In this document: one piece after another, positions 1-64,000 of the stretch
Numbering within the stretch: the stretch's first letter is position 1
How the letters are laid out: every line of letters starts with the position of its first letter
NCBI RefSeq assembly: GCF_015206895.1
Contig: NZ_JADEXU010000028.1
Location: 1-64,000 of the forward strand
Reading direction: 5' to 3'
From: Nostoc sp. LEGE 12450
GTDB taxonomy: Bacteria > Cyanobacteriota > Cyanobacteriia > Cyanobacteriales > Nostocaceae
DNA length: 64,000 bases
Notes under the pieces: generated by a model
What the model was told of the DNA's origin: nothing
What the model saw: only the letters and a program-made list of their open reading frames with translations
The model's database searches: none
Position numbers and translations under genes: made by a program

Positions 1-47
1 GGGCATTGGGCATTCCCTTTGTCTTCATCACCCAGTCCCCAGTCCCT
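1..47. repeat. Heptad-type short repeat at window edge
   Basis: The edge carries GGGCATT and CCCAGTC-type short tandem repeats of the kind seen between many genes here. It lies just past the stop codon of the ADP-ribosylglycohydrolase gene. No gene is seen in it. Confidence 0.5.
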
Positions 48-989
48 TCAACTGTAGACAGCCCTTGCAAAACGCTCTGCTAAGTAAATAATGTCTTGTC
101 TACGGGCAATTTGGTTCATCCATTTTTGAGGAATATTTTCCACCCCGTAATAAATTCCCGCCAACCCACCAGTGACGGCGGCACTAGTATCGGCATCTCC
201 GCCTAAGTTGACAGCTTTCAGCACCGCCTCAGAATAAGACGAGCTATTTAATAAACACCACAGGGATGACTCCAAAGTATCAATCACATAGCCACCAGAA
301 TTAATCTCTTCAACTGGTAACTTGGCAATCTCACCACTAAAAATTCTGCCAAAATGCGGCTTTTCTAACAAAAATTCTCGGACAGAATAAATTGTTTGGA
401 TATCTTGCAATGCTTGTAAATAAGCTGTTTGGGGGTCAGCCCCTTCTAGGAGCGCCACTGCAATACTAATATAAATTCCACAGGACATTTGCGATCGCGC
501 ATGAGCATGGGTAATCGCTGAAACATCATGCACCCGCGCCAGCAATTCGCCTAAAGTGAAGTTTCGGTGACAATAAGCCATTGGCAAGATTCTCATCAAC
601 GAACCATTGCCATTACTATTTTCAACTTTCCCACCCGCCTGATGGGGAACAACTCCCTGTTTCAAGCGCATAATTGCTGTATGGGTAGTTTGACCAATAT
701 CAAAGACATCGCCACGGGGAGTCCAGTAAGCCTCCTTGTACCACCGCCAGAAGGAATTGGCTATGGCATCCAACGAATACCCCCTACAAAGGCATTCTGC
801 TAGGCAAAAGCTTAACGAACTATCATCTGACCAAGTTCCTGGTGGTTGATTCCATGTGCCATAACCCTGCATCGTTGTCACTGGAGATTTTACTCGTTCA
901 GCACGGCTAGTAAACTCCACCGGCACACCCAACGCATCACCGACACATAAACCCATCAAACCAGACAACGTTTTTGCACCGGTTAGCAT
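48..989 (-). CDS. ADP-ribosylglycohydrolase (DraG/ARH) family protein
   Basis: The family removes ADP-ribose from proteins or small molecules using a binuclear Mg/Mn centre. The N-terminal metal motif GTWSDDSSL (Asp55, Asp56) and the C-terminal motif GGDADT (Asp265, Asp267) are both present, so the metal site looks intact. The 313-residue length is normal for the fold. It starts at an ATG and has no signal peptide, so it should be cytosolic. DraG proper reactivates nitrogenase reductase in proteobacteria, but no DraT partner or nif gene is visible here, so a nitrogenase role is not supported. It is the last gene at this edge and is divergent from the next gene to the right. Confidence 0.85.
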   Translation of the reverse strand: MLTGAKTLSGLMGLCVGDALGVPVEFTSRAERVKSPVTTMQGYGTWNQPPGTWSDDSSLSFCLAECLCRGYSLDAIANSFWRWYKEAYWTPRGDVFDIGQTTHTAIMRLKQGVVPHQAGGKVENSNGNGSLMRILPMAYCHRNFTLGELLARVHDVSAITHAHARSQMSCGIYISIAVALLEGADPQTAYLQALQDIQTIYSVREFLLEKPHFGRIFSGEIAKLPVEEINSGGYVIDTLESSLWCLLNSSSYSEAVLKAVNLGGDADTSAAVTGGLAGIYYGVENIPQKWMNQIARRQDIIYLAERFARAVYS

Positions 990-1383
990 TATTCAATCTC
1001 CACAATAACTGCTCAAAATTAACTTTATAGATTCCCTCTATAGGTTGTTGCAACAGATGCTACAGCCAAGTTTTTCATCCTCTGTGAAAAGCTCGGCAAA
1101 AAATTGTTAGTCGGATATTTTATTTACACTATTCCGACATAGTTTGAGTTCCAAATATTGTGACAGTTTTAAAAGCGTCTATTTTTGGAACAAAGAACCC
1201 AGATGAAAAGACATTGAATGTAATTATAACAGCTTATTTATGATTGACTGGGATACTTAGCCTGTAACTCTTATGCATCATTAGCAACATTTATTTAATA
1301 AAATCTGGGAAACATTTGGAACATTGTTAAATGATTTTCGACTGGGAATATACAAGTAAAAAATACAAATTTTGGTAAAAATT
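990..1383. other. Intergenic region between divergent genes
   Basis: This AT-rich spacer of about 390 bases separates two divergently transcribed genes and must hold both promoters. No confident promoter box, operator or RNA gene could be named. No NtcA site of the GTA-N8-TAC form was found. Confidence 0.5.
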
Positions 1384-1923
1384 ATGAAACGCTTACTCAA
1401 GTCTTTCGTGACATTTTCTGCATTATCTTCCTTAATAGTTGCTCCTCTATTTCTATCATCTGGTCAAGCTTCTGCTGAAACCCAAAAGGGTACTGATGCT
1501 AGTTATGTTGGTGCTGGTGTTGCAGCTGGCGTTACTAGCGGCGGAGAAGGTATCAATGATGCTGCCACATTTGGTGGTAATGTTACAGGTCGCCTGAAAT
1601 TAGGAACTACGCCATTTTCTGCACGTGGTAATGTTCTCTGGAGTGATAAGACAAGTGCTATCATCCCAGAACTTTCTGTGGATGTGCCTATCGCTAATAG
1701 AACTAACGCCTATTTAACTGGTGGTTATTCTTTTGTAGAAAAAGATGGCTCACCAACTCCCATAGGTAACAGAGATTCAGTAGTGCTAGGTGCTGGTGTT
1801 GAATCGGAAGTTGCTAACAATTTCCTTGTCTACACTAACGCTAAAGTCGGACTTGGTGCCTACCAAAATAGCGATGCTTCTGCTGTCACCATCAATGGCG
1901 GTCTTGGCTATCGCTTCAAATAA
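1384..1923 (+). CDS. Secreted porin-like beta-barrel family protein
   Basis: About 179 residues starting at the ATG at 1384; a TTG four codons upstream is less likely because the ATG leads directly into the signal peptide. The N-terminus MKRLLKSF is followed by a hydrophobic stretch and an AxA-like cleavage site (GQASAETQ, around residue 32). The mature part is rich in Gly and alternating polar/hydrophobic residues and ends in GGLGYRFK, with a near-terminal aromatic typical of outer-membrane beta-strands. It resembles cyanobacterial small outer-membrane beta-barrel proteins of unknown function. A role in the envelope is inferred from the signal peptide and strand pattern only. Confidence 0.6.
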   Translation: MKRLLKSFVTFSALSSLIVAPLFLSSGQASAETQKGTDASYVGAGVAAGVTSGGEGINDAATFGGNVTGRLKLGTTPFSARGNVLWSDKTSAIIPELSVDVPIANRTNAYLTGGYSFVEKDGSPTPIGNRDSVVLGAGVESEVANNFLVYTNAKVGLGAYQNSDASAVTINGGLGYRFK

Positions 1924-1978
1924 AAAATTATTCAGTCCTCGGTCACTCTATACTTTACTTAAGTACTCAGGACTTAGC

Positions 1979-2006
1979 ACGGGCTAAACGCCCCGCTACC
2001 GCTAAC
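1979..2006. repeat. Dispersed GC-rich repeat, copy 1
   Basis: A GC-rich segment reading GGGCTAAACGCCCCGCTACC then GCTAAC. A close copy lies in reverse orientation at 57719-57746. It looks like a dispersed repeat of Nostoc-type genomes, and sits between the porin-like gene and the sir leader. Confidence 0.55.
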
Positions 2007-2021
2007 AAAACTCACTACTCC

Positions 2022-2070
2022 CAAAAGCTGGTTTTGTTAAGTGTTACATCACTGACAAAGCCGGCTTTTG
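2022..2070 (+). promoter_or_regulatory. Long hairpin in the sir leader / porin-like gene tail
   Basis: A 10-bp outer stem (CAAAAGCTGG with CCGGCTTTTG, one G-U pair), then TTTGT/ACAAA, then AGTG/CACT closing a TTACAT loop. The nearly continuous hairpin spans 49 bases. There is no U-run after it, so it is not a classical terminator. It ends about 118 bases before the sir start. A further 6-bp stem (ACCGAA/TTCGGT) lies at 2129-2149. It may be an mRNA leader structure or a 3' stabiliser for the upstream gene. I cannot assign it to a riboswitch class. Confidence 0.5.
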
Positions 2071-2187
2071 CCGTGGTAAAATTAAATTATTCCTCATTAT
2101 TCCGGCCGGATTACCGGGGATCAAGTAACCGAAGGGTGCCGGTTCGGTGTCTACGTAATGCTTTATTGAGAATACTATACAAGTCTA

Positions 2188-4104
2188 ATGGTTAAATCTG
2201 CTCCTTCCCCCACCGCAACCCGTAAGCCTTCCAAAGTAGAAGGGATCAAGGAAAATAGTAATTTTTTGCGTGAACCTGTAGCAACTGAAATCCTTCAAGA
2301 CACTACCCATTTTACTGAAAATGCGGTGCAGCTTTTGAAGTATCACGGTTCTTACCAGCAGGATAACCGCGACAACCGCACTAAGGGACAGGAAAAAGAT
2401 TACCAGTTTATGCTGCGGACAAAAAATCCGGGTGGTTTAGTACCGCCGCAGCTGTATCTGGCTTTAGATAAAATAGCTGATGAGTATGGCAACCACACCT
2501 TACGAGCAACTACCCGTCAAGGTTTCCAACTGCACGGTATTTTAAAGAAGAATCTGAAAGCAGCGATTGCCACCATTGTCAAGAACCTGGGTTCGACTTT
2601 GGGAGCTTGTGGTGACATCAACCGCAACGTCATGGCACCACCAGCCCCCTTTAAGAATCGCCCAGAGTATCAGTATGCTTGGGAATATGCTCAGAATATT
2701 GCCGACTTGCTGACAGCACAGACGGGTGCTTATTACGAAATTTGGCTAGATGGGGAAAAAGCAATTAGTGCTGAAGAAGCCCCAGAGGTGAAAGCAGCCC
2801 GACAGCGCAATGGAAATGGCACAATTATCCATGACAACGAAGAACCGATTTATGGCACGTACTATATGCCCCGCAAGTTTAAAATTTGCGTGACTGTGCC
2901 AGGGGATAATTCGATTGATTTGTATTCTCAAGACCTGACGTTGGTAGTAATTACCAATAAGAAGAAGCAATTAGAAGGATTTAATATTTTTGCTGGTGGT
3001 GGCTTAGGCAGAACCCACGGTAAAGAAGAAACTTTCGCTAGGTTAGCAGACCCCATTGGTTATGTGGCGAAAGATGATGTCTACGACATAGTGAAAGCGA
3101 TTGTTGCTACTCAGAGAGATTATGGCGATCGCACCGACCGTCGTCACGCCAGATTAAAATATTTAATCAACGATTGGGGTTTAGATAAATTCCGTGCCCA
3201 AGTTGAAGAATATTTCGGTAAATCAATCGAAGCCTTCAAACCACTGCCAGAGTTTAAATTTCACGACTTCCTCGGCTGGAATGAACAAGGTGATGGCAAG
3301 CTATTCTTAGGAATTTCCATTGACAATGGTCGAATCAAAGATGAAGGTTCGTTTCAACTGAAAACCGCTTTGCGGGAAATTGTTGAGCAGTTCAACTTAC
3401 CTATCCGCTTGACATCCAACCATAACGTGATTTTTTACGATATCGAACCAGATAGCAAGCAAGCTATTCAAGAGATTCTCAGCCGTCACGGTGTTGGAGA
3501 CGATCCTAGTAAAATTGAACCTTTAGTGCGGTATGCAATGGCTTGTCCTGCTTTGCCCACTTGCGGCTTGGCAATCACGGAATCAGAACGGGCCATACCA
3601 GGTATTTTGGAAAGAGTTCGCACTCTGTTAGATAAAGTTGGTTTACAAAATGAACATTTTGTGGTAAGGATGACAGGATGCCCCAACGGTTGCGCTCGTC
3701 CCTACTTAGCAGAATTGGGCTTTGTCGGTAGTGCCCCAGAATCTTACCAATTATGGTTAGGGGGTTCGCCAAATCAGACTCGACTGGCACAACCTTACAC
3801 AGAAAAGCTGCACCATAATGATTTAGACACCTTCCTAGAGCCGATTTTTGTCTACTTTAAGAAATCTCGGAAATCTAAGGAAAAATTCGGTGATTTTTGT
3901 GATCGCGTTGGTTTTGATGCCATCCGCGAATTTGCTGCTAGCTACGATCCCCAGACAGCCAATGGTGCGAATAAATCGCGTCATCGGGTGAACTTAAAAG
4001 AAGAAGTTTATGGCAAATTAAAGGAAGTAGCAGAAAGCCAAGGTAAGCCGATGACTCAGTTGGTGACTGAAGCGCTAGAGGTTTACTTCCAGAATCTTTC
4101 GTAA
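2188..4104 (+). CDS. sir: Ferredoxin-dependent assimilatory sulfite reductase
   Basis: Reduces sulfite to sulfide with six electrons from ferredoxin in sulfur assimilation. The siroheme/4Fe-4S ligands are visible as ACPALPTC (C-x5-C) and TGCPNGC (C-x3-C). The paired ferredoxin-like and nitrite/sulfite-reductase domains are in the usual order, with N-terminal HGILKKNLK and [13 protein letters not shown] segments typical of the family. At 638 residues it is longer than the core enzyme. The last ~45 residues ([17 protein letters not shown]..., then [13 protein letters not shown]) have the beta-helix-helix look of a ribbon-helix-helix DNA-binding motif. The start is the first ATG. It sits downstream of a long structured leader and before rsmE. 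Confidence 0.95.
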
Positions 4105-4191
4105 GTCAAATAAATAACTAAACCATGATGGACACAGATGGACTTATCTGTGTCCATCTTTGATTTGATATTCTTAAAAATCCCAAATCCC

Positions 4192-4941
4192 ATGTCTCAA
4201 CTGCAAAGAATTGCGATCGCACCTTCCCAATTTCAACAAGGGCAAATTTTACTCACCAAAGAACAGCAACATTATTTGGGGCGTGTATTGCGCTTGCGTG
4301 AAGGCGATCGCTTTATTGCAATGGATGGTAAAGGAAAATGGTGGTTATCACAGCTAGTAGGGGAACAAGCACAGGTTTTAGAAGCGCTTTTGGTGGAAAC
4401 AGAATTACCTGTATCAATTACGCTGATGGTGGCGTTGCCTAAAGGCAATGGATTTGATGAAGTGGTGCGGTGTTGTACAGAGTTGGGAGTAACTTGTATT
4501 GCACCAGTATTGAGCGATCGCACTTTGCTTGATCCTAGTCCTCAAAAGCTGGAACGCTGGCGGCGCATCGCAGCCGAAGCCGCCGAACAATCAGAGCGCT
4601 CTTTTGTGCCAACAATTTTAGAGCCTGTTGCTTTTAATACGGGTTTGTCATTGGTCATTGGTCATTTGTCATTTGCCAACAGTCAGCAATATATCTGTGA
4701 AGCGCGTGGTGAGTTTCCCCATTTAAAACATTGCTTACAGCACAAAGGACAAATGAAAAATGACAAAGGACAAGAAAGCATTGTCATTGCTACTGGCCCA
4801 GAGGGAGGATGGACAACACAAGAAATTGAGAATGCGATCGCATCTGGATTTCAACCTGTTTCCCTTGGTCGCCGCATTCTGAGAGCAGTTACAGCCCCAG
4901 TAGTAGCATTATCCCTAATTACCGCAAGTTGTGAAGTATAA
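4192..4941 (+). CDS. rsmE: 16S rRNA (uracil1498-N3)-methyltransferase RsmE
   Basis: Methylates U1498 of 16S rRNA using SAM. The SPOUT knot signatures are visible: MVALPKGNGFDEVVRCCTEL, then IATGPEGGWTTQEI, then SLGRRILRAVTAP. I place the start at the ATG at 4192 (MSQLQRIAIAPSQ), because an in-frame ATG at 4138 would add 18 residues unlike the family. Residues about 151-162 and 184-194 (4644-4678 and 4743-4774) are encoded by heptanucleotide tandem repeats of the TTTGTCA/TTGGTCA and TGACAAAGGACAA types, which are intergenic elsewhere here. The insertion keeps the frame and lies before the SAM knot, so the enzyme is probably still active. Confidence 0.92.
   Translation: MSQLQRIAIAPSQFQQGQILLTKEQQHYLGRVLRLREGDRFIAMDGKGKWWLSQLVGEQAQVLEALLVETELPVSITLMVALPKGNGFDEVVRCCTELGVTCIAPVLSDRTLLDPSPQKLERWRRIAAEAAEQSERSFVPTILEPVAFNTGLSLVIGHLSFANSQQYICEARGEFPHLKHCLQHKGQMKNDKGQESIVIATGPEGGWTTQEIENAIASGFQPVSLGRRILRAVTAPVVALSLITASCEV
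4644..4774. repeat. Heptad tandem repeats inside rsmE
   Basis: Five consecutive heptads (TTTGTCA, TTGGTCA, TTGGTCA, TTTGTCA, TTTGCCA) occupy 4644-4678. A reverse-oriented cluster (AAAGGACAAATGA type) occupies 4743-4774. They match the intergenic repeat family of this window and form an inverted pair within the gene. Confidence 0.8.
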
Positions 4942-5009
4942 ATGATTTATAGCTCACGCAAAAGTGATTTTGCGCGAGACATCACTCCATCCTGTATTTA
5001 AAGTAAGTG

Positions 5010-6074
5010 ATGATTGAGCAAGTTGCGATCGCCTTTGACCATAAAGACTATCAAACAGCTGCCAAATTACTCAAACAGCTGCTAATAGAATCACCAGACA
5101 ATCCTTGGGTGCAATTTTATCTTGGTCGGTTGCATGAAGTATCCACAAAGTATCAGGATGCGGAAAAAGTTTATCGGCAACTGCTGCAAGACACGACAAA
5201 TACCAAAATAGTGTCGCTAGCACGTCAAGGTTTGCAACGACTGCAAGAAATTGAGATTGAACAAAGACAAAGAGCCATTTCCCAAGCAAAATCTGAACCT
5301 AATAACACTGAACTTGGCGTACTAGTTTTAGAGCCACTCAGTAACGAGATGAAAACGGACGCATCTCGAAAATTTGCCCAGATAATGCAACTAGATCCCT
5401 ATACCGCACGGCTATTAATGCCAAGTCGTGGCTGGAGGTTGTACCGTACTGGACAAGTGGGAGAACTAAAATTTTACGGCAAACAGTTACAGCAGGCTGG
5501 TATTCCTTGCTTTTGGGCATCACTAGCTCAAATTCAGCAAATTCAAGTTTATCAAGTCAAACATTTTCAAGAATCTACCCCACAAGCTACCGTTGTTTGC
5601 TGTAATGACACAAATCAACTCGGTTCTCTGACCTTTGACTGGTCAGAAGTTACAGCCAGAGTAGTGGGACTATTGCCCATTTTTGAACAAGTTGTAGATG
5701 TCAATGCCCGCCGTAAACTGGAATGGAAAACTCAAACACAAGACTATGCTCAGTTTTGTGATTTACACCTACCTGGTAGACGTTGCATTCTCCGATTCTA
5801 TGATAACGGCTATGAATTCCAGCAAGGTTTAAAAATCATTCCCCAAGCTAGCCAAAATACAATCAGAATTAATTGGAATAGTTTATCAAGTTGGATTGAC
5901 CAGCAACTACCTCAAGTTAAAATTTGGTCAGATTTCACATCATTTGCAGATACAACATTAGATCAAACAGAAATGTTAGGTCATATCAAGTCACATATTC
6001 ATTTGTTTCGCAGGGAACAGACTAATTGGGATTCAGCTTTTCATTTATATAGTGGACTGGTGTTTCTTAAATAA
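5010..6074 (+). CDS. Tetratricopeptide-repeat protein of unknown function
   Basis: About 354 residues from the ATG at 5010; a GTG directly before it is possible. Residues 1-90 contain two to three TPR-like helix pairs (DHKDYQTAAKLLKQLLIESPDN; VQFYLGRLHEVSTKYQDAEK). The rest has no domain I recognise but looks folded, with LLMPSRGWRLYRTGQVGELK and a Trp/Arg-rich C-terminal half. No signal peptide or membrane segment is seen. It follows rsmE by about 70 bases on the same strand, so the two may be co-transcribed. The N-terminal TPRs suggest a protein-interaction role; the function is unknown. Confidence 0.75.
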   Translation: MIEQVAIAFDHKDYQTAAKLLKQLLIESPDNPWVQFYLGRLHEVSTKYQDAEKVYRQLLQDTTNTKIVSLARQGLQRLQEIEIEQRQRAISQAKSEPNNTELGVLVLEPLSNEMKTDASRKFAQIMQLDPYTARLLMPSRGWRLYRTGQVGELKFYGKQLQQAGIPCFWASLAQIQQIQVYQVKHFQESTPQATVVCCNDTNQLGSLTFDWSEVTARVVGLLPIFEQVVDVNARRKLEWKTQTQDYAQFCDLHLPGRRCILRFYDNGYEFQQGLKIIPQASQNTIRINWNSLSSWIDQQLPQVKIWSDFTSFADTTLDQTEMLGHIKSHIHLFRREQTNWDSAFHLYSGLVFLK

Positions 6075-6154
6075 AATGATAAATTGCAGGTCAAACACTG
6101 GCATAGTGAATTAATGAAATGTAATCCACCTGAAACTTAATGTTTACTTCATAA

Positions 6155-6994
6155 ATGACCTGTAACTCACAAATAGCAGAAGGTTGGCATGGAAAACTTA
6201 ATTTAGTCTATGCCGATCGCCAGGGCGCAACCCAGTTAATTTACAATCACCAGCAAGCGCCCCTGAAGGTACAACGCCCATTCTATCCAGAAGGGGAAAA
6301 AGTTTGTCATAGCGTAATTTTACATACAGCTGGGGGAATGGTAGGAGGTGATCGCTTATCCTCTAACATCCACCTCCAACCACAAGCCCAAGCCTTAATT
6401 ACTACAGCTGCTGCAAGCAAGATATATCGCAGTAATGGCTTACAAGCTAGACAAACCATCCAAATGCAAGTTGACACTGGTGCTTGTTTGGAGTGGTTGC
6501 CGCAGGAGACAATTTTATTTAACGACGCGATTTATCGGCAAGATTTACGGGTAGAATTAGCAACCGGGGCCAGTTGGTTAGGCTGGGAAATTACCCGGTT
6601 TGGTCGCAGTGCTAGAGGAGAAAAATTTTACATTGGAGAATGGCGATCGCACACAGAAATTTGGCAGCAAGGCGTTCCTTTATGGATTGATCGGCAATGG
6701 TTACGGGGTAGCGAAGACATTTTCCACAGTCCCCACGGCTTGGCTGGAAAACCAATAGTAGGTAGTCTAGTTTGGGTTGGTGGTGAAGTTTCAGGAGAAA
6801 TTGTCGAAAAAACACGAAGTTTATGGAATGGGGAAGGAGAAGCGGGTGTTAGCCGATTACAACATGGATTATTGTGCCGATATCGTGGTTCTTCTACTTC
6901 TGAAGTGAGAAACTGGTTTATTGATGTTTGGCAGATGCTGCGAGTTTCTTTTTTGAATCGTGGTAATTGTATACCAAGAGTGTGGCAAGTTTAA
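6155..6994 (+). CDS. ureD: Urease accessory protein UreD
   Basis: UreD (UreH) binds the urease apoenzyme and, with UreF and UreG, delivers nickel to the active site. The 279-residue protein shows the family signatures HTAGGMVGGDRL, the AASKIYRS segment, the LPQETILFNDA segment and the GREK-like FGRSARGEKF segment. It is the first gene of the urease cluster and is followed by ureA after about 40 bases. No ureE, ureF or ureG is in the window, so these maturation partners must be encoded elsewhere. Confidence 0.95.
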   Translation: MTCNSQIAEGWHGKLNLVYADRQGATQLIYNHQQAPLKVQRPFYPEGEKVCHSVILHTAGGMVGGDRLSSNIHLQPQAQALITTAAASKIYRSNGLQARQTIQMQVDTGACLEWLPQETILFNDAIYRQDLRVELATGASWLGWEITRFGRSARGEKFYIGEWRSHTEIWQQGVPLWIDRQWLRGSEDIFHSPHGLAGKPIVGSLVWVGGEVSGEIVEKTRSLWNGEGEAGVSRLQHGLLCRYRGSSTSEVRNWFIDVWQMLRVSFLNRGNCIPRVWQV

Positions 6995-6999
6995 ACTAA

Positions 7000-7026
7000 C
7001 CGCAGAGGCGCAGAGAACACAGAGGA
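7000..7026. repeat. Dispersed repeat that provides the ureA leader
   Basis: A CGCAGAGGCGCAGAG / AACACAGAGG element sits directly upstream of ureA; a near-identical copy is at about 40551-40577. Its 3' end AGAGGAGATAAG forms the purine-rich Shine-Dalgarno region of ureA, with GGAG about 9 bases before the ATG at 7034. Confidence 0.6.
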
Positions 7027-7033
7027 GATAAGA

Positions 7034-7336
7034 ATGCAACTTACGCCGCAGGAAAAAGATAAGCTATTAATTTTTACTGCTGCTTTATTAGCAGAAAGAC
7101 GGAAAGGAAGGGGTTTAAAACTGAATTATCCTGAAGCGATCGCTTATATTTCTGCTGCCATTTTAGAAGGAGCGAGAGATGGGCAAACTGTGGCTGAATT
7201 GATGAGTTATGGTACAACACTATTAACGCGGGATGATGTCATGGAAGGGATATCAGAAATGGTACATGATGTGCAAGTTGAAGCTACTTTTCCTGATGGC
7301 ACAAAGTTAGTGACAGTACATAATCCAATTCGTTAA
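7034..7336 (+). CDS. ureA: Urease subunit gamma
   Basis: Smallest structural subunit of the (UreABC)3 urease that hydrolyses urea to ammonia and carbamate. At 100 residues it is the standard length. It shows the conserved start [14 protein letters not shown], then [17 protein letters not shown] and the [18 protein letters not shown]-like region ([15 protein letters not shown]), ending in TVHNPI. It has a good GGAG ribosome-binding site supplied by a dispersed repeat. It lies between ureD and ureB in the operon. Confidence 0.97.
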
Positions 7337-7357
7337 AGTTTAGAAATTTTAATTTAT

Positions 7358-7663
7358 ATGATTCCTGGGGAAATTATCACACCAGCAGGTGAAATTGAAC
7401 TAAATGTTGGTCGTCCAACTATAAAATTACAAGTGTCAAATACAGGCGATCGCCCCATACAAGTAGGTTCCCATTATCACTTTTATGAAGTTAACGCCGC
7501 CTTAAACTTTGACAGAGAACAAGCGCGAGGAATGCGCCTTGATATCCCCGCCGGAACCGCAGTCCGCTTTGAACCAGGCGATGAAAAAGAAATAATTCTA
7601 GTCTCCTTAGTTGGTACTCGCCAAGTCTACGGTTTCAACGCCAAAATTAACGGTTCTCTGTAG
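7358..7663 (+). CDS. ureB: Urease subunit beta
   Basis: Second structural subunit of urease. The 101 residues carry the conserved [16 protein letters not shown] start, the [19 protein letters not shown] core and the [19 protein letters not shown] region. The gene is complete and starts 21 bases after ureA stops. It ends two bases before the DUF1349 gene, so those two are tightly coupled. Confidence 0.97.
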
Positions 7664-7665
7664 CT

Positions 7666-8208
7666 ATGAACATGGAATGGTACAATGAACCGCCTGTTTG
7701 GGAAGTAAAAGACGAAGCGATCACTATCACTTCCGGCGCAAAAACAGATTTCTGGCGGGAAACTCACTACGGTTTCATTAGAGATAATGGTCACTTTTTT
7801 TATCAAAAAATTCAAGGTGACTTTATTGCTGAAGTGAAAATCAGCGGACAATATCAGGATTTATACGATCAAGCTGGGTTGATGATACGTTTAGATGAGT
7901 TGAATTGGTTGAAATGTGGTATTGAATTTGTCGATGGCGTGCAACAAATTAGCGCAGTTGTGACACGCAATTACTCAGATTGGTCTGTTATTCCAATGCC
8001 ACAAAATCCATCTGTAATTTGGCTGCGTGTAACTAGACGCGACACAGCAATAGAGGTGGAATACTCTTTGAATGGAACTGAATATACAATGCTGCGGCTC
8101 GCTTATTTGACTCAAACGGAAACAGTAAGTGTAGGTGTGATGTGTGCCTCACCTGAAGGGAATGGTTTCCAGATGAGGTTTGAAAAATTCCAAATTCGCA
8201 GTTTGTGA
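7666..8208 (+). CDS. DUF1349 (concanavalin-like) protein inside the urease operon
   Basis: A 180-residue protein with a jelly-roll pattern typical of DUF1349: MEWYNEPPVWEVKDEAITI, then YQDLYDQAGLMIRLDELNWLKCGIEF and WSVIPMPQNPSVIWLRVTRRDTAIEV. Start is the ATG at 7666; a second ATG two codons on is possible. It sits between ureB and ureC, 2 bases after ureB and 9 before ureC, so it is almost certainly in the operon. DUF1349 proteins have a lectin-like fold but no established urease role. No signal peptide is seen, so it should be cytosolic with the urease subunits. It could be a stabiliser or maturation factor, but this is inference. Confidence 0.85.
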   Translation: MNMEWYNEPPVWEVKDEAITITSGAKTDFWRETHYGFIRDNGHFFYQKIQGDFIAEVKISGQYQDLYDQAGLMIRLDELNWLKCGIEFVDGVQQISAVVTRNYSDWSVIPMPQNPSVIWLRVTRRDTAIEVEYSLNGTEYTMLRLAYLTQTETVSVGVMCASPEGNGFQMRFEKFQIRSL

Positions 8209-8217
8209 GGAGTAGTT

Positions 8218-9933
8218 ATGAGTTACAGAATGGATCGCCGCGCTTACGCCGAAACCTACGGCCCAACAGTAGGCGATCGCATCCGACTTGCAGATACAGA
8301 ATTATTTATTGAAGTTGAACAAGATTTCACAAGCTATGGCGATGAAGTAAAATTCGGCGGCGGTAAAGTCATCCGAGACGGGATGGGACAATCCCCCATT
8401 TCTAACGCCGATGGTGCTGTAGATTTAGTAATTACTAATGCCTTAATTCTCGATTGGTGGGGTATTGTCAAAGCGGATATTGGCATTAAAGATGGCAAGA
8501 TTTTCAAAATTGGTAAAGCCGGAAATCCTTATATTCAAGACAATGTAGATATTATTATCGGCCCCGGAACCGAAGCTTTAGCTGGTGAAGGAATGATTCT
8601 CACTGCTGGCGGGATTGATGCCCATATTCATTTTATTTGCCCCCAACAGATTGAAGTTGCGATCGCTTCCGGTATTACTACCATGATCGGCGGCGGTACT
8701 GGCCCAGCTACGGGTACAAATGCCACTACTTGTACCCCCGGCCCTTGGAATATTTACCGAATGCTGCAAGCTGCTGATGCTTTCCCCGTCAACTTAGGAT
8801 TTTTGGGTAAAGGTAATGCCAGTCAACCCCAAGGACTTGTAGAACAAGTAGCCGCCGGTGCAATGGGGTTAAAACTCCATGAAGACTGGGGAACGACACC
8901 CGCAGCAATTGATACTTGCCTCAGCGTTGCCGATGCTTATGATGTACAAGTAGCGATTCATACTGATACCCTGAACGAAGCCGGATTTGTAGAAGATACG
9001 ATCGCAGCTTTCAAAAATCGTGTCATCCACACTTACCACACCGAAGGCGCAGGCGGCGGACACGCACCAGATATTATCAAAGTTTGCGGTCAAGGCAATG
9101 TTTTACCATCTTCCACTAACCCCACACGCCCTTACACCCTCAACACCTTAGACGAACACCTGGATATGTTGATGGTATGTCATCACCTCGATCCTGCGAT
9201 CGCTGAAGATGTGGCTTTTGCTGAGTCTCGCATCCGCCGAGAAACCATTGCCGCCGAAGATATTTTGCATGACTTAGGCGCATTTAGCATGATTTCCTCC
9301 GACTCTCAGGCAATGGGAAGGGTAGGCGAAGTGATAATTCGCACCTGGCAGACATCTCACAAAATGAAGGTGCAGAGGGGAATTCTTAACCCACAGGGAG
9401 ATGAGCAAAAAGCAGATAATTTTCGGGCAAAAAGATATGTTGCTAAGTATACAATTAACCCTGCGATCGCTCACGGAATTGATCAATATGTAGGTTCAGT
9501 GGAAGAGGGAAAATTAGCAGATTTATGTTTGTGGCATCCCGCGTTTTTTGGCGTGAAACCAGAGATAGTAATTAAAGGCGGAATGATTGCATGGTCGCAA
9601 ATGGGCGATGCTAATGCCAGTATTCCCACACCGCAACCAGTTTATATGCGCCCAATGTTTGGTAGTTTTGCCGGGGCGCGTCATGCCACATCATTAACTT
9701 TTGTTTCACAAGCAGCTTTAGAGAACGAAATTCCTAGCCAGCTAGGTTTACAAAAGGCAGCAGTAGCAGTTTCTGGAACACGCCAATTGAGTAAACGGGA
9801 TATGAAGCTGAATGATGCACTACCTCACATTGAAGTAGATCCAGAAACATATCAAGTTAGGGCAGATGGTGAGTTGCTGATTTGTGAACCTGCGACAGTT
9901 TTACCAATGGCACAGAGGTACTTTTTGTTTTAA
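8218..9933 (+). CDS. ureC: Urease subunit alpha (catalytic)
   Basis: Catalytic subunit with the dinickel site. The ligands line up with Klebsiella UreC at a constant offset of +2: His136 and His138 (DAHIHF), the carbamylated Lys219 (GLKLHEDWG), His248 and His274 (second nickel), the catalytic His322 (VCHHLDP) and Asp362 (SSDSQAMGR). The 571 residues match the family length. A GAGGAG Shine-Dalgarno precedes the ATG at 8218. All catalytic residues are present, so it should be active once matured with nickel. Confidence 0.98.
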
Positions 9934-9936
9934 TTC

Positions 9937-10140
9937 GTGACCAAGCAACTTATTGATTACGATAGTCCTTGCAAAGAAGTCATTGAGCTATATTTTCCCC
10001 GCTTTCTAGAATTATTTGAGTTTCCTGTGGCGAAACTGTTTGACTATGAACAAGGCTGGAAAACTTTAGAGTAAACTACCAATCTTTTTGATGTAATTGT
10101 GATGGCACATCTCAAGTTAAGCAGTTTAACTATCCTCTAA
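9937..10140 (+). pseudogene. Internally deleted Rpn/DUF4351-type gene remnant
   Basis: From GTG at 9937 a 45-codon frame reads VTKQLIDYDSPCKEVIELYF and ends in FDYEQGWKTLE, matching the start of the cyanobacterial Rpn-type (PD-(D/E)XK transposase-like) proteins. After a stop at 10072 the same frame continues TTNLFDVIVMAHLK, which matches a much later part of that family. So an internal deletion plus a nonsense codon is likely. It lies 3 bases after ureC and is not expected to be functional. The assignment rests on remembered family sequence. Confidence 0.6.
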
Positions 10141-10281
10141 TTATAGCTCAATAGTCAATTCATGAGTCAGTTAGCTCCATTTAGCTATTTTTACACTCAA
10201 GTAACAGTATTTCCCCGGAATATGATTACTTTTAGCAAATGATAAGCTGTATTGATTAGTAAAAAATAATGGACAGGTTTT

Positions 10282-11607
10282 ATGTATTATGCAAAATCTA
10301 TATATTTAGGCGGAAAGATTATTTGTGCTGAAGATACTGACTACTCCTCTTATCTAGAGTACGGTCTAGTATGTTTAGAATGTCGCCAGGAAGTTTACTT
10401 AAAGCATGGAGAGCAAAAACAACCCCATTTTGCTCACTTTAAGATGTTTGATGATGATGAGTGTTCACTAAGAGTTACAGGTTATAGCCAAGGTTGGAGT
10501 AATTTAAATGCTGAAGGTAAAGGTCAAAGACGAAAGTTATTTTATGAACATTTCTTACAGATGATAGCAATCAATAATCCTAATTTTTATTCTGGAATTA
10601 ACATTACTAGAGATAAAATAGAACTTAAAAAATTAACACATTTTACTCAAAATTGTACACAGTTTCTTTGTAACAACAAGCATTTATTAATAATGGAATG
10701 TCGTATTTTACATGAAAAAGATTATGATAATAAATTTTTATTACAAAAGATAGTTGCTTGTGAAGCTATAGATTATTTATGCACATCATCTAATAAAGCG
10801 CTATTAGAAAAATTAATTCACTATAGCATCTACAAGTATTTTGATTCTATATTTTATGATTGGAATGGAATATTAAATGCTATACAACCCTCTGATATTT
10901 GCCAGAAATTGAAGCATATTATTTTAGAGAATGATTGGGTGTCAGCATTTTCAAAAAATTGGGAAAAATATTATCTTAATGTAAATTCATCATTGAATTC
11001 AGATTCACTAAACAAAGATAATGAACTCCTCCAAGCAATTCAGACTTTTCTGGTTACTGATGGTGATTCTTTACAATCATTCTCTTTCGGAAATTTTAAT
11101 AAGGCTAAACTCGATATAAATAACTTATATATTAATTTAATAAATGTTGAACAAATATCATCTTATAAATTTAAAAAGGTATTGACAACAATTGGTCGTA
11201 TTATAAATTTTAATGTTAACCATATTAGTCAAACATTTATTATTGATTGGGAATTTGTTGACCTTAATTGTATAGGAAGCGATGGTAGTTATACATTGGG
11301 TTATAAAAATTGGCAAGCACAAGTTGAAAACTTTCTTAAAAATAGAATAAAAAACAATCTACCTGTTAATTTTAATTTAATTGAAAATAATCTTATTCAT
11401 AAAATTAGAGAAATTGATAGTTATGAAAAAGAATTAGAAGAAAAAATTGCATCATTGCCTCGTAATCAGTCCATAGCTTGCCCAGACTGTAAATGTATCG
11501 TTAAAAAAACAAATTTAATCAAACATTTTAGAAAAGTACATAGAACCGAGAAGATAAATTTCTTGGTGAGTCAAGATTTACGGATGACACAGGATTCTTC
11601 TTTATAA
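10282..11607 (+). CDS. CoiA-like N-terminal domain protein with C-terminal zinc finger
   Basis: The 441 residues start with a CoiA-like segment: YGLVCLECRQEVYLKHGEQ and QPHFAHF, as in competence/restriction-type CoiA proteins and their cyanobacterial relatives. The middle is highly AT-rich and Asn/Lys/Ile-rich, with no recognised domain. The C-terminus has a C2H2-like finger, CPDCKCIVKKTNLIKHFRKVH. The start is the ATG at 10282. Base composition is clearly lower in GC than its neighbours, which suggests horizontal acquisition. It sits between two decayed Rpn/DUF4351 fragments. A DNA-related role is plausible; the precise function is not known. Confidence 0.6.
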   Translation: MYYAKSIYLGGKIICAEDTDYSSYLEYGLVCLECRQEVYLKHGEQKQPHFAHFKMFDDDECSLRVTGYSQGWSNLNAEGKGQRRKLFYEHFLQMIAINNPNFYSGINITRDKIELKKLTHFTQNCTQFLCNNKHLLIMECRILHEKDYDNKFLLQKIVACEAIDYLCTSSNKALLEKLIHYSIYKYFDSIFYDWNGILNAIQPSDICQKLKHIILENDWVSAFSKNWEKYYLNVNSSLNSDSLNKDNELLQAIQTFLVTDGDSLQSFSFGNFNKAKLDINNLYINLINVEQISSYKFKKVLTTIGRIINFNVNHISQTFIIDWEFVDLNCIGSDGSYTLGYKNWQAQVENFLKNRIKNNLPVNFNLIENNLIHKIREIDSYEKELEEKIASLPRNQSIACPDCKCIVKKTNLIKHFRKVHRTEKINFLVSQDLRMTQDSSL

Positions 11608-11680
11608 AAAAGTTTCCTTTTGAGTGAACTTTATGTCTTGTAAACACGGAATCATATAGTTTAACACCTATTTTATTTTT

Positions 11681-11950
11681 TTACTTCTGCTGCTCTAACC
11701 AAGCTACTAAATTAGCAACTTCAGAAAAATCTAACAAAGCCTCTCCCAACTCTTCTAACTGTTCAGCAGATAAATTACGAACCTGCTCAACTAATGATCC
11801 ATCAATATCACCAAAGCGCCGTTTAAGCTGACGACTAATCAATTTAAACGCTTCTTTTTGAACGATATCTTGATAAATTACAGACTCTTTCATAATATCC
11901 TCGCGTAAAAATTGCCGAACCAAATCCTTGTCAAACCGCAAACCCACCAA
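11681..11950 (-). pseudogene. C-terminal fragment of an Rpn/DUF4351 protein
   Basis: The 89-residue frame contains GLRFDKDLVRQFLREDIMKE, ESVIYQDI, and then a DUF4351 tail (RQLKRRFGDI, LSAEQLEELGEALLDFS). It matches only the C-terminal third of Rpn-type transposase-like proteins, and the frame opens with TTG after an upstream in-frame stop. The next frame reads KYLA just upstream, which fits a small frameshift. It is probably a decayed copy and is on the opposite strand to the first fragment at 9937. Confidence 0.65.
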
Positions 11951-12065
11951 GCTAAATATTTACAAGTGTTGTCGTAACTCACCTTTTTGCTCTTCTCCTG
12001 ACACAAAAAAACAGCCCCCTCCATAAAGGAAGCAGCTGTTTTTCAACTTATGTAACTACAAAGTA

Positions 12066-13801
<1,736 letters not shown>

Positions 13802-14113
13802 CTAAATAACGACTGCTAAAATATCTTTTTCAGAAAGCAGTACATATTCTTCGGTGCCGAGCTTGATGTCAGTGCCAGCGTACTTGGAGTACAACACTTT
13901 ATCGCCGACTTTAATTTCCAATTCCTGACGGCTACCGTCTTCGTTACGCTTGCCAGGACCAAGGGCAACTACTTCCCCTACCTGGGGCTTTTCCTTGGCG
14001 GTATCGGGCAAATACAGACCACCTGCGGTCTTTTCCTCTGAGGCGTTCACTTTTACGAAAACGCGATCGCTCAAAGGTTTAACTGTAGAAACGCTTAAAG
14101 ATAAGGCTGCCAT
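13802..14113 (-). CDS. groS: 10-kDa co-chaperonin GroES
   Basis: Lid of the GroEL chamber. The 103 residues show [12 protein letters not shown], the mobile loop [19 protein letters not shown], and the [16 protein letters not shown] region. It is the first gene of the groESL operon, with a CIRCE element 18 bases before its start. A GGAG lies just upstream of the ATG. Confidence 0.97.
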
Positions 14114-14131
14114 AATTATTTTCTCCAGAGA

Positions 14132-14158
14132 TTAGCACTCTCAACCCCTGAGTGCTAA
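14132..14158. promoter_or_regulatory. CIRCE element (HrcA operator) of groESL
   Basis: The sequence TTAGCACTC, nine spacer bases, then GAGTGCTAA is an exact match to the CIRCE consensus. It lies directly upstream of groES. This implies HrcA repression of groESL with heat-shock derepression. The hrcA gene is not in the window. Confidence 0.95.
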
Positions 14159-14471
14159 TTTACCTAAAATTGGCATCCAATGGCAAGAATTCCTTGAGTA
14201 CGGGTTCCCGAACTAGAAGAGCGTTGATGTACTTAAGTATTAATGCCTAATTATTTATATCCTTCGGGTTCTGCTCTGTAAGTTACGTATATTTTTATAT
14301 GGTCATAGGGAGTCGGGAGTAGTGAAGAGTTTTCCCAATGCCCAATTTTGAGAGACTCTGCTCAGTACAAGTTGCCCAATGCCCCATACTCTTCTCAGTC
14401 AACTTTTTTTGCAAAGCTGGGAAATTGTTATAGAACTGTAATCAGGGAGCTGCTCGATAAGTAACAATACA
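14159..14471. other. Intergenic region between groES and ferredoxin-fold gene
   Basis: About 310 bases. It should hold the groES promoter on the left and that of the rightward gene on the right. It contains short CCCAATG-type repeats near 14335-14390 and no convincing gene or named RNA. Confidence 0.5.
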
Positions 14472-14933
14472 GTGATCCAGTCAAGCCATCAAATCCCCAA
14501 AGCCACTAAATTTCTAGTAGAATGTAATGCCCTGAGTAATTGTGTAGAAAGTTTCGGACTTGCAAAAATTCAGCGACACATTTTTATTTGCGCTGACCAG
14601 ACAATTGCTAATTGCTGCTCAAAACGAGCTAGTCTGGAATCCTGGGAATACTTAAAAGAGCGACTTAAAGAGTTAAAACTTGATGAGTCGCAACAGAATT
14701 ATTCCTTATGCGTCTACAGAACTAAAGCCAACTGCTTGCGCGTTTGTTGTTCTAGACCCATAATGGTGGTTTACCTTGATGGTGTCTGGTATCGCCAAGC
14801 AAACCTGGAAGTTATTGAGCGGATCATCCAAGAACACTTAATAGGCAATAAGGTGGTAAAAGAATATGCGTTTTTCAACCATCCTTTGCCAGAAACTTCC
14901 CTAGTTTCTTGTGAACACCTCATAGAGGCTTAA
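14472..14933 (+). CDS. (2Fe-2S) thioredoxin-like ferredoxin domain protein
   Basis: The 153 residues start at the GTG at 14472. Cysteines at Cys40, Cys48/Cys49, Cys88 and Cys92/Cys93 lie in FICADQTIANCC and ANCLRVCCSRP, the spacing of the thioredoxin-fold [2Fe-2S] ferredoxin family. The segment IMVVYLDGVWYRQA followed by VIERIIQEHLI is also typical of the family. The partner is unknown. It is alone on this strand upstream of the response regulator. Confidence 0.8.
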   Translation: MIQSSHQIPKATKFLVECNALSNCVESFGLAKIQRHIFICADQTIANCCSKRASLESWEYLKERLKELKLDESQQNYSLCVYRTKANCLRVCCSRPIMVVYLDGVWYRQANLEVIERIIQEHLIGNKVVKEYAFFNHPLPETSLVSCEHLIEA

Positions 14934-15307
14934 CAACCGAAGGATATGGAACAGCAGTAAGCTTTAAGAAAGTGCGGGTTGGTTTCGAGGTAGGGTCATC
15001 TTTAAGCCAATACTTACTTGTGAGTCAGAAGGATTATTATTTAATCAGTGTTTTTTCGCCCGCCACTTTCAATGCGATATATAATAGCGCATTATAGATA
15101 CTACTGCTATACGTATCCTTGCTGGACTTTTGCTATCGAGCTATTAGTCTCTTGAAAATGCTCGGCATTTTTGAGACTTCGAGACAGCAAAGGCAAGTTA
15201 AGTAGGAAAAAGGACAACATCTCGAAATAACCCACCATAGAGGATAAATATTCAAGACTTTGATGGACCGAAGCGCGACAAGTGCCACTGCTATGAAAGA
15301 GCCCAGC
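14934..15307. other. Spacer before the response regulator
   Basis: About 370 bases with no gene. It must contain the promoter of the response regulator. No specific regulatory box can be named. Confidence 0.4.
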
Positions 15308-15940
15308 ATGAAAGATCACAAACGACTTCTATTGATTGATGATGACCCTAACCTCATCTTGCTGGTGAAGGATTACTTAGAATTCCGGGGATACGAAGTC
15401 ATCACCGCCGAAAATGGACGTGAAGCTCTGGAAATTTTAGAGCAAGATGTTCCAGACATGATTATCTGCGATGTGATGATGCCGGAAATGGACGGATATA
15501 CTTTTGTGGAACAAGTCCGGCAAAACGAACGCACCAGTTGGATTCCGGTTCTTTTCCTTTCAGCTAAGGGACAAAGTGCAGACCGAGTTAAGGGTCTGAA
15601 TAAAGGTGCTGATGTTTATATGGTCAAGCCCTTTGAACCAGAAGAACTCGTAGCCCAAGTTGAATCCTCGCTGAAACAAACTATCCGTTGGAAAGAACAC
15701 CAAGCAAAAGGAGGCGAAAACGGTTCCCGCATCCAGGTTCCCTTCGATGTGCAATTAACCCCCACCGAACTGAAAGTAGTCCAGTTTGTCGCTAGGGGTT
15801 TAGCTAACCGGGAAATTGCTGAAGAACTAAATGTTAGTCAGCGCACAGTTGAAAGCCATGTGTCCAATATGTTGGGCAAAACCAATCTCCATAACCGCAC
15901 TGAACTAGCGCGGTGGGCGATTGAAAATCAAATGGCCTAA
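15308..15940 (+). CDS. NarL/LuxR-type response regulator
   Basis: About 210 residues with an N-terminal receiver: the acidic pair in LLIDDD, phospho-acceptor Asp55 (DVMMPEMDG) and Lys107 (VKPFEP). The C-terminal LuxR helix-turn-helix is LTPTELKVVQFVARGLANRE and NVSQRTVESHVSNMLGKTNL. It resembles the cyanobacterial/plastid Ycf29-like NarL group. I chose the ATG at 15308 because a purine-rich AAAGAG lies just upstream; an in-frame ATG at 15263 would add 15 residues. No histidine kinase is adjacent; the nearest is at 21645. Confidence 0.85.
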   Translation: MKDHKRLLLIDDDPNLILLVKDYLEFRGYEVITAENGREALEILEQDVPDMIICDVMMPEMDGYTFVEQVRQNERTSWIPVLFLSAKGQSADRVKGLNKGADVYMVKPFEPEELVAQVESSLKQTIRWKEHQAKGGENGSRIQVPFDVQLTPTELKVVQFVARGLANREIAEELNVSQRTVESHVSNMLGKTNLHNRTELARWAIENQMA

Positions 15941-15964
15941 AATCAGTAACGAGTGCTGAGTGCT

Positions 15965-15993
15965 GAGTGCTGAGTGTTTTTGACTCAGCACTC
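15965..15993. terminator. Hairpin between convergent genes
   Basis: An 11-bp perfect stem (GAGTGCTGAGT with ACTCAGCACTC) with loop GTTTTTG. It is preceded by tandem GAGTGCT heptads from 15951. It lies between the response regulator (plus) and the NIL gene (minus), which converge. It likely ends one or both transcripts, though the U-tract is in the loop rather than after the stem. Confidence 0.6.
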
Positions 15994-16017
15994 ATAACTC
16001 AGGACTGAGAATTCAAT

Positions 16018-16326
16018 TTACCAACCATCTTCTTCAGGGCTGGATTGGTGCAAAACTTCTAAATCCAGTTCATCTAGGTAAGTTAGGGCACTTTCAATCT
16101 GAGAAACAGTACCTCGCAGTTCCAGGTCGAAGCAGCTATATTGTGGCACGTTTGCGCTTACCTGAGCATCAGCAATAATAACTGTGATCCCATAGTGAGA
16201 AACCAGTCGTGAAATGACTGGTTCCTCATGCAAGTATTTAGGAATACGAACCTGGATGCGAGTTTGGGTGCGTCTATTATCTAAAATATCTGTATTAGAT
16301 TTTACTTCTTTATTTGGAATTGCCAT
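16018..16326 (-). CDS. NIL-domain protein
   Basis: A 102-residue protein whose core matches the NIL domain found at the C-terminus of methionine ABC ATPases and in small cyanobacterial proteins: RIQVRIPKYLHEEPVISRLV, then GITVIIADAQVSANV and FDLELRGT. Starts at an ATG. It is predicted cytosolic and may bind a sulfur-containing or related ligand, which is inference from the domain. Confidence 0.8.
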   Translation of the reverse strand: MAIPNKEVKSNTDILDNRRTQTRIQVRIPKYLHEEPVISRLVSHYGITVIIADAQVSANVPQYSCFDLELRGTVSQIESALTYLDELDLEVLHQSSPEEDGW

Positions 16327-16627
16327 TCTAGCTTCCTACTCGACTTCTGGGATGAGGGTTTTGATTTGCATGATTTCTTTTAACACTAGCGTCACTTATC
16401 CCACGCAGGCAAGCAAGAAAGTATTTACCTTTGCAAACCATTAATCTAGATACAAGTAGGTCAATCGCATCTTTTGGCGTGAAACCAGCCAATTCTAGCT
16501 AGATTCTTCTGATTCCTTGTGTCAAGCCTGATTGAGATCCTCTTACCCTGGAAAAGTTGCCATCATCAATTTTCTGTCTTGGAGTTACGATCAATATAGT
16601 AAAACGTTGTATCTGATATACAAAATC

Positions 16628-16843
16628 ATGCTACCGTTTAAGAAGAAAATTGTGACTGATGAAGCCATGCGTCCGGTAGCAGTGTTGATTGATTATCAGG
16701 ACTGGCAGCAAATTGAGAAGATATTAGAAGCTCATCAATCACAACAAAAACAAGAGTTTAATTTAAACCACTATGCAGGTGTAATTCAACTAACTCAAGA
16801 CCCTTTGGAATATCAGCAGCAAATTAGGGATGAGTGGTGTTGA
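16628..16843 (+). CDS. Phd/YefM-like antitoxin, orphan
   Basis: A 71-residue protein from the ATG at 16628 (MLPFKKKIVTDEAMRPVAVL). The pattern VTDE..RPVAVLIDYQDWQQIEKILE is that of small prevent-host-death type antitoxins of cyanobacteria. The frame can be extended upstream to 16532 but with an unrelated sequence, so I use the later ATG. Its stop overlaps the start of a toxin-like frame that breaks after 13 codons. Confidence 0.65.
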   Translation: MLPFKKKIVTDEAMRPVAVLIDYQDWQQIEKILEAHQSQQKQEFNLNHYAGVIQLTQDPLEYQQQIRDEWC

Positions 16844-16878
16844 CACAACCTTTGATTTTTTTAGATACAAAAAATTAA
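16837..16878 (+). pseudogene. Truncated PIN-domain (VapC-like) toxin start
   Basis: A frame starting GTG at 16837 overlaps the antitoxin stop by seven bases and reads VLTQPLIFLDTKN then stop. The LIFLDT segment is the conserved first strand and Asp of PIN toxins (usually LDTN). The frame ends right after this motif and no further PIN sequence is apparent, so the toxin appears lost. Confidence 0.5.
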
Positions 16879-16974
16879 CACTCAGTCAGTGCAAATTACG
16901 TAATGGGAGCAATCGCTTGTTTTAAGGTGAGAATTCAAAGCTTACCAGGAATGAATTTACTCTTGATAATTTCT

Positions 16975-19656
16975 TCATTGCTTGATATCTTCATCCTTAA
17001 CCTGTTCAAATATAAATCCGCTTTCAAAAGGCCCGCCGCGACCTCTTACTACTTTGACAAGAACAGGTTCTTGTTGGCGATCGCCTTTCTCATCAAATTT
17101 GAGTGGATTTCCTGAAGTTTCGCTCGATGAAAGATTAACAGATTTGAGGTTTTGTAAGACGGTTTGGCGAGTGGGATTGTTAGACATGGATATAGCTTTA
17201 ATAAAAACCTGAGTCGCATCATAGGTAGTAGCTGTGCGCCAGCTAATCTGTCCTCCCCATCTTTTACTAGCTTCATCTGCAAATTTTTTTGAGTTTTCTT
17301 CCCCTGCAAACCAGGGTACAGCTAGAACCAAATTATTTTCAACAGCTTCTCCCGTTGATCTCAAAATCTCTGGGTCGTATAAAGCATCTACGCCTAGTAG
17401 AGGTAACTGTTTGCTTCCGCTATTTACTAACTTCTTTTGGGTACGGGTAATTTCATTTACTACAGAAATAAATCGTGTGTTTGGAAACAAAACAGCTGCA
17501 TCGGCTTGATCTTGGAATGCACTAAGTAAGACTTCAGCAGAGGGATCGAGTGTAGGAAGAGCTAAATTTATTCTTCGTATAATTTGGCCACCTCTTTCTT
17601 GAAAAGATTTTTCAAACTCTTTATTTAAGCTTTGACTATAAATATCATCAGGATTCCAGAAAACAACAACTTTCCTATAGTTTTTGCTTAGTGCATAATC
17701 CGCTAACTTTTCAGCACTTTCTTTATCAGAAGCTACTGTTCTAAAAAAGACGTTACTTTTTAATGAAGTGCTGGTGCTGGTTGGAGATATCATCGCTATG
17801 CCAGCCTTTTCATAGTCAGCTAATACTGCTTGACTAGTTGTGCTACTGAACTGTCCTATCACCCCCACAACATTTTCGTCTTTAATTATCTCACGCCCGA
17901 CTTTTTGAGCTTGGTTTGGTTGATTACTATTATTGGCCATTACGATTTTCAACAATCGTCCATTAACTCCACCAGCAATGTTAAAACTATCCTGTGCCTG
18001 TGCAAGTCCTCGCAAGACCTCTTCAGCAATTTCTCTTCTAGCAGTTACAGGTATAACTATTGCCAAAGTTAGGGGTTTGCCTTTTTGGTATGCTTTGGCA
18101 TTATTGTAAAAAATGTATAATTCTGGGTTTTTTGGGGAGGCTTGTATAGCTTTTTGAAAGTAATCAACTGCTTGAGTGTAATTCTGGTTTTTAAAAGCTT
18201 CAAAACCACGATCGCGATTAAAATTATCCTGTCCCTCAAAGAGAGTACGTTCGCCTTGGCTAAATAATTCTGGTTCTGCTTGATAAGCAGGTAATAAAGG
18301 GGTAATGATTTGCCAAGATTGCCATGCAACTATCGGCATTAGTAGTATTATTGGAGCAAATACTAAGAGCAGGCGCTGCTGACTTCTTGCTGCAAATTCC
18401 TGGCTAGCAGATAAAAATTGATAATCTTGAACAGTCAAATCTTTTGCTTTTACCCATGCTTGAGCCTGTCTTAATTTATATCCGCGCAACAGCTTAGATT
18501 TATCCTGACGATTAGAATTTTGCCATGCTTCGAGCTCCTGACGATAGGGACGAAAATCTGTTAATGTATTATTAATCCATTCTTTATTAAAAACAGCTTC
18601 ATATATAGGGTTGTAGACCTTTAATTTACTCTGTTGCTTAACCACCAATCCTGAAAGGCGCAATTCCATTTGTTCAGGACTATCATCAGCCGCAATTTCC
18701 TTTTGTTGTAAAATGGTACTATAAATTCCCAGCAGCTTAACTGTAAGTTGCTTATCTCTCAAAATACGATCGCTTATCGTCTTCAAATGCTGTGGATGAT
18801 CTTGAGATTGCCAGTTGTCAATAATACGCGATTGCACCAAATCTTTTACTGACGATACGTTTATATCATGTGAAATAAAGTTACAAAGCTTTTGAGTTAG
18901 AAATGGTTGCCCACCTGTCCAATTTAAAACTTCTTGCAGCACTACTTTGGGATTGCTAACTTTCCCCTCTAAACCGTTAGCTAATAGCTTGGCTTCATGG
19001 AATTGAAACCCGTTTAATTCAATTGCTCTGCCAATATTAAATGGTGTACGTCTTTTATCTTTAATTAAATACGATGGAGTAGCCACACCCAATAAACAAA
19101 ATGTTAAGCGTTTATATGCTGAATTATCAACACGTTGGTTATAGCAGAACCGAATTAAAGCAAAAAAATCATCAGGAGAAAAATTCTTGAGGCTCAAAAC
19201 GCTATCGATTTCATCAATAAAAATGACAATCTTTCCTAAAATTTGCTTGAGCAAAACTTCTTCAATAAACTTGTTAAAACGCTGTACAGGTGATAGCAAT
19301 TTTTGACTATTCCACCAGCTAACTAAATCAATATGTCCATCTAAATTCAGTTCACTAACTAGACTATTTATCACCCCTGTATACCATTGCCCTTGGGTAA
19401 TATCTGTACCAATCTCGTTCAAGTCGATTGCTGCACAAGTAATTCCGTCAGCCTGCAATTGTTCCATAATTCTTACTCGCAGGCTGGATTTACCCATTTG
19501 TCGTGAGTTTAAGACATAACAAAACTCCCCCGCCATCAAGCCTTCGTATAAGTCTTCATCTGCTTGTCGCGTTACATAGGTGGGGGCATCAGGCGGTAAA
19601 CTACCCCCGACTTTGTATTCATAGTTTGGTAGAGCATCTGGGTAAGTTGACATCAT
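16975..19656 (-). CDS. AAA-like ATPase / TM / TPR / periplasmic-binding-protein receptor
   Basis: An 893-residue fusion. Residues about 15-420 are an AAA-like ATPase of the cyanobacterial AAA_35 type, with Walker [11 protein letters not shown] (50-59) and Walker [11 protein letters not shown] (142-151). A single hydrophobic segment ([18 protein letters not shown], 428-445) is followed by a TPR pair (482-525). Residues about 528-885 form a leucine/isoleucine/valine-binding-like type I periplasmic domain ([28 protein letters not shown]). No N-terminal signal is seen, so the ATPase should be cytosolic and the binding domain periplasmic. It overlaps the TIR gene by four bases (ATGA). The fold order suggests a ligand-sensing receptor. 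Confidence 0.8.
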
Positions 19657-21275
19657 TCCACCCTTAAGCGATCGCGAAAATACAGGCGATACAAATCACA
19701 CAAGGGCAGAACATCATTGCCTGCGTATTTTACAAGTCTCATATTACGTAACTTAGATGCTTTTCCTGCGTCTATTCTAACTGGGCCATTGACAGTAACT
19801 ACTTGCCTCATGGCTTGTAGTAGTTCTGGATTATCCTGCAAGATTAACCAATGGCGAAATAGATGATTGCCGTATAAACCTTCTTCTGTGGGTGCAATTT
19901 GCAATAATTCTGTTAATGTCAGATCACGCTGGGCTATTTTATACAGAGCCTTCTTCACCAGCCAAGGATGCCCACCCACCATTGCCATCAGTTGGGCGAC
20001 TTGCTCTCTATTCCAATAAAGTTTGAGATGTTGTGCCAATTTCTGGATATGCACCTCATTTAATTCTTGTATTTCAATGAGATGACCTACATTGAACGGC
20101 GATCTATTGGTATCTATGGGAATGAAATCTTCTTTGGAATAGGCAATCACCAACCGCAGCTTTTGCCAAATAGGTTTATTCTTGGCCTTCTCATACCAAG
20201 CTCGCAGCAAGGGAAGAAAGTCACAAGCAATTTTTTGATGAGAGAAAATCACATCAACGTTATCCAATCCCAAAATTAGGGGACTGCTGATTGCTGGTAA
20301 GAGATATCTTTCAAAATAGTTTGTACAATTGCTGTTAGCACCCAGCGCATCTCGCCAGTTTTCAGCTAGGTTATCCGGTATATGCAAATCTTCGGCTATG
20401 TAGCTACAGAACCACTGCAAGAACTGTTTTAGACTATTAAATACTTCTTTTTCTGGCTCCTGAAAGTCCACTCGCACTGTTTGATAGTCTTGCTGAATTC
20501 CATAATAGAGAATCTGGTTCATTAAGTAGGTTTTGCCCCATTGCAAGGGGGCCTTCACCCGGATTAATGCCCCTGGCTTATCTACTTCTTTATAACAATC
20601 AAAATAAAAAGCTTTATCGAAAAACGGAAATTCCAGTTCTGGGGATGGTTCTGGATCTAGTAACCCGTTCAAATCAGACGAATTTGAAGCCAAATTCACC
20701 TGTCCATTAGTCAATACTGGTTCTGCCACTGGCAAAGCAGGATGAGCAGATGAGGCGATGAGGGGAAATAATTGTTCGTCTCCCAATTCCCCACTCTCCG
20801 ACTCTTCCACTCTCCGACTCTCACCCTCTGCCAGTAAACTAAAAATTTCGTGTAAAATTTTGGGAGTATCGGCAGGTGAATTCCACTCTCGCTGCTGAAC
20901 CTGTTGTAAATAGCCCCGCAAATCATAATTCAGTGGCGTACTCCAAGGGAGGTTGACGCGAATGGGCAAAATCACTGGCTTATGATCGCTACCATCCCGT
21001 AACTCTTTGGCTTGTCTCACCTCTTCTGTCACCATCTCGCTAGTTGCCGATCGCTCAGACAACAGCAACAAAAAGTAATCACACAGTTTTAATTCTTCAT
21101 CAATGCGCTGAGGCCATTTTTCCCCCAAGCGAATACTCTCGCCTGCCATGAATGCTTCGTGTCCAGCAGCTTTAATAGCTTCATAAAAATCCTTGGCAAG
21201 GCTCAAGTCTGGATCTTGGCTGCGGTAGCTAATGAAAAATCTAGCGCTTTTGCTGGCTGCTGGCAAAGTTGGCAT
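19653..21275 (-). CDS. TIR domain fused to an AAA-like ATPase
   Basis: About 540 residues from the ATG at 21275; a TTG ten codons upstream is possible. Residues 11-140 are a TIR domain ([30 protein letters not shown]), with Glu85 in the position of the catalytic Glu of TIR NADases but Met in place of the usual Trp. A repeat-bearing linker (about 150-200) leads to an AAA-like domain with a degenerate Walker A ([13 protein letters not shown]) and Walker B-like [11 protein letters not shown], similar in type to that of the downstream gene. It is co-transcribed with and upstream of the receptor gene. TIR domains are NAD+ hydrolases or scaffolds in defence and signalling; activity here is inferred. 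Confidence 0.8.
20791..20822. repeat. 16-bp direct duplication in the TIR linker
   Basis: The unit CCACTCTCCGACTCTT is repeated once at 20807 as CCACTCTCCGACTCTC. It lies in the linker between the TIR and ATPase domains (about residues 151-161). A 16-bp unit is not a multiple of three, so the two copies are read in different frames. Confidence 0.6.
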
Positions 21276-21644
21276 AGTCGGATAAATATCCAGAAATTTT
21301 GACAAATTTGACTATATTATTGCAATTTACGGAATAGAAGCTAATTTTTACTTTTTTCTAAACAACTTACTGGTAGCCGATACCCGACCTACTGATACAT
21401 TTAGTAACTAAAATATTGCCGCCATTCTCTATATTCAGTTCTAAAAGTTTACGAGCCATAATTCAATTAGCTTGTAGCTATCTGCTAAAAAGGTCAGTAA
21501 AGTAGTTTTTAAAACACATTTATATAAATTTCTTGGTAAAAAATTTTTCTTTGGAGGAAATTTACTTAAGAGAACTATCTCAAAAACTATACCAATAAAC
21601 CAGTTTCCCTAACAATTTACTTTTATCCCGTACCTTGTATCTAT
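21276..21644. other. Divergent promoter region of TIR unit and hybrid kinase
   Basis: About 370 AT-rich bases lie between the divergent TIR-ATPase gene and the hybrid kinase gene, so both promoters must be here. I see no named operator or gene in it. Confidence 0.5.
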
Positions 21645-22784
21645 ATGACTTCACAATCTTCTCGTTCTGGCAAAATTCTGGTAGTTGATGACTCTCCTGA
21701 TAACGTGTTTTTGATTAAAACTATTTTGGAGGAAGAAGGTTACACGATTAGCACCGCAGAAAATGGGATTTCAGCCTTAGCAGAATTGAAAGCTTCTCCT
21801 TGTGACTTAGTTCTGCTGGATCTGATGATGCCAGATATGGATGGGTACGAAGTTACTAAGCACATTCGTGGAGAGATGAAATTGCCACAATATATCCCTA
21901 TCCTGCTGATTACTGCCCACGATGCGCCCAACGTCGCCCACGGATTAGACTTAGGTGCTGATGATTTTATCCGCAAACCTGTAACTGTGGATGAATTGCT
22001 GGCACGAGTGCGATCGCTCCTACGTTTGAAGCATAGTATGGATGAACGTGATGAAATTGCCCGCCAGCGAGAAGATTTTGTCTCTCGTCTCACCCACGAT
22101 TTACGCACTCCTTTAGTGGCAGCCGATCGTATGTTGATGCTATTTCAGCAAGGTGCATTGGGAACATTATCACCACAAATGCAGGAAGTAATCACCATCA
22201 TGGCCCGTAGTAATCTCAACCTGCTTACTATGGTCAATACTTTATTGGAAGTTTATCGCTTTGAAGCAGGTCGCAAAAGTTTGGCATTTCAACCAGTTAA
22301 TCTAGGACGTTTGCTAGAGGAGGTGACTGGAGAATTAGCACCACTAGCTCAAGCTAAAACACTGTCGCTAAATTTGGATTTTACTGAAGAGTCAAATACA
22401 GTTATGGGCGATCGCTTAGAATTGCATCGTCTATTTACAAACCTGATCGGCAATGCAATCAAATTTACCGACTCCGGGTCTGTGACTATTCGTTTTACTT
22501 CTCAACGACAGTTAGACAAAAGTAGTCAATCTCAGTTATCTGGAAAATTTAATCCCGTTGAATATATCAGCATTGCGATCGCGGATACTGGCCCAGGTAT
22601 TCCCACCGAAGAACAGTCCACCATATTTGAAAGATTTCGTCAAGGTAGTCACAAGAGTTCTGGTAGTGGCTTAGGACTCTACCTTGCTCGTCGAATTGTC
22701 GAGGCTCATCAAGGCATTATTTTGCTGAATTCTGAGTTGGGGAAAGGTAGTGTATTTATTGTCCTTTTACCTGCCACAACATGA
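21645..22784 (+). CDS. Receiver-histidine kinase hybrid (REC-HisKA-HATPase)
   Basis: The 379 residues hold an N-terminal receiver (Asp59 in LLDLMMPDMDG, Lys111 in RKPVT), a HisKA domain with His151 (RLTHDLRTPL), and an HATPase domain with N box NLIGNAIKF, G1 DTGPGIP and G2 GSGLGLYLA. There is no transmembrane segment, so it is cytosolic. The REC-before-kinase order means its kinase is likely regulated by phosphorylation from another kinase. It is divergent from the TIR/receptor unit. No named target is adjacent. Confidence 0.9.
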   Translation: MTSQSSRSGKILVVDDSPDNVFLIKTILEEEGYTISTAENGISALAELKASPCDLVLLDLMMPDMDGYEVTKHIRGEMKLPQYIPILLITAHDAPNVAHGLDLGADDFIRKPVTVDELLARVRSLLRLKHSMDERDEIARQREDFVSRLTHDLRTPLVAADRMLMLFQQGALGTLSPQMQEVITIMARSNLNLLTMVNTLLEVYRFEAGRKSLAFQPVNLGRLLEEVTGELAPLAQAKTLSLNLDFTEESNTVMGDRLELHRLFTNLIGNAIKFTDSGSVTIRFTSQRQLDKSSQSQLSGKFNPVEYISIAIADTGPGIPTEEQSTIFERFRQGSHKSSGSGLGLYLARRIVEAHQGIILLNSELGKGSVFIVLLPATT

Positions 22785-22798
22785 GAAAATTAGCAATT

Positions 22799-22846
22799 AT
22801 AATTTATGAATTACAGGGTATTTTATCCTGAAATTTCATAAATTAT
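22799..22846. terminator. Hairpin after the hybrid kinase
   Basis: A 12-bp perfect stem (ATAATTTATGAA with TTCATAAATTAT) with a second inner pair (CAGG/CCTG) gives a strong hairpin 14 bases after the stop codon. It has no long T-run. It most likely ends or stabilises the kinase transcript. Confidence 0.55.
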
Positions 22847-22977
22847 GACTTTACTAATATCTCCCAAGAGTTTTAAGTTAATATTCTAATTAAAAAGTCA
22901 AACGCTAAAAAATTACGAATTAAATATGCTGAGATAGCAACGCCACATTAAAAACATAGTTTTTGAGGATACCAACA

Positions 22978-24360
22978 ATGATTACCACTGAATTATCTAA
23001 GATTAGCGATATTATCCAGAATCAGCGAGAGTTTTTTGAAACTGGTAAAACTAAAGATGTTACTTTTCGCATTGAACAACTTAAAAATCTCAAGCAAGCC
23101 ATAATTGAGCATGAACAAGCAATAGTCGAGGCATTAAAAGCGGATTTACATAAACCAGAATTGGAGATTTACATTACAGAAATAGGCGTAATTAAGGAAA
23201 TTGATTATGCTATAAAACATATCAATACCTGGACTAAGCCCAAAAAAGCAGCAGTTTCCTTTGATTTTTTTTCCTACTCAGCAAAAATTTATCCAGAACC
23301 TTTAGGGGTTGTTTTAATCATTGGCCCTTGGAACTATCCATTTCAGTTAATTATCTCACCGTTAGTAGGTGCGATCGCAGCCGGGAATTGTGCAATTATC
23401 AAGCCTTCAGAAATTGCTTCTCATACCTCTGGTGTCATTGCTAAGATTATTGCCAAGCATTTCGACCCAGCTTATATTGCAGTCGTAGAAGGAGATGTGG
23501 AAGCAAGTCAAAAACTACTTGCAGAAAAGTTCGATCATATCTTTTTTACTGGTGGCACAGCTATCGGCAAAATTATCATGGCAGCAGCAGCCAAATATCT
23601 CACACCAGTGACTTTAGAATTGGGTGGTAAAAGTCCTTGTATAGTAGATACTGATATTAATCTTGAACATACTGTTAGACGAATCACTTGGGGTAAATTT
23701 ATTAATGCTGGGCAAACTTGTATCGCCCCTGACTATCTTTTAGTTAATAAAAAAATTAAAAAAAATTTAATAGATGGGCTGAAAAAATGCCTAAAAGAGT
23801 TTTATGGTGATAATCCTGTAAGTAGTCCTGATTATGCCAGAATTATCAGTCAAAAACACTTTGATAGATTGGTGAATTTTCTCAAAGATGGTGAAGTTAT
23901 CATCGGTGGAGAAAATCAATCTTCAGAGCGTTATATCGCTCCCACAGTGATTGATAATGTCTCTTCGGAAGATTCTGTAATGCAGGAAGAGATTTTTGGG
24001 CCAATTTTACCAATTATTGAATATACTGACGTTGCCGAAGCGATCGCGTTGATTAACTCTAGACCTAAACCCCTGGCGTTATACTTATTTTCTCAAAACA
24101 AAAACCTGCAAAAGCGAGTTTTGCGGGAAACTTCATCTGGTGGGGTCTGCATCAATGACACAGTGATGCAGGTTGGTGTTTCGTCTTTACCATTTGGTGG
24201 GGTAGGAGATAGCGGCATTGGCAACTATCACGGCAAAGCTAGTTTTGACACTTTTTCCCACAACAAAAGTGTATTGCAAAACTCTTTCTGGCTCGATTTA
24301 AAATGGCGATACGCTCCTTATGAAGGTAAATTGCCACTCATAAAGAAACTTTTGGGTTAA
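22978..24360 (+). CDS. Aldehyde dehydrogenase, class 3/fatty-aldehyde type
   Basis: About 460 residues from the ATG at 22978. A TTG five codons upstream is less likely, since GAGGAT lies nine bases before the ATG. Catalytic Cys248 is in NAGQTCIAPDY, the general-base Glu is in LELGGKSPC, and the NAD-binding GPWNYPF and FTGGTAIGK motifs are present. The short N-terminus and lipophilic C-terminal segment (SFWLDLKWRYAPYEGKLPLI) resemble class 3 aldehyde dehydrogenases, which oxidise long-chain and other hydrophobic aldehydes to acids. It may scavenge lipid-peroxidation aldehydes. Confidence 0.9.
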   Translation: MITTELSKISDIIQNQREFFETGKTKDVTFRIEQLKNLKQAIIEHEQAIVEALKADLHKPELEIYITEIGVIKEIDYAIKHINTWTKPKKAAVSFDFFSYSAKIYPEPLGVVLIIGPWNYPFQLIISPLVGAIAAGNCAIIKPSEIASHTSGVIAKIIAKHFDPAYIAVVEGDVEASQKLLAEKFDHIFFTGGTAIGKIIMAAAAKYLTPVTLELGGKSPCIVDTDINLEHTVRRITWGKFINAGQTCIAPDYLLVNKKIKKNLIDGLKKCLKEFYGDNPVSSPDYARIISQKHFDRLVNFLKDGEVIIGGENQSSERYIAPTVIDNVSSEDSVMQEEIFGPILPIIEYTDVAEAIALINSRPKPLALYLFSQNKNLQKRVLRETSSGGVCINDTVMQVGVSSLPFGGVGDSGIGNYHGKASFDTFSHNKSVLQNSFWLDLKWRYAPYEGKLPLIKKLLG

Positions 24361-24367
24361 AAAAATT

Positions 24368-24397
24368 AGGAGTTAAGGATAAAAATCCACAACTCCT
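24368..24397. terminator. Hairpin and TTTTAGATTTT inverted repeat between convergent genes
   Basis: AGGAGTT at 24368 pairs with AACTCCT at 24391. A second inverted pair, TTTTAGATTTT and AAAATCTAAAA, follows to about 24460. It is between the converging aldehyde dehydrogenase and sulfite-oxidase-like genes and is probably a bidirectional terminator. Confidence 0.55.
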
Positions 24398-24449
24398 ATT
24401 TATGCCAATTTTAGATTTTGAATTTTGGATTAAAGAAGAAATTTAAAAT

Positions 24450-25055
24450 CTAAAATCCAAAAGCGTTGCTGTAACGCTCCTCAGCCCAAGGTTCACCACG
24501 GCGATGGTAGCCATTGCGCTCCCAAAAACCAAGTTCTTCACCACCTAAAAACTCTAAACCATTAATCCACTTAGCACTTTTCCAAGCGTAGAGGTGGGGA
24601 ACAACTAGCCGCATCGGGCCACCGTGTTCAGATGGAAGGTCTTCACCAAAGACTTTAAAGGCAAAGAAGTTTTCTTCCCGGATGAAATCTTCTACAGAAA
24701 TATTGGTAGTGTAGCCGCCGTAGCAGTGTTCCATAATGTGGGCTACTTTCGGATCTAGCTCAATCAGATCCATGAAATCTGTAACTTTAATGCCAGTCCA
24801 TTTGACATCAAGCTTAGACCAGCGCGTTACACAGTGGAAGTCTGCCGTGAATTCGTGTTGAGGTAGCGCCATAAAGTCAGACCAACTAAAGGTCGCAGGT
24901 TTTGCCAAACCCCAAACTCGAAATTCCCATTCCTCAATACTGACTTGGGGAGTTGCGCCGTAAGTTAGTACGGGGAAACCTTTAGCTAAGTGTTGACCAG
25001 GAGGAACCCGTTCCCCCTCTTCTTTCCCTGGTTTGTGAAAAAATTTTCCTAGCAT
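24450..25055 (-). CDS. Molybdopterin-dependent sulfite oxidase-like oxidoreductase
   Basis: A 201-residue protein of the MsrP/sulfite oxidase fold. The conserved Mo-ligand Cys75 is in ADFHCVTRWS; the WTGIKVTDFMDL and HGGPMRLVVPHLYAWKSAKW motifs bind the pterin. It lacks a twin-arginine signal, so it should be cytosolic, unlike E. coli MsrP. Its physiological substrate is not known. Confidence 0.85.
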   Translation of the reverse strand: MLGKFFHKPGKEEGERVPPGQHLAKGFPVLTYGATPQVSIEEWEFRVWGLAKPATFSWSDFMALPQHEFTADFHCVTRWSKLDVKWTGIKVTDFMDLIELDPKVAHIMEHCYGGYTTNISVEDFIREENFFAFKVFGEDLPSEHGGPMRLVVPHLYAWKSAKWINGLEFLGGEELGFWERNGYHRRGEPWAEERYSNAFGF

Positions 25056-25330
25056 AGTTGGAGAAAAATAAGTTTTCTCAAAGTGTTTACAAGCTTTTTT
25101 GCTGAATTGCCAACACTACCAGATGTTTTACTTTTATATGATTTGATTATCACTCATCAGTGATAGGTAATGGGTAATGGATATTCCCAATTACTCACTA
25201 CCAATTTTTCTCGAGCTAATGAGCTTGTATAGAGTATCTATGATTCAAAATGCAATCAGGAAAGCTAATAAAAAGCCTTGATCCAGTAGTAAGAAGATTG
25301 GTGCTGTTTATGCTTTACCTGACTGGGAAA

Positions 25331-25504
25331 TTATGATTCTTCTTCCTCTTCTTCAGCCGTTGGATACACAAATGTAGACCGTCCAGTCAAAATTGACTTA
25401 CCCAGAGAGAGGGCTTTCTGAGCTTCGACGACGGCTTTGTGCCTCCAGGTAGCTCGACGTTTATCTCGTTTTGATTTGGAAGTTTTCTTCTTAGGAACAG
25501 CCAT
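25331..25504 (-). CDS. rpmF: 50S ribosomal protein L32
   Basis: 57 residues from the ATG at 25504 ([20 protein letters not shown]), the standard L32 start. A longer in-frame extension of nine residues is unlike L32. The mid-region [13 protein letters not shown] is conserved and the acidic tail EEEEEES is cyanobacterial in style. Confidence 0.97.
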
Positions 25505-25668
25505 GTCAGCAGATATCGTGATTCTTGACAACCTTCTTATTCTAGGCCATCCACTGACGCGAAGAACAACAGGTAAGTTGAATTGATAGGTTGAGATTGA
25601 AGTAGGACACGGAAATAGAGGGAATTTAAGTATTCCACTCTTTATGTCTCCGTGTCTAACTCAATCCT

Positions 25669-26151
25669 TCATTTTTTGCTTGATACACCGTTAGCTGCTG
25701 TAGAGCTATTGTCAAAGAAAAGTAGCGATCGCGCAGTTTTGAAGTAAGTAGCCCAATTTTGAGCATCGGGACGCGATCGCCATTGGGGACGACTCACATC
25801 TAATGCCAGAACTGGTGCGATCGCTCCAAAATTTTGTACGGATACAATAATTGAAACATCTGTCACCAAGATATCTTGGTCGAAGCTCCTTTGAGCGGCT
25901 GCTCTAGCGGCCGCTTCCGCCCTCCGTAGAACGGTTTCATAGTTTTCTTCCGGCAGGCGGTCAATAGCTAGATCGACTCTAGCGGTGTAAGCTCGCACAA
26001 CCTGGGGCGCGATCGCTTCCGTCAAAAACCACGCAGGAACAGTGGATATGAGCAAAATTAATAAAGGAAGTATCCGGATTCTTCTGGCAATTTGGCTAAT
26101 AACTGAAAAGGGAGTGATCGATGATGGTAGGTGAGCAGCAATCTTGCTCAT
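25669..26151 (-). CDS. Conserved cyanobacterial membrane-anchored protein
   Basis: 160 residues with one N-terminal hydrophobic segment (ILPLLILLISTVPAWFLT, about residues 27-44) after a short cytosolic lead, followed by a soluble domain containing the Arg/Ala-rich VLRRAEAAARAAAQRSF helix and a beta-rich end (ILVTDVSIIVSVQNFG, APVLALDVSRPQW). It looks like an anchored or thylakoid/plasma membrane protein exposed on the far side. I do not recognise a named family. Confidence 0.6.
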   Translation of the reverse strand: MSKIAAHLPSSITPFSVISQIARRIRILPLLILLISTVPAWFLTEAIAPQVVRAYTARVDLAIDRLPEENYETVLRRAEAAARAAAQRSFDQDILVTDVSIIVSVQNFGAIAPVLALDVSRPQWRSRPDAQNWATYFKTARSLLFFDNSSTAANGVSSKK

Positions 26152-26352
26152 GACCTTCTATCTCCTTAGTGATGATCTGTTATTGAAATTAGGTAAAAGG
26201 TATTTTCCGACTAACTAACGTAATAAAAATTACATTCTAACTTAAGATTCGATGAGAATCACCTAGACTATAAGACATAAGGTTAGCTTTGTTTTTTTGA
26301 CAAAGCCAACCGCAATTTTAAGACCAGCAAACAATAACTGACAAAGAGCGGG

Positions 26353-28233
26353 ATGGCAAATTACTGGGCGATCGCGATTGGCATCAATCACTATCAGTTA
26401 TTTCAACCTTTAAGTTGTGCCCAAGCCGATGCTGAGGCACTAGAGGATTTTTTGGTGACAGAAGCAGGCTTTCTCCCCAAACATTGCCTGCTAATGACGG
26501 ATACTTCGCCGCCAATTGGAGATCGATCAACTTATCCAACTAAAGAAAATATTCTGCTGCTGCTTGAGGATTTGGCAGCGACAAGTTGGCAACCGGAAGA
26601 CTATCTGTGGTTATTTTTTAGCGGTTATGGAGTCAATTACAAGGGCAAAGATTACTTAATGCCAGCAGAGGGCAACCCCGAACTCGTGCAAGAGACTGGC
26701 ATCGAATTGCGATCGCTAATGCAAAGTCTTCAACTTGCTGACTTGAATGTATTGCTACTACTCGATATCAACCGCGCTTTTGGCACTCAAGCGGATGCTC
26801 CCGTTGGTGAAGAAACAATAGAACTAGCACAAGAACTACAACTAGCGACAATTCTTTCTTGTCAACCAGAACAATTTTCCCACGAAAGTAGCGAATTAGG
26901 TCACGGTTTCTTTACAGCAGCTTTATTAGAAGCTTTGCGTTCTGGTAATGGCAGTAACCTGTCAGATTTAGAAAGTTATCTAAGTCTGCTCATGCCAAAA
27001 TTATGTCACCACCACTGGCGGCCTGTCCAAAATCCTGCAACTATTATCCCATCGAGGGCACAGATAATCTTGCCAGAATTGGCAATAGAAAATGGCTTTG
27101 AAGCAAATCCGGTGATTTATCCCGAAGAATCTTTTGCTGTTGCTCTTGCAGCCCCTCCCCTTGACGATTACCCCAGAACTTCAGCACAACGGGGCAGATG
27201 GGGAGAAGCTACTATGAACTCTTCTCAGCAGGTGAAGGCTTATAAGGTTGAGAAGCCTAAAGCTCAACCAGTCCAGGAGTCAGCTACTAGCTTAGTTTCC
27301 CAGCCAATGGCGGAAACTTCTTTAGGAGCCAATCCCAAGGGAAGATTTATCCCCAATTCCTCCAAAGGTTACGTTTCTCGATTGCCATCAAATCAGCCAA
27401 GTCTCCCTTTTTGGAAACAGTTTATCTTGTGGGGCGGAGGCAGCTTGCTAGTAGCAGGTTTAATTGCTGTAGTTTTTCTTCGCAATCAAGAAACTTTTAG
27501 AATTAAGCAAATATCAACTGCATCGCCTAATGCTACCGCTAGCGATCGCCAGGTGATTGAGAATTTACCAAGCATTCGGACTTCAGTAGTTAGACTTAAC
27601 AACCAATCTAGCGCCCAAATCATCTCTAGTTCCGAGTCGAAAAAGCGGAATCAAGCAGTATTAGACTTGGCGAAAATGTCGCTCAGACAAACTCAGGCTA
27701 GTGATTTGAGTATGGCGATCGCTACAGCCCGGAAAATTAAACCTGGTGAACCACTGTACGAACAAGCGCAAGAGAATATTAAGATTTGGAGCCGAATGAT
27801 TTTAGATTTAGCAGAGGGTCGTGCTAAACAAAGACAATATGCTAGTGCTATTGCCGCCGCTCGATTAATTACCAAAGATGAAGCCCCCTACCCCAAAGCA
27901 CAAGCAGCAATTAACCTGTGGCGACTAGAGGGTAAGCAGTATGTGAGTAACAAAACTCTTTTAGATGCAGCTAATGCCTTAATTAAGTCTGGACAGGCAT
28001 CTACCTACAATCGGGCGATCGAAGTTGCTAAGAAAGTACCAGCAGGTCAACCAGGCTTTGATAGTGCCCAAAAGTCGATCAATAAATGGAGTGAGAAAAT
28101 TTTAGACCTGGCCAAGCGTCGCGCTGCCGAAGGAGATCGCAATGCGGCAATTGCGACTGCTGCGTTAGTGCCAGAGGAAACAGCCGCTTATGAAGATGCT
28201 CAGGATGCCATTCAAAAATGGCAAAAGAAATAG
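26353..28233 (+). CDS. Catalytically degenerate caspase-fold (orthocaspase-like) protein
   Basis: The 626 residues begin with a caspase p20-like fold: MANYWAIAIGINHY, PTKENILLLLEDLA, LWLFFSGYG and VLLLLDINRAFG. The catalytic His is replaced by Tyr92 (SGYG instead of SGHG) and the catalytic Cys by Asn140 (DINRAFG instead of a DxCxSG-like motif). So it is very likely a pseudoprotease. After a linker there is a single membrane segment (about 358-377), then a repetitive extramembrane C-terminal region of about four 50-residue units with AI..A....W patterns. The family is peptidase C14-like; the role is presumably binding or scaffolding. The start ATG is preceded by GAGCGGG. Confidence 0.8.
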   Translation: MANYWAIAIGINHYQLFQPLSCAQADAEALEDFLVTEAGFLPKHCLLMTDTSPPIGDRSTYPTKENILLLLEDLAATSWQPEDYLWLFFSGYGVNYKGKDYLMPAEGNPELVQETGIELRSLMQSLQLADLNVLLLLDINRAFGTQADAPVGEETIELAQELQLATILSCQPEQFSHESSELGHGFFTAALLEALRSGNGSNLSDLESYLSLLMPKLCHHHWRPVQNPATIIPSRAQIILPELAIENGFEANPVIYPEESFAVALAAPPLDDYPRTSAQRGRWGEATMNSSQQVKAYKVEKPKAQPVQESATSLVSQPMAETSLGANPKGRFIPNSSKGYVSRLPSNQPSLPFWKQFILWGGGSLLVAGLIAVVFLRNQETFRIKQISTASPNATASDRQVIENLPSIRTSVVRLNNQSSAQIISSSESKKRNQAVLDLAKMSLRQTQASDLSMAIATARKIKPGEPLYEQAQENIKIWSRMILDLAEGRAKQRQYASAIAAARLITKDEAPYPKAQAAINLWRLEGKQYVSNKTLLDAANALIKSGQASTYNRAIEVAKKVPAGQPGFDSAQKSINKWSEKILDLAKRRAAEGDRNAAIATAALVPEETAAYEDAQDAIQKWQKK

Positions 28234-28250
28234 TAAAAAAATAATAAAAA

Positions 28251-28320
28251 ATGGTTAGGAGTTAGGAATTAGGAGTTATATTATTGATCCCTGACCTCTT
28301 ACTCCTGACTCCTAACTTTT
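28251..28320. terminator. Bidirectional hairpin between convergent genes
   Basis: GGTTAGGAGTTAGGAATTAG-type repeats at 28252 pair with the CTCCTGACTCCTAAC segment that ends near 28317, followed by TTTTT. It lies between the caspase-like gene (plus) and the nitrogenase-related gene (minus), which converge. Confidence 0.65.
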
Positions 28321-28343
28321 TCCTCAGCGCTCATATCTCAGTA

Positions 28344-28721
28344 TTAGCAGTACTGCGATACATCTTCGCCACACTCGTCGGCTAGATAGCACAACGCTCG
28401 GAAACGTAAACCAACCACTTCTTCATATAAGGGGTTGAGCTTGCACATGGGTGGGATGTGAAACAAGGTTTTCCCAAATACTTTGACATCGCGCTCAAAG
28501 GGGCATTGAGATGGAATCAGTTTGCACAAACGATGAGCTAATTGGCGATCGCGGACTTGAATGTTTTCTACTCGTTGCCGTAGGGGTTGGAGAATATCCC
28601 AGTAAGGCTTGGAAGGAGAATGGTTAAGCTGGCTTACTTTATGGTCAGTAGTCTCTGCTTGATTGATTGACACCCAGCTCGCCAGAAAAATCTTTTTCGT
28701 GGTATTGTCGAATACCTTCAT
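28344..28721 (-). CDS. Mo-dependent nitrogenase C-terminal domain protein
   Basis: A 125-residue cyanobacterial protein with the Mo-nitro_C signature: IQVRDRQLAHRLCKLIPSQC then PFERDVKVFGKTLFHIPPMC, CKLNPLYEEVVGLRFRAL and CYLADECGEDV. Despite the name, these proteins are not nitrogenase subunits and their role is unknown. Four conserved cysteines (CKL, SQC, PMC, CYL) could bind a metal. It is monocistronic on the minus strand. Confidence 0.8.
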   Translation of the reverse strand: MKVFDNTTKKIFLASWVSINQAETTDHKVSQLNHSPSKPYWDILQPLRQRVENIQVRDRQLAHRLCKLIPSQCPFERDVKVFGKTLFHIPPMCKLNPLYEEVVGLRFRALCYLADECGEDVSQYC

Positions 28722-29480
28722 GGTTAATCCTCTGTGTTATTGAGGTTATTCACCTTTTTGATGAATATATACAACGTGGCAACGAACTTTCCCGGAAAAA
28801 TCGCGTTCTGACTGCGATATAATGTAATACCTGATTAGCCACTTAAGTCAGAACCTAATTTATTACTACGTCAAGTTAATCGCAAATTTCTGGGGATCGG
28901 TAGTGTAATATTACGATCTTGTTCATAACTTGACATAGTTTAGATTTTAGTAAAGACATCCGTCATTGGATAGGTTTTAGTGTAACATTTACAGAAGTTA
29001 ATATAAGGTCTTTCTAAAAGAATTTTTGCTAAGTATAAACATCAGTAATACCCTAGAAGGCATTTTTCCTTTCCGTGTTCCCACTTTCTCACGTAAGTGT
29101 GTCTTGTTCATCGCAGGCTGAATACCGTAAAAGTAGTGATTTTTAGGCGATTAGAATCGATTGCATTTCACAAAACTTACGTTGGCAGTAACAATTTGAA
29201 AATGGTACAGTCTGACGCATTAAAATCAGATGAACTTGCTTATGGATGTTTTTGTACTCTACAGCGCAATCCATCCTGGCAGTATGCTGTACGCACGCCT
29301 TCAGTGACAGCAACCTAACAAGTTAGATCGAAGAACTATAGGCAAGTTCTATATCCATGAGAAAAGAAAGCGCAAAGACGTTCAGGAAAATTCTGTGTCT
29401 TTGCGCCTATTAAAGTTTAAGCGGTGAAGACCGCCGCTCAAACTTCTTTCTCTCTGTATGAGATTTTTACCTTAAATTCT
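28722..29480. other. Long intergenic region with two hairpins
   Basis: About 760 bases without a convincing gene; the only open frame (29097-29318) has no family features. Inverted repeat GCGCAAAGAC/GTCTTTGCGC spans 29370-29406. A second hairpin, AGTTTAAGCGG with CCGCTCAAACT, spans 29414-29444 and ends 37 bases after the rnj stop. The latter probably terminates rnj on the minus strand. Confidence 0.55.
29414..29444 (-). terminator. Probable rnj terminator hairpin
   Basis: Stem AGTTT then AGCGG on one side with CCGCT and AAACT on the other, with one A/C mismatch. On the minus strand it is followed by TTTAAT. It is located just past the stop of the ribonuclease J gene. Confidence 0.5.
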
Positions 29481-31250
29481 CTATGATGCTACCTGAGCAG
29501 CAGTCCGAGTCCGCCGTCTTCTGCCATCGGCAACTTTTACAGGTGGCTCATCAGGGATTTGCATCAATAAAGTCACAGATGGCTGACATTGCAATTCTCG
29601 ACGGATGGAACGTTGCAATTCTCGTTCCAAAGTTCCTTGCAATCCACCCCAGTCTATATCTGCTGCTTCACCGCCAGGAGCAAATTCTGTCCAGCGCACA
29701 GTGAGGATTTCTTCAATGCGTTGTTTTACCCAGGTTTGTAACAGCGATCGCTCTACAGTTGTAACTACACCCCGCAGGTGAGTTTCTGGTTTCGCCAACA
29801 GTTTACCATTCCAATCAATTGCAGCTGCGATCGTGATAATGCCTTCTGAAGCCATGCGTTGCCGTTCTTGTAAAACTTTGGCACTTACCATACCCGAACT
29901 AGTAGTATCCACCAATTCGATACCAGATGGCACTTTCCCAGCAACCCGAATAGCATCTTCAGTCAGTTCGACAATATCACCATTCTGAATAATGATCATA
30001 TTTTCTGAGGGAATGCCCATACTCTGAGCCGTTTCTGCGTGCTTCACTAGCATCCGATGTTCGCCGTGAAATGGCACAAAGAACTTGGGTCGAGTTAAGG
30101 CAATCATCAGCTTTTGCTCTTCCTGACAGCCGTGACCGGAGACGTGAATCCCTTTGTCCCGTCCATACACCACTTTTGCACCCTGAATCATTAATTTATC
30201 AATGGTGTTGACTACAGCGATCGTATTTCCGGGAATTGGATTAGCAGAGAATACTACTGTATCTCCTTGGCGGATTTTAATATGAGGATGTTCTTTATTA
30301 GCAATGCGAGTCATTGCTGCCATCGACTCACCCTGAGAACCTGTAGTTAAAATTAGTACTCTTTCATCAGGAAGATTTCGGACTGCGTGTAATGGTTGCA
30401 GCAGATTATCTTCACACTTGATGTAACCTAGATTACGGGCATGAGCAATCAAGTTCAGCATGGAACGCCCCACAATCGTCACTACACGATTTTGCTTCTT
30501 GGCGATATCCAAAATCATATTGATGCGATGCACGCTAGAAGCAAAGGTTGTGACAAATAATCGCCCAGTGGCTTGACTAAATACTCTCTCCAGGTTTGGA
30601 TAAACCGAACGTTCTGAAGGTGTAAATCCTGGTATCTCAGCGTTAGTGGAATCACTTAGCAGGCAAAGAACGCCTTTTTCACCATGTTCTGCTAATCGTT
30701 GCAAATCAAACTTTTCACCATCTACTGGGGTATGGTCAATTTTGAAATCACCTGTGTGAATGACTACACCAAGGGGAGTATGAATGGCAACAGTGAAACT
30801 ATCAGCGATGGAGTGAGTATTACGGATATATTCCACTAAAAAGTTTTTGCCAATCCGCACTACATCACGTGGTAAAACTGTTCTAATTTCTGTGCGATCG
30901 CGGACTCCTGCTTCTTCCAATTTACCCTCTAGCATCGCCATTGCTAGCCTAGGCCCATAAATCACGGGGATATCAAACTGCTTGAGATGGAAAGCAATCC
31001 CACCGATATGGTCTTCATGACCGTGAGTAACGATCATCCCCTTAATTTTGTGGCGATTTTCGCGTAGATAGGTCGTATCTGGCAAAACAATATTTACTCC
31101 ATGCATCGCCTCTGTAGGAAAAGCCAATCCTGCATCTAATAGGATGATTTCATCGTCATACTCAAAAAGACAGGTATTTTTCCCAATTTCGTGCAAACCG
31201 CCCAAAGGAATAATTTTCAAGGCGGAATTATTAGCTTCGTTTTTAGCCAT
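29481..31250 (-). CDS. rnj: Ribonuclease J
   Basis: Metallo-beta-lactamase/beta-CASP RNase with 5'-3' exo- and endonuclease activity that matures and decays RNA. The zinc motif HGHEDHIGG (His76, His78, Asp80, His81) is intact, as is HTGDFKIDHTPVDG. The C-terminal beta-CASP and dimerisation regions are present, ending in a basic tail (DGRRRRTRTAAQVAS). 589 residues is normal. AAGGAG lies a few bases before the ATG. It follows dapA on the same strand after about 280 bases. Confidence 0.95.
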   Translation of the reverse strand: MAKNEANNSALKIIPLGGLHEIGKNTCLFEYDDEIILLDAGLAFPTEAMHGVNIVLPDTTYLRENRHKIKGMIVTHGHEDHIGGIAFHLKQFDIPVIYGPRLAMAMLEGKLEEAGVRDRTEIRTVLPRDVVRIGKNFLVEYIRNTHSIADSFTVAIHTPLGVVIHTGDFKIDHTPVDGEKFDLQRLAEHGEKGVLCLLSDSTNAEIPGFTPSERSVYPNLERVFSQATGRLFVTTFASSVHRINMILDIAKKQNRVVTIVGRSMLNLIAHARNLGYIKCEDNLLQPLHAVRNLPDERVLILTTGSQGESMAAMTRIANKEHPHIKIRQGDTVVFSANPIPGNTIAVVNTIDKLMIQGAKVVYGRDKGIHVSGHGCQEEQKLMIALTRPKFFVPFHGEHRMLVKHAETAQSMGIPSENMIIIQNGDIVELTEDAIRVAGKVPSGIELVDTTSSGMVSAKVLQERQRMASEGIITIAAAIDWNGKLLAKPETHLRGVVTTVERSLLQTWVKQRIEEILTVRWTEFAPGGEAADIDWGGLQGTLERELQRSIRRELQCQPSVTLLMQIPDEPPVKVADGRRRRTRTAAQVAS

Positions 31251-31529
31251 TTTCTCCTTAGATTGTTACTTGTGGTTAATTTAGTTGATAGTTGACGAAC
31301 TTGTATTTAAGACAACATCATTTGTCTCTTAATTCAGTCCCAAAGCAATCAAGTTTTAATTGAAGATTTCAATTTTTTATTCAATAAAATCGACTGTACA
31401 CTGAAGAATTTATAGTATGTCTATCAGTCCTAGCACAGATTTTTAAATTGCAACTTATGAACAATTATGGTCGTTCTTTATATGTATCTTTAGAAAGCGG
31501 TAGATTACCAAAGCTTAACTAGATGGTGG

Positions 31530-32414
31530 CTAGATTAAACTAAGTTCTTTCAGAACCGCTTCTAACTTTTGACTTACTTCTAAATCAGCTTCACATAGCG
31601 GTGGACGAGTTGAACCAACCTCCCAACCTTGGAGTTTCAGCGCTTTTTTCACTGGAATGGGATTTGAAGTGAGAAATAAAGCTTTAAACAACGGGAAGAG
31701 TTGCAGATGAATGTCGCTTGCTACTTCAATTTTTCCCGCACTAAAAGCTTGGATCATCTGCTGTAGTTGGTTTCCTACCAGATGAGAAGCCACACTTACT
31801 ACACCCTTTGCCCCGATCGCTAACAAAGGCAAAGTCATGTAATCATCACCAGAATAGATGTGGAATTCTTTTGGTGTCAAGCGACGAATTTCGCTTGCCT
31901 GGTCTATGCTACCAGTGGATTCTTTTATCCCGACAATATTGCTAACCTCAGCTAACCGGGCAACTGTTTCTGGCTGAAGGTTTTGTCCGGTACGACCTGG
32001 GACATTGTATAACAACAATGGTAAGTCGGGACAGGCTTGTGCTATTGCCTGAAAGTGCGCTTCCAATCCCGCTTGCGGCGGTTTGTTGTAATAAGGAACA
32101 ACTTGTAAGGAACCATGTACTCCTATCTTAGACGCTTTTTGGGTGGCAGCGATCGCTTCTTTGGTGGAATTTGAACCACAACCTGCGATCACCTTGGCTT
32201 TTCCTGCCACGGATTGCAATACCTCGACAAACAACTGGTATTCCTCATCCCAACTCAAGGTAGGGGATTCTCCTGTTGTGCCGCACATCACCAATGTATC
32301 TGTACCGTTGTTAGCTAGATGCACTGCCAGTTCTGCCGCTACACCATAATCTACACTACCGTCTGCTTTAAACGGTGTAATCATAGCGGTTAAAACATTA
32401 CCAAAATCTGCCAC
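31530..32414 (-). CDS. dapA: 4-hydroxy-tetrahydrodipicolinate synthase
   Basis: Condenses pyruvate and aspartate semialdehyde in the lysine/diaminopimelate pathway. The Schiff-base Lys164 is in [10 protein letters not shown] and the Tyr136 site is in YNVPGRTG. The 294-residue length is standard. The start is a GTG at 32414 with AGGAG about ten bases upstream. It follows asd, which makes its substrate, so the two form a pathway pair. Confidence 0.97.
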
Positions 32415-32496
32415 CCTGTTTTCACTCCTGATTGCCCATGTTTTTATATCTTGGTGGTTTCCTATTGTAATAACCTATCTGCAAATTGCTTTCAAG

Positions 32497-32550
32497 TGTC
32501 ATTAGTCATTTGTCACTTACCAATGACCAATGACTAATGACTAATAGCTA
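32497..32550. repeat. Heptad repeat cluster between asd and dapA
   Basis: TCATTAG/TCATTTG heptads are followed by AATGACC and TAATGAC heptads in opposite sense, so the RNA can fold back. It lies across the 3' end of asd and the spacer to dapA, within the presumed asd-dapA transcript. Confidence 0.7.
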
Positions 32551-33571
32551 ATGGTTTGAGTAGATTTTTTTCTACCAATAACTCGGCGATTTGTATTGCA
32601 TTCAATGCTGCGCCTTTGCGGATTTGGTCGCCGCACAACCATAATTCCAAGCCACAAGGATGAGAAATGTCCTGACGGATTCTTCCCACTAAAACTTCAT
32701 CTCTACCTGTTGCTTCAATTGGCATCGGAAAATGATTAGTTTCCCAATCTTCTACCAATTTCACTCCAGGGGAGGAATTTAAAATTTCTCTGGCTTCCTC
32801 GGCACTAAAGGGAGTCTCAAATTCTAAATTAATGGCTTCTGAATGGGCGCGGAGTACGGGAACCCGTATACAGGTCGCAGTGATTCTGATTTGCTGCGTG
32901 CTAAATATTTTTCGGGTTTCGTTGACCATTTTCATCTCTTCCTCACAATAACCCAAATTATTTAATGGCGAGTTATGCGGGAATAAATTAAATGCCAATG
33001 GGTAAGGTAATACCTCAGCAACTGGCGGCTGTCCTTGTAGTATAGCGCTTGTTTGGGTTTTGACTTCTGCCATTGCCCTAGCCCCTGCGCCACTAGCAGA
33101 TTGGTAGGTTGAAGCCACAATGCGCTGCACTGGTTTCACTTTATGCAATGGCCATACTGCCACAGTCATCAAAATTGTTGTGCAGTTGGGGTTGGCAATA
33201 ATGCCTTGGTGATTAGCTGCGGCTTGTGGATTAACCTCTGGCACTATTAGGGGAACTTCTGGGTTCATCCGAAAGGCACTGGAGTTGTCAATTACCACTG
33301 CACCCTTTGCCACGGCAACTGCTGCCCAAGTCTTAGATGTGGAACCACCCGCACTAGCTAGTACTATATCGACATTTTCAAAGGCGCGATCATTCACTGG
33401 CTCTACTGGGATATTTTCCCCTTTAAACCGTAGCGATCGTCCGGCACTGCGCTCTGATGCCAACAACTTAAGGTCAGCAATCGGAAAATTACGACTTTCT
33501 AATAATTCCAGCAACTCTGTGCCAACTGCACCAGTAGCTCCCAAAATGGCTAAACGATAGGATTTCGACAA
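32534..33571 (-). CDS. asd: Aspartate-semialdehyde dehydrogenase
   Basis: Reduces aspartyl phosphate to aspartate semialdehyde. The NADP-binding LGATGAVGTEL, the catalytic Cys130 (NPNCTT) and the SGAGARAM region are visible. I place the start at the TTG at 33571 because a perfect AAGGAGG lies eight bases upstream (33580-33586) and the protein then begins MSKSYRLAILGATG, as in the family. A longer frame from 33604 would read through this ribosome-binding site. It is the first gene of asd-dapA and is divergent from tig. Confidence 0.95.
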   Translation of the reverse strand: MSKSYRLAILGATGAVGTELLELLESRNFPIADLKLLASERSAGRSLRFKGENIPVEPVNDRAFENVDIVLASAGGSTSKTWAAVAVAKGAVVIDNSSAFRMNPEVPLIVPEVNPQAAANHQGIIANPNCTTILMTVAVWPLHKVKPVQRIVASTYQSASGAGARAMAEVKTQTSAILQGQPPVAEVLPYPLAFNLFPHNSPLNNLGYCEEEMKMVNETRKIFSTQQIRITATCIRVPVLRAHSEAINLEFETPFSAEEAREILNSSPGVKLVEDWETNHFPMPIEATGRDEVLVGRIRQDISHPCGLELWLCGDQIRKGAALNAIQIAELLVEKNLLKPLAISH

Positions 33572-33579
33572 ACTTGCTT

Positions 33580-33586
33580 CCTCCTT
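33580..33586 (-). promoter_or_regulatory. Strong Shine-Dalgarno of asd, with TTG start
   Basis: AAGGAGG on the minus strand lies eight bases before TTG at 33571. It decides the asd start: TTG in place of an upstream alternative. Confidence 0.85.
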
Positions 33587-33604
33587 TAAGAGACTTATCT
33601 GCAA

Positions 33605-34463
33605 TTTTCTGGAACAACAATTGACAATTTATGTATATTTAAATAGCGATCGCAGTCTTGAAATAAATTTTGAATAGATTTAGATTTTCTCTAATTTAGT
33701 CTATCTTTGAATAGATAGATTTAATAAATTTATTTAGTTGGTTATTTAATTAAGTTAAGTGATGTTGCACTTTACAACAACCGCCATTCAACTTTATTCA
33801 TTTATCTAAACTATATTATAGTATTGTACAACAAAGCGCCATCTAGCAGAAAAATACATATATCTGCACTTTGACGTTTCACCTGTAAGGTGAATAAACG
33901 TCTTGGCTGTAAAGTTGAGTTGTCAGCATGATGAATGTACTATGATGCAAATTGTATAAAATTGGCAACCTATCAAATCGAGGTATGCGGCTAGGCAGCA
34001 TATTTACTCCCGTACCACAATATAGCTAGACTCAATGCTATAACTTTGAAGTACTAAACTACTGGCTGAAAATCAGAATATCACGGTGTTAGCCCACCGA
34101 ATAATGAATTCTTGACTTTCCAGTGTTAAATTCAGACTAACTGAAAATTACGGACTGGGGAATAGGCATAAAAATCTTCCCAATCCGTAATGATTCAGCA
34201 CTTATTACAAATATTAGACAAGAAACCCCAGACGTTCTTAGCCCTGGGAGTGTCAATAATTGTTATGACGGTAAATTGTCAAGTCCTTGGCCATTGGCAG
34301 TAAACTGGATCTCTGTGCCAGGACACACAATCCATCCTTGGATGTCATAAAGCCTTGTGACAAACTCCCCACCTCCCTAAGAGACATCAAGCCATAAACG
34401 CGAAAAATTATTGCGTCTTGTGTGTACTCGGAGATTAAAATACCAGAAAACTAGAGACGAAGC
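33605..34463. other. Divergent regulatory region between asd and tig
   Basis: About 860 AT-rich bases without a gene, containing promoters for asd (left) and tig-clpP-clpX (right). It holds a hairpin TCTATC/GATAGA (33700-33719), the strong hairpin GACGTTTCACC/GGTG...AAACGTC at 33873-33902, and further short CCCCAG...CTGGG pairs at about 34223-34247. I recognise no named RNA. Confidence 0.5.
33873..33902. promoter_or_regulatory. Hairpin in the asd-tig intergenic region
   Basis: GACGTTT and CACC on one side pair with GGTG and AAACGTC on the other, with a 5-base loop and a 3-base bulge (AAT). Eleven pairs in total. It lies about 560 bases before tig and 300 bases before asd; its function is unknown. 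Confidence 0.5.
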
Positions 34464-35900
34464 ATGAAAGTTACCCAGGAAAAACTTCCCGCCAGCCAAA
34501 TTGGCCTGGAAATAGAGATTACGCCGGAAATTACCAAGCAAACTTACGAACAGGTCATTAAAAACTTAGCGAGTACTGCCAATATTCCTGGGTTTCGTAA
34601 AGGCAAGGTACCTCGGCCGATATTACTACAAAGGCTGGGTACAACTCGTATCAAGGCAGCTGCGCTGGAAGAACTAATTCAAGACGGCATTGAGCAAGCA
34701 GTTAAACAAGAAGCTATCCCGGCAATTGGTCAGCCCCAATTGCGCTCCTCCTTTGAGGATTTGATTAATAATTATGAACCTGGAAAACCTCTGACGATTT
34801 CGGCCGCTGTCGATGTAGAACCAGAAGTAAATCTAGTGCAGTACACTGATTTGCTTTTCCAAGCTGAAGAAGTCAAGTACGATCCAGAACGAGTGGATAG
34901 TAGCCTCGAAAAGGAACGTCAAGAATTAGCGACATTAATTCCTGTGGAAGGACGTTCAGCGCAAATCGGTGATATTGCCGTAGTCGATTTTAAAGGCTCA
35001 TTCGCCAAAGCCGAGGGCGAAGACGAAACAGCTGAACTAGAACCTATTCCGGGAGCCGAAGCAACTGATTTTCAAGTTGAGTTGCAGGAAGATAAGTTTA
35101 TTCCGGGCTTTATTTCGGGAATAGTAGGGATGAATCCTGAAGAAACTAGAGAAATTGCGGCGCAGTTCCCAGATCCCTATGCTAATGAAGATTTAGCTGG
35201 AAAAGCGGCAACTTTCACAGTGACGCTCAAAGAACTGAAGGAAAAGGAACTACCAGAAATAAATGACGATTTCGCCCAGGAAATCAGCGATTTTGAAACT
35301 TTAGAGGAGTTACGCGCTTCTTTGGTAGAGCGATATCAAAAAGAGGCGGATGACAAAACAAAAACAAATAAGCAGGAAGCCTTGTTAACGGAACTGCTCA
35401 AGCACGTAGAAGTTGACTTACCACTAACCTTGGTTGAACAAGAAGTGGATGCAATGCTAACGCAAACAGCAATGCGCCTGTCTCAGCAGGGATTAGATGT
35501 GAGGAAGTTGTTTACTCAAGATATTATTCCTCAATTGCGGGAGCGATCGCGTACTGAAGCCATCGAACGCATCAAACGTTCTTTGTCCTTGCGGGAAGTC
35601 GGTAAACGCGAATCTATTGAGGTAACACCAGAAGAAATCGCAGCCAGAGTCAAAGAACTTTTGGAACAGTACCCAGAGGAAAAAGAGGTTGATGAAGATA
35701 GACTGCGCTCAATCGTGGAAAACGAACTATTAACCGAAAAAACCATCGATTGGCTCTTAGAACATTCCTCAGTTGAACTTGTACCAGAAGGCTCCTTGAA
35801 TCCCTCTGAGGAAACGGAAGCCGCAGAATCAGATGCTGATGTATCTCAGACAGAGCAAGAAAACAGCGAACCTTCTACAACAGAAGTCACAGAAGGATAA
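34464..35900 (+). CDS. tig: Trigger factor
   Basis: Ribosome-bound folding chaperone. The N-terminal ribosome-binding signature GFRKGKVPRPI is at about residues 43-53. The FKBP-type domain (IGDIAVVDFKGSF, FIPGFISGIVGMNPEETREI) and the long helical C-terminal arms follow. The end is a Glu/Ser/Thr-rich tail. 478 residues is normal for cyanobacteria. It heads tig-clpP-clpX, a common cyanobacterial order linking folding to proteolysis. Confidence 0.96.
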   Translation: MKVTQEKLPASQIGLEIEITPEITKQTYEQVIKNLASTANIPGFRKGKVPRPILLQRLGTTRIKAAALEELIQDGIEQAVKQEAIPAIGQPQLRSSFEDLINNYEPGKPLTISAAVDVEPEVNLVQYTDLLFQAEEVKYDPERVDSSLEKERQELATLIPVEGRSAQIGDIAVVDFKGSFAKAEGEDETAELEPIPGAEATDFQVELQEDKFIPGFISGIVGMNPEETREIAAQFPDPYANEDLAGKAATFTVTLKELKEKELPEINDDFAQEISDFETLEELRASLVERYQKEADDKTKTNKQEALLTELLKHVEVDLPLTLVEQEVDAMLTQTAMRLSQQGLDVRKLFTQDIIPQLRERSRTEAIERIKRSLSLREVGKRESIEVTPEEIAARVKELLEQYPEEKEVDEDRLRSIVENELLTEKTIDWLLEHSSVELVPEGSLNPSEETEAAESDADVSQTEQENSEPSTTEVTEG

Positions 35901-36215
35901 TAAAAAATCCCAAAGCCATAAGTTCACCAGTCCTGAGTTAAAGTACTGGTGAAATGGGTAAGGTAAGGTAAGGGAGCAGGGACAAAAATAACCAATCCTC
36001 AATACCCACTGGGATAAAGTCAAAATAATTTAAAGAATTAATGAATTTTTGGCAAATTGTGACACATGTTATGGACTGAGCTTGATACTGTGTTACACGA
36101 GAGGAAGTTATATGAGGCATAATGGTTAACACGTAGCTATAAAAATTCCATTCGTCGAAAAGGCAGCATTTGCTGCTGAAACATTTGTCCTAAATTATCG
36201 TCACAGAAAGCCTGT

Positions 36216-36914
36216 ATGTTTGTATCGCAGTCGGGAAACTACCCCATCAGCAACCAAAGTCGAATAAACATTAACTCCCAGTTGAACAGCCCTAGCAACA
36301 TCGTGCCGATGGTGGTAGAACAGTCTGGCATGGGAGAAAGGGCTTTCGACATCTACTCACGCCTGCTGCGAGAGCGGATTATCTTTTTGGGAACGCCAAT
36401 AGACGATGCCGTAGCCAACTCAATTGTGGCTCAATTGTTATTCCTAGATTCCGAAGACTCAGAGAAAGACATTCAAATGTATGTCAATTCTCCTGGTGGC
36501 TCGGTCTACGCAGGGATGGCAATCTATGATACAATACAGCAAATTCGCCCTGATGTTGTTACCATCTGTTTTGGATTAGCCGCGAGTATGGGGGCATTTT
36601 TGTTAACAGCAGGGGCTGCCGGTAAGCGAATGTCTCTGCCTGACTCCCGGATTATGATTCACCAACCACTTGGTGGCGCTCAAGGTCAAGCTATTGACAT
36701 TGAAATTCAAGCCAGAGAAATTCTTTACGTTAAGGCTAAGTTGAATCAGTTAATGTCTCATCATACTGGTCAACCCTTAGAAAGAATTGAAGCAGATACT
36801 GAGCGCGACTTTTTCATGTCGGCAGAAGAGGCGAAAAACTACGGTTTGATTGATCAGGTCATTTCCAGGCAAAATCTTCCCACAGCAGGGGAAAACGTCA
36901 CCATTCTGAAATAA
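36216..36914 (+). CDS. clpP: ATP-dependent Clp protease proteolytic subunit
   Basis: Serine peptidase of the Clp complex. Ser124 (GLAASMGAF), His149 (MIHQPLGG) and the Asp of DTERDFFMS are present. 232 residues with an N-terminal extension (about residues 1-30) that is longer than in E. coli ClpP, as in cyanobacterial ClpP paralogues next to clpX. It is followed by clpX after nine bases. Confidence 0.96.
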
Positions 36915-36923
36915 GAGGCTGGT

Positions 36924-38264
36924 ATGTCTAAGTACGACTCCCATTTAAAATGTTCGTTTTGCGGCAAGTCTCAGGAGCAGGTGCGTAAGTTAATCGCAGG
37001 GCCGGGAGTCTACATCTGCGATGAATGCGTTGACTTGTGTAATGAAATACTAGACGAAGAGTTACTCGATACCAATGGTGCGGCAGCACAACCGGCACCA
37101 AGAGCAGAACCACCTCAAAAACGGCGTACTCAATCTTCTAGTATTTCGTTTAATCAAATACCCAAGCCAAGAGAAATTAAAAAGTATCTAGACGAACACG
37201 TTATTGGTCAAGACGAAGCCAAGAAAGTCCTGTCAGTAGCCGTTTACAATCACTACAAGCGGTTGGCAGTCATTCAGTCTAAAGCCAGTGGCAAAGGTGG
37301 GGCGGATGATGCTGTAGAACTGCAAAAGTCCAACATTTTGTTAATTGGTCCGACTGGTTGCGGCAAAACTCTCTTAGCGCAAACCTTAGCGAAAATCCTG
37401 GATGTACCTTTTGCCGTCGCTGATGCTACGACGCTGACGGAAGCAGGGTATGTGGGAGAAGATGTGGAAAATATCTTGCTGCGACTGTTGCAAGTGGCAG
37501 ATTTGGATATAGAGGAAGCGCAACGAGGAATTATCTACATTGATGAAATTGACAAAATTGCTCGCAAGAGTGAGAACCCGTCAATTACCCGCGATGTTTC
37601 TGGTGAAGGCGTGCAGCAAGCCTTGCTGAAAATGTTAGAGGGAACGATCGCCAATGTACCACCCCAAGGAGGGCGCAAGCATCCCTATCAAGACTGTATC
37701 CAAATTGATACAAGTAATATTTTGTTCGTCTGTGGTGGTGCTTTCGTAGGCTTAGAAAAGGTTGTGGATCAGAGAGTTGGCAAAAAAGCAATAGGCTTTG
37801 TGCAACCTGGAGAAGGCCAAACGAAAGAAAAGCGGGCAGCAGATACTCTCCGCCATTTAGCACCGGACGATCTAGTAAAATTTGGCATGATTCCCGAATT
37901 TATTGGGCGCGTGCCAATGGTAGCAGTAGTAGATCCGCTAGATGAAGAAGCGCTAATGGCGATTCTCACACAGCCACGCAGCGCCTTAGTGAAGCAGTAC
38001 CAAAAACTGCTGAAGATGGATAATGTCCAGCTAGATTTTAAACCAGAAGCTTTACGAGCGATCGCTCAAGAAGCCTACCGCCGTAAAACTGGAGCAAGAG
38101 CGCTGCGGGGCATTGTCGAAGAACTTATGCTGGATGTAATGTACGAGTTACCATCCCGTAAGGATGTGACACGCTGTACAGTAACACGGGAGATGGTTGA
38201 GAAGCGATCGACTGCGGAACTGATAATACATCCATCTTCATTACCGAAACCAGAGTCAGCCTAA
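36924..38264 (+). CDS. clpX: ATP-dependent Clp protease ATPase subunit ClpX
   Basis: AAA+ unfoldase that feeds ClpP. The C4 zinc finger ([14 protein letters not shown], then [10 protein letters not shown]), Walker A GPTGCGKT, Walker [12 protein letters not shown] and the RALRGI sensor region are intact. 446 residues is the standard size. It follows clpP after nine bases with a weak AGAGG Shine-Dalgarno. Confidence 0.97.
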
Positions 38265-38368
38265 TAGTCATTAGTTATTAGTCATTGGTTATTAGTCAAA
38301 AACTAAAGACTAATAACCATGTAATAAGGGAAAATGACTAATGACAACTGACAAAGGACTAATGACTA
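38265..38368. repeat. Heptad cluster with terminator-like inverted repeat after clpX
   Basis: TAGTCAT heptads on one side and ACTAATGAC heptads on the other. An 11-bp perfect stem, TGGTTATTAGT with ACTAATAACCA (38286-38319), can act as the clpX terminator. Plain TGACTAA units follow up to the next gene. Confidence 0.7.
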
Positions 38369-39289
38369 ATGCCTTATATTAAAGTTCGTGGCGTTGACCA
38401 TTACTATGAATGGGTGAAAAAGCCATCTGGTTCTTTGGTAAAACCAGTAATGTTTTTTATGCACGGTTGGGCTGGTTCGGCTAGGTATTGGCAAAATACC
38501 GCTAATGCTTTATCAGAGCAATTTGATTGTTTACTCTACGATATGCGGGGATTTGGCCGTTCTGGTGGGAAGCCAACCATAGCCGAAGCTAGTGAAGCTG
38601 TTGCTGAATCTGAGTCCCCGCATGAAGAATCAGAGGCAATCAGAGATTTGACTTATGAATTAGAAGAATATGCTGATGATTTGGCAGCTTTGTTAGATGG
38701 GTTGCATCTTCAGCGTGTCTATATTAATGCTCACTCGATGGGTGCTTCTGTTGCTACTTTATTTTTTAACCGCTACCCCCAACGAGTAGAACGAGGAATT
38801 CTAACCTGTAGCGGCATTTTTGAGTACGACGAAAAATCTTTTAGTGCCTTTCATCAATTCGGTGGCTATGTGGTGAAATTCCGTCCCAAGTGGTTAAGCA
38901 AAATTCCATTTGTTGACCGGATGTTTATGGCGAGATTTTTATATAGTTCAATACCACATTCTGAGCGTCAAGCTTTTTTACAAGATTTTCTTGAAGCAGA
39001 TTACGATGCAGCTTTGGGTACAATTTTTACTTCCGTTAGTAAGGCTCAATCTGAAGTAATGCCGCTTGAGTTTGCCAAGCTGACAGTGCCGACTCTGCTT
39101 GTGGCGGGAGAGTATGACAAAATTATTCCAGCCGAGATGGGGCGTAAAGCAGCTGCACTGAATGACAAAGTTAAATTTGTGATGATTCCTAACACAGCAC
39201 ATTTCCCAATGTTGGAAGATGCTCCAACTTATATGCAAGTGGTGCAAGAATTTTTGCAAATTAATATCCCACAACCGCAAGCCAAATAA
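38369..39289 (+). CDS. Alpha/beta-hydrolase fold protein
   Basis: A 306-residue hydrolase: oxyanion motif MHGWAGS, nucleophile elbow NAHSMGAS (Ser in GHSxG-like form) and C-terminal His in NTAHFPML, so the triad looks complete. The segment at about residues 72-92 (EASEAVAESESPHEESEA) is an acidic insertion beside the cap. Substrate not known. It starts at the ATG at 38369 right after the heptad repeats. Confidence 0.85.
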   Translation: MPYIKVRGVDHYYEWVKKPSGSLVKPVMFFMHGWAGSARYWQNTANALSEQFDCLLYDMRGFGRSGGKPTIAEASEAVAESESPHEESEAIRDLTYELEEYADDLAALLDGLHLQRVYINAHSMGASVATLFFNRYPQRVERGILTCSGIFEYDEKSFSAFHQFGGYVVKFRPKWLSKIPFVDRMFMARFLYSSIPHSERQAFLQDFLEADYDAALGTIFTSVSKAQSEVMPLEFAKLTVPTLLVAGEYDKIIPAEMGRKAAALNDKVKFVMIPNTAHFPMLEDAPTYMQVVQEFLQINIPQPQAK

Positions 39290-39303
39290 CTGATGGCGGT
39301 TTT

Positions 39304-40500
39304 TTAAACAGTTAACTGTACCTGTGTGATACCTTGACGCATTTTATATTGTCGCTTTAACCAAGACTTTTTAATTATTTTACGGAGCAACGGAGCGAGT
39401 TGACTCAACAGCGATCGCAACAGTGCATTTTTTCGCAGTAGTTCGCCTTGTTTAGCTTCCTCTAACTGGAGTTGCTGGGCGCGGATAATTTCTGGCTCAC
39501 GTTCTGCTTGGATGTGCGATAGTGCCATATCTATGTCCTGGTGTTCGGCTTCTCTTTGCAACAACGGCACAAGATGATTAGCAGTGACAATCACATCACG
39601 GAATGCTAGATTAATTCCTTGGGCGCGGACGGGAGACATTGGGTGTGCAGCGTCACCCAGAAGCAGTACGCCTGGTGCGTGCCATTGGGGACAATAACCA
39701 ACCACAACAGAAAGGCGAATGGGGGATTCGATGGTGTCTGCATGATTACGGAAATGCTCTGCTAGCCATGAAGGTGATAATGAGGCAAAAATCTCTGCCC
39801 AGTTAGTTTGTTTGAAGTCAGTGTTTTCGGTTGCGGACATCACCCAAGCTAGATGCAGTTTTTCTTCTTCTGCTCCGTGAAAGATGGTAAATACGCGATC
39901 GCCATTTACAATAGTACGAAAAACATTATCGGCTGCAAACTCAGGACTGGCGGCAAGTTTAAACCAGAGAATATCAATATTTTTGGGCTGGCGTACCAAT
40001 TCCAATCCTATGCGTTGTCGCACAAGAGAATTTCGACCATCTGCCCCAATTACTAGGTCAGCAGTAAGTTCTCTACCATCGCTCAATACTACACCTGCGA
40101 CACGTTGATTACTCCAACGTAAATCTTTGACTGGAACACCCTGGATAAATTCAAACCCATTATTGGTTTGAGCTTCCGAAATCAGTGCTTTGAGTAGTGG
40201 TGGTTGTGAAACCAGTGTACAGGGTTGCGTTGCCCCCATTGGTTCATCAACTCGAAACAATTGCTTGTCCCCTAGAATGAATTCCCATGCGTCAAGCTGT
40301 CGATGGGGAATATGCTCTAACAATGGTGATAGGCCCATTTGTTCTAGTGCATCTAACCCACTGGGCATTAATCCTTCACCGCGAAAAACACGATGAAAGT
40401 CTTTTGCTGCTTCAATTAACGTTACAGGAATACCACGTTGTGTAAGGAGGAGGGCAAGGGTTGCACCTGTTGGGCCTGCGCCTACAATCACAATTTGCAT
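39304..40500 (-). CDS. FAD-dependent monooxygenase (PHBH fold)
   Basis: A 398-residue aromatic-hydroxylase type flavoprotein. The FAD dinucleotide motif GAGPTGATLA is at the N-terminus and the second FAD motif GDAAHPMSPVRAQGINLAFRD is near residue 285. The ADGRNSLVRQ segment is typical. It may hydroxylate an aromatic or quinone-like substrate; none can be named. It converges with the hydrolase at 38369. Confidence 0.85.
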   Translation of the reverse strand: MQIVIVGAGPTGATLALLLTQRGIPVTLIEAAKDFHRVFRGEGLMPSGLDALEQMGLSPLLEHIPHRQLDAWEFILGDKQLFRVDEPMGATQPCTLVSQPPLLKALISEAQTNNGFEFIQGVPVKDLRWSNQRVAGVVLSDGRELTADLVIGADGRNSLVRQRIGLELVRQPKNIDILWFKLAASPEFAADNVFRTIVNGDRVFTIFHGAEEEKLHLAWVMSATENTDFKQTNWAEIFASLSPSWLAEHFRNHADTIESPIRLSVVVGYCPQWHAPGVLLLGDAAHPMSPVRAQGINLAFRDVIVTANHLVPLLQREAEHQDIDMALSHIQAEREPEIIRAQQLQLEEAKQGELLRKNALLRSLLSQLAPLLRKIIKKSWLKRQYKMRQGITQVQLTV

Positions 40501-40612
40501 TACGTTATCCCTCCTGTATTAGGTGTTCTGCACTAGTTCCAGAATAACGAACCACAGAGGCGCAGAGAACACAGAGAAATGAGAGTTTGAGAGTATTTTA
40601 CGTAAGTCGTAA
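40501..40612. repeat. Spacer with the CAGAGGCGCAGAG repeat, copy 2
   Basis: The segment at about 40551-40577 (ACCACAGAGGCGCAGAG then AACACAGAG) closely matches the repeat upstream of ureA at 7000-7026. Here it sits upstream of the flavin monooxygenase, which reads the opposite way, and after the GntR gene end. Confidence 0.6.
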
Positions 40613-41596
40613 TTAACTCAAACCTAGTTCTCGTTTGAGCAAGTTAATCGAGTTAGTACCGATATAATTTTCAACCTTAATCAGCTTTGGGGGACGAATA
40701 ATATCTTCATCAGATGCTTGTACGGCTGCTTGCACGGCTGCAAAACTGGCTTGATCGCTGATGATTACCTCAGCCCGTTTAACCATAGCCTGAAGTTTAT
40801 AGGCATCTTTTGGTTGTGCAGTCATCACTAGTAGTTCATCTCCCCGCAAACCGTGGAGGATGACTTCTGCTGCTCGTGCAATCCCGGAACTGAGGCTAAC
40901 TATGCCTACACAATTCTCTTTTGGTAGGGTTTTTAAGAGGCTGAGTTCTTTGCTGTAGTCGTAAATATCCAGAGGAATTACCCGTGCAGCTTTAGGGGCT
41001 GCGATCGCTTCCACATTACTGATAAAATACCGACTTGTGACTACTGTCGCAGAGGTAGTTTTATCTAACACTGCTGTTAATTCTTCCATTGCTACTAACT
41101 GCACTGGTATTTTTAGCGATCGCTCCAATTCATACACCATCAATTCACCAGCACCCATGTCATAGGATGGAACTGCAACTAGTACCCGCGCACTACAACG
41201 CAAGCGCCAGTCAATTTCCGCTAAAAATAGCTCTCTGGCTTGATTGAGCGAACATCCTTGAGAGAGCAGATCGTCAAGTGCTTGCTGGACAACTTGATAT
41301 GCGTCAGGATTTTGTTTGAGAATTGGTGATTGCAGCCGACTACCGCCCTCATGACCTTGGGCACGAACATAAATACCCGAACCAGCCATACTTTCAACAA
41401 ATCCGTCTTCCTCCAGTTGACGGTAAACTTTGCTAATGGTATTACGGTGTAATCCCGTTTGCATTGCCAGCGCTCTTGTGCTTGGCAATTTGTAAGCAGG
41501 GGGATATTGCCGAGAAGCGATCGCAAAGCGGATTTGATTAAACAGCTGGGTTGATGCGGGAATTTCGCTGTCTGGCTGAATACGGAATTGAATCAC
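40613..41596 (-). CDS. GntR-family transcriptional regulator
   Basis: About 327 residues with an N-terminal GntR winged helix (LFNQIRFAIASRQYPPAYKL, PSTRALAMQTGLHRNTISKV, VYRQLEEDGFVES) and a C-terminal domain that I do not recognise. I place the start at the GTG at 41596, because AGGAGG at 41604-41609 lies seven bases before it; TTG at 41602 would be too close. The YtrA-like short linker group is a possible relative. Its target is unknown; the adjacent divergent dienelactone hydrolase is a candidate. Confidence 0.8.
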   Translation of the reverse strand: MIQFRIQPDSEIPASTQLFNQIRFAIASRQYPPAYKLPSTRALAMQTGLHRNTISKVYRQLEEDGFVESMAGSGIYVRAQGHEGGSRLQSPILKQNPDAYQVVQQALDDLLSQGCSLNQARELFLAEIDWRLRCSARVLVAVPSYDMGAGELMVYELERSLKIPVQLVAMEELTAVLDKTTSATVVTSRYFISNVEAIAAPKAARVIPLDIYDYSKELSLLKTLPKENCVGIVSLSSGIARAAEVILHGLRGDELLVMTAQPKDAYKLQAMVKRAEVIISDQASFAAVQAAVQASDEDIIRPPKLIKVENYIGTNSINLLKRELGLS

Positions 41597-41603
41597 CACC
41601 AAA

Positions 41604-41609
41604 CCTCCT
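41604..41609 (-). promoter_or_regulatory. Shine-Dalgarno that sets the GntR start
   Basis: AGGAGG on the minus strand is one base before a TTG, four before a GTG and seven before a second GTG in the same frame. The second GTG (41596) has the best spacing. Confidence 0.75.
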
Positions 41610-41863
41610 GAATACTAAGTGCTGAGTGATAAATGCTGAGTTTTTGGTATTAGATATTTACTTTTATACATAGCACTCCTTTAGTGACCAGCTGTATTTG
41701 CTACATATCAAAATATTTGATTTACAAATAAAATTTTCCTGGTAGAAATTTTTAATGCGCTCACTATGGTATTTGGTAATTCTATTGGAAATAACCTCGG
41801 CATACTGGCATAGTTATATCAAACAAACACACCGTTAATCACATAACACGGGTAAAAATTATT

Positions 41864-42604
41864 ATGGCAGAGCAAGCAATAATTACCACAACGGTTAATC
41901 TTTTGCAAGATAATATTCAAGTGTCAGCATATCTGGCAGAACCAAAAGAACCTGGATCTTACCCAGGAATCGTGGTCTTACAAGAGATTTTTGGTGTCAA
42001 CGTTCACATTCGGGATGTTACAGAACGGATTGCCAAACTTGGGTATGTAGCGATCGCACCTGCACTTTTTCAACGCACTGCTCCTGGCTTTGAAACCGGA
42101 TACACACCTGAAGATATTGAAACGGGCAGAGGTTATGCTATGCAAACTCAAGCATCAGAGTTATTGAGCGATATTCAACTAGCAATTGACTACCTCAAAA
42201 ATCTGCCTCAAGTAAAAAAAGATAGTTTTGGCTGTATTGGCTTCTGCTTTGGCGGTCATGTCGCATATCTTGCAGCCACTTTACCAGATATTAAAGCTAC
42301 AGCTTCCTTTTATGGTGCTGGAATTACCACCCGCACGCCAGGAGGTGGCCCTCCCACTGTTACCCACACCAGAGAGATTCCAGGCACTCTCTATGCCTTC
42401 TTTGGTAAAGAAGATGCTAGCATCCCACCCGAACAAGTAGATGAGATTGAAGCAGAGTTAGAAAAATATAAAATTCCTCATCGTGTGTTTCGCTACGATG
42501 GAGCTGATCACGGATTTTTCTGTGACCTTCGTGCCAGTTATAATCCTAAAGCTGCTGCTGATGCTTGGGAGCAAGCAAAACAACTCTTTAGTCAACTGAA
42601 TTAG
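41864..42604 (+). CDS. Dienelactone hydrolase family protein
   Basis: A 246-residue alpha/beta hydrolase with the dienelactone-hydrolase Cys128 in GCIGFCFGGH, Asp in FFGKEDASIPPE and His in DGADHGFFCD. The triad is complete. It may hydrolyse lactones or esters. It is divergent from the GntR gene and separate from the S1 gene by a heptad repeat cluster. Confidence 0.9.
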   Translation: MAEQAIITTTVNLLQDNIQVSAYLAEPKEPGSYPGIVVLQEIFGVNVHIRDVTERIAKLGYVAIAPALFQRTAPGFETGYTPEDIETGRGYAMQTQASELLSDIQLAIDYLKNLPQVKKDSFGCIGFCFGGHVAYLAATLPDIKATASFYGAGITTRTPGGGPPTVTHTREIPGTLYAFFGKEDASIPPEQVDEIEAELEKYKIPHRVFRYDGADHGFFCDLRASYNPKAAADAWEQAKQLFSQLN

Positions 42605-42675
42605 TCATTAGTCATTAGTCATTAGTGAATAATAAAGGACAACTGACAAATGACAAATGACAAGTGACTAATGAC
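42603..42675. repeat. Heptad repeat cluster between the hydrolase and S1 gene
   Basis: TAGTCAT repeated three times, then GACAAATGACAAATGACAAG and GACTAATGACA. The opposite orientations make an extended inverted repeat. It probably ends the hydrolase transcript. Confidence 0.75.
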
Positions 42676-42726
42676 AATCTAAACTCCAGTTGCACCATCT
42701 CAAATAACAATTAATCTTCAAAAGTC

Positions 42727-43629
42727 ATGAATTCCGAATCGAAACTTTCTCAAACAGCCAATTCGTCATTTACGATGGACGATTTTGCCAAAGCGCTAGA
42801 AAAACACGACTACCAGTTTCAAAAGGGACAGGTTGTACATGGCAAAGTGTTCCAACTTGACCATGATGGAGCTTATGTCGATATTGGTGGCAAGTCGTCA
42901 GCTTTTCTACCGCGCGATGAGGCTTCTTTGAGAGCAGTTACCGATTTATCGGAAGTGCTGCCATTGCAAGAGGAAATGCAGTTTTTGATTATCCGAGATC
43001 AGGATGCAGAAGGTCAAGTCACCCTTTCTCGGAAGCAGTTGGAAATTCAGCACATCTGGGAACGATTGGCGGAAATGCAGGAAAATGCTCAGACTGTGCA
43101 AGTAAAGGTTATGGGCGTTAATAAAGGTGGTGTTACCGTCGATATTCTCTCTTTGCGGGGATTTATTCCGCGATCGCACCTGGCAGAGCGTGATAACTTA
43201 GAAGCACTCAAAGGTCAAAATCTGACTGTGGGCTTTTTGGAAATTAATAAAAACACCAACAAACTCATCCTTTCTCAGCGATTAGCAACTCGTTCTAGCA
43301 ACTTCAGCTTATTAGAACTAGGTCAACTGGTGGAAGGTAAAGTTACTGGCATCAAACCTTTTGGTGTGTTTGTCGATTTAAATGGTATGGGGGCTTTGCT
43401 TCATATCAAACAGGTAAGCCAAAAATTCATCGACTCTCTAGAAAAGGTATTTAAAGTTGGCCAGCCAATTAAAGCTGTAATTATTGACTTGGATGAAGGT
43501 AAAGGGCGGGTTGCTCTTTCTACCAGAGTTTTGGAAAATTTCCCTGGTGAAGTGCTAGAGAATATGGATGAGGTGATGGCTTCGGCTGAGGCGCGTGCTA
43601 ATAGAGCTAATAACAAAGCTGCTGAATAG
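42727..43629 (+). CDS. S1 RNA-binding protein (ribosomal protein S1 homologue)
   Basis: 300 residues with three S1 OB-fold repeats, at about 34-105 (VVHGKVFQLDHDGAYVDIGG), 120-185 (VMGVNKGGVTVDILSLRGFI) and 198-268 (VEGKVTGIKPFGVFVDLNGM). Cyanobacterial S1 is shorter than the six-repeat E. coli protein, as here. Two S1 paralogues are usual; which one this is cannot be fixed. It starts at an ATG and ends in an Ala/Asn/Arg-rich tail. Confidence 0.9.
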   Translation: MNSESKLSQTANSSFTMDDFAKALEKHDYQFQKGQVVHGKVFQLDHDGAYVDIGGKSSAFLPRDEASLRAVTDLSEVLPLQEEMQFLIIRDQDAEGQVTLSRKQLEIQHIWERLAEMQENAQTVQVKVMGVNKGGVTVDILSLRGFIPRSHLAERDNLEALKGQNLTVGFLEINKNTNKLILSQRLATRSSNFSLLELGQLVEGKVTGIKPFGVFVDLNGMGALLHIKQVSQKFIDSLEKVFKVGQPIKAVIIDLDEGKGRVALSTRVLENFPGEVLENMDEVMASAEARANRANNKAAE

Positions 43630-43697
43630 TTTTGAGGTGGGCTGTTTGCACAAAGCGTTTAAATCGCCATGTGAAACAATTTTGAATTGTTAATACT

Positions 43698-43726
43698 CCC
43701 CCCTGCATCTACAAAGATATGGGGGG
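43698..43726. repeat. CCCCCC...GGGGGG hairpin, copy A
   Basis: CCCCCCTGCATCTACAAAGA followed by TATGGGGGG folds with a 6-bp GC stem and an inner ATCT/AGAT pair. A copy in the same orientation is at 44977-45002. The two bracket a 1.3-kb region with repeats and two small genes. Confidence 0.75.
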
Positions 43727-43770
43727 ATTGTAATTGGGAAAACTTTTCACAGGTTAAGGCAAGAAACCCG

Positions 43771-43821
43771 ATAAATCGCCGTCTTTACAATAATCAGTCC
43801 TTTGCAGAGACGGCGATTTAT
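43771..43821. terminator. 20-bp inverted repeat after the S1 gene
   Basis: Arms ATAAATCGCCGTCTTTACAA and TTGCAGAGACGGCGATTTAT pair with 18 of 20 matches and an 11-base loop. It is followed by AAGGTTTTT, which fits a rho-independent terminator or a MITE-like element. A related GATAAATCGCCGTCT unit recurs at 61605-61627. Confidence 0.65.
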
Positions 43822-43862
43822 AAGGTTTTTGCGATCTTGGGCGTGTCATCAAAAAACCTTAT
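43820..43862. repeat. Second inverted repeat overlapping the first
   Basis: ATAAGGTTTTT (43820-43830) and AAAAACCTTAT (43852-43862) are perfect 11-bp arms around a 21-base loop. The first arm overlaps the end of the 43771-43821 hairpin, so the two structures exclude each other. Confidence 0.65.
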
Positions 43863-43989
43863 CCGAACCGTTTGGTGTGAACAGTTAATTAGAATTATTG
43901 CTAAATCAATCGTAACAACTAAAGCAGTATTTTTTTATTTGGGAGTCGCTAAAGTCGAATTTAATAAGCAAAATGGTATTTGACTTACT

Positions 43990-44175
43990 CAAAAGAAGCT
44001 TTTACTTACTCAAACCCCAGTTTGCTTTCTCTTTTCAGTGTTTTCCGCAAGCAAAATGAGCTTTTACTTTCTCAAACCCCAGTTTGCTTTCTCATTTTGG
44101 TGTTTTCCGCAAGCAAAAGAAGCTTTTACTTTCTCAAACCCCGGTTTGCTTTCTCATTTCGGTGTTCTCCGCAAG
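43990..44175. repeat. Three tandem 62-bp direct repeats
   Basis: Units start at 43990, 44052 and 44114 and share AGCTTTTACTT, CTCAAACCCC, GTTTGCTTTCTC and CCGCAAGCAA blocks. Each carries a CAAACC...GGTTTG-like inner palindrome (perfect in unit 3). 62 is not a multiple of three, and the translations give no conserved peptide, so it is not coding. The array lies within the hairpin-bracketed island. Confidence 0.85.
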
Positions 44176-44180
44176 CAATC

Positions 44181-44206
44181 AAGCATATTGAGAAAGCAAT
44201 ATGCTT
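44181..44206. terminator. Perfect 10-bp palindrome after the tandem array
   Basis: AAGCATATTG then AGAAAG then CAATATGCTT, a perfect stem with a 6-base loop. It ends 55 bases past the stop of the small gene at 44261, on the minus strand, so it could terminate that gene's transcript. Confidence 0.6.
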
Positions 44207-44260
44207 AATTGCTGATTCATTGCAGTAATTTCCACACTCGTGACAACTATCTCTTTTAGA

Positions 44261-44449
44261 TTACTTCTCTTTATCTTTATCTAATGCTTCCTGAATTGCA
44301 CGACGGCAAAATTCTGGAGGATCATCTTTGGTAGATAGTTCTTCCTTCATAGTTTTTGTGACACGTAAATTAAGACGTTCACTTAAAGGTTCTTCCCTCT
44401 CTGATTTAAATGGTTTTAAATTTTCTGAATGACCTTTAGGGTTAGGCAT
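44261..44449 (-). CDS. Small ribbon-helix-helix-like protein
   Basis: 62 residues: a charged N-terminus MPNPKGHSENLKPFKSEREE followed by LSERLNLRVTKTMKEELSTK and FCRRAIQEALDKD, which gives the strand-helix-helix look of a small DNA-binding protein. Similar short Nostoc proteins (MPNPKG...) occur on plasmids and mobile regions. It is inside the hairpin-bracketed island. The function is not known. Confidence 0.6.
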   Translation of the reverse strand: MPNPKGHSENLKPFKSEREEPLSERLNLRVTKTMKEELSTKDDPPEFCRRAIQEALDKDKEK

Positions 44450-44578
44450 TTATGTAGAAATATAAATATGACTTGAACCACTGGTAGGCAGCAGATTGAA
44501 TTGTTTTTTAGTGGTTGTGGCAACTTGCCGGAAGCACAACCACCAATATCCAATTCAAAAAATGGACACTACTATTTT

Positions 44579-44953
44579 ATGTTCACGCGTTCCGAACTTG
44601 AAATCAAGACTATTAAAGAATTACGCGATTTGTGTCGGAGATACGGTGTAAAACCTACCGGGAATGCAGGATACAAAACCTCGTATATCGTAACTCTGAT
44701 GGCATTTCCACTTTTAGCGCTCCAACAAATGAAGCTAGGTAAAGGGTTAAAATCCCCTAACTTTAACGCTATCCAGGTAATCAACTCCGCTATTGAGGAG
44801 ATGAATTCACCCACAGACGAACAAACAGCACTGATTCGGATAACTTTGGAAGGCAGAAAAATGAGCTATCCTGACCGATATCAGCAAGAGAATCTGCTGA
44901 ACTTGCACAAAGCTAAAATGTCACTTGAACAAGCTATCGACTTTTTGAGCTAA
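44579..44953 (+). CDS. Small SAP-like domain protein
   Basis: About 124 residues from the ATG at 44579. Residues 1-40 (MFTRSELEIKTIKELRDLCR, then RYGVKPTGNAGYKTSYI) have a SAP/HeH helix-loop-helix pattern, which often binds DNA. The rest is helical and unrecognised. An upstream TTG (44501) would add 26 unrelated residues. It lies on the strand opposite to the RHH-like gene. Confidence 0.55.
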   Translation: MFTRSELEIKTIKELRDLCRRYGVKPTGNAGYKTSYIVTLMAFPLLALQQMKLGKGLKSPNFNAIQVINSAIEEMNSPTDEQTALIRITLEGRKMSYPDRYQQENLLNLHKAKMSLEQAIDFLS

Positions 44954-44976
44954 TAAAACTAATTTTATTAACCTAT

Positions 44977-45002
44977 CCCCTGCATCTACAAAGATGTGGG
45001 GG
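44977..45002 (+). terminator. CCCC...GGGGG hairpin, copy B
   Basis: CCCCTGCATCTACAAAGATG followed by TGGGGG repeats copy A at 43698-43726 in the same orientation. Here it is followed by ATCATTTTTA, so it can be the terminator of the SAP-like gene, which ends 24 bases before. Confidence 0.7.
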
Positions 45003-45129
45003 ATCATTTTTAGAGTATTAAGATAAATAAGGTGTGACCAATTGGCTTAGTTGGCGTGAGGATATCTTAGGCATATATCGGGCATTTTGACAACTATAAA
45101 CGCTGCAACTATTCAATTTAGGTATTTAT

Positions 45130-46005
45130 ATGTTTCTAGTAACTGGAGCAACGGGAGGAATTGGTCGCAGAGTTGTGCGACTGCTACGGCAACGAGAACA
45201 GTCTGTGCGGGCATTTGTTCGCCTTACCTCGCGCTACAGCGAGTTAGAACACCGGGGTGCAGAAATCTTTATCGGTGATTTGCTGCGGGAAAAAGATATT
45301 CAAAAAGCTACTCAAGGTGTGAAGTATATTATCAGCGCTCACGGTTCTGATAGCGATGCTCTATCTTTAGATTACCGCGCAAATATTGAACTGATTGACC
45401 AAGCAAAAGCCAATGGCGTAGAGCATTTTGTCTTCATTTCCGTATTGGGAGCCGATCGCGGATATGAAGACGCTCCTGTGTTCAAAGCCAAACGAGCAGT
45501 AGAGCAATATTTGGCAGCTAGTGGCTTGAATTACACAATTTTACGCCCATCTGGATTAGCATCTAACTTGCTGCCACTGGTAGAACGATTTCGGGAAACA
45601 GGATTGTATCTGCTGATTGGCGATCGCAAAAACCGTACCTCAATTGTCAGTACCGATGATTTGGCAAGGATAGTAGTGGATTCTGTGGCAGTTGCAGGCG
45701 CTCGTAACCAGATTTTACCAGTGGGAGGCCCGGAGATTTTATTACGAGAAGATATTCCCCGGATTTTTGGTCGGATTTTCGCCAAAGAGCCAGTAATAAT
45801 TAATTCACCACTATTTTTTATTGATGGATTACAAGGTGCATTGGGTCTATTTAATCCCCAAGTCCAAAAAGCTTTGGGAACTTATCGCACATTGCTAGCA
45901 AATGAATTTTTCTGTACAAAAGATGAAATTGCCAATTTAGAAGCGATTTTTAACTTCCAATTGGAGACATTAGAAAACTTTTTACGGCGTTATCTAGCAG
46001 TTTGA
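45130..46005 (+). CDS. NAD(P)-binding SDR/NmrA-like protein
   Basis: A 291-residue atypical short-chain dehydrogenase: N-terminal VTGATGGIGRRVVRLL (GxxGxxG), HFVFISVLGADRGYEDAP, YTILRPSGLASN and STDDLARIVVDS. The SDR YxxxK is not clear, which fits an NmrA/ycf39-like subgroup that binds NAD(P) without classical catalysis. It precedes hlyD. Confidence 0.8.
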   Translation: MFLVTGATGGIGRRVVRLLRQREQSVRAFVRLTSRYSELEHRGAEIFIGDLLREKDIQKATQGVKYIISAHGSDSDALSLDYRANIELIDQAKANGVEHFVFISVLGADRGYEDAPVFKAKRAVEQYLAASGLNYTILRPSGLASNLLPLVERFRETGLYLLIGDRKNRTSIVSTDDLARIVVDSVAVAGARNQILPVGGPEILLREDIPRIFGRIFAKEPVIINSPLFFIDGLQGALGLFNPQVQKALGTYRTLLANEFFCTKDEIANLEAIFNFQLETLENFLRRYLAV

Positions 46006-46015
46006 ATTAAACACA

Positions 46016-46110
46016 AGTCATTAGTGATTGGTCACTTGTACTGAGCGAAGTCGAAGTATTGGTCATTGATGAATCACCAAAAACAAATGACAAATGACTA
46101 ATGACAAATA
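46016..46110. repeat. Heptad repeats with embedded TTGTACTGAGCG element
   Basis: TCATTAG-type heptads, then CTTGTACTGAGCGAAGTCGA followed by AGTATTGG (46035-46062), then GACAAATGACTAATGACA. The TTGTACTGAGCG element also occurs twice inside the DUF92 gene at 58259 and 58297. Confidence 0.75.
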
Positions 46111-46127
46111 AAAAAGGATAAAAATAT

Positions 46128-47609
46128 ATGGTAAATGCTGCTCAAGCACGTCAGACAAAAGAGCGATTCGCCCAACCAGAGGAACAACTCACTTATGAAT
46201 TGGGGAAGGCAGTACAGGAATTGCCACCCCTGTACACAAGATTATTAGCGGGAACGATGAGCGCCATTGTATTTGGAGCGATCGCTTGGGCGTACTTCTC
46301 GCAAATAGATGAAGTAGCAACAGCACCAGGGGAATTAATTGCTTCTACACAGGTTAGGCCAGTGACATCCTTGGGTGGGGGGTCAATTGTCGGCGTGAAA
46401 GTGCAAGAAGGCGATCGCGTTACCAAAGGTCAAATCCTGATTCAAAAAGACCCTGACCTACAAATAACTGATGTTTCCCGCCTAGCCAAATCAACTAGAT
46501 TGATTCAAGACGATTTGCAACGTTTGGATGCAGAACGTCTTGGAGGCAAAACCACTGGGACGAAGCTACAAGATGAACTTTTAACTTCCCGCCTGCAAGA
46601 CTACCAAGCACGTCAAGCAGGAGCAGAAGCAGAAGCAAATCGCCAAATAGCACTCATCAATCAAGCCAAAGTCCGGTTGACTCGATTGCAAGAGAACTTA
46701 GCTAATGCCAAAAGCAGCTTTGCTAATGCCAAAACCAACCTTGCCAACGCAGACAGCATCCGAATTAAAATTGAAAGTAATTTGGCACTTGCACAAGAAA
46801 GGGAAAAAAGCTTACGCACCCTAATTACTACTGGTGCTGTACCTCGTGTCGATTACTTGGATGCTCAAGAAAGATTGACTCGTGCAAAGACAGAAATTAC
46901 CAGATCGCAAGATGAAGTGACTAACGCCCAGAATAGAATAACAGAGGCTCAAGATAAAGTCACATCATTAGAAAAAGATATTGCTGCCCAAGCCCAAGAA
47001 ATTCGCCAAGCAGAACAAGCTTACAACGCTGCTCGCAGTCAGGCCCAGCGTGTCGCATCAGAACGCCAAAGTGAAATATTGACACAGTTCAACAAACGTA
47101 AAGAAGAACTGACAACTGTTCAAGGTCAATTAGAGCAGGCGAGGAAGCAGCAAGCTTTAGAAACGATTGAAGCTCCCGTTGCAGGTACGATTTACAGAGT
47201 CAAAGCCACCAAGGGGCCAGTCCAATCTGGTGAAGAATTGCTGTCAATTTTGCCCGAAGGCGAAGAAATGCTTCTAGAGGTGAAAGTTCTTAACCGCGAT
47301 ATTGGGTTTATTCGTCAAGGCATGAAGGCAAAAGTGAAAATGGCGACTTTCCCCTTCCAGGAATTTGGCGTTGTAGAGGGCGAAGTTATGCAAGTCAGTC
47401 CAAATGCAATTATTGATAAAGAATTGGGCTTAGTTTTTCCTACAAGAATTAAGCTAAATAAACATTCAGTTAATGTGCGTGGTCAAGAGGTAGAATTTAC
47501 ACCAGGAATGTCTGCTACAGGTGAAATTGTCACTCGTAAAAAGTCAATTCTGACATTCATCACTGAGCCTGTGACGCGGCGGTTCAATGAAGCATTTTCT
47601 GTTAGGTAG
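46128..47609 (+). CDS. HlyD-family secretion adaptor
   Basis: Periplasmic adaptor of type I secretion. 493 residues: cytosolic N-terminus, one membrane segment (about 38-62, LLAGTMSAIVFGAIAWAYF), a biotinyl-lipoyl half (GGGSIVGVKVQEGDRVTKGQ), a long Lys/Ala/Gln-rich coiled-coil hairpin (about 105-325), a lipoyl half (IEAPVAGTIYRVKATKGP) and a beta-barrel end. It would pair with the ABC exporter gene at 54003, 6 kb away on the other strand, and an outer membrane TolC not in the window. Confidence 0.9.
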   Translation: MVNAAQARQTKERFAQPEEQLTYELGKAVQELPPLYTRLLAGTMSAIVFGAIAWAYFSQIDEVATAPGELIASTQVRPVTSLGGGSIVGVKVQEGDRVTKGQILIQKDPDLQITDVSRLAKSTRLIQDDLQRLDAERLGGKTTGTKLQDELLTSRLQDYQARQAGAEAEANRQIALINQAKVRLTRLQENLANAKSSFANAKTNLANADSIRIKIESNLALAQEREKSLRTLITTGAVPRVDYLDAQERLTRAKTEITRSQDEVTNAQNRITEAQDKVTSLEKDIAAQAQEIRQAEQAYNAARSQAQRVASERQSEILTQFNKRKEELTTVQGQLEQARKQQALETIEAPVAGTIYRVKATKGPVQSGEELLSILPEGEEMLLEVKVLNRDIGFIRQGMKAKVKMATFPFQEFGVVEGEVMQVSPNAIIDKELGLVFPTRIKLNKHSVNVRGQEVEFTPGMSATGEIVTRKKSILTFITEPVTRRFNEAFSVR

Positions 47610-47683
47610 ATTGATAGCCTCTCTTGTTCTTATAGCTATTTCAAAAGCAATGCCTACGCATCCCACAAACCACACCTAAAACG

Positions 47684-47710
47684 TAAGGGTTTAGCAATGC
47701 TAAACCCTTA
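47684..47710 (+). terminator. Hairpin after hlyD
   Basis: TAAGGGTTTAGC, loop AAT, GCTAAACCCTTA: a perfect 12-bp stem. It is followed by AATTTATTTG, a modest U-run, and is 75 bases past the hlyD stop. Confidence 0.75.
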
Positions 47711-47791
47711 AATTTATTTGTAACAGACGAGCGGTTTGGTTTATTTTTCTAACCGAGCAGTATTTGACTGAACTACAAATCGCTATAATTT

Positions 47792-49678
47792 TTAAGCGAT
47801 ACCTAAGAATTTTTTATACTGATCCATTTGTTTTTGCATCCCTTCTAGTAGTTTCCAAAAATCAAGATTATTCTCATTTTTGTTATCATCATTGCTATCC
47901 GTATTGATGCCTGTAATAGTCTGACCGATTAGAGAAGCGACATCAGAATTATTAAAAATAGCAATAGTCTCTGGCGTGAGATATTTTGGTGTTTCTGTAA
48001 TAGTCTGACCAATTAGAGAACCGACATCGGAATTATTAAAAATAGCAATAGTCTCTGGTGTGAGATATTTTGGTGTTTCTGTAATTGACTGACCGATTAG
48101 AGAAGCGACATCAGAATTATTAAAAATAGCAATAGTCTCTGGTGTGAGATATTTTGGTATTTCCGTAACAGTCTGACCAATTAGAGAAGCGACATCTGAA
48201 TTATTAAAACTAGTAATAGTCTCTGGCGTGAGATAATTTGCTGTTTTTGTAATAGTCTGACCGATTAGAGAAGCGACATCTGAATTATTAAAACTAGCAA
48301 TAGTCTCTGGTGTGAGATAATTTTTGGTTTGTGCATCGATATGTAGCAGGTTGTTGCCAGATATCACTTGCTTTGCCAGAGAACTGACATTAGAAATATT
48401 TAAACTAGAGGTTGTAATTTGTGAACTATTTGCTGCTGTGTCTGCGTAGCCCGTCGTAGACATCACTTGCTTTGCCAAAGAACTAACATTAGAAATATTT
48501 AAATTAGAGTTTGTACTTTGTGTGCTGTTTTCTGATGTTTCTGCCACAATCTGACGTACTTGGGCATCAGTCAGGCTGGGGTTAGCACTAAGCATCAGGG
48601 CAACTACACCAGCCACATGGGGAGTAGCCATAGATGTGCCGCTATAAGTGGCATACTGATTATTCGGAACTGATGAATAAACCTTGACTCCTGGGGCTGT
48701 GACATAAGAAATTTGATTTGTTCCAGAGCGGTTAGAGAAATCAGCCATATTATTATTTTTGTCTACTGCCCCAACAGCAATTCCCGACTTAGAGGCATAG
48801 CGGGCGGGATAGTCTGGTTCTGATTCACCATCATTACCTGCTGCCATGACAACAATCACTCCTTTACTACTGGCATAGTTAATGGCTGACTCCAGAGTCC
48901 GATTGGAAGATGTGCCTCCTAAACTGAGGTTAATCACATTAGCTCCATTATCCACAGCGTAGCGAATACCCTTAGATATCGAGCTATAGGAACCAGAGCC
49001 AGACTCATTCAAAACTTTGACAGGCATAATTTTGGCATCATAAGCAATACCAGTGACACCATAGTTATTATTTTCTCCTGCGATCGTACCAGAAACATGA
49101 GTACCGTGACCATTGTTATCTAGCGTGTTGTTGTTTTGATCCGCAAAGTTCCAGCCGTAATTATCATCAATATAGCCATTGCCATCATCATCTATACCGT
49201 TACCTGCAATTTCCTTGGTATTCGTCCAGATATTATTTTTTAAATCCTCGTGGTTATAGTCAACCCCAGTATCTATAACAGCGACAACAACGCCTTTACC
49301 TGTGTATCCTTGTGCCCAAACTTCTGGTGCTTTAACAAGGTCTGCTCCCCAATTATTACCACCAATATCGGGAACATCAGCAAAGGTATTCTGATTAGTA
49401 GCTTTAGCCACTGCTGCTGCTGCATTAATTAAGCCATAGCCATTGGTGGAGTTATAACTTTGCGTGGTAAAAGCATTAGTAGTAGCGTTACTGCTATTTT
49501 CGTAGTTACTATTATTTAGTAACTGCACATCAGAATCGGCTGAGTTGTAGCTACTACGTCCACTTAAGTTGAAGCTGGTGTCATTCTTAGTATTAAATGT
49601 ATCTAATGAAGAGATTGAAGTAAAATTTAAGCTTTTATTAGTAGAAAATAAATTGTTATTAGTATTATCATTGAGCAT
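47792..49678 (-). CDS. Subtilisin-family (S8) serine peptidase with C-terminal 28-residue repeats
   Basis: 628 residues. N-terminal 1-80 is Asn/Ser-rich without a Sec signal. The S8 domain has Asp136 (VIDTGVD), His191 (NGHGTHVSG) and Ser349 (GTSMATPHVAG), with a Ca-binding-like DDDGNGYIDD. The C-terminal region has two copies of LNISNVSSLAKQV and five 28-residue repeats (NYLTPETIASFNNSDVASLI type) starting at residues 453, 481, 509, 537 and 565 (DNA about 47903-48322), which are nearly identical and so recently amplified. It is a likely cargo of the adjacent type I exporter. Confidence 0.92.
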   Translation of the reverse strand: MLNDNTNNNLFSTNKSLNFTSISSLDTFNTKNDTSFNLSGRSSYNSADSDVQLLNNSNYENSSNATTNAFTTQSYNSTNGYGLINAAAAVAKATNQNTFADVPDIGGNNWGADLVKAPEVWAQGYTGKGVVVAVIDTGVDYNHEDLKNNIWTNTKEIAGNGIDDDGNGYIDDNYGWNFADQNNNTLDNNGHGTHVSGTIAGENNNYGVTGIAYDAKIMPVKVLNESGSGSYSSISKGIRYAVDNGANVINLSLGGTSSNRTLESAINYASSKGVIVVMAAGNDGESEPDYPARYASKSGIAVGAVDKNNNMADFSNRSGTNQISYVTAPGVKVYSSVPNNQYATYSGTSMATPHVAGVVALMLSANPSLTDAQVRQIVAETSENSTQSTNSNLNISNVSSLAKQVMSTTGYADTAANSSQITTSSLNISNVSSLAKQVISGNNLLHIDAQTKNYLTPETIASFNNSDVASLIGQTITKTANYLTPETITSFNNSDVASLIGQTVTEIPKYLTPETIAIFNNSDVASLIGQSITETPKYLTPETIAIFNNSDVGSLIGQTITETPKYLTPETIAIFNNSDVASLIGQTITGINTDSNDDNKNENNLDFWKLLEGMQKQMDQYKKFLGIA

Positions 49679-49887
49679 AATTGTTTTTTCTCAAAAATAG
49701 AAAAGCTTTTTAACAGCTAAAATTGCTAGAACTTTTGTTAAACAAAAGTTCTAAACTGTGAACAAGCCGTATTATTAATAATTACTATGAAATTTCATAA
49801 TAAAATGCTAATTTTATTACCAAAAAAATATTATGGAAATCATGTTTTTTGTGAAGAGCTATTTAGAATACGTTTAATTATAAAAAA

Positions 49888-49929
49888 AAGCGGCAGAATG
49901 ACTGGCATTTGCTGCTCATTCTGCCGCTT
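49888..49929 (-). terminator. Strong rho-independent terminator of the large subtilase
   Basis: AAGCGGCAGAATGA and TCATTCTGCCGCTT pair perfectly (14 bp) around a 14-base loop. On the minus strand it is followed by TTTTTTTTATAA. It ends the transcript of the gene at 49977. Confidence 0.88.
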
Positions 49930-49976
49930 ATAGAAATTGCATTTAACCTTTGATAAAGGACACTTAAGGGATGATT

Positions 49977-52900
49977 CTATGCCAAGCTATTTGCTGCTGT
50001 CGCTGTGACAATCTGACGCACTTGGGCATCAGTTAAACCTTTCTTAGCACTGAGCATCAAAGCTATTACCCCAGCAACGTGAGGAGTCGCCATAGACGTT
50101 CCCCTTTGAAAACCATACTTGTTACCCGGAAGTGTTGAATAAATACCAATTCCTAGATCCGCATCACCTTCAAAGTATGCTCCAGGAGCTGTAACGTATG
50201 TGAGTGGAGTTGTTCCAGCGCGGTGAGAAAAATCGGTAAGTGTCCGATCGTAGAACACTGCTCCAACCGCAAGTCCCCACTGGGTAGCATAGCGGGCGGG
50301 ATAGTCTGGTTCTGATTTACCATCATTACCTGCTGCCATGACGGTAATTGCACCTTTGCTGGCAGCATATTGAATAGCTGACTGTATCTCACTACTTGGA
50401 GAACCACCTAAGCTGAGGTTAATGACATTAGCTCCGTTATTGACTGCATAACGAATACCATTTGCGATCGCACTATTAGTTCCTTGACCATCTCTATTCA
50501 TAACTTTCACTGGCATAATTTTGGCATTATAGGCAATACCAGTGACACCAAAGTTATTTTTCACCCCAGCAATAGTGCCAGCAACATGAGTACCATGACC
50601 GTTGTCGTCTAATGGATTGTTGTTGTTGCTGACGAAGTTCCAGCCGTTGACATCATCAATGTAACCATTGCCATCATCATCTTTGCTGTTGCCAGCGATT
50701 TCCTTGGTATTCTTCCAGATATTAGCGCTCAAATCTGAGTGATTGTAATCTACTCCACTATCTATCACAGCGACGATCGCACCCTGACCTGTGTATCCCT
50801 TTGCCCAGACTTCCGGTGCTTTAATTGCATCGGCTCCCCAATTATCACCACCCAAGTCAGTCACATCAGCAAAGGTACTCTGACCTAAAGCTTTCGCTAC
50901 TGCGGCTGCGGCATTAATTAAGCCATAACCTGTAGTTGAGTTAAATCCGCCACCATTGACAGGATTTAAGGTAATTGGTGTAGTGATGTAAACGCTGTTG
51001 TTACCTTCGTTGCTTTCAATGACATTTCCTCGCCCATCGGCTTTAAATATCAGGTAGTATTTACCAGCACTAATAGTAGGAGCAAGGGTAATAGATGTGG
51101 AGCGAGAAGTAACGGCAGAAGGTGTCAGAGTAGAACTACCCTCAATTTCTGTACCTAAGCTGATATCATCATCGTTACCAAATGTTGTATCTCGTGAAAG
51201 ATAAAAACTTGTCTTACTCCCTCCAGCACTGCCATTACCTTGGTTTTTAAGTTGATAATTAACTAGGAGTGTAGTACCAATAGCAGCACTACTAGCAGAT
51301 GTAGCATTTTGGATGACCAAATCTGGTGCAGTAATTGCGATCGCTTTGGCAACGACGTTGTTATTTTCATTGCTTTCTCTCAATGACCCAAAACCATCGG
51401 CTTGGTATAGGAGATAGTAACTACCGGGAGTGATAGTGCTGGAAAGGTATAGGGATGCAGACTCGGAAATTACAGCAGAGGGAGCAATGTCAGAGATACC
51501 GATAATATCCGAACCGACCGAAATGTCCTCACTACTGAGGCTGGTATCTTTAGAAAGATAAAAGCGTGTCGTGTTAACACCAGCTTTACCATTACCTTGA
51601 TTTTTCACCTGATAGCTTAGTTGGATTGTTGTACCAATGTTGGCGCTAGCAGGAGCCGAAGGATTTTGTATTAATAAGTCTGGTGCCGCAATCGTAATTG
51701 CTTTGGCCGTAACGTTGTTGTTTTCATTACTTTCAAAAATCTCGCCATTGCCATCGGCTTGTAATAGCAGGTAGTAATTTCCAAAAGTAATATTACTGCT
51801 GAGTATTAAAGAGTAAGACTCTGAACTATATTTACTAGCGCCCAATCCAGAGTATAAGTAGCTTCGGGAATAGCTTAAGTATGTGTCATCGCCGCTCAAG
51901 GTCGTATCTTTAGAAAGATAAAACTTAGTGGTACTAGAACCAGCACTGGCAGTACCTTGATTGACTAGTTGATAATTGACAGTGATTAAGCTACCGGGGT
52001 TAACAAGACTAGGAGCCGAAATATTTTGGATAATTAGGTCTGGTTTAGGGCCATTAATAGCGATCGCTTTGCTGACAAAATTATTAGTTTCGTTACTTTC
52101 ACCAACATTGCCATTAGCATCGGCTTTATACAACAAATAATAGTTACCTGCGGCGATCGCATTGTTGATGATCAGCGATGCTGTCTCTGAGCTAGTAGCA
52201 CCTGCGGCAATGGCGTTAACGGCATCTGAGCCGAGCAACACATCATCATTACTAAAAGCATTATCCTTGGATATATAAAACTTGGTGGTAGTTGCAACAG
52301 CACCACCAACACCTTGGTTTTTGACCTGATAGCTCAATTGAATGGTGCCACCAACGGCTGTTGTAGCGGGAGCTACAGCGTTTTGTATTATTAAATCTGC
52401 TTGGGTAATGGCGATCGCTTTGCTAGCAAAGTTATTGCTTTCATTGCTCTCAACTGCATTTCCTGCGCCGTCAGCTTGATAGAGCAAGTAATAGTTACCT
52501 GTAGCGATCGCATTGTTGATGATCAGCGATGCTGTCTCTGAGCTAGTAGCACCTACGGCAATAGCGTTAACGGCATCTGAGCCTAACAACACATCATCAT
52601 TACTAAAAGCATTATCCTTGGATATATAAAACTTGGTGGTAGTTGCAACAGCACCACCAACACCTTGATTTTTGACCTGATAGCTTAGTTGAATAGTGCT
52701 ACCAACTGATGCTGTACTAGGGGCTGAGGTATTTTGAACTATCAGGTCTGATTTTTGAGTTGGAGTAATGGTGATTACTCCCGCAATACCGTTGTTAGTT
52801 TCATTGCTTTCAGCAACATTCCCATCACTATCGGCTATGTATGCTAAGTAATAATTCCCAGGAGTGATGTTACTGCCAAGACTGAGTGTGGTTGACTCGG

Positions 52901-53738
52901 AACTATAACTACCCGCAGCAATGCCGCTAACGTAGTCATAGCCCAAGTACACATCTTCGTTTCCAATATTTAAATCTTGGGAGAGGTAAAACTTGGTGTT
53001 ACTAGCAACAGCACTGGCATTGCCTTGGTTTTTGATTTGATAGTTTAGTTGAATGCTACTTCCAGCCGCCGCCGAACTGGAATTTGAGGTATTTTGTACT
53101 ATCAGGTCTGGTTTAGTAATATTAATTACGTCAGCAACAGCGTTGTTGTTTTCGTTGCTTTCGGCAACATAGTTATAGCCATCGGCTTGATACACCAAAT
53201 AATAGCTACCTGCGGCGACGCTATTGCCAATGGTGAGTGTGGTTGACTCTGACCTGTAGTAACCAGATAGGATGTTATCAACATAGTCATCGCCTAAAAA
53301 TATATCTTCACTCCCTAAAGAGAGATCCTTAGACAGATAAAACTTGGTATAGCTATAACCAGCACTGGCATTGCCTTGGTTTTCAATTTCATAGCTCAGT
53401 TGAATAGTACTGCCAGCTGCGGCAGAACTGGGAGTTGAAACGGTACGTGCTATTAGGTCTGGCTGAATAGCAGCAGCGATCGCTTGAGTAGCATTCCCAT
53501 TGCTTTGGCTACTCTTCTTGGCATAATTGTTTTTAACTCCAAAAGGGTCGATTTCTGTAGAAGTATAACTACTGCGATCGCTGGCTCTAAAACTATTTAC
53601 ACCACTCAGACTGAAGCTAGAGTCAGTATTTTGATTATCAAAAATATCAGATTTTTTTGATGATACAAGGCTGGCTTTTACACCAGAATTTTCATTAATT
53701 GAGTTACGGTCTTTGGTAAAAAACATTAGTAGTTTCAC
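49977..53738 (-). CDS. Subtilisin-family peptidase with seven N-terminal CARDB repeats
   Basis: 1253 residues. The N-terminus (DSSFSLSGVNSFRASDRSSY) resembles that of the other subtilase. Then come seven CARDB-like beta repeats, each beginning with a PDLIVQN-type strand and ending in SNENNN. Repeats 3 and 4 are almost identical. The S8 catalytic domain is C-terminal, with Asp near residue 990 (VIDSGVD), His near 1047 (NGHGTHVAG) and Ser near 1215 (GTSMATPHVAG). The reversed order relative to a usual C-terminal adhesion region is notable. It should be secreted by the neighbouring exporter. Confidence 0.92.
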   Translation of the reverse strand: MKLLMFFTKDRNSINENSGVKASLVSSKKSDIFDNQNTDSSFSLSGVNSFRASDRSSYTSTEIDPFGVKNNYAKKSSQSNGNATQAIAAAIQPDLIARTVSTPSSAAAGSTIQLSYEIENQGNASAGYSYTKFYLSKDLSLGSEDIFLGDDYVDNILSGYYRSESTTLTIGNSVAAGSYYLVYQADGYNYVAESNENNNAVADVINITKPDLIVQNTSNSSSAAAGSSIQLNYQIKNQGNASAVASNTKFYLSQDLNIGNEDVYLGYDYVSGIAAGSYSSESTTLSLGSNITPGNYYLAYIADSDGNVAESNETNNGIAGVITITPTQKSDLIVQNTSAPSTASVGSTIQLSYQVKNQGVGGAVATTTKFYISKDNAFSNDDVLLGSDAVNAIAVGATSSETASLIINNAIATGNYYLLYQADGAGNAVESNESNNFASKAIAITQADLIIQNAVAPATTAVGGTIQLSYQVKNQGVGGAVATTTKFYISKDNAFSNDDVLLGSDAVNAIAAGATSSETASLIINNAIAAGNYYLLYKADANGNVGESNETNNFVSKAIAINGPKPDLIIQNISAPSLVNPGSLITVNYQLVNQGTASAGSSTTKFYLSKDTTLSGDDTYLSYSRSYLYSGLGASKYSSESYSLILSSNITFGNYYLLLQADGNGEIFESNENNNVTAKAITIAAPDLLIQNPSAPASANIGTTIQLSYQVKNQGNGKAGVNTTRFYLSKDTSLSSEDISVGSDIIGISDIAPSAVISESASLYLSSTITPGSYYLLYQADGFGSLRESNENNNVVAKAIAITAPDLVIQNATSASSAAIGTTLLVNYQLKNQGNGSAGGSKTSFYLSRDTTFGNDDDISLGTEIEGSSTLTPSAVTSRSTSITLAPTISAGKYYLIFKADGRGNVIESNEGNNSVYITTPITLNPVNGGGFNSTTGYGLINAAAAVAKALGQSTFADVTDLGGDNWGADAIKAPEVWAKGYTGQGAIVAVIDSGVDYNHSDLSANIWKNTKEIAGNSKDDDGNGYIDDVNGWNFVSNNNNPLDDNGHGTHVAGTIAGVKNNFGVTGIAYNAKIMPVKVMNRDGQGTNSAIANGIRYAVNNGANVINLSLGGSPSSEIQSAIQYAASKGAITVMAAGNDGKSEPDYPARYATQWGLAVGAVFYDRTLTDFSHRAGTTPLTYVTAPGAYFEGDADLGIGIYSTLPGNKYGFQRGTSMATPHVAGVIALMLSAKKGLTDAQVRQIVTATAANSLA

Positions 53739-53910
53739 CTCGTATATTCAAGTAAATTTGCACCAAAAAAAGTACTCAAATCCTTGATATATAAGGGATT
53801 GAGCTGGGAGATATTTCTTTGTAAGACAGGTGCTACAAATACACTTAACTATAAAATCACGTAATTAGCAAGTAAGATTACAGTTTTCTGCATATTTAAG
53901 AAATTTAAAA

Positions 53911-53937
53911 GGCGAATGGAGTATAACTCCATTCGCC
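53911..53937 (-). terminator. Rho-independent terminator after the ABC exporter gene
   Basis: GGCGAATGGAGT, loop ATA, ACTCCATTCGCC: a perfect 12-bp stem. On the minus strand the hairpin is followed by TTTTAAATTTC. It lies 66 bases after the stop of the ABC gene and before the start of the subtilase at 53738. Confidence 0.85.
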
Positions 53938-54002
53938 AAAGACTATATTTAAGCTGCTTTTCAGGGATCAAATAAACACAAGTTAAAAGCTTGTTAAAGC
54001 TA

Positions 54003-56705
54003 CTAAATGTTTGCTTGCTGCCGTTGATATAGTGACCAATACAAACCCTTTTGTTGCAATAACTCTGAGTGAGTCCCACGTTCGGCAATCACGCCTTGCT
54101 CTAATACCAAAATCAAATCGGCGCGTTTGAGAGGGGCAAAACGGTGAGCAATCAGAAACACAGTACGGTTAGCGGAAACTTTTTGCAAGTTTTGTAGTAC
54201 TTGTTGTTCAGTTTCACTATCCAAAGCGCTGGTAGCTTCATCCAAAACTAAAATCGGCGCTTGAGAAAGAAATAACCTTGCTAGGGCAATACGTTGTCTT
54301 TGTCCGCCAGATAAAGCTGTACCGCGTTCACCCACATTGGTTTCGTAACCGTAGGGTAATTGACTGATGAAGTCGTGTGCTACTGCTAGTCTTGCCGCCT
54401 CTACCACTTGTTCTGCGGTAATGTCGGGAGTACCGAGAGTGATATTTTCCAAAATAGAACCGTTGAACAAAAAGTCTTCTTGGAGAACTACACTAACTTG
54501 TTGCCGCAGTGACGCTAAATCAGCACTTTTAATATCAAAACCATCAATTAGGATGCGTCCTGATTCAATTTGATAGAGGCGTTGTAATAGCTTAGACAAG
54601 GTACTTTTCCCTGAACCACTGCGTCCGACAATGCCAACAAATTGCCCTGGTTCAGCATTGAAAGAGATTCCCCGCAGAATTGCTTCAAAGTTCGGCCGGT
54701 AGCGGAAAAATACTTGCTCGAAGGTGACTTGTCCTTTTAGTGGTGGTAAAACTAGACCAGTTCCTAGTTCAGCTTCTGGGGAGACGTTGAGAATATCACC
54801 AATGCGATCTACAGAAAGTAGCACTTGTTGGAGGGTCTGCCATAACTGTACTAAGCGCAAAAGTGGGCCCGTGACTCTGCCAGATAGCATTTGAAAGGCA
54901 ACTAGTTGTCCAATTGTGAGCTTTTGTTCGATGACTAATTTGGCTCCAAACCAGAGAATCAGCATGGTGGAAAAATTAGTGAGGAAGTCACCAATGTTGC
55001 TGCTGATATTGGAGGTAGTAGAGGCTTTAAAACCTGTGCGGATGAAGCGAGCAAATAAGCCTTCCCAGCGATCGCGTGCTACTGGTTCTGCTGCATGGGC
55101 TTTAACGGAATGAATCCCCGTGATTGTCTCTACTAGAAACGATTGACTATCGGCACTCCGGTTAAAAGTTTCGTTGAGCCAGTTACGCAGAATTGGTGTT
55201 GCAACTATCGTCAAAGTCGCAAATAGCGGCAGTACTGCTAAAGCCACAAAGGTGAGTGGGACGTTGTAGTAAAACATCAATGCTAGGTACACCACAGCAA
55301 AGATGCTATCCAGAATCACAGTTAATGCTGTACCTGTGAGAAACTGACGAATTTGTTCGAGTTCTTGGACTCGTGCTACTGTGTCTCCGACGCGCCGCGA
55401 CTCAAAATAAGCCAAAGGCAGGCGCATCAGATGGCGAAATAGCTGTGCTGATAAACTTAAATCCAGACGACGGGCTGTATGGGTAAAGATGAATAGGCGC
55501 AGAATGCCAAGTACGGACTCAAATATGGCTACACAAAGAAGTGCGATCGCCATAACATCAAGAGTCGGCAAACTCCCCTGCACCATCACTTTATCAATAA
55601 CTACTTGCGTAATTAGTGGTGTTGTTAACCCCAAAAGCTGCAAGGTAAAAGATGCTAATAATACTTCTGTTAGTAATCCCTTATACTTCCAAACTGCTGG
55701 GGTGAACCAACTGAGATTAAATGTTTCTTGTTTAGATATGAGTTCTACTTGCCACAATTGGCCATCCCACGATGCCTCAACTATGGATTGCGGTAAGCTT
55801 TCACAAATGCGATCGGGATTTAGAGGGTTAGCGATAATTAAGCGATCGCCCTTAACTCCATAAGCTACCACCCAGGATGGACTCTGGGGTGAGTCAGAAT
55901 TCCACAACAGTAAAGCTGGAAATGACAGTTGTCGCAACTCACCCCAACTCACTTGTAACCGCCGCATCACTAACCCTAACTTTTCTCCTGCTTCCACAAC
56001 CTGTTTTGGGCGTTGTCCTCTGAGTTGACGTTGCACCCATTCCAGTTGCACAGAGTTTTCTAGCTGTTGCGCCACCATTGTTAAACAAGCAGCCGCAGTG
56101 TTCCAGCTAGCAACAAATGGATAATTTGAGATGATTAAATTCGCGGCTGGGAGTCGTTTTTGGGGCTGGAGGCTATGAGGGCTGGAAGTCCCATCTGAGA
56201 CTGATCTTACTGAAGGAGTGGAAGAGAAGGAAAATGTCTCTCTTTCTCCCTCCATATCCACTGGTAAGACTTGCCAAAATTCCTGAATTTGTGGGTTAGA
56301 AAATTCTGTCCACAGGGCTGTATCCCAACACACTACTACTACTTCTTTGCTAGCAGCTACAGCTTTAAAATCCGCAGACAGCTTTTGTAAATCACCAAAC
56401 CAATCCCCCACATCCAGGGCTGCCAAAGGTTTGCCAACTCCCTCTTCTCGTAAGCGAACTTTTCCAGCCACAATTAAGAATTGGTAACGACCGACATCGT
56501 TAGACCAAATTTTTTCTCCCAAACGATACTGACGAGTTTGACACTCATTTTCCAATTGGGATTGTTGTTCGGGAGTCAGCCAGCATAGCGGAGGCTGATT
56601 CCAAGGCAAAGAAGCTAGCACTTTTAATCGTAAAGATTCATTATCCAGAATTGTTAACTCACTTGTAGCTTGACTGTCAGTTTTTGAATTTTCTCTGCTA
56701 GCCAT
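54003..56705 (-). CDS. Type I secretion ABC transporter with cNMP-like and degenerate C39-like domains
   Basis: 900 residues. Region about 40-145 is cNMP-binding-like (YRLGEKIWSNDVGRYQFLIV, LDVGDWFGDL). Region about 190-325 is a C39-like fold in which the peptidase Cys, His and Asp look replaced (SWNTAAACL, PSWVVAYG, IIANP). The membrane domain follows with about six segments. The ATPase has Walker A GRSGSGKST, signature LSGGQRQRIALARLF and Walker B ILVLDEATSALD. So it is an exporter that does not cleave a leader. Its ATG overlaps the end of the parvulin gene by 52 bases. It probably exports the subtilases with HlyD. Confidence 0.9.
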   Translation of the reverse strand: MASRENSKTDSQATSELTILDNESLRLKVLASLPWNQPPLCWLTPEQQSQLENECQTRQYRLGEKIWSNDVGRYQFLIVAGKVRLREEGVGKPLAALDVGDWFGDLQKLSADFKAVAASKEVVVVCWDTALWTEFSNPQIQEFWQVLPVDMEGERETFSFSSTPSVRSVSDGTSSPHSLQPQKRLPAANLIISNYPFVASWNTAAACLTMVAQQLENSVQLEWVQRQLRGQRPKQVVEAGEKLGLVMRRLQVSWGELRQLSFPALLLWNSDSPQSPSWVVAYGVKGDRLIIANPLNPDRICESLPQSIVEASWDGQLWQVELISKQETFNLSWFTPAVWKYKGLLTEVLLASFTLQLLGLTTPLITQVVIDKVMVQGSLPTLDVMAIALLCVAIFESVLGILRLFIFTHTARRLDLSLSAQLFRHLMRLPLAYFESRRVGDTVARVQELEQIRQFLTGTALTVILDSIFAVVYLALMFYYNVPLTFVALAVLPLFATLTIVATPILRNWLNETFNRSADSQSFLVETITGIHSVKAHAAEPVARDRWEGLFARFIRTGFKASTTSNISSNIGDFLTNFSTMLILWFGAKLVIEQKLTIGQLVAFQMLSGRVTGPLLRLVQLWQTLQQVLLSVDRIGDILNVSPEAELGTGLVLPPLKGQVTFEQVFFRYRPNFEAILRGISFNAEPGQFVGIVGRSGSGKSTLSKLLQRLYQIESGRILIDGFDIKSADLASLRQQVSVVLQEDFLFNGSILENITLGTPDITAEQVVEAARLAVAHDFISQLPYGYETNVGERGTALSGGQRQRIALARLFLSQAPILVLDEATSALDSETEQQVLQNLQKVSANRTVFLIAHRFAPLKRADLILVLEQGVIAERGTHSELLQQKGLYWSLYQRQQANI

Positions 56706-57436
56706 TTCTCAAATAACTCATTTTGTAGTGCTTGCTTGAGTTGAGTATCTTCTAAAGACGCTGGCAGAAATTGTTCTACTCGAAACAAACCATAAGGTCC
56801 TTCTCCTTGGGGAGAGTCTTTGCCAACGATTTCTATTGGTCCTATTAATTGTCCAGGACTTGCCACATCAATAGCTGCCCGTAATATATCCGGCATACTT
56901 CCTCGGCTGACTATTCCCATCATGCCGTTGACAATTCGGTCATCTGAAAGTGAATACTCTTTAGCTAGTTGCTCAAAACTACCTCCTTCTTCAATTTGGG
57001 TTTGTAGTTCGTCTGCCAATTCTCGATTATTAACAACTATCCGAGAAAGTACCACCCGATCCAAAAAGATTTTCCGTTCAATAAAATATTCTTGGATTTT
57101 TGCTTCCGTGACTACAGCTTTCAGTTTTTCTAACTTGTAACCAAAAGTAACTGATGTATGAAATGCGGCGTAATCTGTGTTATTGCTCTTTAACCATTCT
57201 TGAAAACTTTGGGGGTCAGTCAGTTGATTTTTCAGTCTAAAGTCAATAATGGATTGTTCGGTTATTGCTGTACCAATTTCAATATCGTCTCGTGTTCGGA
57301 TTTCTTGCTCAATTACGTGCTGACGGAGAATATCCCCAATGAACTGCCCCAATTTTCCAGAGGCTTGCAGGTACTTTACAGCTTCCTCAATAGAAATTAT
57401 TTGGTCATTAATTGTCAAAAATGATAAAGATTCCAT
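56654..57436 (-). CDS. Parvulin-type peptidyl-prolyl isomerase
   Basis: A 260-residue SurA/PrsA-like protein: helical N-terminal region (LRQHVIEQEIRTRDDIEIGT), a parvulin domain (VVLSRIVVNNRELADELQTQIEEGGSFEQLAKEYSLSDD in outline, then GIVSRGSMPDILRAAI), and GPIEIVGK. No signal peptide is visible, so it may be cytosolic and act on export cargo before or during secretion. It overlaps the downstream exporter gene by 52 bases, which supports translational coupling. Confidence 0.85.
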   Translation of the reverse strand: MESLSFLTINDQIISIEEAVKYLQASGKLGQFIGDILRQHVIEQEIRTRDDIEIGTAITEQSIIDFRLKNQLTDPQSFQEWLKSNNTDYAAFHTSVTFGYKLEKLKAVVTEAKIQEYFIERKIFLDRVVLSRIVVNNRELADELQTQIEEGGSFEQLAKEYSLSDDRIVNGMMGIVSRGSMPDILRAAIDVASPGQLIGPIEIVGKDSPQGEGPYGLFRVEQFLPASLEDTQLKQALQNELFEKWLAEKIQKLTVKLQVS

Positions 57437-57843
57437 GAATTAATTATGTGAAAATGGTTAAACACTTATAGGACTTTTAAATTAAATCATATAGAGATCA
57501 TCTGGTCGTTGATAAATAAAAATCATAAAGATTCCATGAACTAATTACATCTAAACGGTCAAAAAATTATATAGCTACTCAATACAATAATTTTCCATGA
57601 TTATGTTTACAGTCTAGCGGGGACAAAACAGGATTGAAAATTTCAGAGGTAGTGCAGTAGTAAAGCAGATTGCTTATTTTCTACCACTGTCCTTCATGAT
57701 TATTGAGTATTGAGTGCTGTTAGCAGTAGCGGGGCCTTTAGACCGTTCTTAGTGCTGAGTGGAGAATCTCACTTCTTTACTCAGAACTCACAGAAGAGGA
57801 ACCGTTTTACCCAATGCTCAATGCCCAATTCCCAATGCTCAAT
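57437..57843. other. Repeat-bearing intergenic region
   Basis: About 400 bases. Two degenerate copies of an AAAGATTCCATGAA / TAATTA...CGGT-type segment occur at about 57427 and 57531. The GC-rich repeat (copy 2) is at 57719-57746. CAATGCTCAATGC-type short repeats end the region. No gene is seen. The parvulin promoter should be at the left. Confidence 0.5.
57719..57746. repeat. Dispersed GC-rich repeat, copy 2 (reverse)
   Basis: GTTAGCAGTAGCGGGGCCTT followed by TAGACC; reverse complement of the copy at 1979-2006, with a few differences. Confidence 0.55.
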
Positions 57844-58695
57844 CTACTTAATGATATTTACCCATGTCCAGGAAAGTAGCACAGCCGCGATCGCACCCAT
57901 TAATGTATTAAAAATATTTACTACCTCATTGGTCAGCCAGGTATACTTAGATTGCAGTGTTGCCCCAATCACACTTTCTATATTAGTGGCAATAAATGCG
58001 GCCAGTACACACCAAGCGACTCCTAATAGATCGATTAAACCAACTCCCCAACCAACAAATGCGATCGCTACAGAAGCCACGATACCTGCTAAAGTTCCCT
58101 CCAAGCTTACAGCTCCTTCTGTACCACGAGGCACTGGTTTGAGTGTGGTAATTAGAAAGGTGCTTTTACCATACGCTTTACCAACTTCACTTGCAGTAGT
58201 GTCAGCCAGTTTGGTACTGAAACTCGCTACATAGCCTAGTAATAATAGGGACTGGAAACTTGTACTGAGCGCAGCCGAAGTATTGGGAACTAAAGACTTG
58301 TACTGAGCAAAATCGAAGTATTGGGGACTAGGTACAAGAAATCCCGAATTTATTATCCCTACTCCCAAGGCACACAGCGCCCCGGTCAAAGCTGAACCCC
58401 AGACATTCTCCGGGCCCCTAGCCCCAGAACGCTTTTCGGCAATTCCTTGAGCCTCTTTCTGCGCCATCCCGATGCGGGTAACACCAGAACCAACCAGAAA
58501 ATAAAACATTACTACTGTATATCCTTGCCAGCCTAGAGTTACCCAAATTAGGATAGCCAGAAACCACGCATGAAATGATCCAGCAGGCGTAAGTAGCTTT
58601 TTCGGAGCAATCCAAGCTAAACCCAATAGAATTGTGTTTAATACTACTGCCACCAACCAGGGATTAGCAGAATCAATTAAGGATGACATCAGCAA
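57844..58695 (-). CDS. TIGR00297/DUF92 membrane protein
   Basis: A 283-residue polytopic integral membrane protein with about seven hydrophobic segments, e.g. WLVAVVLNTILLGLAWIAP, FLVGSGVTRIG and GTEGAVSLEGTLAGIVAS. Residues about 123-146 (DNA 58259-58325) are made from two copies of the TTGTACTGAGCG repeat, 38 bp apart, so read in different frames, giving PQYFDFAQYKS and PNTSAALSTS. The insert lies between two membrane segments and is probably a tolerated loop. The function of the family is not established. Confidence 0.85.
   Translation of the reverse strand: MLMSSLIDSANPWLVAVVLNTILLGLAWIAPKKLLTPAGSFHAWFLAILIWVTLGWQGYTVVMFYFLVGSGVTRIGMAQKEAQGIAEKRSGARGPENVWGSALTGALCALGVGIINSGFLVPSPQYFDFAQYKSLVPNTSAALSTSFQSLLLLGYVASFSTKLADTTASEVGKAYGKSTFLITTLKPVPRGTEGAVSLEGTLAGIVASVAIAFVGWGVGLIDLLGVAWCVLAAFIATNIESVIGATLQSKYTWLTNEVVNIFNTLMGAIAAVLLSWTWVNIIK
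58259..58325. repeat. Two TTGTACTGAGCG elements inside the DUF92 gene
   Basis: Copies at 58259-58287 and 58297-58325 share CTTGTACTGAGC...CGAAGTATTGGG. An intergenic copy is at 46035-46062. They are in-frame with the host gene in two different reading frames without making a stop. Confidence 0.8.
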
Positions 58696-59294
58696 TTAAT
58701 CATGAGTAATTTTGTCTTAACATGAACAGAATAACGGATTTGTCATGCTTAGTGCTTAGTTCCTGAAACCTCTCCAGTTAAAGTAATATGTTTGTATTGT
58801 TAACTAAATTGCATCCGATCGCTCTCAAAGCTGAGTGTAAAACTACAAACAACGTTTTACATATACACTGCAATATTTATTAAAGTAGGTAGATTAAACA
58901 AAATGCAAAAATTTTGTTTAGTTGGGTAGACTCTTCTAGTAACTGATCCAAAGCACTTTATTATGGTGCGTAAAGTTCTCAATACACCATCTATCATAAA
59001 GTTGTCAGCTCTGAAATCTAAGTTACTGAGTGTCTTGCCTAGGCAAACATAAATTAGTATACCTGCACAAGAGAAAGTAGTCACCTAAAGAATTAAGTGT
59101 AAATTATGTAAATGTAGGGCGAAGTCCTTAGCCCAAGGTGCAGTGACTCAAGTTGTACTCAGTCCCTAGTTTTAGTTATAAGGATCAAGGATATAAATTA
59201 TTGTCAGCTAAAACTGTGTTCAAGTTGACGACAATCAAAACTTAACAGAATAAATTGTAGATAGTATTAACTATTAATATTTTTCCCAGAAGCT
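58696..59294. other. Intergenic region before the VOC gene
   Basis: About 600 bases. An open frame at 58857-59084 (minus) has no family features. I see no named RNA or operator. It must contain the promoter of the DUF92 gene on the left and of the VOC gene on the right. Confidence 0.45.
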
Positions 59295-59726
59295 ATGAGC
59301 CAAACTTTATTCCATCTTGCTTTCCCTGTGACTGACATTGCCCAAACAAAAGCATATTACGTGGATGGCTTGGGCTGCATTCCTGGTCGTGAAAACCATC
59401 ACGCGCTGATTCTAAATCTCTATGGTCATCAACTAGTGGCTCACGTAACAAAAGAACCCTTGATACCGCAACACACTATATATCCCAGACACTTTGGGCT
59501 AATTTTTACCCAAGAACGTGACTGGCAAGACTTACTAGAAAGGGCACAACAACAACAGCTACTTTTTCGTGAAGAAACCAAAAATCGCTTTGTCGGTTCT
59601 CCTCTTGAACATCGTACTTTCTTTCTAGAAGATCCTTTTTATAACCTTATGGAATTCAAGTATTATCGTCACCCAGAGGCGATTTTTGGAAGTTACGAAC
59701 ATACGCAAATTGGGGATAGGACTTAA
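59295..59726 (+). CDS. VOC/glyoxalase-fold protein
   Basis: 143 residues of the vicinal-oxygen-chelate superfamily: LFHLAFPVTDIAQTKAYYVD, GLGCIPGRENHHALILNLYG, PRHFGLIFTQERDWQ and FFLEDPFYNLMEFKYYR. The His/Glu metal-ligand pattern (His7 and the Glu of LMEFKYY) is present. Reaction unknown. Confidence 0.85.
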   Translation: MSQTLFHLAFPVTDIAQTKAYYVDGLGCIPGRENHHALILNLYGHQLVAHVTKEPLIPQHTIYPRHFGLIFTQERDWQDLLERAQQQQLLFREETKNRFVGSPLEHRTFFLEDPFYNLMEFKYYRHPEAIFGSYEHTQIGDRT

Positions 59727-59777
59727 GTAATTCGTAGTTAAAGATGAATAGATTCAGGGTGTTAAGTATCTTGGCTA

Positions 59778-60410
59778 CTAACTGGATGCTTTTTTGAGGA
59801 AGGGCAGCTTAATAGGCTTTGTTAAAGCTGCTTTGACTGCTGCTAAACTCCTTGGGTCTGTTAGCATCCAAGGGTGTAGGGCAACTGGTACTATTACTTG
59901 GCTTCCTACGGGCATTTGTGAACTATTCGCTGGGACAATCATCAAATCATAAGGTGTCCAGATCGAAGTAAAATCTAATTGCTCCAATATTACAGCATCA
60001 GAATTTAAATCCTTGAGAAAAATGCTGTCGGGGCGCATTTGTACACAACCAGGACGCTGGGAACCATAAGCAACCACAGTTCCATGATGGGGTGAAGAGA
60101 TCGTTATAAATCTCTGAATGCGATTAATTCCTCCCAGTCGCTGGATATAGTAACGGCTGACAATTCCTCCCATGCTAAAGCCTATTAAATCTAGCTCTTG
60201 TTCTGGTGCAAAGGTGTCTGTAACATAATCGGCTACCTGTTTTGCCAATTCATCAAGGCCCACATCACCATTATTAGGAACCAGATCCAAAGAATATACA
60301 GACCACCCCTGTAATCCTAAGTAACCTGCCATTTTATGAAAAACCGCCCCCCTATCGTCAATGCCGTGTACCAATAGCACAGCATTGCGCTGCTGATTTT
60401 CAGTACTCAT
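59778..60410 (-). CDS. Lipase/esterase-like alpha/beta hydrolase
   Basis: 210 residues with the oxyanion HGIDDRG, nucleophile Ser79 in GFSMGG, and SPHHGTVVAYGSQRPGC typical of triacylglycerol-lipase-like proteins. The catalytic His may be in VALHPWML. No signal peptide. It converges with the VOC gene. Confidence 0.8.
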   Translation of the reverse strand: MSTENQQRNAVLLVHGIDDRGAVFHKMAGYLGLQGWSVYSLDLVPNNGDVGLDELAKQVADYVTDTFAPEQELDLIGFSMGGIVSRYYIQRLGGINRIQRFITISSPHHGTVVAYGSQRPGCVQMRPDSIFLKDLNSDAVILEQLDFTSIWTPYDLMIVPANSSQMPVGSQVIVPVALHPWMLTDPRSLAAVKAALTKPIKLPFLKKASS

Positions 60411-60806
60411 CTCTCAAATCTGTCTGAATGAAGTCTGTACAAAATGTAACTGAGTGCTGTTGCTATCTGCGAACAATCTATGACACTCCTCCCACTGGTT
60501 AAAAGTAAACCGCTTTCTTTCAATCAATAATTTTCAAACGAAGAAATGTTAATTTTTATAAAGCTTGCTTTCAGAATCTTGCCCTTAGTTACAGTAAAAT
60601 TTAATAATTAGTTCTCGGTGTATAAAGGTCGCAAGTGCTTGCATAAAGAACATTTGCCCTATAGTTTTACTACAATGTTGATTAAGCACAAATCTATAAG
60701 GGTTGTCATCAGAACAAGTTGACACCAAAGCAGAAAATGTTACATTTTTTCGTAATTTTTAACAATTACGGTCGAGTTCCAAATATAAAAGGCAGGAGTA
60801 ATTGTA
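60411..60806. other. Intergenic region before the low-complexity protein gene
   Basis: About 395 AT-rich bases without a gene, with the divergent lipase to the left and the next gene to the right. Both promoters should be here. No specific box is identified. Confidence 0.45.
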
Positions 60807-61271
60807 ATGGATTTTATCAAAAAGTTAATTTCAGGGATTCTCGGTTTCGTGACTGGGATTCTTGGTTTCGTGACTGGGTTGTTACCTGGTAAAAAACAAA
60901 GCAATGGTTACTTTTTAGAACTGGACGAAGCAACCAGTCAATCGAAACCAGCAGCATCAAACGGTAAGAAGGCTGCGGCACCAGCAGTATCTCCGGCAGC
61001 AAAAAGCCCTGAACCTGAGACTGCTAAAGCAACCACAACTGCGACAAAGACCAAAGTAGAAGCCTCTCAGAATGGTAAAGCTGTCAAAGCTGAACCCGCT
61101 AAAGCAGCCGCCACCGCTAGCCCAAAAACACCTGCTGAAACCACCTTTGCACCAAAATATCTTGCTCCTTCGACTACTAGCTCTAATGGTCGTCGTCGTC
61201 CAGGTGCGAATATGAGTGCTTACCTAGACATGGCACGTCAGGTTAAAACACCTAACACGTCTAACAATTGA
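60807..61271 (+). CDS. Conserved low-complexity protein with hydrophobic N-terminus
   Basis: 154 residues. The N-terminus (MDFIKKLISGILGFVTG, then ILGFVTGLLPG) is a repeated hydrophobic/amphipathic segment made by a 21-bp duplication. The middle (about 45-120) is Ala/Lys/Pro/Thr-rich and disordered. The C-terminus (NGRRRRPG-like RRRPGANMSAYLDMARQVK) is conserved in other cyanobacterial proteins of this kind. AGGAG lies before the ATG. It may be membrane- or protein-associated through the N-terminus; the function is not known. Confidence 0.6.
   Translation: MDFIKKLISGILGFVTGILGFVTGLLPGKKQSNGYFLELDEATSQSKPAASNGKKAAAPAVSPAAKSPEPETAKATTTATKTKVEASQNGKAVKAEPAKAAATASPKTPAETTFAPKYLAPSTTSSNGRRRPGANMSAYLDMARQVKTPNTSNN
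60834..60875. repeat. 21-bp tandem duplication in the N-terminus
   Basis: GGGATTCTCGGTTTCGTGAC and its neighbour GGGATTCTTGGTTTCGTGAC, 21 bp apart, give the duplicated GILGFVT peptide. Confidence 0.8.
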
Positions 61272-61783
61272 TAGAGAGGCGAAATAGCCCGTATCTACAA
61301 GTTAAATGTGAATCCGCAAGGTTAAGATAGCTTTGCCAGTTGTAGATGGAGGAACTCTCCAAACTAGGAGCGATCGCTTAATTTCCTCCACTACAACTTC
61401 ATCTTTTAAGGTAGAGGTTTTTTCATCCAAAACTACTCGTCCTGAGATTCTGGCATTTTGTCAGATTTTACCAATTGTTTGGTCTTGTAGGTTGATGATA
61501 AATGTTTTTAACTGGATTTTTGTTGATCTCCAAAATTTAAAAACCTGGCGATTGTAAATCAATACGCTTGGGTTAAGCGCTACTTGTACAAAATCGTGGG
61601 TTTTGAGACGCGATAAATCGCCGTCTCTACAAGTGTTTTGGTCTTATCTGAACTGTATTGGATTATAAATAAGCCAGGTCTACAATTTACAGCAGTTTTC
61701 ATGTATTTGAACCAAACTTGTCATATAGGCGCAAGGCCTTGCGCCCCTACGGCATGGTCTAGTTACCTAAAAATAGCTGTAAA
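61272..61783. other. Repeat-rich intergenic region before asnS
   Basis: About 510 bases without a convincing gene. It includes a near-palindrome GAGACGCGATAAATCGCCGT with CTC (61605-61627), related to the arms at 43771, and a perfect 18-bp palindrome GGCGCAAGGCCTTGCGCC (61728-61745). Both look like dispersed repeats or terminators. Confidence 0.55.
61728..61745. repeat. Perfect 18-bp palindrome downstream of asnS
   Basis: GGCGCAAGGCCTTGCGCC is a perfect inverted repeat without loop, followed by CCTAC. It sits 39 bases past the asnS stop on the minus strand. Confidence 0.7.
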
Positions 61784-63175
61784 CTAAAATTCTGCACTTT
61801 GTGGTGTACGCGGAAAAGGAATCACATCGCGGATATTTCCCATACCCGTCATAAATTGCACGAGTCGTTCAAAACCCAGTCCGAAACCAGCGTGGGGAAC
61901 AGTACCATAACGACGTAAATCAAGATACCACCACAATTCTTCTGGCTTTAATCCTTGCGCTAACACGCGGCGTTCTAAAACTTCTAGGCGTTCTTCACGC
62001 TGGGAACCACCTACAATCTCGCCAATTTTGGGTGCGAGAATATCCATTGCGCGGACGGTTTTTTCATCGTCGTTTAAACGCATATAAAATGCTTTGATTT
62101 GCGCTGGATAATCCGTGACAATTACTGGCTTTTTAAACTGTTGTTCAGCTAGGTAGCGTTCGTGTTCTGATTGTAAATCTAAACCCCAACTCACAGGATA
62201 TTCAAATTTAACATCAGCTTTTTCTAAAACTTTGATGGCTTCTGTATAAGTTAAGCGTTCAAACTGATTATTAATAATATTTTCGGCTGTCGCCAACACA
62301 GATTTATCAATGCGTTCATTGAAAAATTCCATATCTTCTGGGCAAGTTTCCAACACATATTTAAAAATGTGTTTGAGAAATGCCTCAGCTAAATCCATAT
62401 CGCCTTCTAGATCGCAAAAAGCCATTTCTGGCTCAACCATCCAAAATTCTGCTAGGTGGCGGGAGGTGTTGGAATTTTCTGCACGGAAGGTAGGGCCAAA
62501 GGTGTAGACGTTAGAAAACGCCATTGCCATGACTTCCGCTTCCAACTGGCCGCTAACTGTTAAATATGTGGGTTTCGCAAAAAAGTCTTGACTGTAATCT
62601 ACTGCTTGGTTTTCTGTGCGGGGAATATTCTTTAAATCTAAACTGGTAACGCTAAACAGTTCACCTGCACCTTCGCAGTCACTAGCAGTGATGATGGGTG
62701 TGTGTACCCACAAAAAGCCTCTTTGTTGGAAAAATTGGTGAATTGCTGTCGAACAAGCATTTCTGACGCGGAAAACTGCACCAAAAGAATTAGTACGCGA
62801 TCGCAAATGTCCAATGGTTCGCAGAAACTCAAAGGAATGGCGTTTCTTTTGCAGGGGATACGTATCGGGATCAGCTTCGCCGTAAACTTTCACGGACTCG
62901 GCTTTCAACTCAATCCTTTGTCCTTTACCAAGAGAAGCCACTAGTACCCCTGTAGCCTCAACAGCAGCACCTGTATTCAGTTTTTTCAATATAGCTTCGT
63001 AATCTGGCAAATCCTGATTGATGACGACTTGCAAATTAGCTAGTGATGAGCCGTCATTGACTTCAATAAAAGCAAACCCTTTAGACTCGCGCTTCGTCCG
63101 CACCCAGCCTTGAACTTGGAGGGACTCATCAGGTTGGCCACTTCGCAATATTTCTGCAATCCGTCGATTTACCAT
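61784..63175 (-). CDS. asnS: Asparaginyl-tRNA synthetase
   Basis: Class II synthetase that charges tRNA-Asn. 463 residues: OB-fold anticodon-binding domain at the N-terminus ([20 protein letters not shown]), class II motif 2 ([21 protein letters not shown]) and motif 3 ([15 protein letters not shown]). It ends in [12 protein letters not shown], which is typical. It starts at an ATG, two bases after the stop of the upstream coiled-coil gene, suggesting an operon. Confidence 0.97.
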
Positions 63176-63177
63176 AT

Positions 63178-63540
63178 TTACCCAGCATAAGACTTTAATA
63201 TCCAGCCTATGATAACGCCCATTCCACCAAAGCGGACGACTTGCCAGAAAGGTTTTTTGAGGCTACGCCAAGAAAATAACTGGCTTTCTAAGTTTAGTTC
63301 TAGCCTTTCCAACTGCTGTTGAATGTGCCGTAACTCTGCTTTGATTTCTGGTGTCTGAGATTTATTGTGCTTTAGTTGATCGCGATGCTGTTGCCATTGT
63401 GCCTGTTGTTGGCGATCGCGTTGCACTTGATCGTAACGTTCTCTTAAGGATAGGAGCGATCGCTCTACTTCCTCTAGTTCTTGTTCAAAATCTGGTTCGG
63501 GATTTTCTGCTGTCGGCTGTGATTGTTTTGGCGGCTTCAT
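63178..63540 (-). CDS. Conserved coiled-coil, C-terminally anchored protein
   Basis: 120 residues. A disordered N-terminus is followed by a coiled coil (about 22-90: [37 protein letters not shown]) and a C-terminal hydrophobic segment ([20 protein letters not shown]). The tail-anchor arrangement suggests a membrane-bound protein. It is upstream of and probably co-transcribed with asnS. I do not recognise a named family. Confidence 0.65.
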
Positions 63541-63584
63541 TTACAAGTAGTAAAGTAGAAGTAAATGCAAATGTGCCAATAGTT

Positions 63585-63860
63585 ATGTCCCAATCTACCC
63601 AGCTGCCGAAAACCAGTCAACTGAATGAACTTAGTACTCTGGAACTAGCTCAAGCCCTCATGGAAAGACTGAGCATTTCCCCTAACGATTGGCATCGCCT
63701 CAAGTCTAACCGCAATTCCCGCGCTAATGAACAAGTGGCAGCAGCAATTGTGTATCTTTTAAAGAATCAGCCACAAGAAGCTCAAGCTAGATTAGAACAG
63801 GCAATTGGTTGGTTAGATCGCTCCATTTCCGCGCCTCCCTGTCCAACTCACGGCAAGTAG
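63585..63860 (+). CDS. Small conserved cyanobacterial protein (DUF6439-like)
   Basis: 91 residues from the ATG at 63585. A longer in-frame extension upstream overlaps the divergent coiled-coil gene and is not supported. The sequence LNELSTLELAQALMERLSIS, then NDWHRLKSNRNSRANEQVAA, and IGWLDRSISAPPCPTHGK is a highly conserved cyanobacterial type, which I tentatively assign to DUF6439. It is helical and cytosolic. Confidence 0.7.
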   Translation: MSQSTQLPKTSQLNELSTLELAQALMERLSISPNDWHRLKSNRNSRANEQVAAAIVYLLKNQPQEAQARLEQAIGWLDRSISAPPCPTHGK

Positions 63861-64000
63861 GGAATGGGGAATGGGGAATGGGGAATAATAATCAATCAAA
63901 TAATAACTTTCCCCATTTCCTACTCACAATTTTCCACTCCCTCATAGGAAGTAAAGAATAGGAATAGTTAGTAAAAAACAATCAGTTAATAACTTTTCCC
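63861..64000. repeat. GGGAATG heptad repeats at the right window edge
   Basis: GGGAATG occurs about four times from 63860 to 63887, with a converging TTCCCCATTTCC segment after it. No gene is seen to the window end. Confidence 0.6.

Follow-up and report, generated by a model that had tools for sequence, protein, structure and literature searches.

Overlapping TIR-ATPase and ATPase-binding-protein genes in Nostoc sp. LEGE 12450 as a possible split, membrane-anchored receptor

Two overlapping genes, one for a TIR domain joined to an ATPase domain and one for an ATPase domain joined to a periplasmic-binding domain, raise the question of whether their products act as one receptor, in which a solute outside of the inner membrane sets the activity of an effector inside. 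The genes, A and B, are located in a 64,000-nt stretch of DNA from Nostoc sp. LEGE 12450 (contig NZ_JADEXU010000028.1, GCF_015206895.1), here called the window (Table 1). Both reading frames, the domain order, and the ATGA overlap given in the initial annotation were confirmed. Gene A may also start at a TTG (19653-21305, 550 aa), with the ATG at 21275 in frame. Both products score above the curated cut-off of 27 bits of the AAA_35 model (PF14516). We lean, by a little, to the reading that A and B form a membrane-anchored receptor of NLR-like type, split over two proteins, the effector acting in trans.

Table 1. Features of the gene pair, its flanks, and the exchange blocks (residue numbers of A from the TTG start unless stated otherwise)
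Feature	Position	Strand	Details and basis
Gene A (TIR-AAA_35)	19653..21275	-	540 aa from ATG at 21275; ORF and Pfam
TIR domain (TIR_2)	20889..21239	-	residues 23-139; Pfam E 1e-17, 65.2 bits
E95 (E85 from ATG), putative NADase glutamate	21021..21023	-	alignment
A-type AAA_35 domain	19674..20600	-	residues 236-544; Pfam E 2e-121, 405.2 bits and, in another scan, 406.8 bits
A Walker A, APLQWGKT	20529..20552	-	common to five members of the window clade
A Walker B, LGLDNVD	20253..20273	-	Asn at the position of the catalytic Glu
ATGA stop-start overlap, A/B	19653..19656	-	
Gene B (AAA_35-TM-TPR-like-PBP)	16975..19656	-	893 aa; ORF and Pfam
B-type AAA_35 domain	18586..19605	-	residues 18-357; Pfam E 1e-36, 126.9 bits
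Predicted single membrane segment	18316..18372	-	residues 429-447; Kyte-Doolittle mean 2.15
TPR-like repeat (one)	18127..18210	-	residues 483-510; 21.9 bits, under the Pfam cut-off of 27.8
Type I periplasmic-binding domain, amino-acid type (Peripla_BP_6)	17068..18030	-	residues 543-863; E 9e-39
Exchange block 1, effector slot (TIR and start region)	20686..21325	-	BLASTN junctions 20685/20686 and 21325/21326
Exchange block 2, sensor slot (membrane segment, TPR-like repeat, PBP, and 3' end)	16924..18392	-	
Response regulator-histidine kinase gene, conserved flank marking the site	21645..22784	+	Pfam
Other flank as a whole	15260..16843		three genes
Response regulator gene, other flank	15260-15940	+	
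NIL gene, other flank	16018-16326	-	
RelB/Phd-like antitoxin gene, other flank	16532-16843	+	

The TIR domain had been described as carrying a glutamate in the NADase position, and this proved right: E95 is aligned with the glutamate of WCWDEL in Cat1 (9mud), a CRISPR-linked TIR protein, and with that of WPAREL in 4lzp. Protein A is thus a TIR_2 protein with an NADase-type glutamate and a putative NADase activity. Conservation points the same way, since the residue is kept in 36 of 46 TIR domains, including all of the 30 most similar to that of the window (the window itself counted), and is absent from 10. The gene A search gave matches in 151 of 388 genomes, and 40 regions were fetched among the approximately 150 matches listed. 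PADLOC returned only weak, partial TIR matches for A and none for B.

For B, the single membrane segment and the type I periplasmic-binding domain (PBP) stood; the Peripla_BP_6 match (134.5 bits, profile positions 17 to 331 of 343) is above the cut-off and near full-length, and the closest solved chain is 3hut. "TPRs" in the plural did not stand, one sub-cut-off repeat being left of them. Two lysine or arginine residues are present in the 15 residues before the membrane segment and none in the 15 after it. A segment was found in 28 of 33 B proteins, all 28 of which have more of these residues before than after it, so that the binding domain is predicted to be outside, as the initial annotation had assumed. 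The product of B is not an ABC transporter substrate-binding protein, as one membrane segment joins its PBP to an ATPase domain, and Pfam scanning of five neighboring genes found no permease or ABC ATPase. PBP modules like that of B also occur fused to protein kinase domains (L234, L235) and on an ATPase-like N terminus with sub-threshold AAA_35 matches (L228, L230).

Whether A and B belong together was judged from their relatives. Cyanobacteria have a large family of AAA_35 genes in pairs, to which both belong; its variable module is N-terminal on A and C-terminal on B. This genome has 29 AAA_35 matches, and 14 control genomes have none. A whole or partial A gene adjoins a PBP-type B in 36 of 38 cases. 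In 31 of these, A is upstream on the same strand (shortened in L030 and L031), in two a partial A is upstream (L092, L133), and in three the genes are tail-to-tail. For the remaining two, L120 and L124 (the latter near a contig end), the stretch that was fetched contains no A. The pair is therefore kept in relatives, and this linkage is more than chance. Across six genomes, that of the window among them, an A-type domain is present within 2.5 kb on the same strand for 26 of 39 B-type domains, and in 3 of these 26 close pairs both are in one reading frame as natural fusions. In an alignment with one natural fusion, L041, the A and B rows seem to fall on one half. Distances between A ATPases and between B ATPases are correlated (r of 0.75 for 68 pairs, and of 0.90 for 9 pairs from the genome of the window), as high a value being reached in none of 2,000 shuffles. 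Co-duplication of neighboring genes would also yield such a correlation.

The adjacency might, alternatively, reflect co-transcription only, with each ATPase forming a homo-oligomer and the arrangement descending from a duplicated two-gene unit. The 13 of 39 B-type domains without a close A on the same strand and the two PBP-type B genes without any A would agree with this, but three one-frame fusions are hard to explain in this way, and the three tail-to-tail pairs retain the partner where co-transcription cannot be the reason. We regard this explanation as improbable.

The linkage does not mean that PBP and TIR are dedicated to each other. The 34 readable A partners of PBP-type B proteins carry CHAT (11), HTH (11), TIR (3), EAD4 (3), LuxR-like HTH (2), trypsin (2), PNP (1), or an unassigned module (1). 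A dedicated PBP-TIR system, as initially proposed, was too narrow and was rejected because TIR occurs in only 3 of the 34. Mapped on the 33-row tree of PBP-type B, the A-side module shows a minimum of 10 changes, compared to a mean of 19 after shuffling, which is a strong clustering; pairings are therefore mostly inherited and exchanges occasional. This tree contains 33 of the 38 PBP-type B proteins (without L092, L120, L124, L133, and L135), and the PBP conservation count leaves out L030 and L031 in addition. B proteins elsewhere carry a histidine kinase (HisKA), CHAT, GAF, or CHASE2. Together with the A partners that have only an HTH (11 plus 2 of 34), this indicates that an assignment of A as effector and B as sensor is not universal.

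These modules bear on a second explanation, ordinary nutrient or environment signaling, in which the PBP would report an amino acid or similar solute, the ATPases would relay the signal by contacts, and the TIR would be a scaffold not leading to cell death. The kinase and ATPase-like fusions of the PBP module, the HisKA, GAF, or CHASE2 domains of other B proteins, the HTH alone on many A partners, and the 10 TIR domains devoid of the glutamate are all as expected from signaling. Against it, the window and its closest TIR relatives retain the glutamate, and two of the closest receptors have, where the TIR would be, a trypsin-like domain in which His, Asp, and Ser are apparent. CHAT and PNP occupy the slot elsewhere, and the A-side modules give partial matches to defense effectors (LmuA for trypsin, "chat" for CHAT, a PN-superfamily "Effector" for PNP, and ThsB for TIR). 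Signaling without an effector is thus unlikely, albeit with a real share of the probability.

The initial annotation had suggested a regulatory and an active ATPase subunit, and had placed the difference between them at the Walker A motif, taken as degenerate in A and intact in B. This contrast was rejected: the first glycine of GxxxxGK is missing in both subfamilies, being alanine in 87 of 89 A-type and asparagine in 85 of 91 B-type domains, and NSRQMGKS, the Walker A of B, is the family norm. An asymmetry exists nevertheless, at Walker B, where A has DN and B has DE (FIDEID). The Walker B glutamate is kept in 89 of 91 B domains and in 58 of 89 A domains, and the asparagine of the window A is common to all five members of its clade. 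Among A domains with a PBP partner, 8 of 34 retain the glutamate, compared to 8 of 12 other A domains of the own genome and 42 of 43 at the 40 fetched loci of TIR-A genes (one or more of the 43 have no TIR). Loss of the glutamate in A looks linked to PBP partners; for this link only the counts are claimed because the tree holds too few independent events, 1 pair on well-supported branches and 5 on all branches.

Relatives were also compared at the chromosomal site of the pair. The flanking response regulator-histidine kinase gene is present in 22 of 22 same-genus relatives searched, 20 of which were fetched (the contigs of G006 and G011 end close by). These relatives hold TIR/PBP, trypsin/PBP, TIR/histidine-kinase, or TIR/peptidoglycan-binding pairs at this site. 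A Trypsin_2-type module is in the position of block 1 in G010 and N. flagelliforme (Pfam of L078), and HisKA-HATPase_c is in that of block 2 in G001 (Pfam of L225 B); block 2 has no BLASTN match in L225. DNA identity changes abruptly at shared junctions, one separating TIR from ATPase and one immediately ahead of the membrane segment, and the effector and sensor modules have therefore probably been exchanged in place, as judged by these sequence comparisons.

Alternation of TIR and trypsin could also have resulted from loss out of a trypsin-TIR-AAA_35 ancestor, as fusions of this type are present at the site in G003 (by Pfam) and in G012 (by BLAST). Exchange is preferred because the A ATPase and the TIR domain of the window have different closest versions. 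The ATPase shares 88% and 85% identity with the trypsin versions but 64 to 67%, measured over 36 to 65% of the block, with TIR versions that have another B, while the TIR is 85 to 86% identical to three TIR versions with another B. The ATPase block of A is also closer to G010 (trypsin/PBP, 85%) than to G001 (65%), whereas that of B is at a similar distance from the two (73% and 71%, respectively). At this site, the two ATPase blocks thus have no shared history according to their identities, which lowers the confidence in the receptor reading, and these different closest relatives are a further point for mere co-transcription. Against co-transcription only, both ATPases are present in the site pairs whatever the outer modules are, except in the shortened copy of G004.

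Decayed copies, shortened or broken, also occur (L030, L031/L216, G012, G020). Such copies at the same site (L030, L216, G012, G020) and the missing Walker B glutamate of A might suggest that the window pair is a decaying remnant of a once-active TIR-trypsin system with little function left. Both reading frames of the window are long and open with family motifs, though, and G007 and G010 possess whole A genes and PBP-type B proteins of 897 and 895 aa, respectively, at the same site. The asparagine is, moreover, common to all five members of the clade. There is little probability for a remnant. Among the five neighboring genes scanned with Pfam, the only hint of genetic conflict is the RelB-like antitoxin gene. 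A plasmid search matched 39 records, of which 38 align with the ATPase part and H34 with the PBP part; no record among the 39 covers 80% of B.

In the favored receptor reading, B would be the membrane-anchored sensor, with its ATPase in the cytosol, one helix through the inner membrane, and the PBP in the periplasm closing on a small solute, probably an amino-acid-like one. A would be the effector half. The two related ATPase domains may form a hetero-complex in which ATP is hydrolyzed by B, while A, devoid of its Walker B glutamate, would mainly bind nucleotide or have a structural role. B would be altered when its ligand occupancy changes, and the complex could rearrange or oligomerize so that TIR domains cluster and E95 cleaves NAD+, leading to growth arrest or cell death. 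Most plausibly, this would serve a multicellular filament in defense or in its response to damage. The ATPase pair may serve as a chassis for interchangeable effectors (trypsin, CHAT, PNP) and for varied sensors or outputs, such as WD40, CHASE2, histidine kinase, or peptidoglycan-binding domains.

In most discussions, bacterial TIR, trypsin, and CHAT effectors respond to intracellular triggers. If the receptor reading is true, a PBP ectodomain joined to a TIR effector would allow a filamentous bacterium to turn an extracellular small molecule, perhaps from damaged neighbors, into a stop-or-die decision, and AAA_35 would be assigned a role. The natural swaps with shared junctions at one site may be used to test which part sets the input and which the output. 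A full-text literature search for AAA_35 or PF14516 yielded no study of the family among the matches listed, AAA_35 being judged by title.

Among the closest known arrangements is the nSTAND2 two-gene counter-invader system, which has adjacent genes with a constant NTPase core in each and a proposed hetero-multimer; one of the NTPases is eroded and carries variable effectors, GT4 or HEPN being the most common (section in PMC8195603). The window likewise has two adjacent genes with an NTPase in each, and its A combines the Walker B asparagine with an effector-type domain. Erosion of the effector NTPase is not general here, however, given the 42 of 43 A domains around TIR-A genes that keep the glutamate. 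The effectors also differ: the window has TIR, and the scanned A partners have trypsin, CHAT, PNP, EAD4, or HTH. The window proteins are AAA_35 and gave no nSTAND2 match up to an E value of 1 in a Pfam scan, the model set of which may hold no nSTAND2. That section describes no extracellular ligand-binding sensor (PMC8195603), while B is predicted to have one. In the membrane-associated EACC1 two-gene system, the C-terminal domains are variable, with instances of transmembrane helices followed by an extracellular PBP, but the constant parts are a transmembrane component and a caspase, and the PBP is on the caspase protein (as covered in PMC7159879), in contrast to the paired ATPases of the window. 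Avs and bacterial NACHT proteins unite effector, switch ATPase, and variable sensor in a single chain, some with TIR or peptidase domains (as covered in PMC10907252); the window differs by being split over two ORFs, with an ATPase on each and the sensor predicted outside the membrane, and is therefore not a single-chain STAND or NLR protein. With regard to a named STAND clade, relatives in AAA_35 gave sub-threshold ATPase_2 and nSTAND3 matches.

A VMAP/MoxR-vWA ternary system is not indicated, as no MoxR or VMAP gene is among the five neighbors scanned. Elsewhere in the same genome, a fused B-A AAA_35 pair protein adjoins a VMAP-C/VMAP-M1 gene and an AAA_5, MoxR-like gene, the bpMoxR match of the latter being sub-threshold. 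Thoeris is not indicated either; it shares a TIR with a catalytic-type glutamate, but the TIR alone resembles ThcB4, at 29.5 bits compared to a cut-off of 220 bits, and no ThsA-like domain was found among the five neighbors scanned with Pfam. Animal Toll-like and IL-1 receptors combine a ligand-binding ectodomain, one transmembrane helix, and a cytosolic TIR output. The likeness of the window pair to them is an analogy only, since its TIR is on a separate protein connected via paired ATPases and its ectodomain is a PBP. The IL-1R architecture is treated in part of PMC7075850. As a tentative proposal, which we consider possible but rather less than probable, the pair may be a counterpart in principle of a Toll-like receptor, with a TIR or protease effector acting in trans under the control of an extracellular solute-binding domain via a paired-ATPase chassis, and with populations renewing sensor and effector by recombination of modules at one site.

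Genes A and B are located on the minus strand, and their open reading frames overlap by ATGA. A comprised 550 aa when read from a TTG or 540 aa from an ATG and carried a TIR_2 domain followed by AAA_35. B (893 aa) contained AAA_35, one membrane segment (residues 429-447), a weak TPR-like repeat (n=1), and a type I periplasmic-binding domain (PBP), for which the closest solved chains were 3hut, 3td9, 4mlc, and 3ip5, mostly annotated as (branched-chain) amino-acid-binding proteins. Scans with NCBIfam and PADLOC assigned neither protein to any named system and gave only weak or partial TIR matches for A.

The AAA_35 domain matched 29 times in the assembly of the window and was absent from 14 of 14 control genomes. 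Two kinds could be told apart: the “A-type” domain with a high score, a C-terminal position, and a variable N-terminus, and the “B-type” domain with a lower score, an N-terminal position, and a variable C-terminus. In this genome and five others, a same-strand A-type domain was found within 2.5 kb of 26 of 39 B-type domains (own genome, 11/13; G007, 5/6; G363, 6/9; G313, 2/5; G043, 2/5; G041, 0/1), and for 3 of those 26 both were in one reading frame. A second TIR-A gene of the own genome (locus L044) is accompanied by a B of the WD40 type that is cut by the contig end. Pairwise distances of the A and B ATPases were correlated (r 0.75 over 68 pairs, and r 0.90 among 9 own-genome pairs, with 0 of 2,000 shuffles as high), which can also be produced by co-duplication of neighboring genes. 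Both the fusions in one frame and the tail-to-tail pairs suggest a putative functional complex of A and B. In loci L125, L127, and L128, EAD4-AAA_35 A genes are tail-to-tail with a PBP-type B with a 4-base overlap, an arrangement indicating that the pair is maintained without co-transcription.

Of 388 genomes of the order, 25, including the own genome, had a near full-length PBP-type B (E 1e-178). This search and additional ones yielded 38 PBP-type B proteins, one of them (L031) without the ATPase part. A was located upstream on the same strand in 31 (shortened in L030 and L031), partially upstream in 2 (L092 at a contig end, L133 short), and tail-to-tail with a 4-base overlap in 3 cases; in the fetched stretch of the remaining 2, L120 and L124 (near a contig end), A was not found. 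The A-side modules of 34 readable partners were labeled by Pfam for representatives and by BLASTP clusters of the N-termini for the remainder: CHAT (11), HTH (11, based on a sub-threshold match in L080, HTH_26 with 20.1 versus 22 bits), TIR (3), EAD4 (3), trypsin (2), LuxR-like HTH (2, one of the two matches, L129, sub-threshold), PNP (1), and no module assigned (1). TIR and trypsin N-termini fell into one BLASTP cluster because the linker is common to both, and they were separated by Pfam, or by eye for L030. At least 10 changes of the A-side label were required on the tree of 33 B rows, compared to a minimum of 7 for eight labels and a shuffled mean of 19: the A-B partnerships were inherited for the most part and exchanged in some cases. 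In the window clade of five, of which rows L030 and L031 are incomplete, TIR and trypsin alternated on well-supported branches.

The chromosomal site of the window pair is marked by a response regulator-histidine kinase (RR-HK) gene on its right, present in 22 of 22 same-genus relatives searched. The 20 relatives examined contained an AAA_35 pair (9), a LuxR-like HTH-NACHT-NCH2 gene or pieces of it (4, by Pfam), neither (2), or the RR-HK gene in a different context (5). The NACHT genes replacing the pair in four relatives make this spot look like a hotspot for signaling NTPases. Versions of the pair at the site were TIR/PBP (window and G007, as well as G004, where A is shortened and B lacks the ATPase part), trypsin/PBP (G010 and Nostoc flagelliforme, L030, whose B has an internal deletion), TIR/HisKA-HATPase_c (G001), TIR/PG_binding_1 (G002), trypsin-TIR/PG_binding_1 (G003), TIR with a B of several hydrophobic segments and a C-terminus without domain label (G016), trypsin-TIR with an interrupted B (G012), and a broken TIR pair (G020).

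The ATPase block of window A was most similar to the trypsin versions (88% and 85% identity), followed by the other TIR/PBP versions (80% and 77%); identity to the TIR versions paired with another B was 64-67%, over 36-65% of the block. The TIR block was 93% and 90% identical to the TIR/PBP versions and 85-86% to G001, G002, and G016, with no match in the trypsin versions at the site. These identities and the junctions (see table) indicate that the window A gene is a mosaic, joined in the TIR-ATPase linker. The ATPase block of B was 85% identical (over 67%) to L030 and 71-73% to the remaining intact pairs alike, unlike that of A, so the histories of the A and B ATPase blocks differ at this site. 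Since their closest same-site relatives differ, recombination may also fall between A and B.

Coordinates of features in the window and in fetched loci (L-numbers) of compared genomes (G-numbers)
Feature	Sequence	Position	Strand
ATGA overlap of A and B	window	19653-19656	minus
ATG start of A	window	21275	minus
RR-HK gene	window	21645-22784	
End and restart of BLASTN match to two trypsin versions	window	20685; 21326	
Begin of ~87% block common to window, G001, G002, G016 (BLASTN)	window	20686	
Before membrane segment to past B end, no BLASTN match in G001	window	16924-18392	
A and B ATPase blocks with different closest same-site relatives, versus L206 and L225 (G001)	window	18393-20685	
LuxR-like HTH-NACHT-NCH2 gene or pieces in place of pair	L211	1915-4221	
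Same	L212	11739-14213	
Same	L215	15672-16568	
Same	L218	10749-12823	
TIR without NADase-type Glu	L191	13729-15546	
Extra module ahead of TIR-AAA_35	L176; L177; L170; L173	1172-3772; 5077-7182; 5457-7607; 3637-6024	
PBP protein without AAA_35	L118	9632-11365	
PBP module fused to protein kinase	L234; L235	223-2769; 1480-3981	
PBP module with ATPase-like N-terminus	L230	232-2928	
Fused B-A AAA_35 protein	L041 (G000 C13)	529-6611	

In a profile alignment, E95 of the window TIR fell in the same column as the catalytic Glu residues of Cat1 (motif WCWDEL) and 4lzp (motif WPAREL). A Glu at this position was present in 36 of 46 TIR domains (one of them, L183, in a separate frame beside its A), including the 30 most window-like, window counted; the ten without it had identities of at most 54%. 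The TIRs of AAA_35 A proteins thus include probable scaffolds. Q, K, V, or I replaced the NADase-type Glu in L190, L192, L194, L195, L196, L198, L202, L204, L205, and L191. Some A proteins carry a protein kinase, guanylate cyclase, trypsin, or CHAT module ahead of TIR-AAA_35. Partial matches to proteins from known or candidate defense systems were obtained for the trypsin (LmuA, RT-Protease_XI), CHAT (“chat”, SAVED_CHAT), PNP (PDC-M60C, “Effector” of the PN-superfamily), and TIR modules, including that of the window (ThsB, SAVED_TIR). Domains of these classes are also found outside defense, so the matches are no more than suggestive. Inspection by eye showed the His, Asp, and Ser of the trypsin module of L078 in their usual sequence contexts, as well as the His and Cys of the CHAT modules.

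On the sensor side, a hydrophobic segment between ATPase and PBP was found in 28 of 33 B proteins but not in L030, L031, L122a, L132, and L134, and K/R before the segment outnumbered those after it in all 28. Residues S605, Y615, and S629 were among those invariant across 31 PBP domains, and the stretch containing them aligned with the loops through which amino-acid PBPs bind their ligand. The window-type PBP module also occurs elsewhere in cyanobacteria, fused to protein kinases or to an ATPase-like N-terminus with a sub-threshold AAA_35 match, which indicates a general ectodomain. Downstream of the PNP-A/PBP-B pair of L118, a PBP protein without AAA_35 has an N-terminus similar, by eye, to that ahead of the L124 B and could be a stand-alone adaptor receptor.

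The initial annotation, which proposed a ligand-gated TIR system, had opposed an intact Walker A motif in B to a degenerate one in A. This contrast falls because the first Gly was missing in both kinds (Ala in 87 of 89 A-type, Asn in 85 of 91 B-type domains). The Walker B Glu was retained in 89/91 B-type and 58/89 A-type domains; Asn occupied its position in window A and the four other members of its clade. It was present in 8/34 PBP-partnered A proteins, 8/12 others of the own genome, and 42/43 A-type domains in 40 loci around TIR-A genes, with too few independent events on the tree for a test of its loss against the PBP partner. An Arg about 20 residues past Walker B, invariant in 48 aligned rows, is a candidate arginine finger.

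The closest described arrangement found was the nSTAND2 two-gene system, with an NTPase in both genes and the effector on the eroded one (PMC8195603); the closest described sensor was the TM-PBP of the caspase proteins of the EACC1 system (PMC7159879). In the AAA_35 pair, both chains carry an ATPase, one of them with a slot for an effector and the other with a slot for a TM-PBP sensor; this combination was not found in the titles, abstract openings, and passages searched, which cover subscription journals thinly. A fused B-A protein (L041), whose long N-terminal region has no Pfam match, is encoded beside a gene for VMAP-C/VMAP-M1 and one for an AAA_5 protein that matches bpMoxR below the threshold. 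This neighborhood is reminiscent of the MoxR-vWA ternary conflict systems described in PMC7159879, and the VMAP and MoxR-like neighbors link AAA_35 to them. The AAA_35 pair was filed among the modular NTPase conflict systems, a class already known, as a new variation outside any named system.
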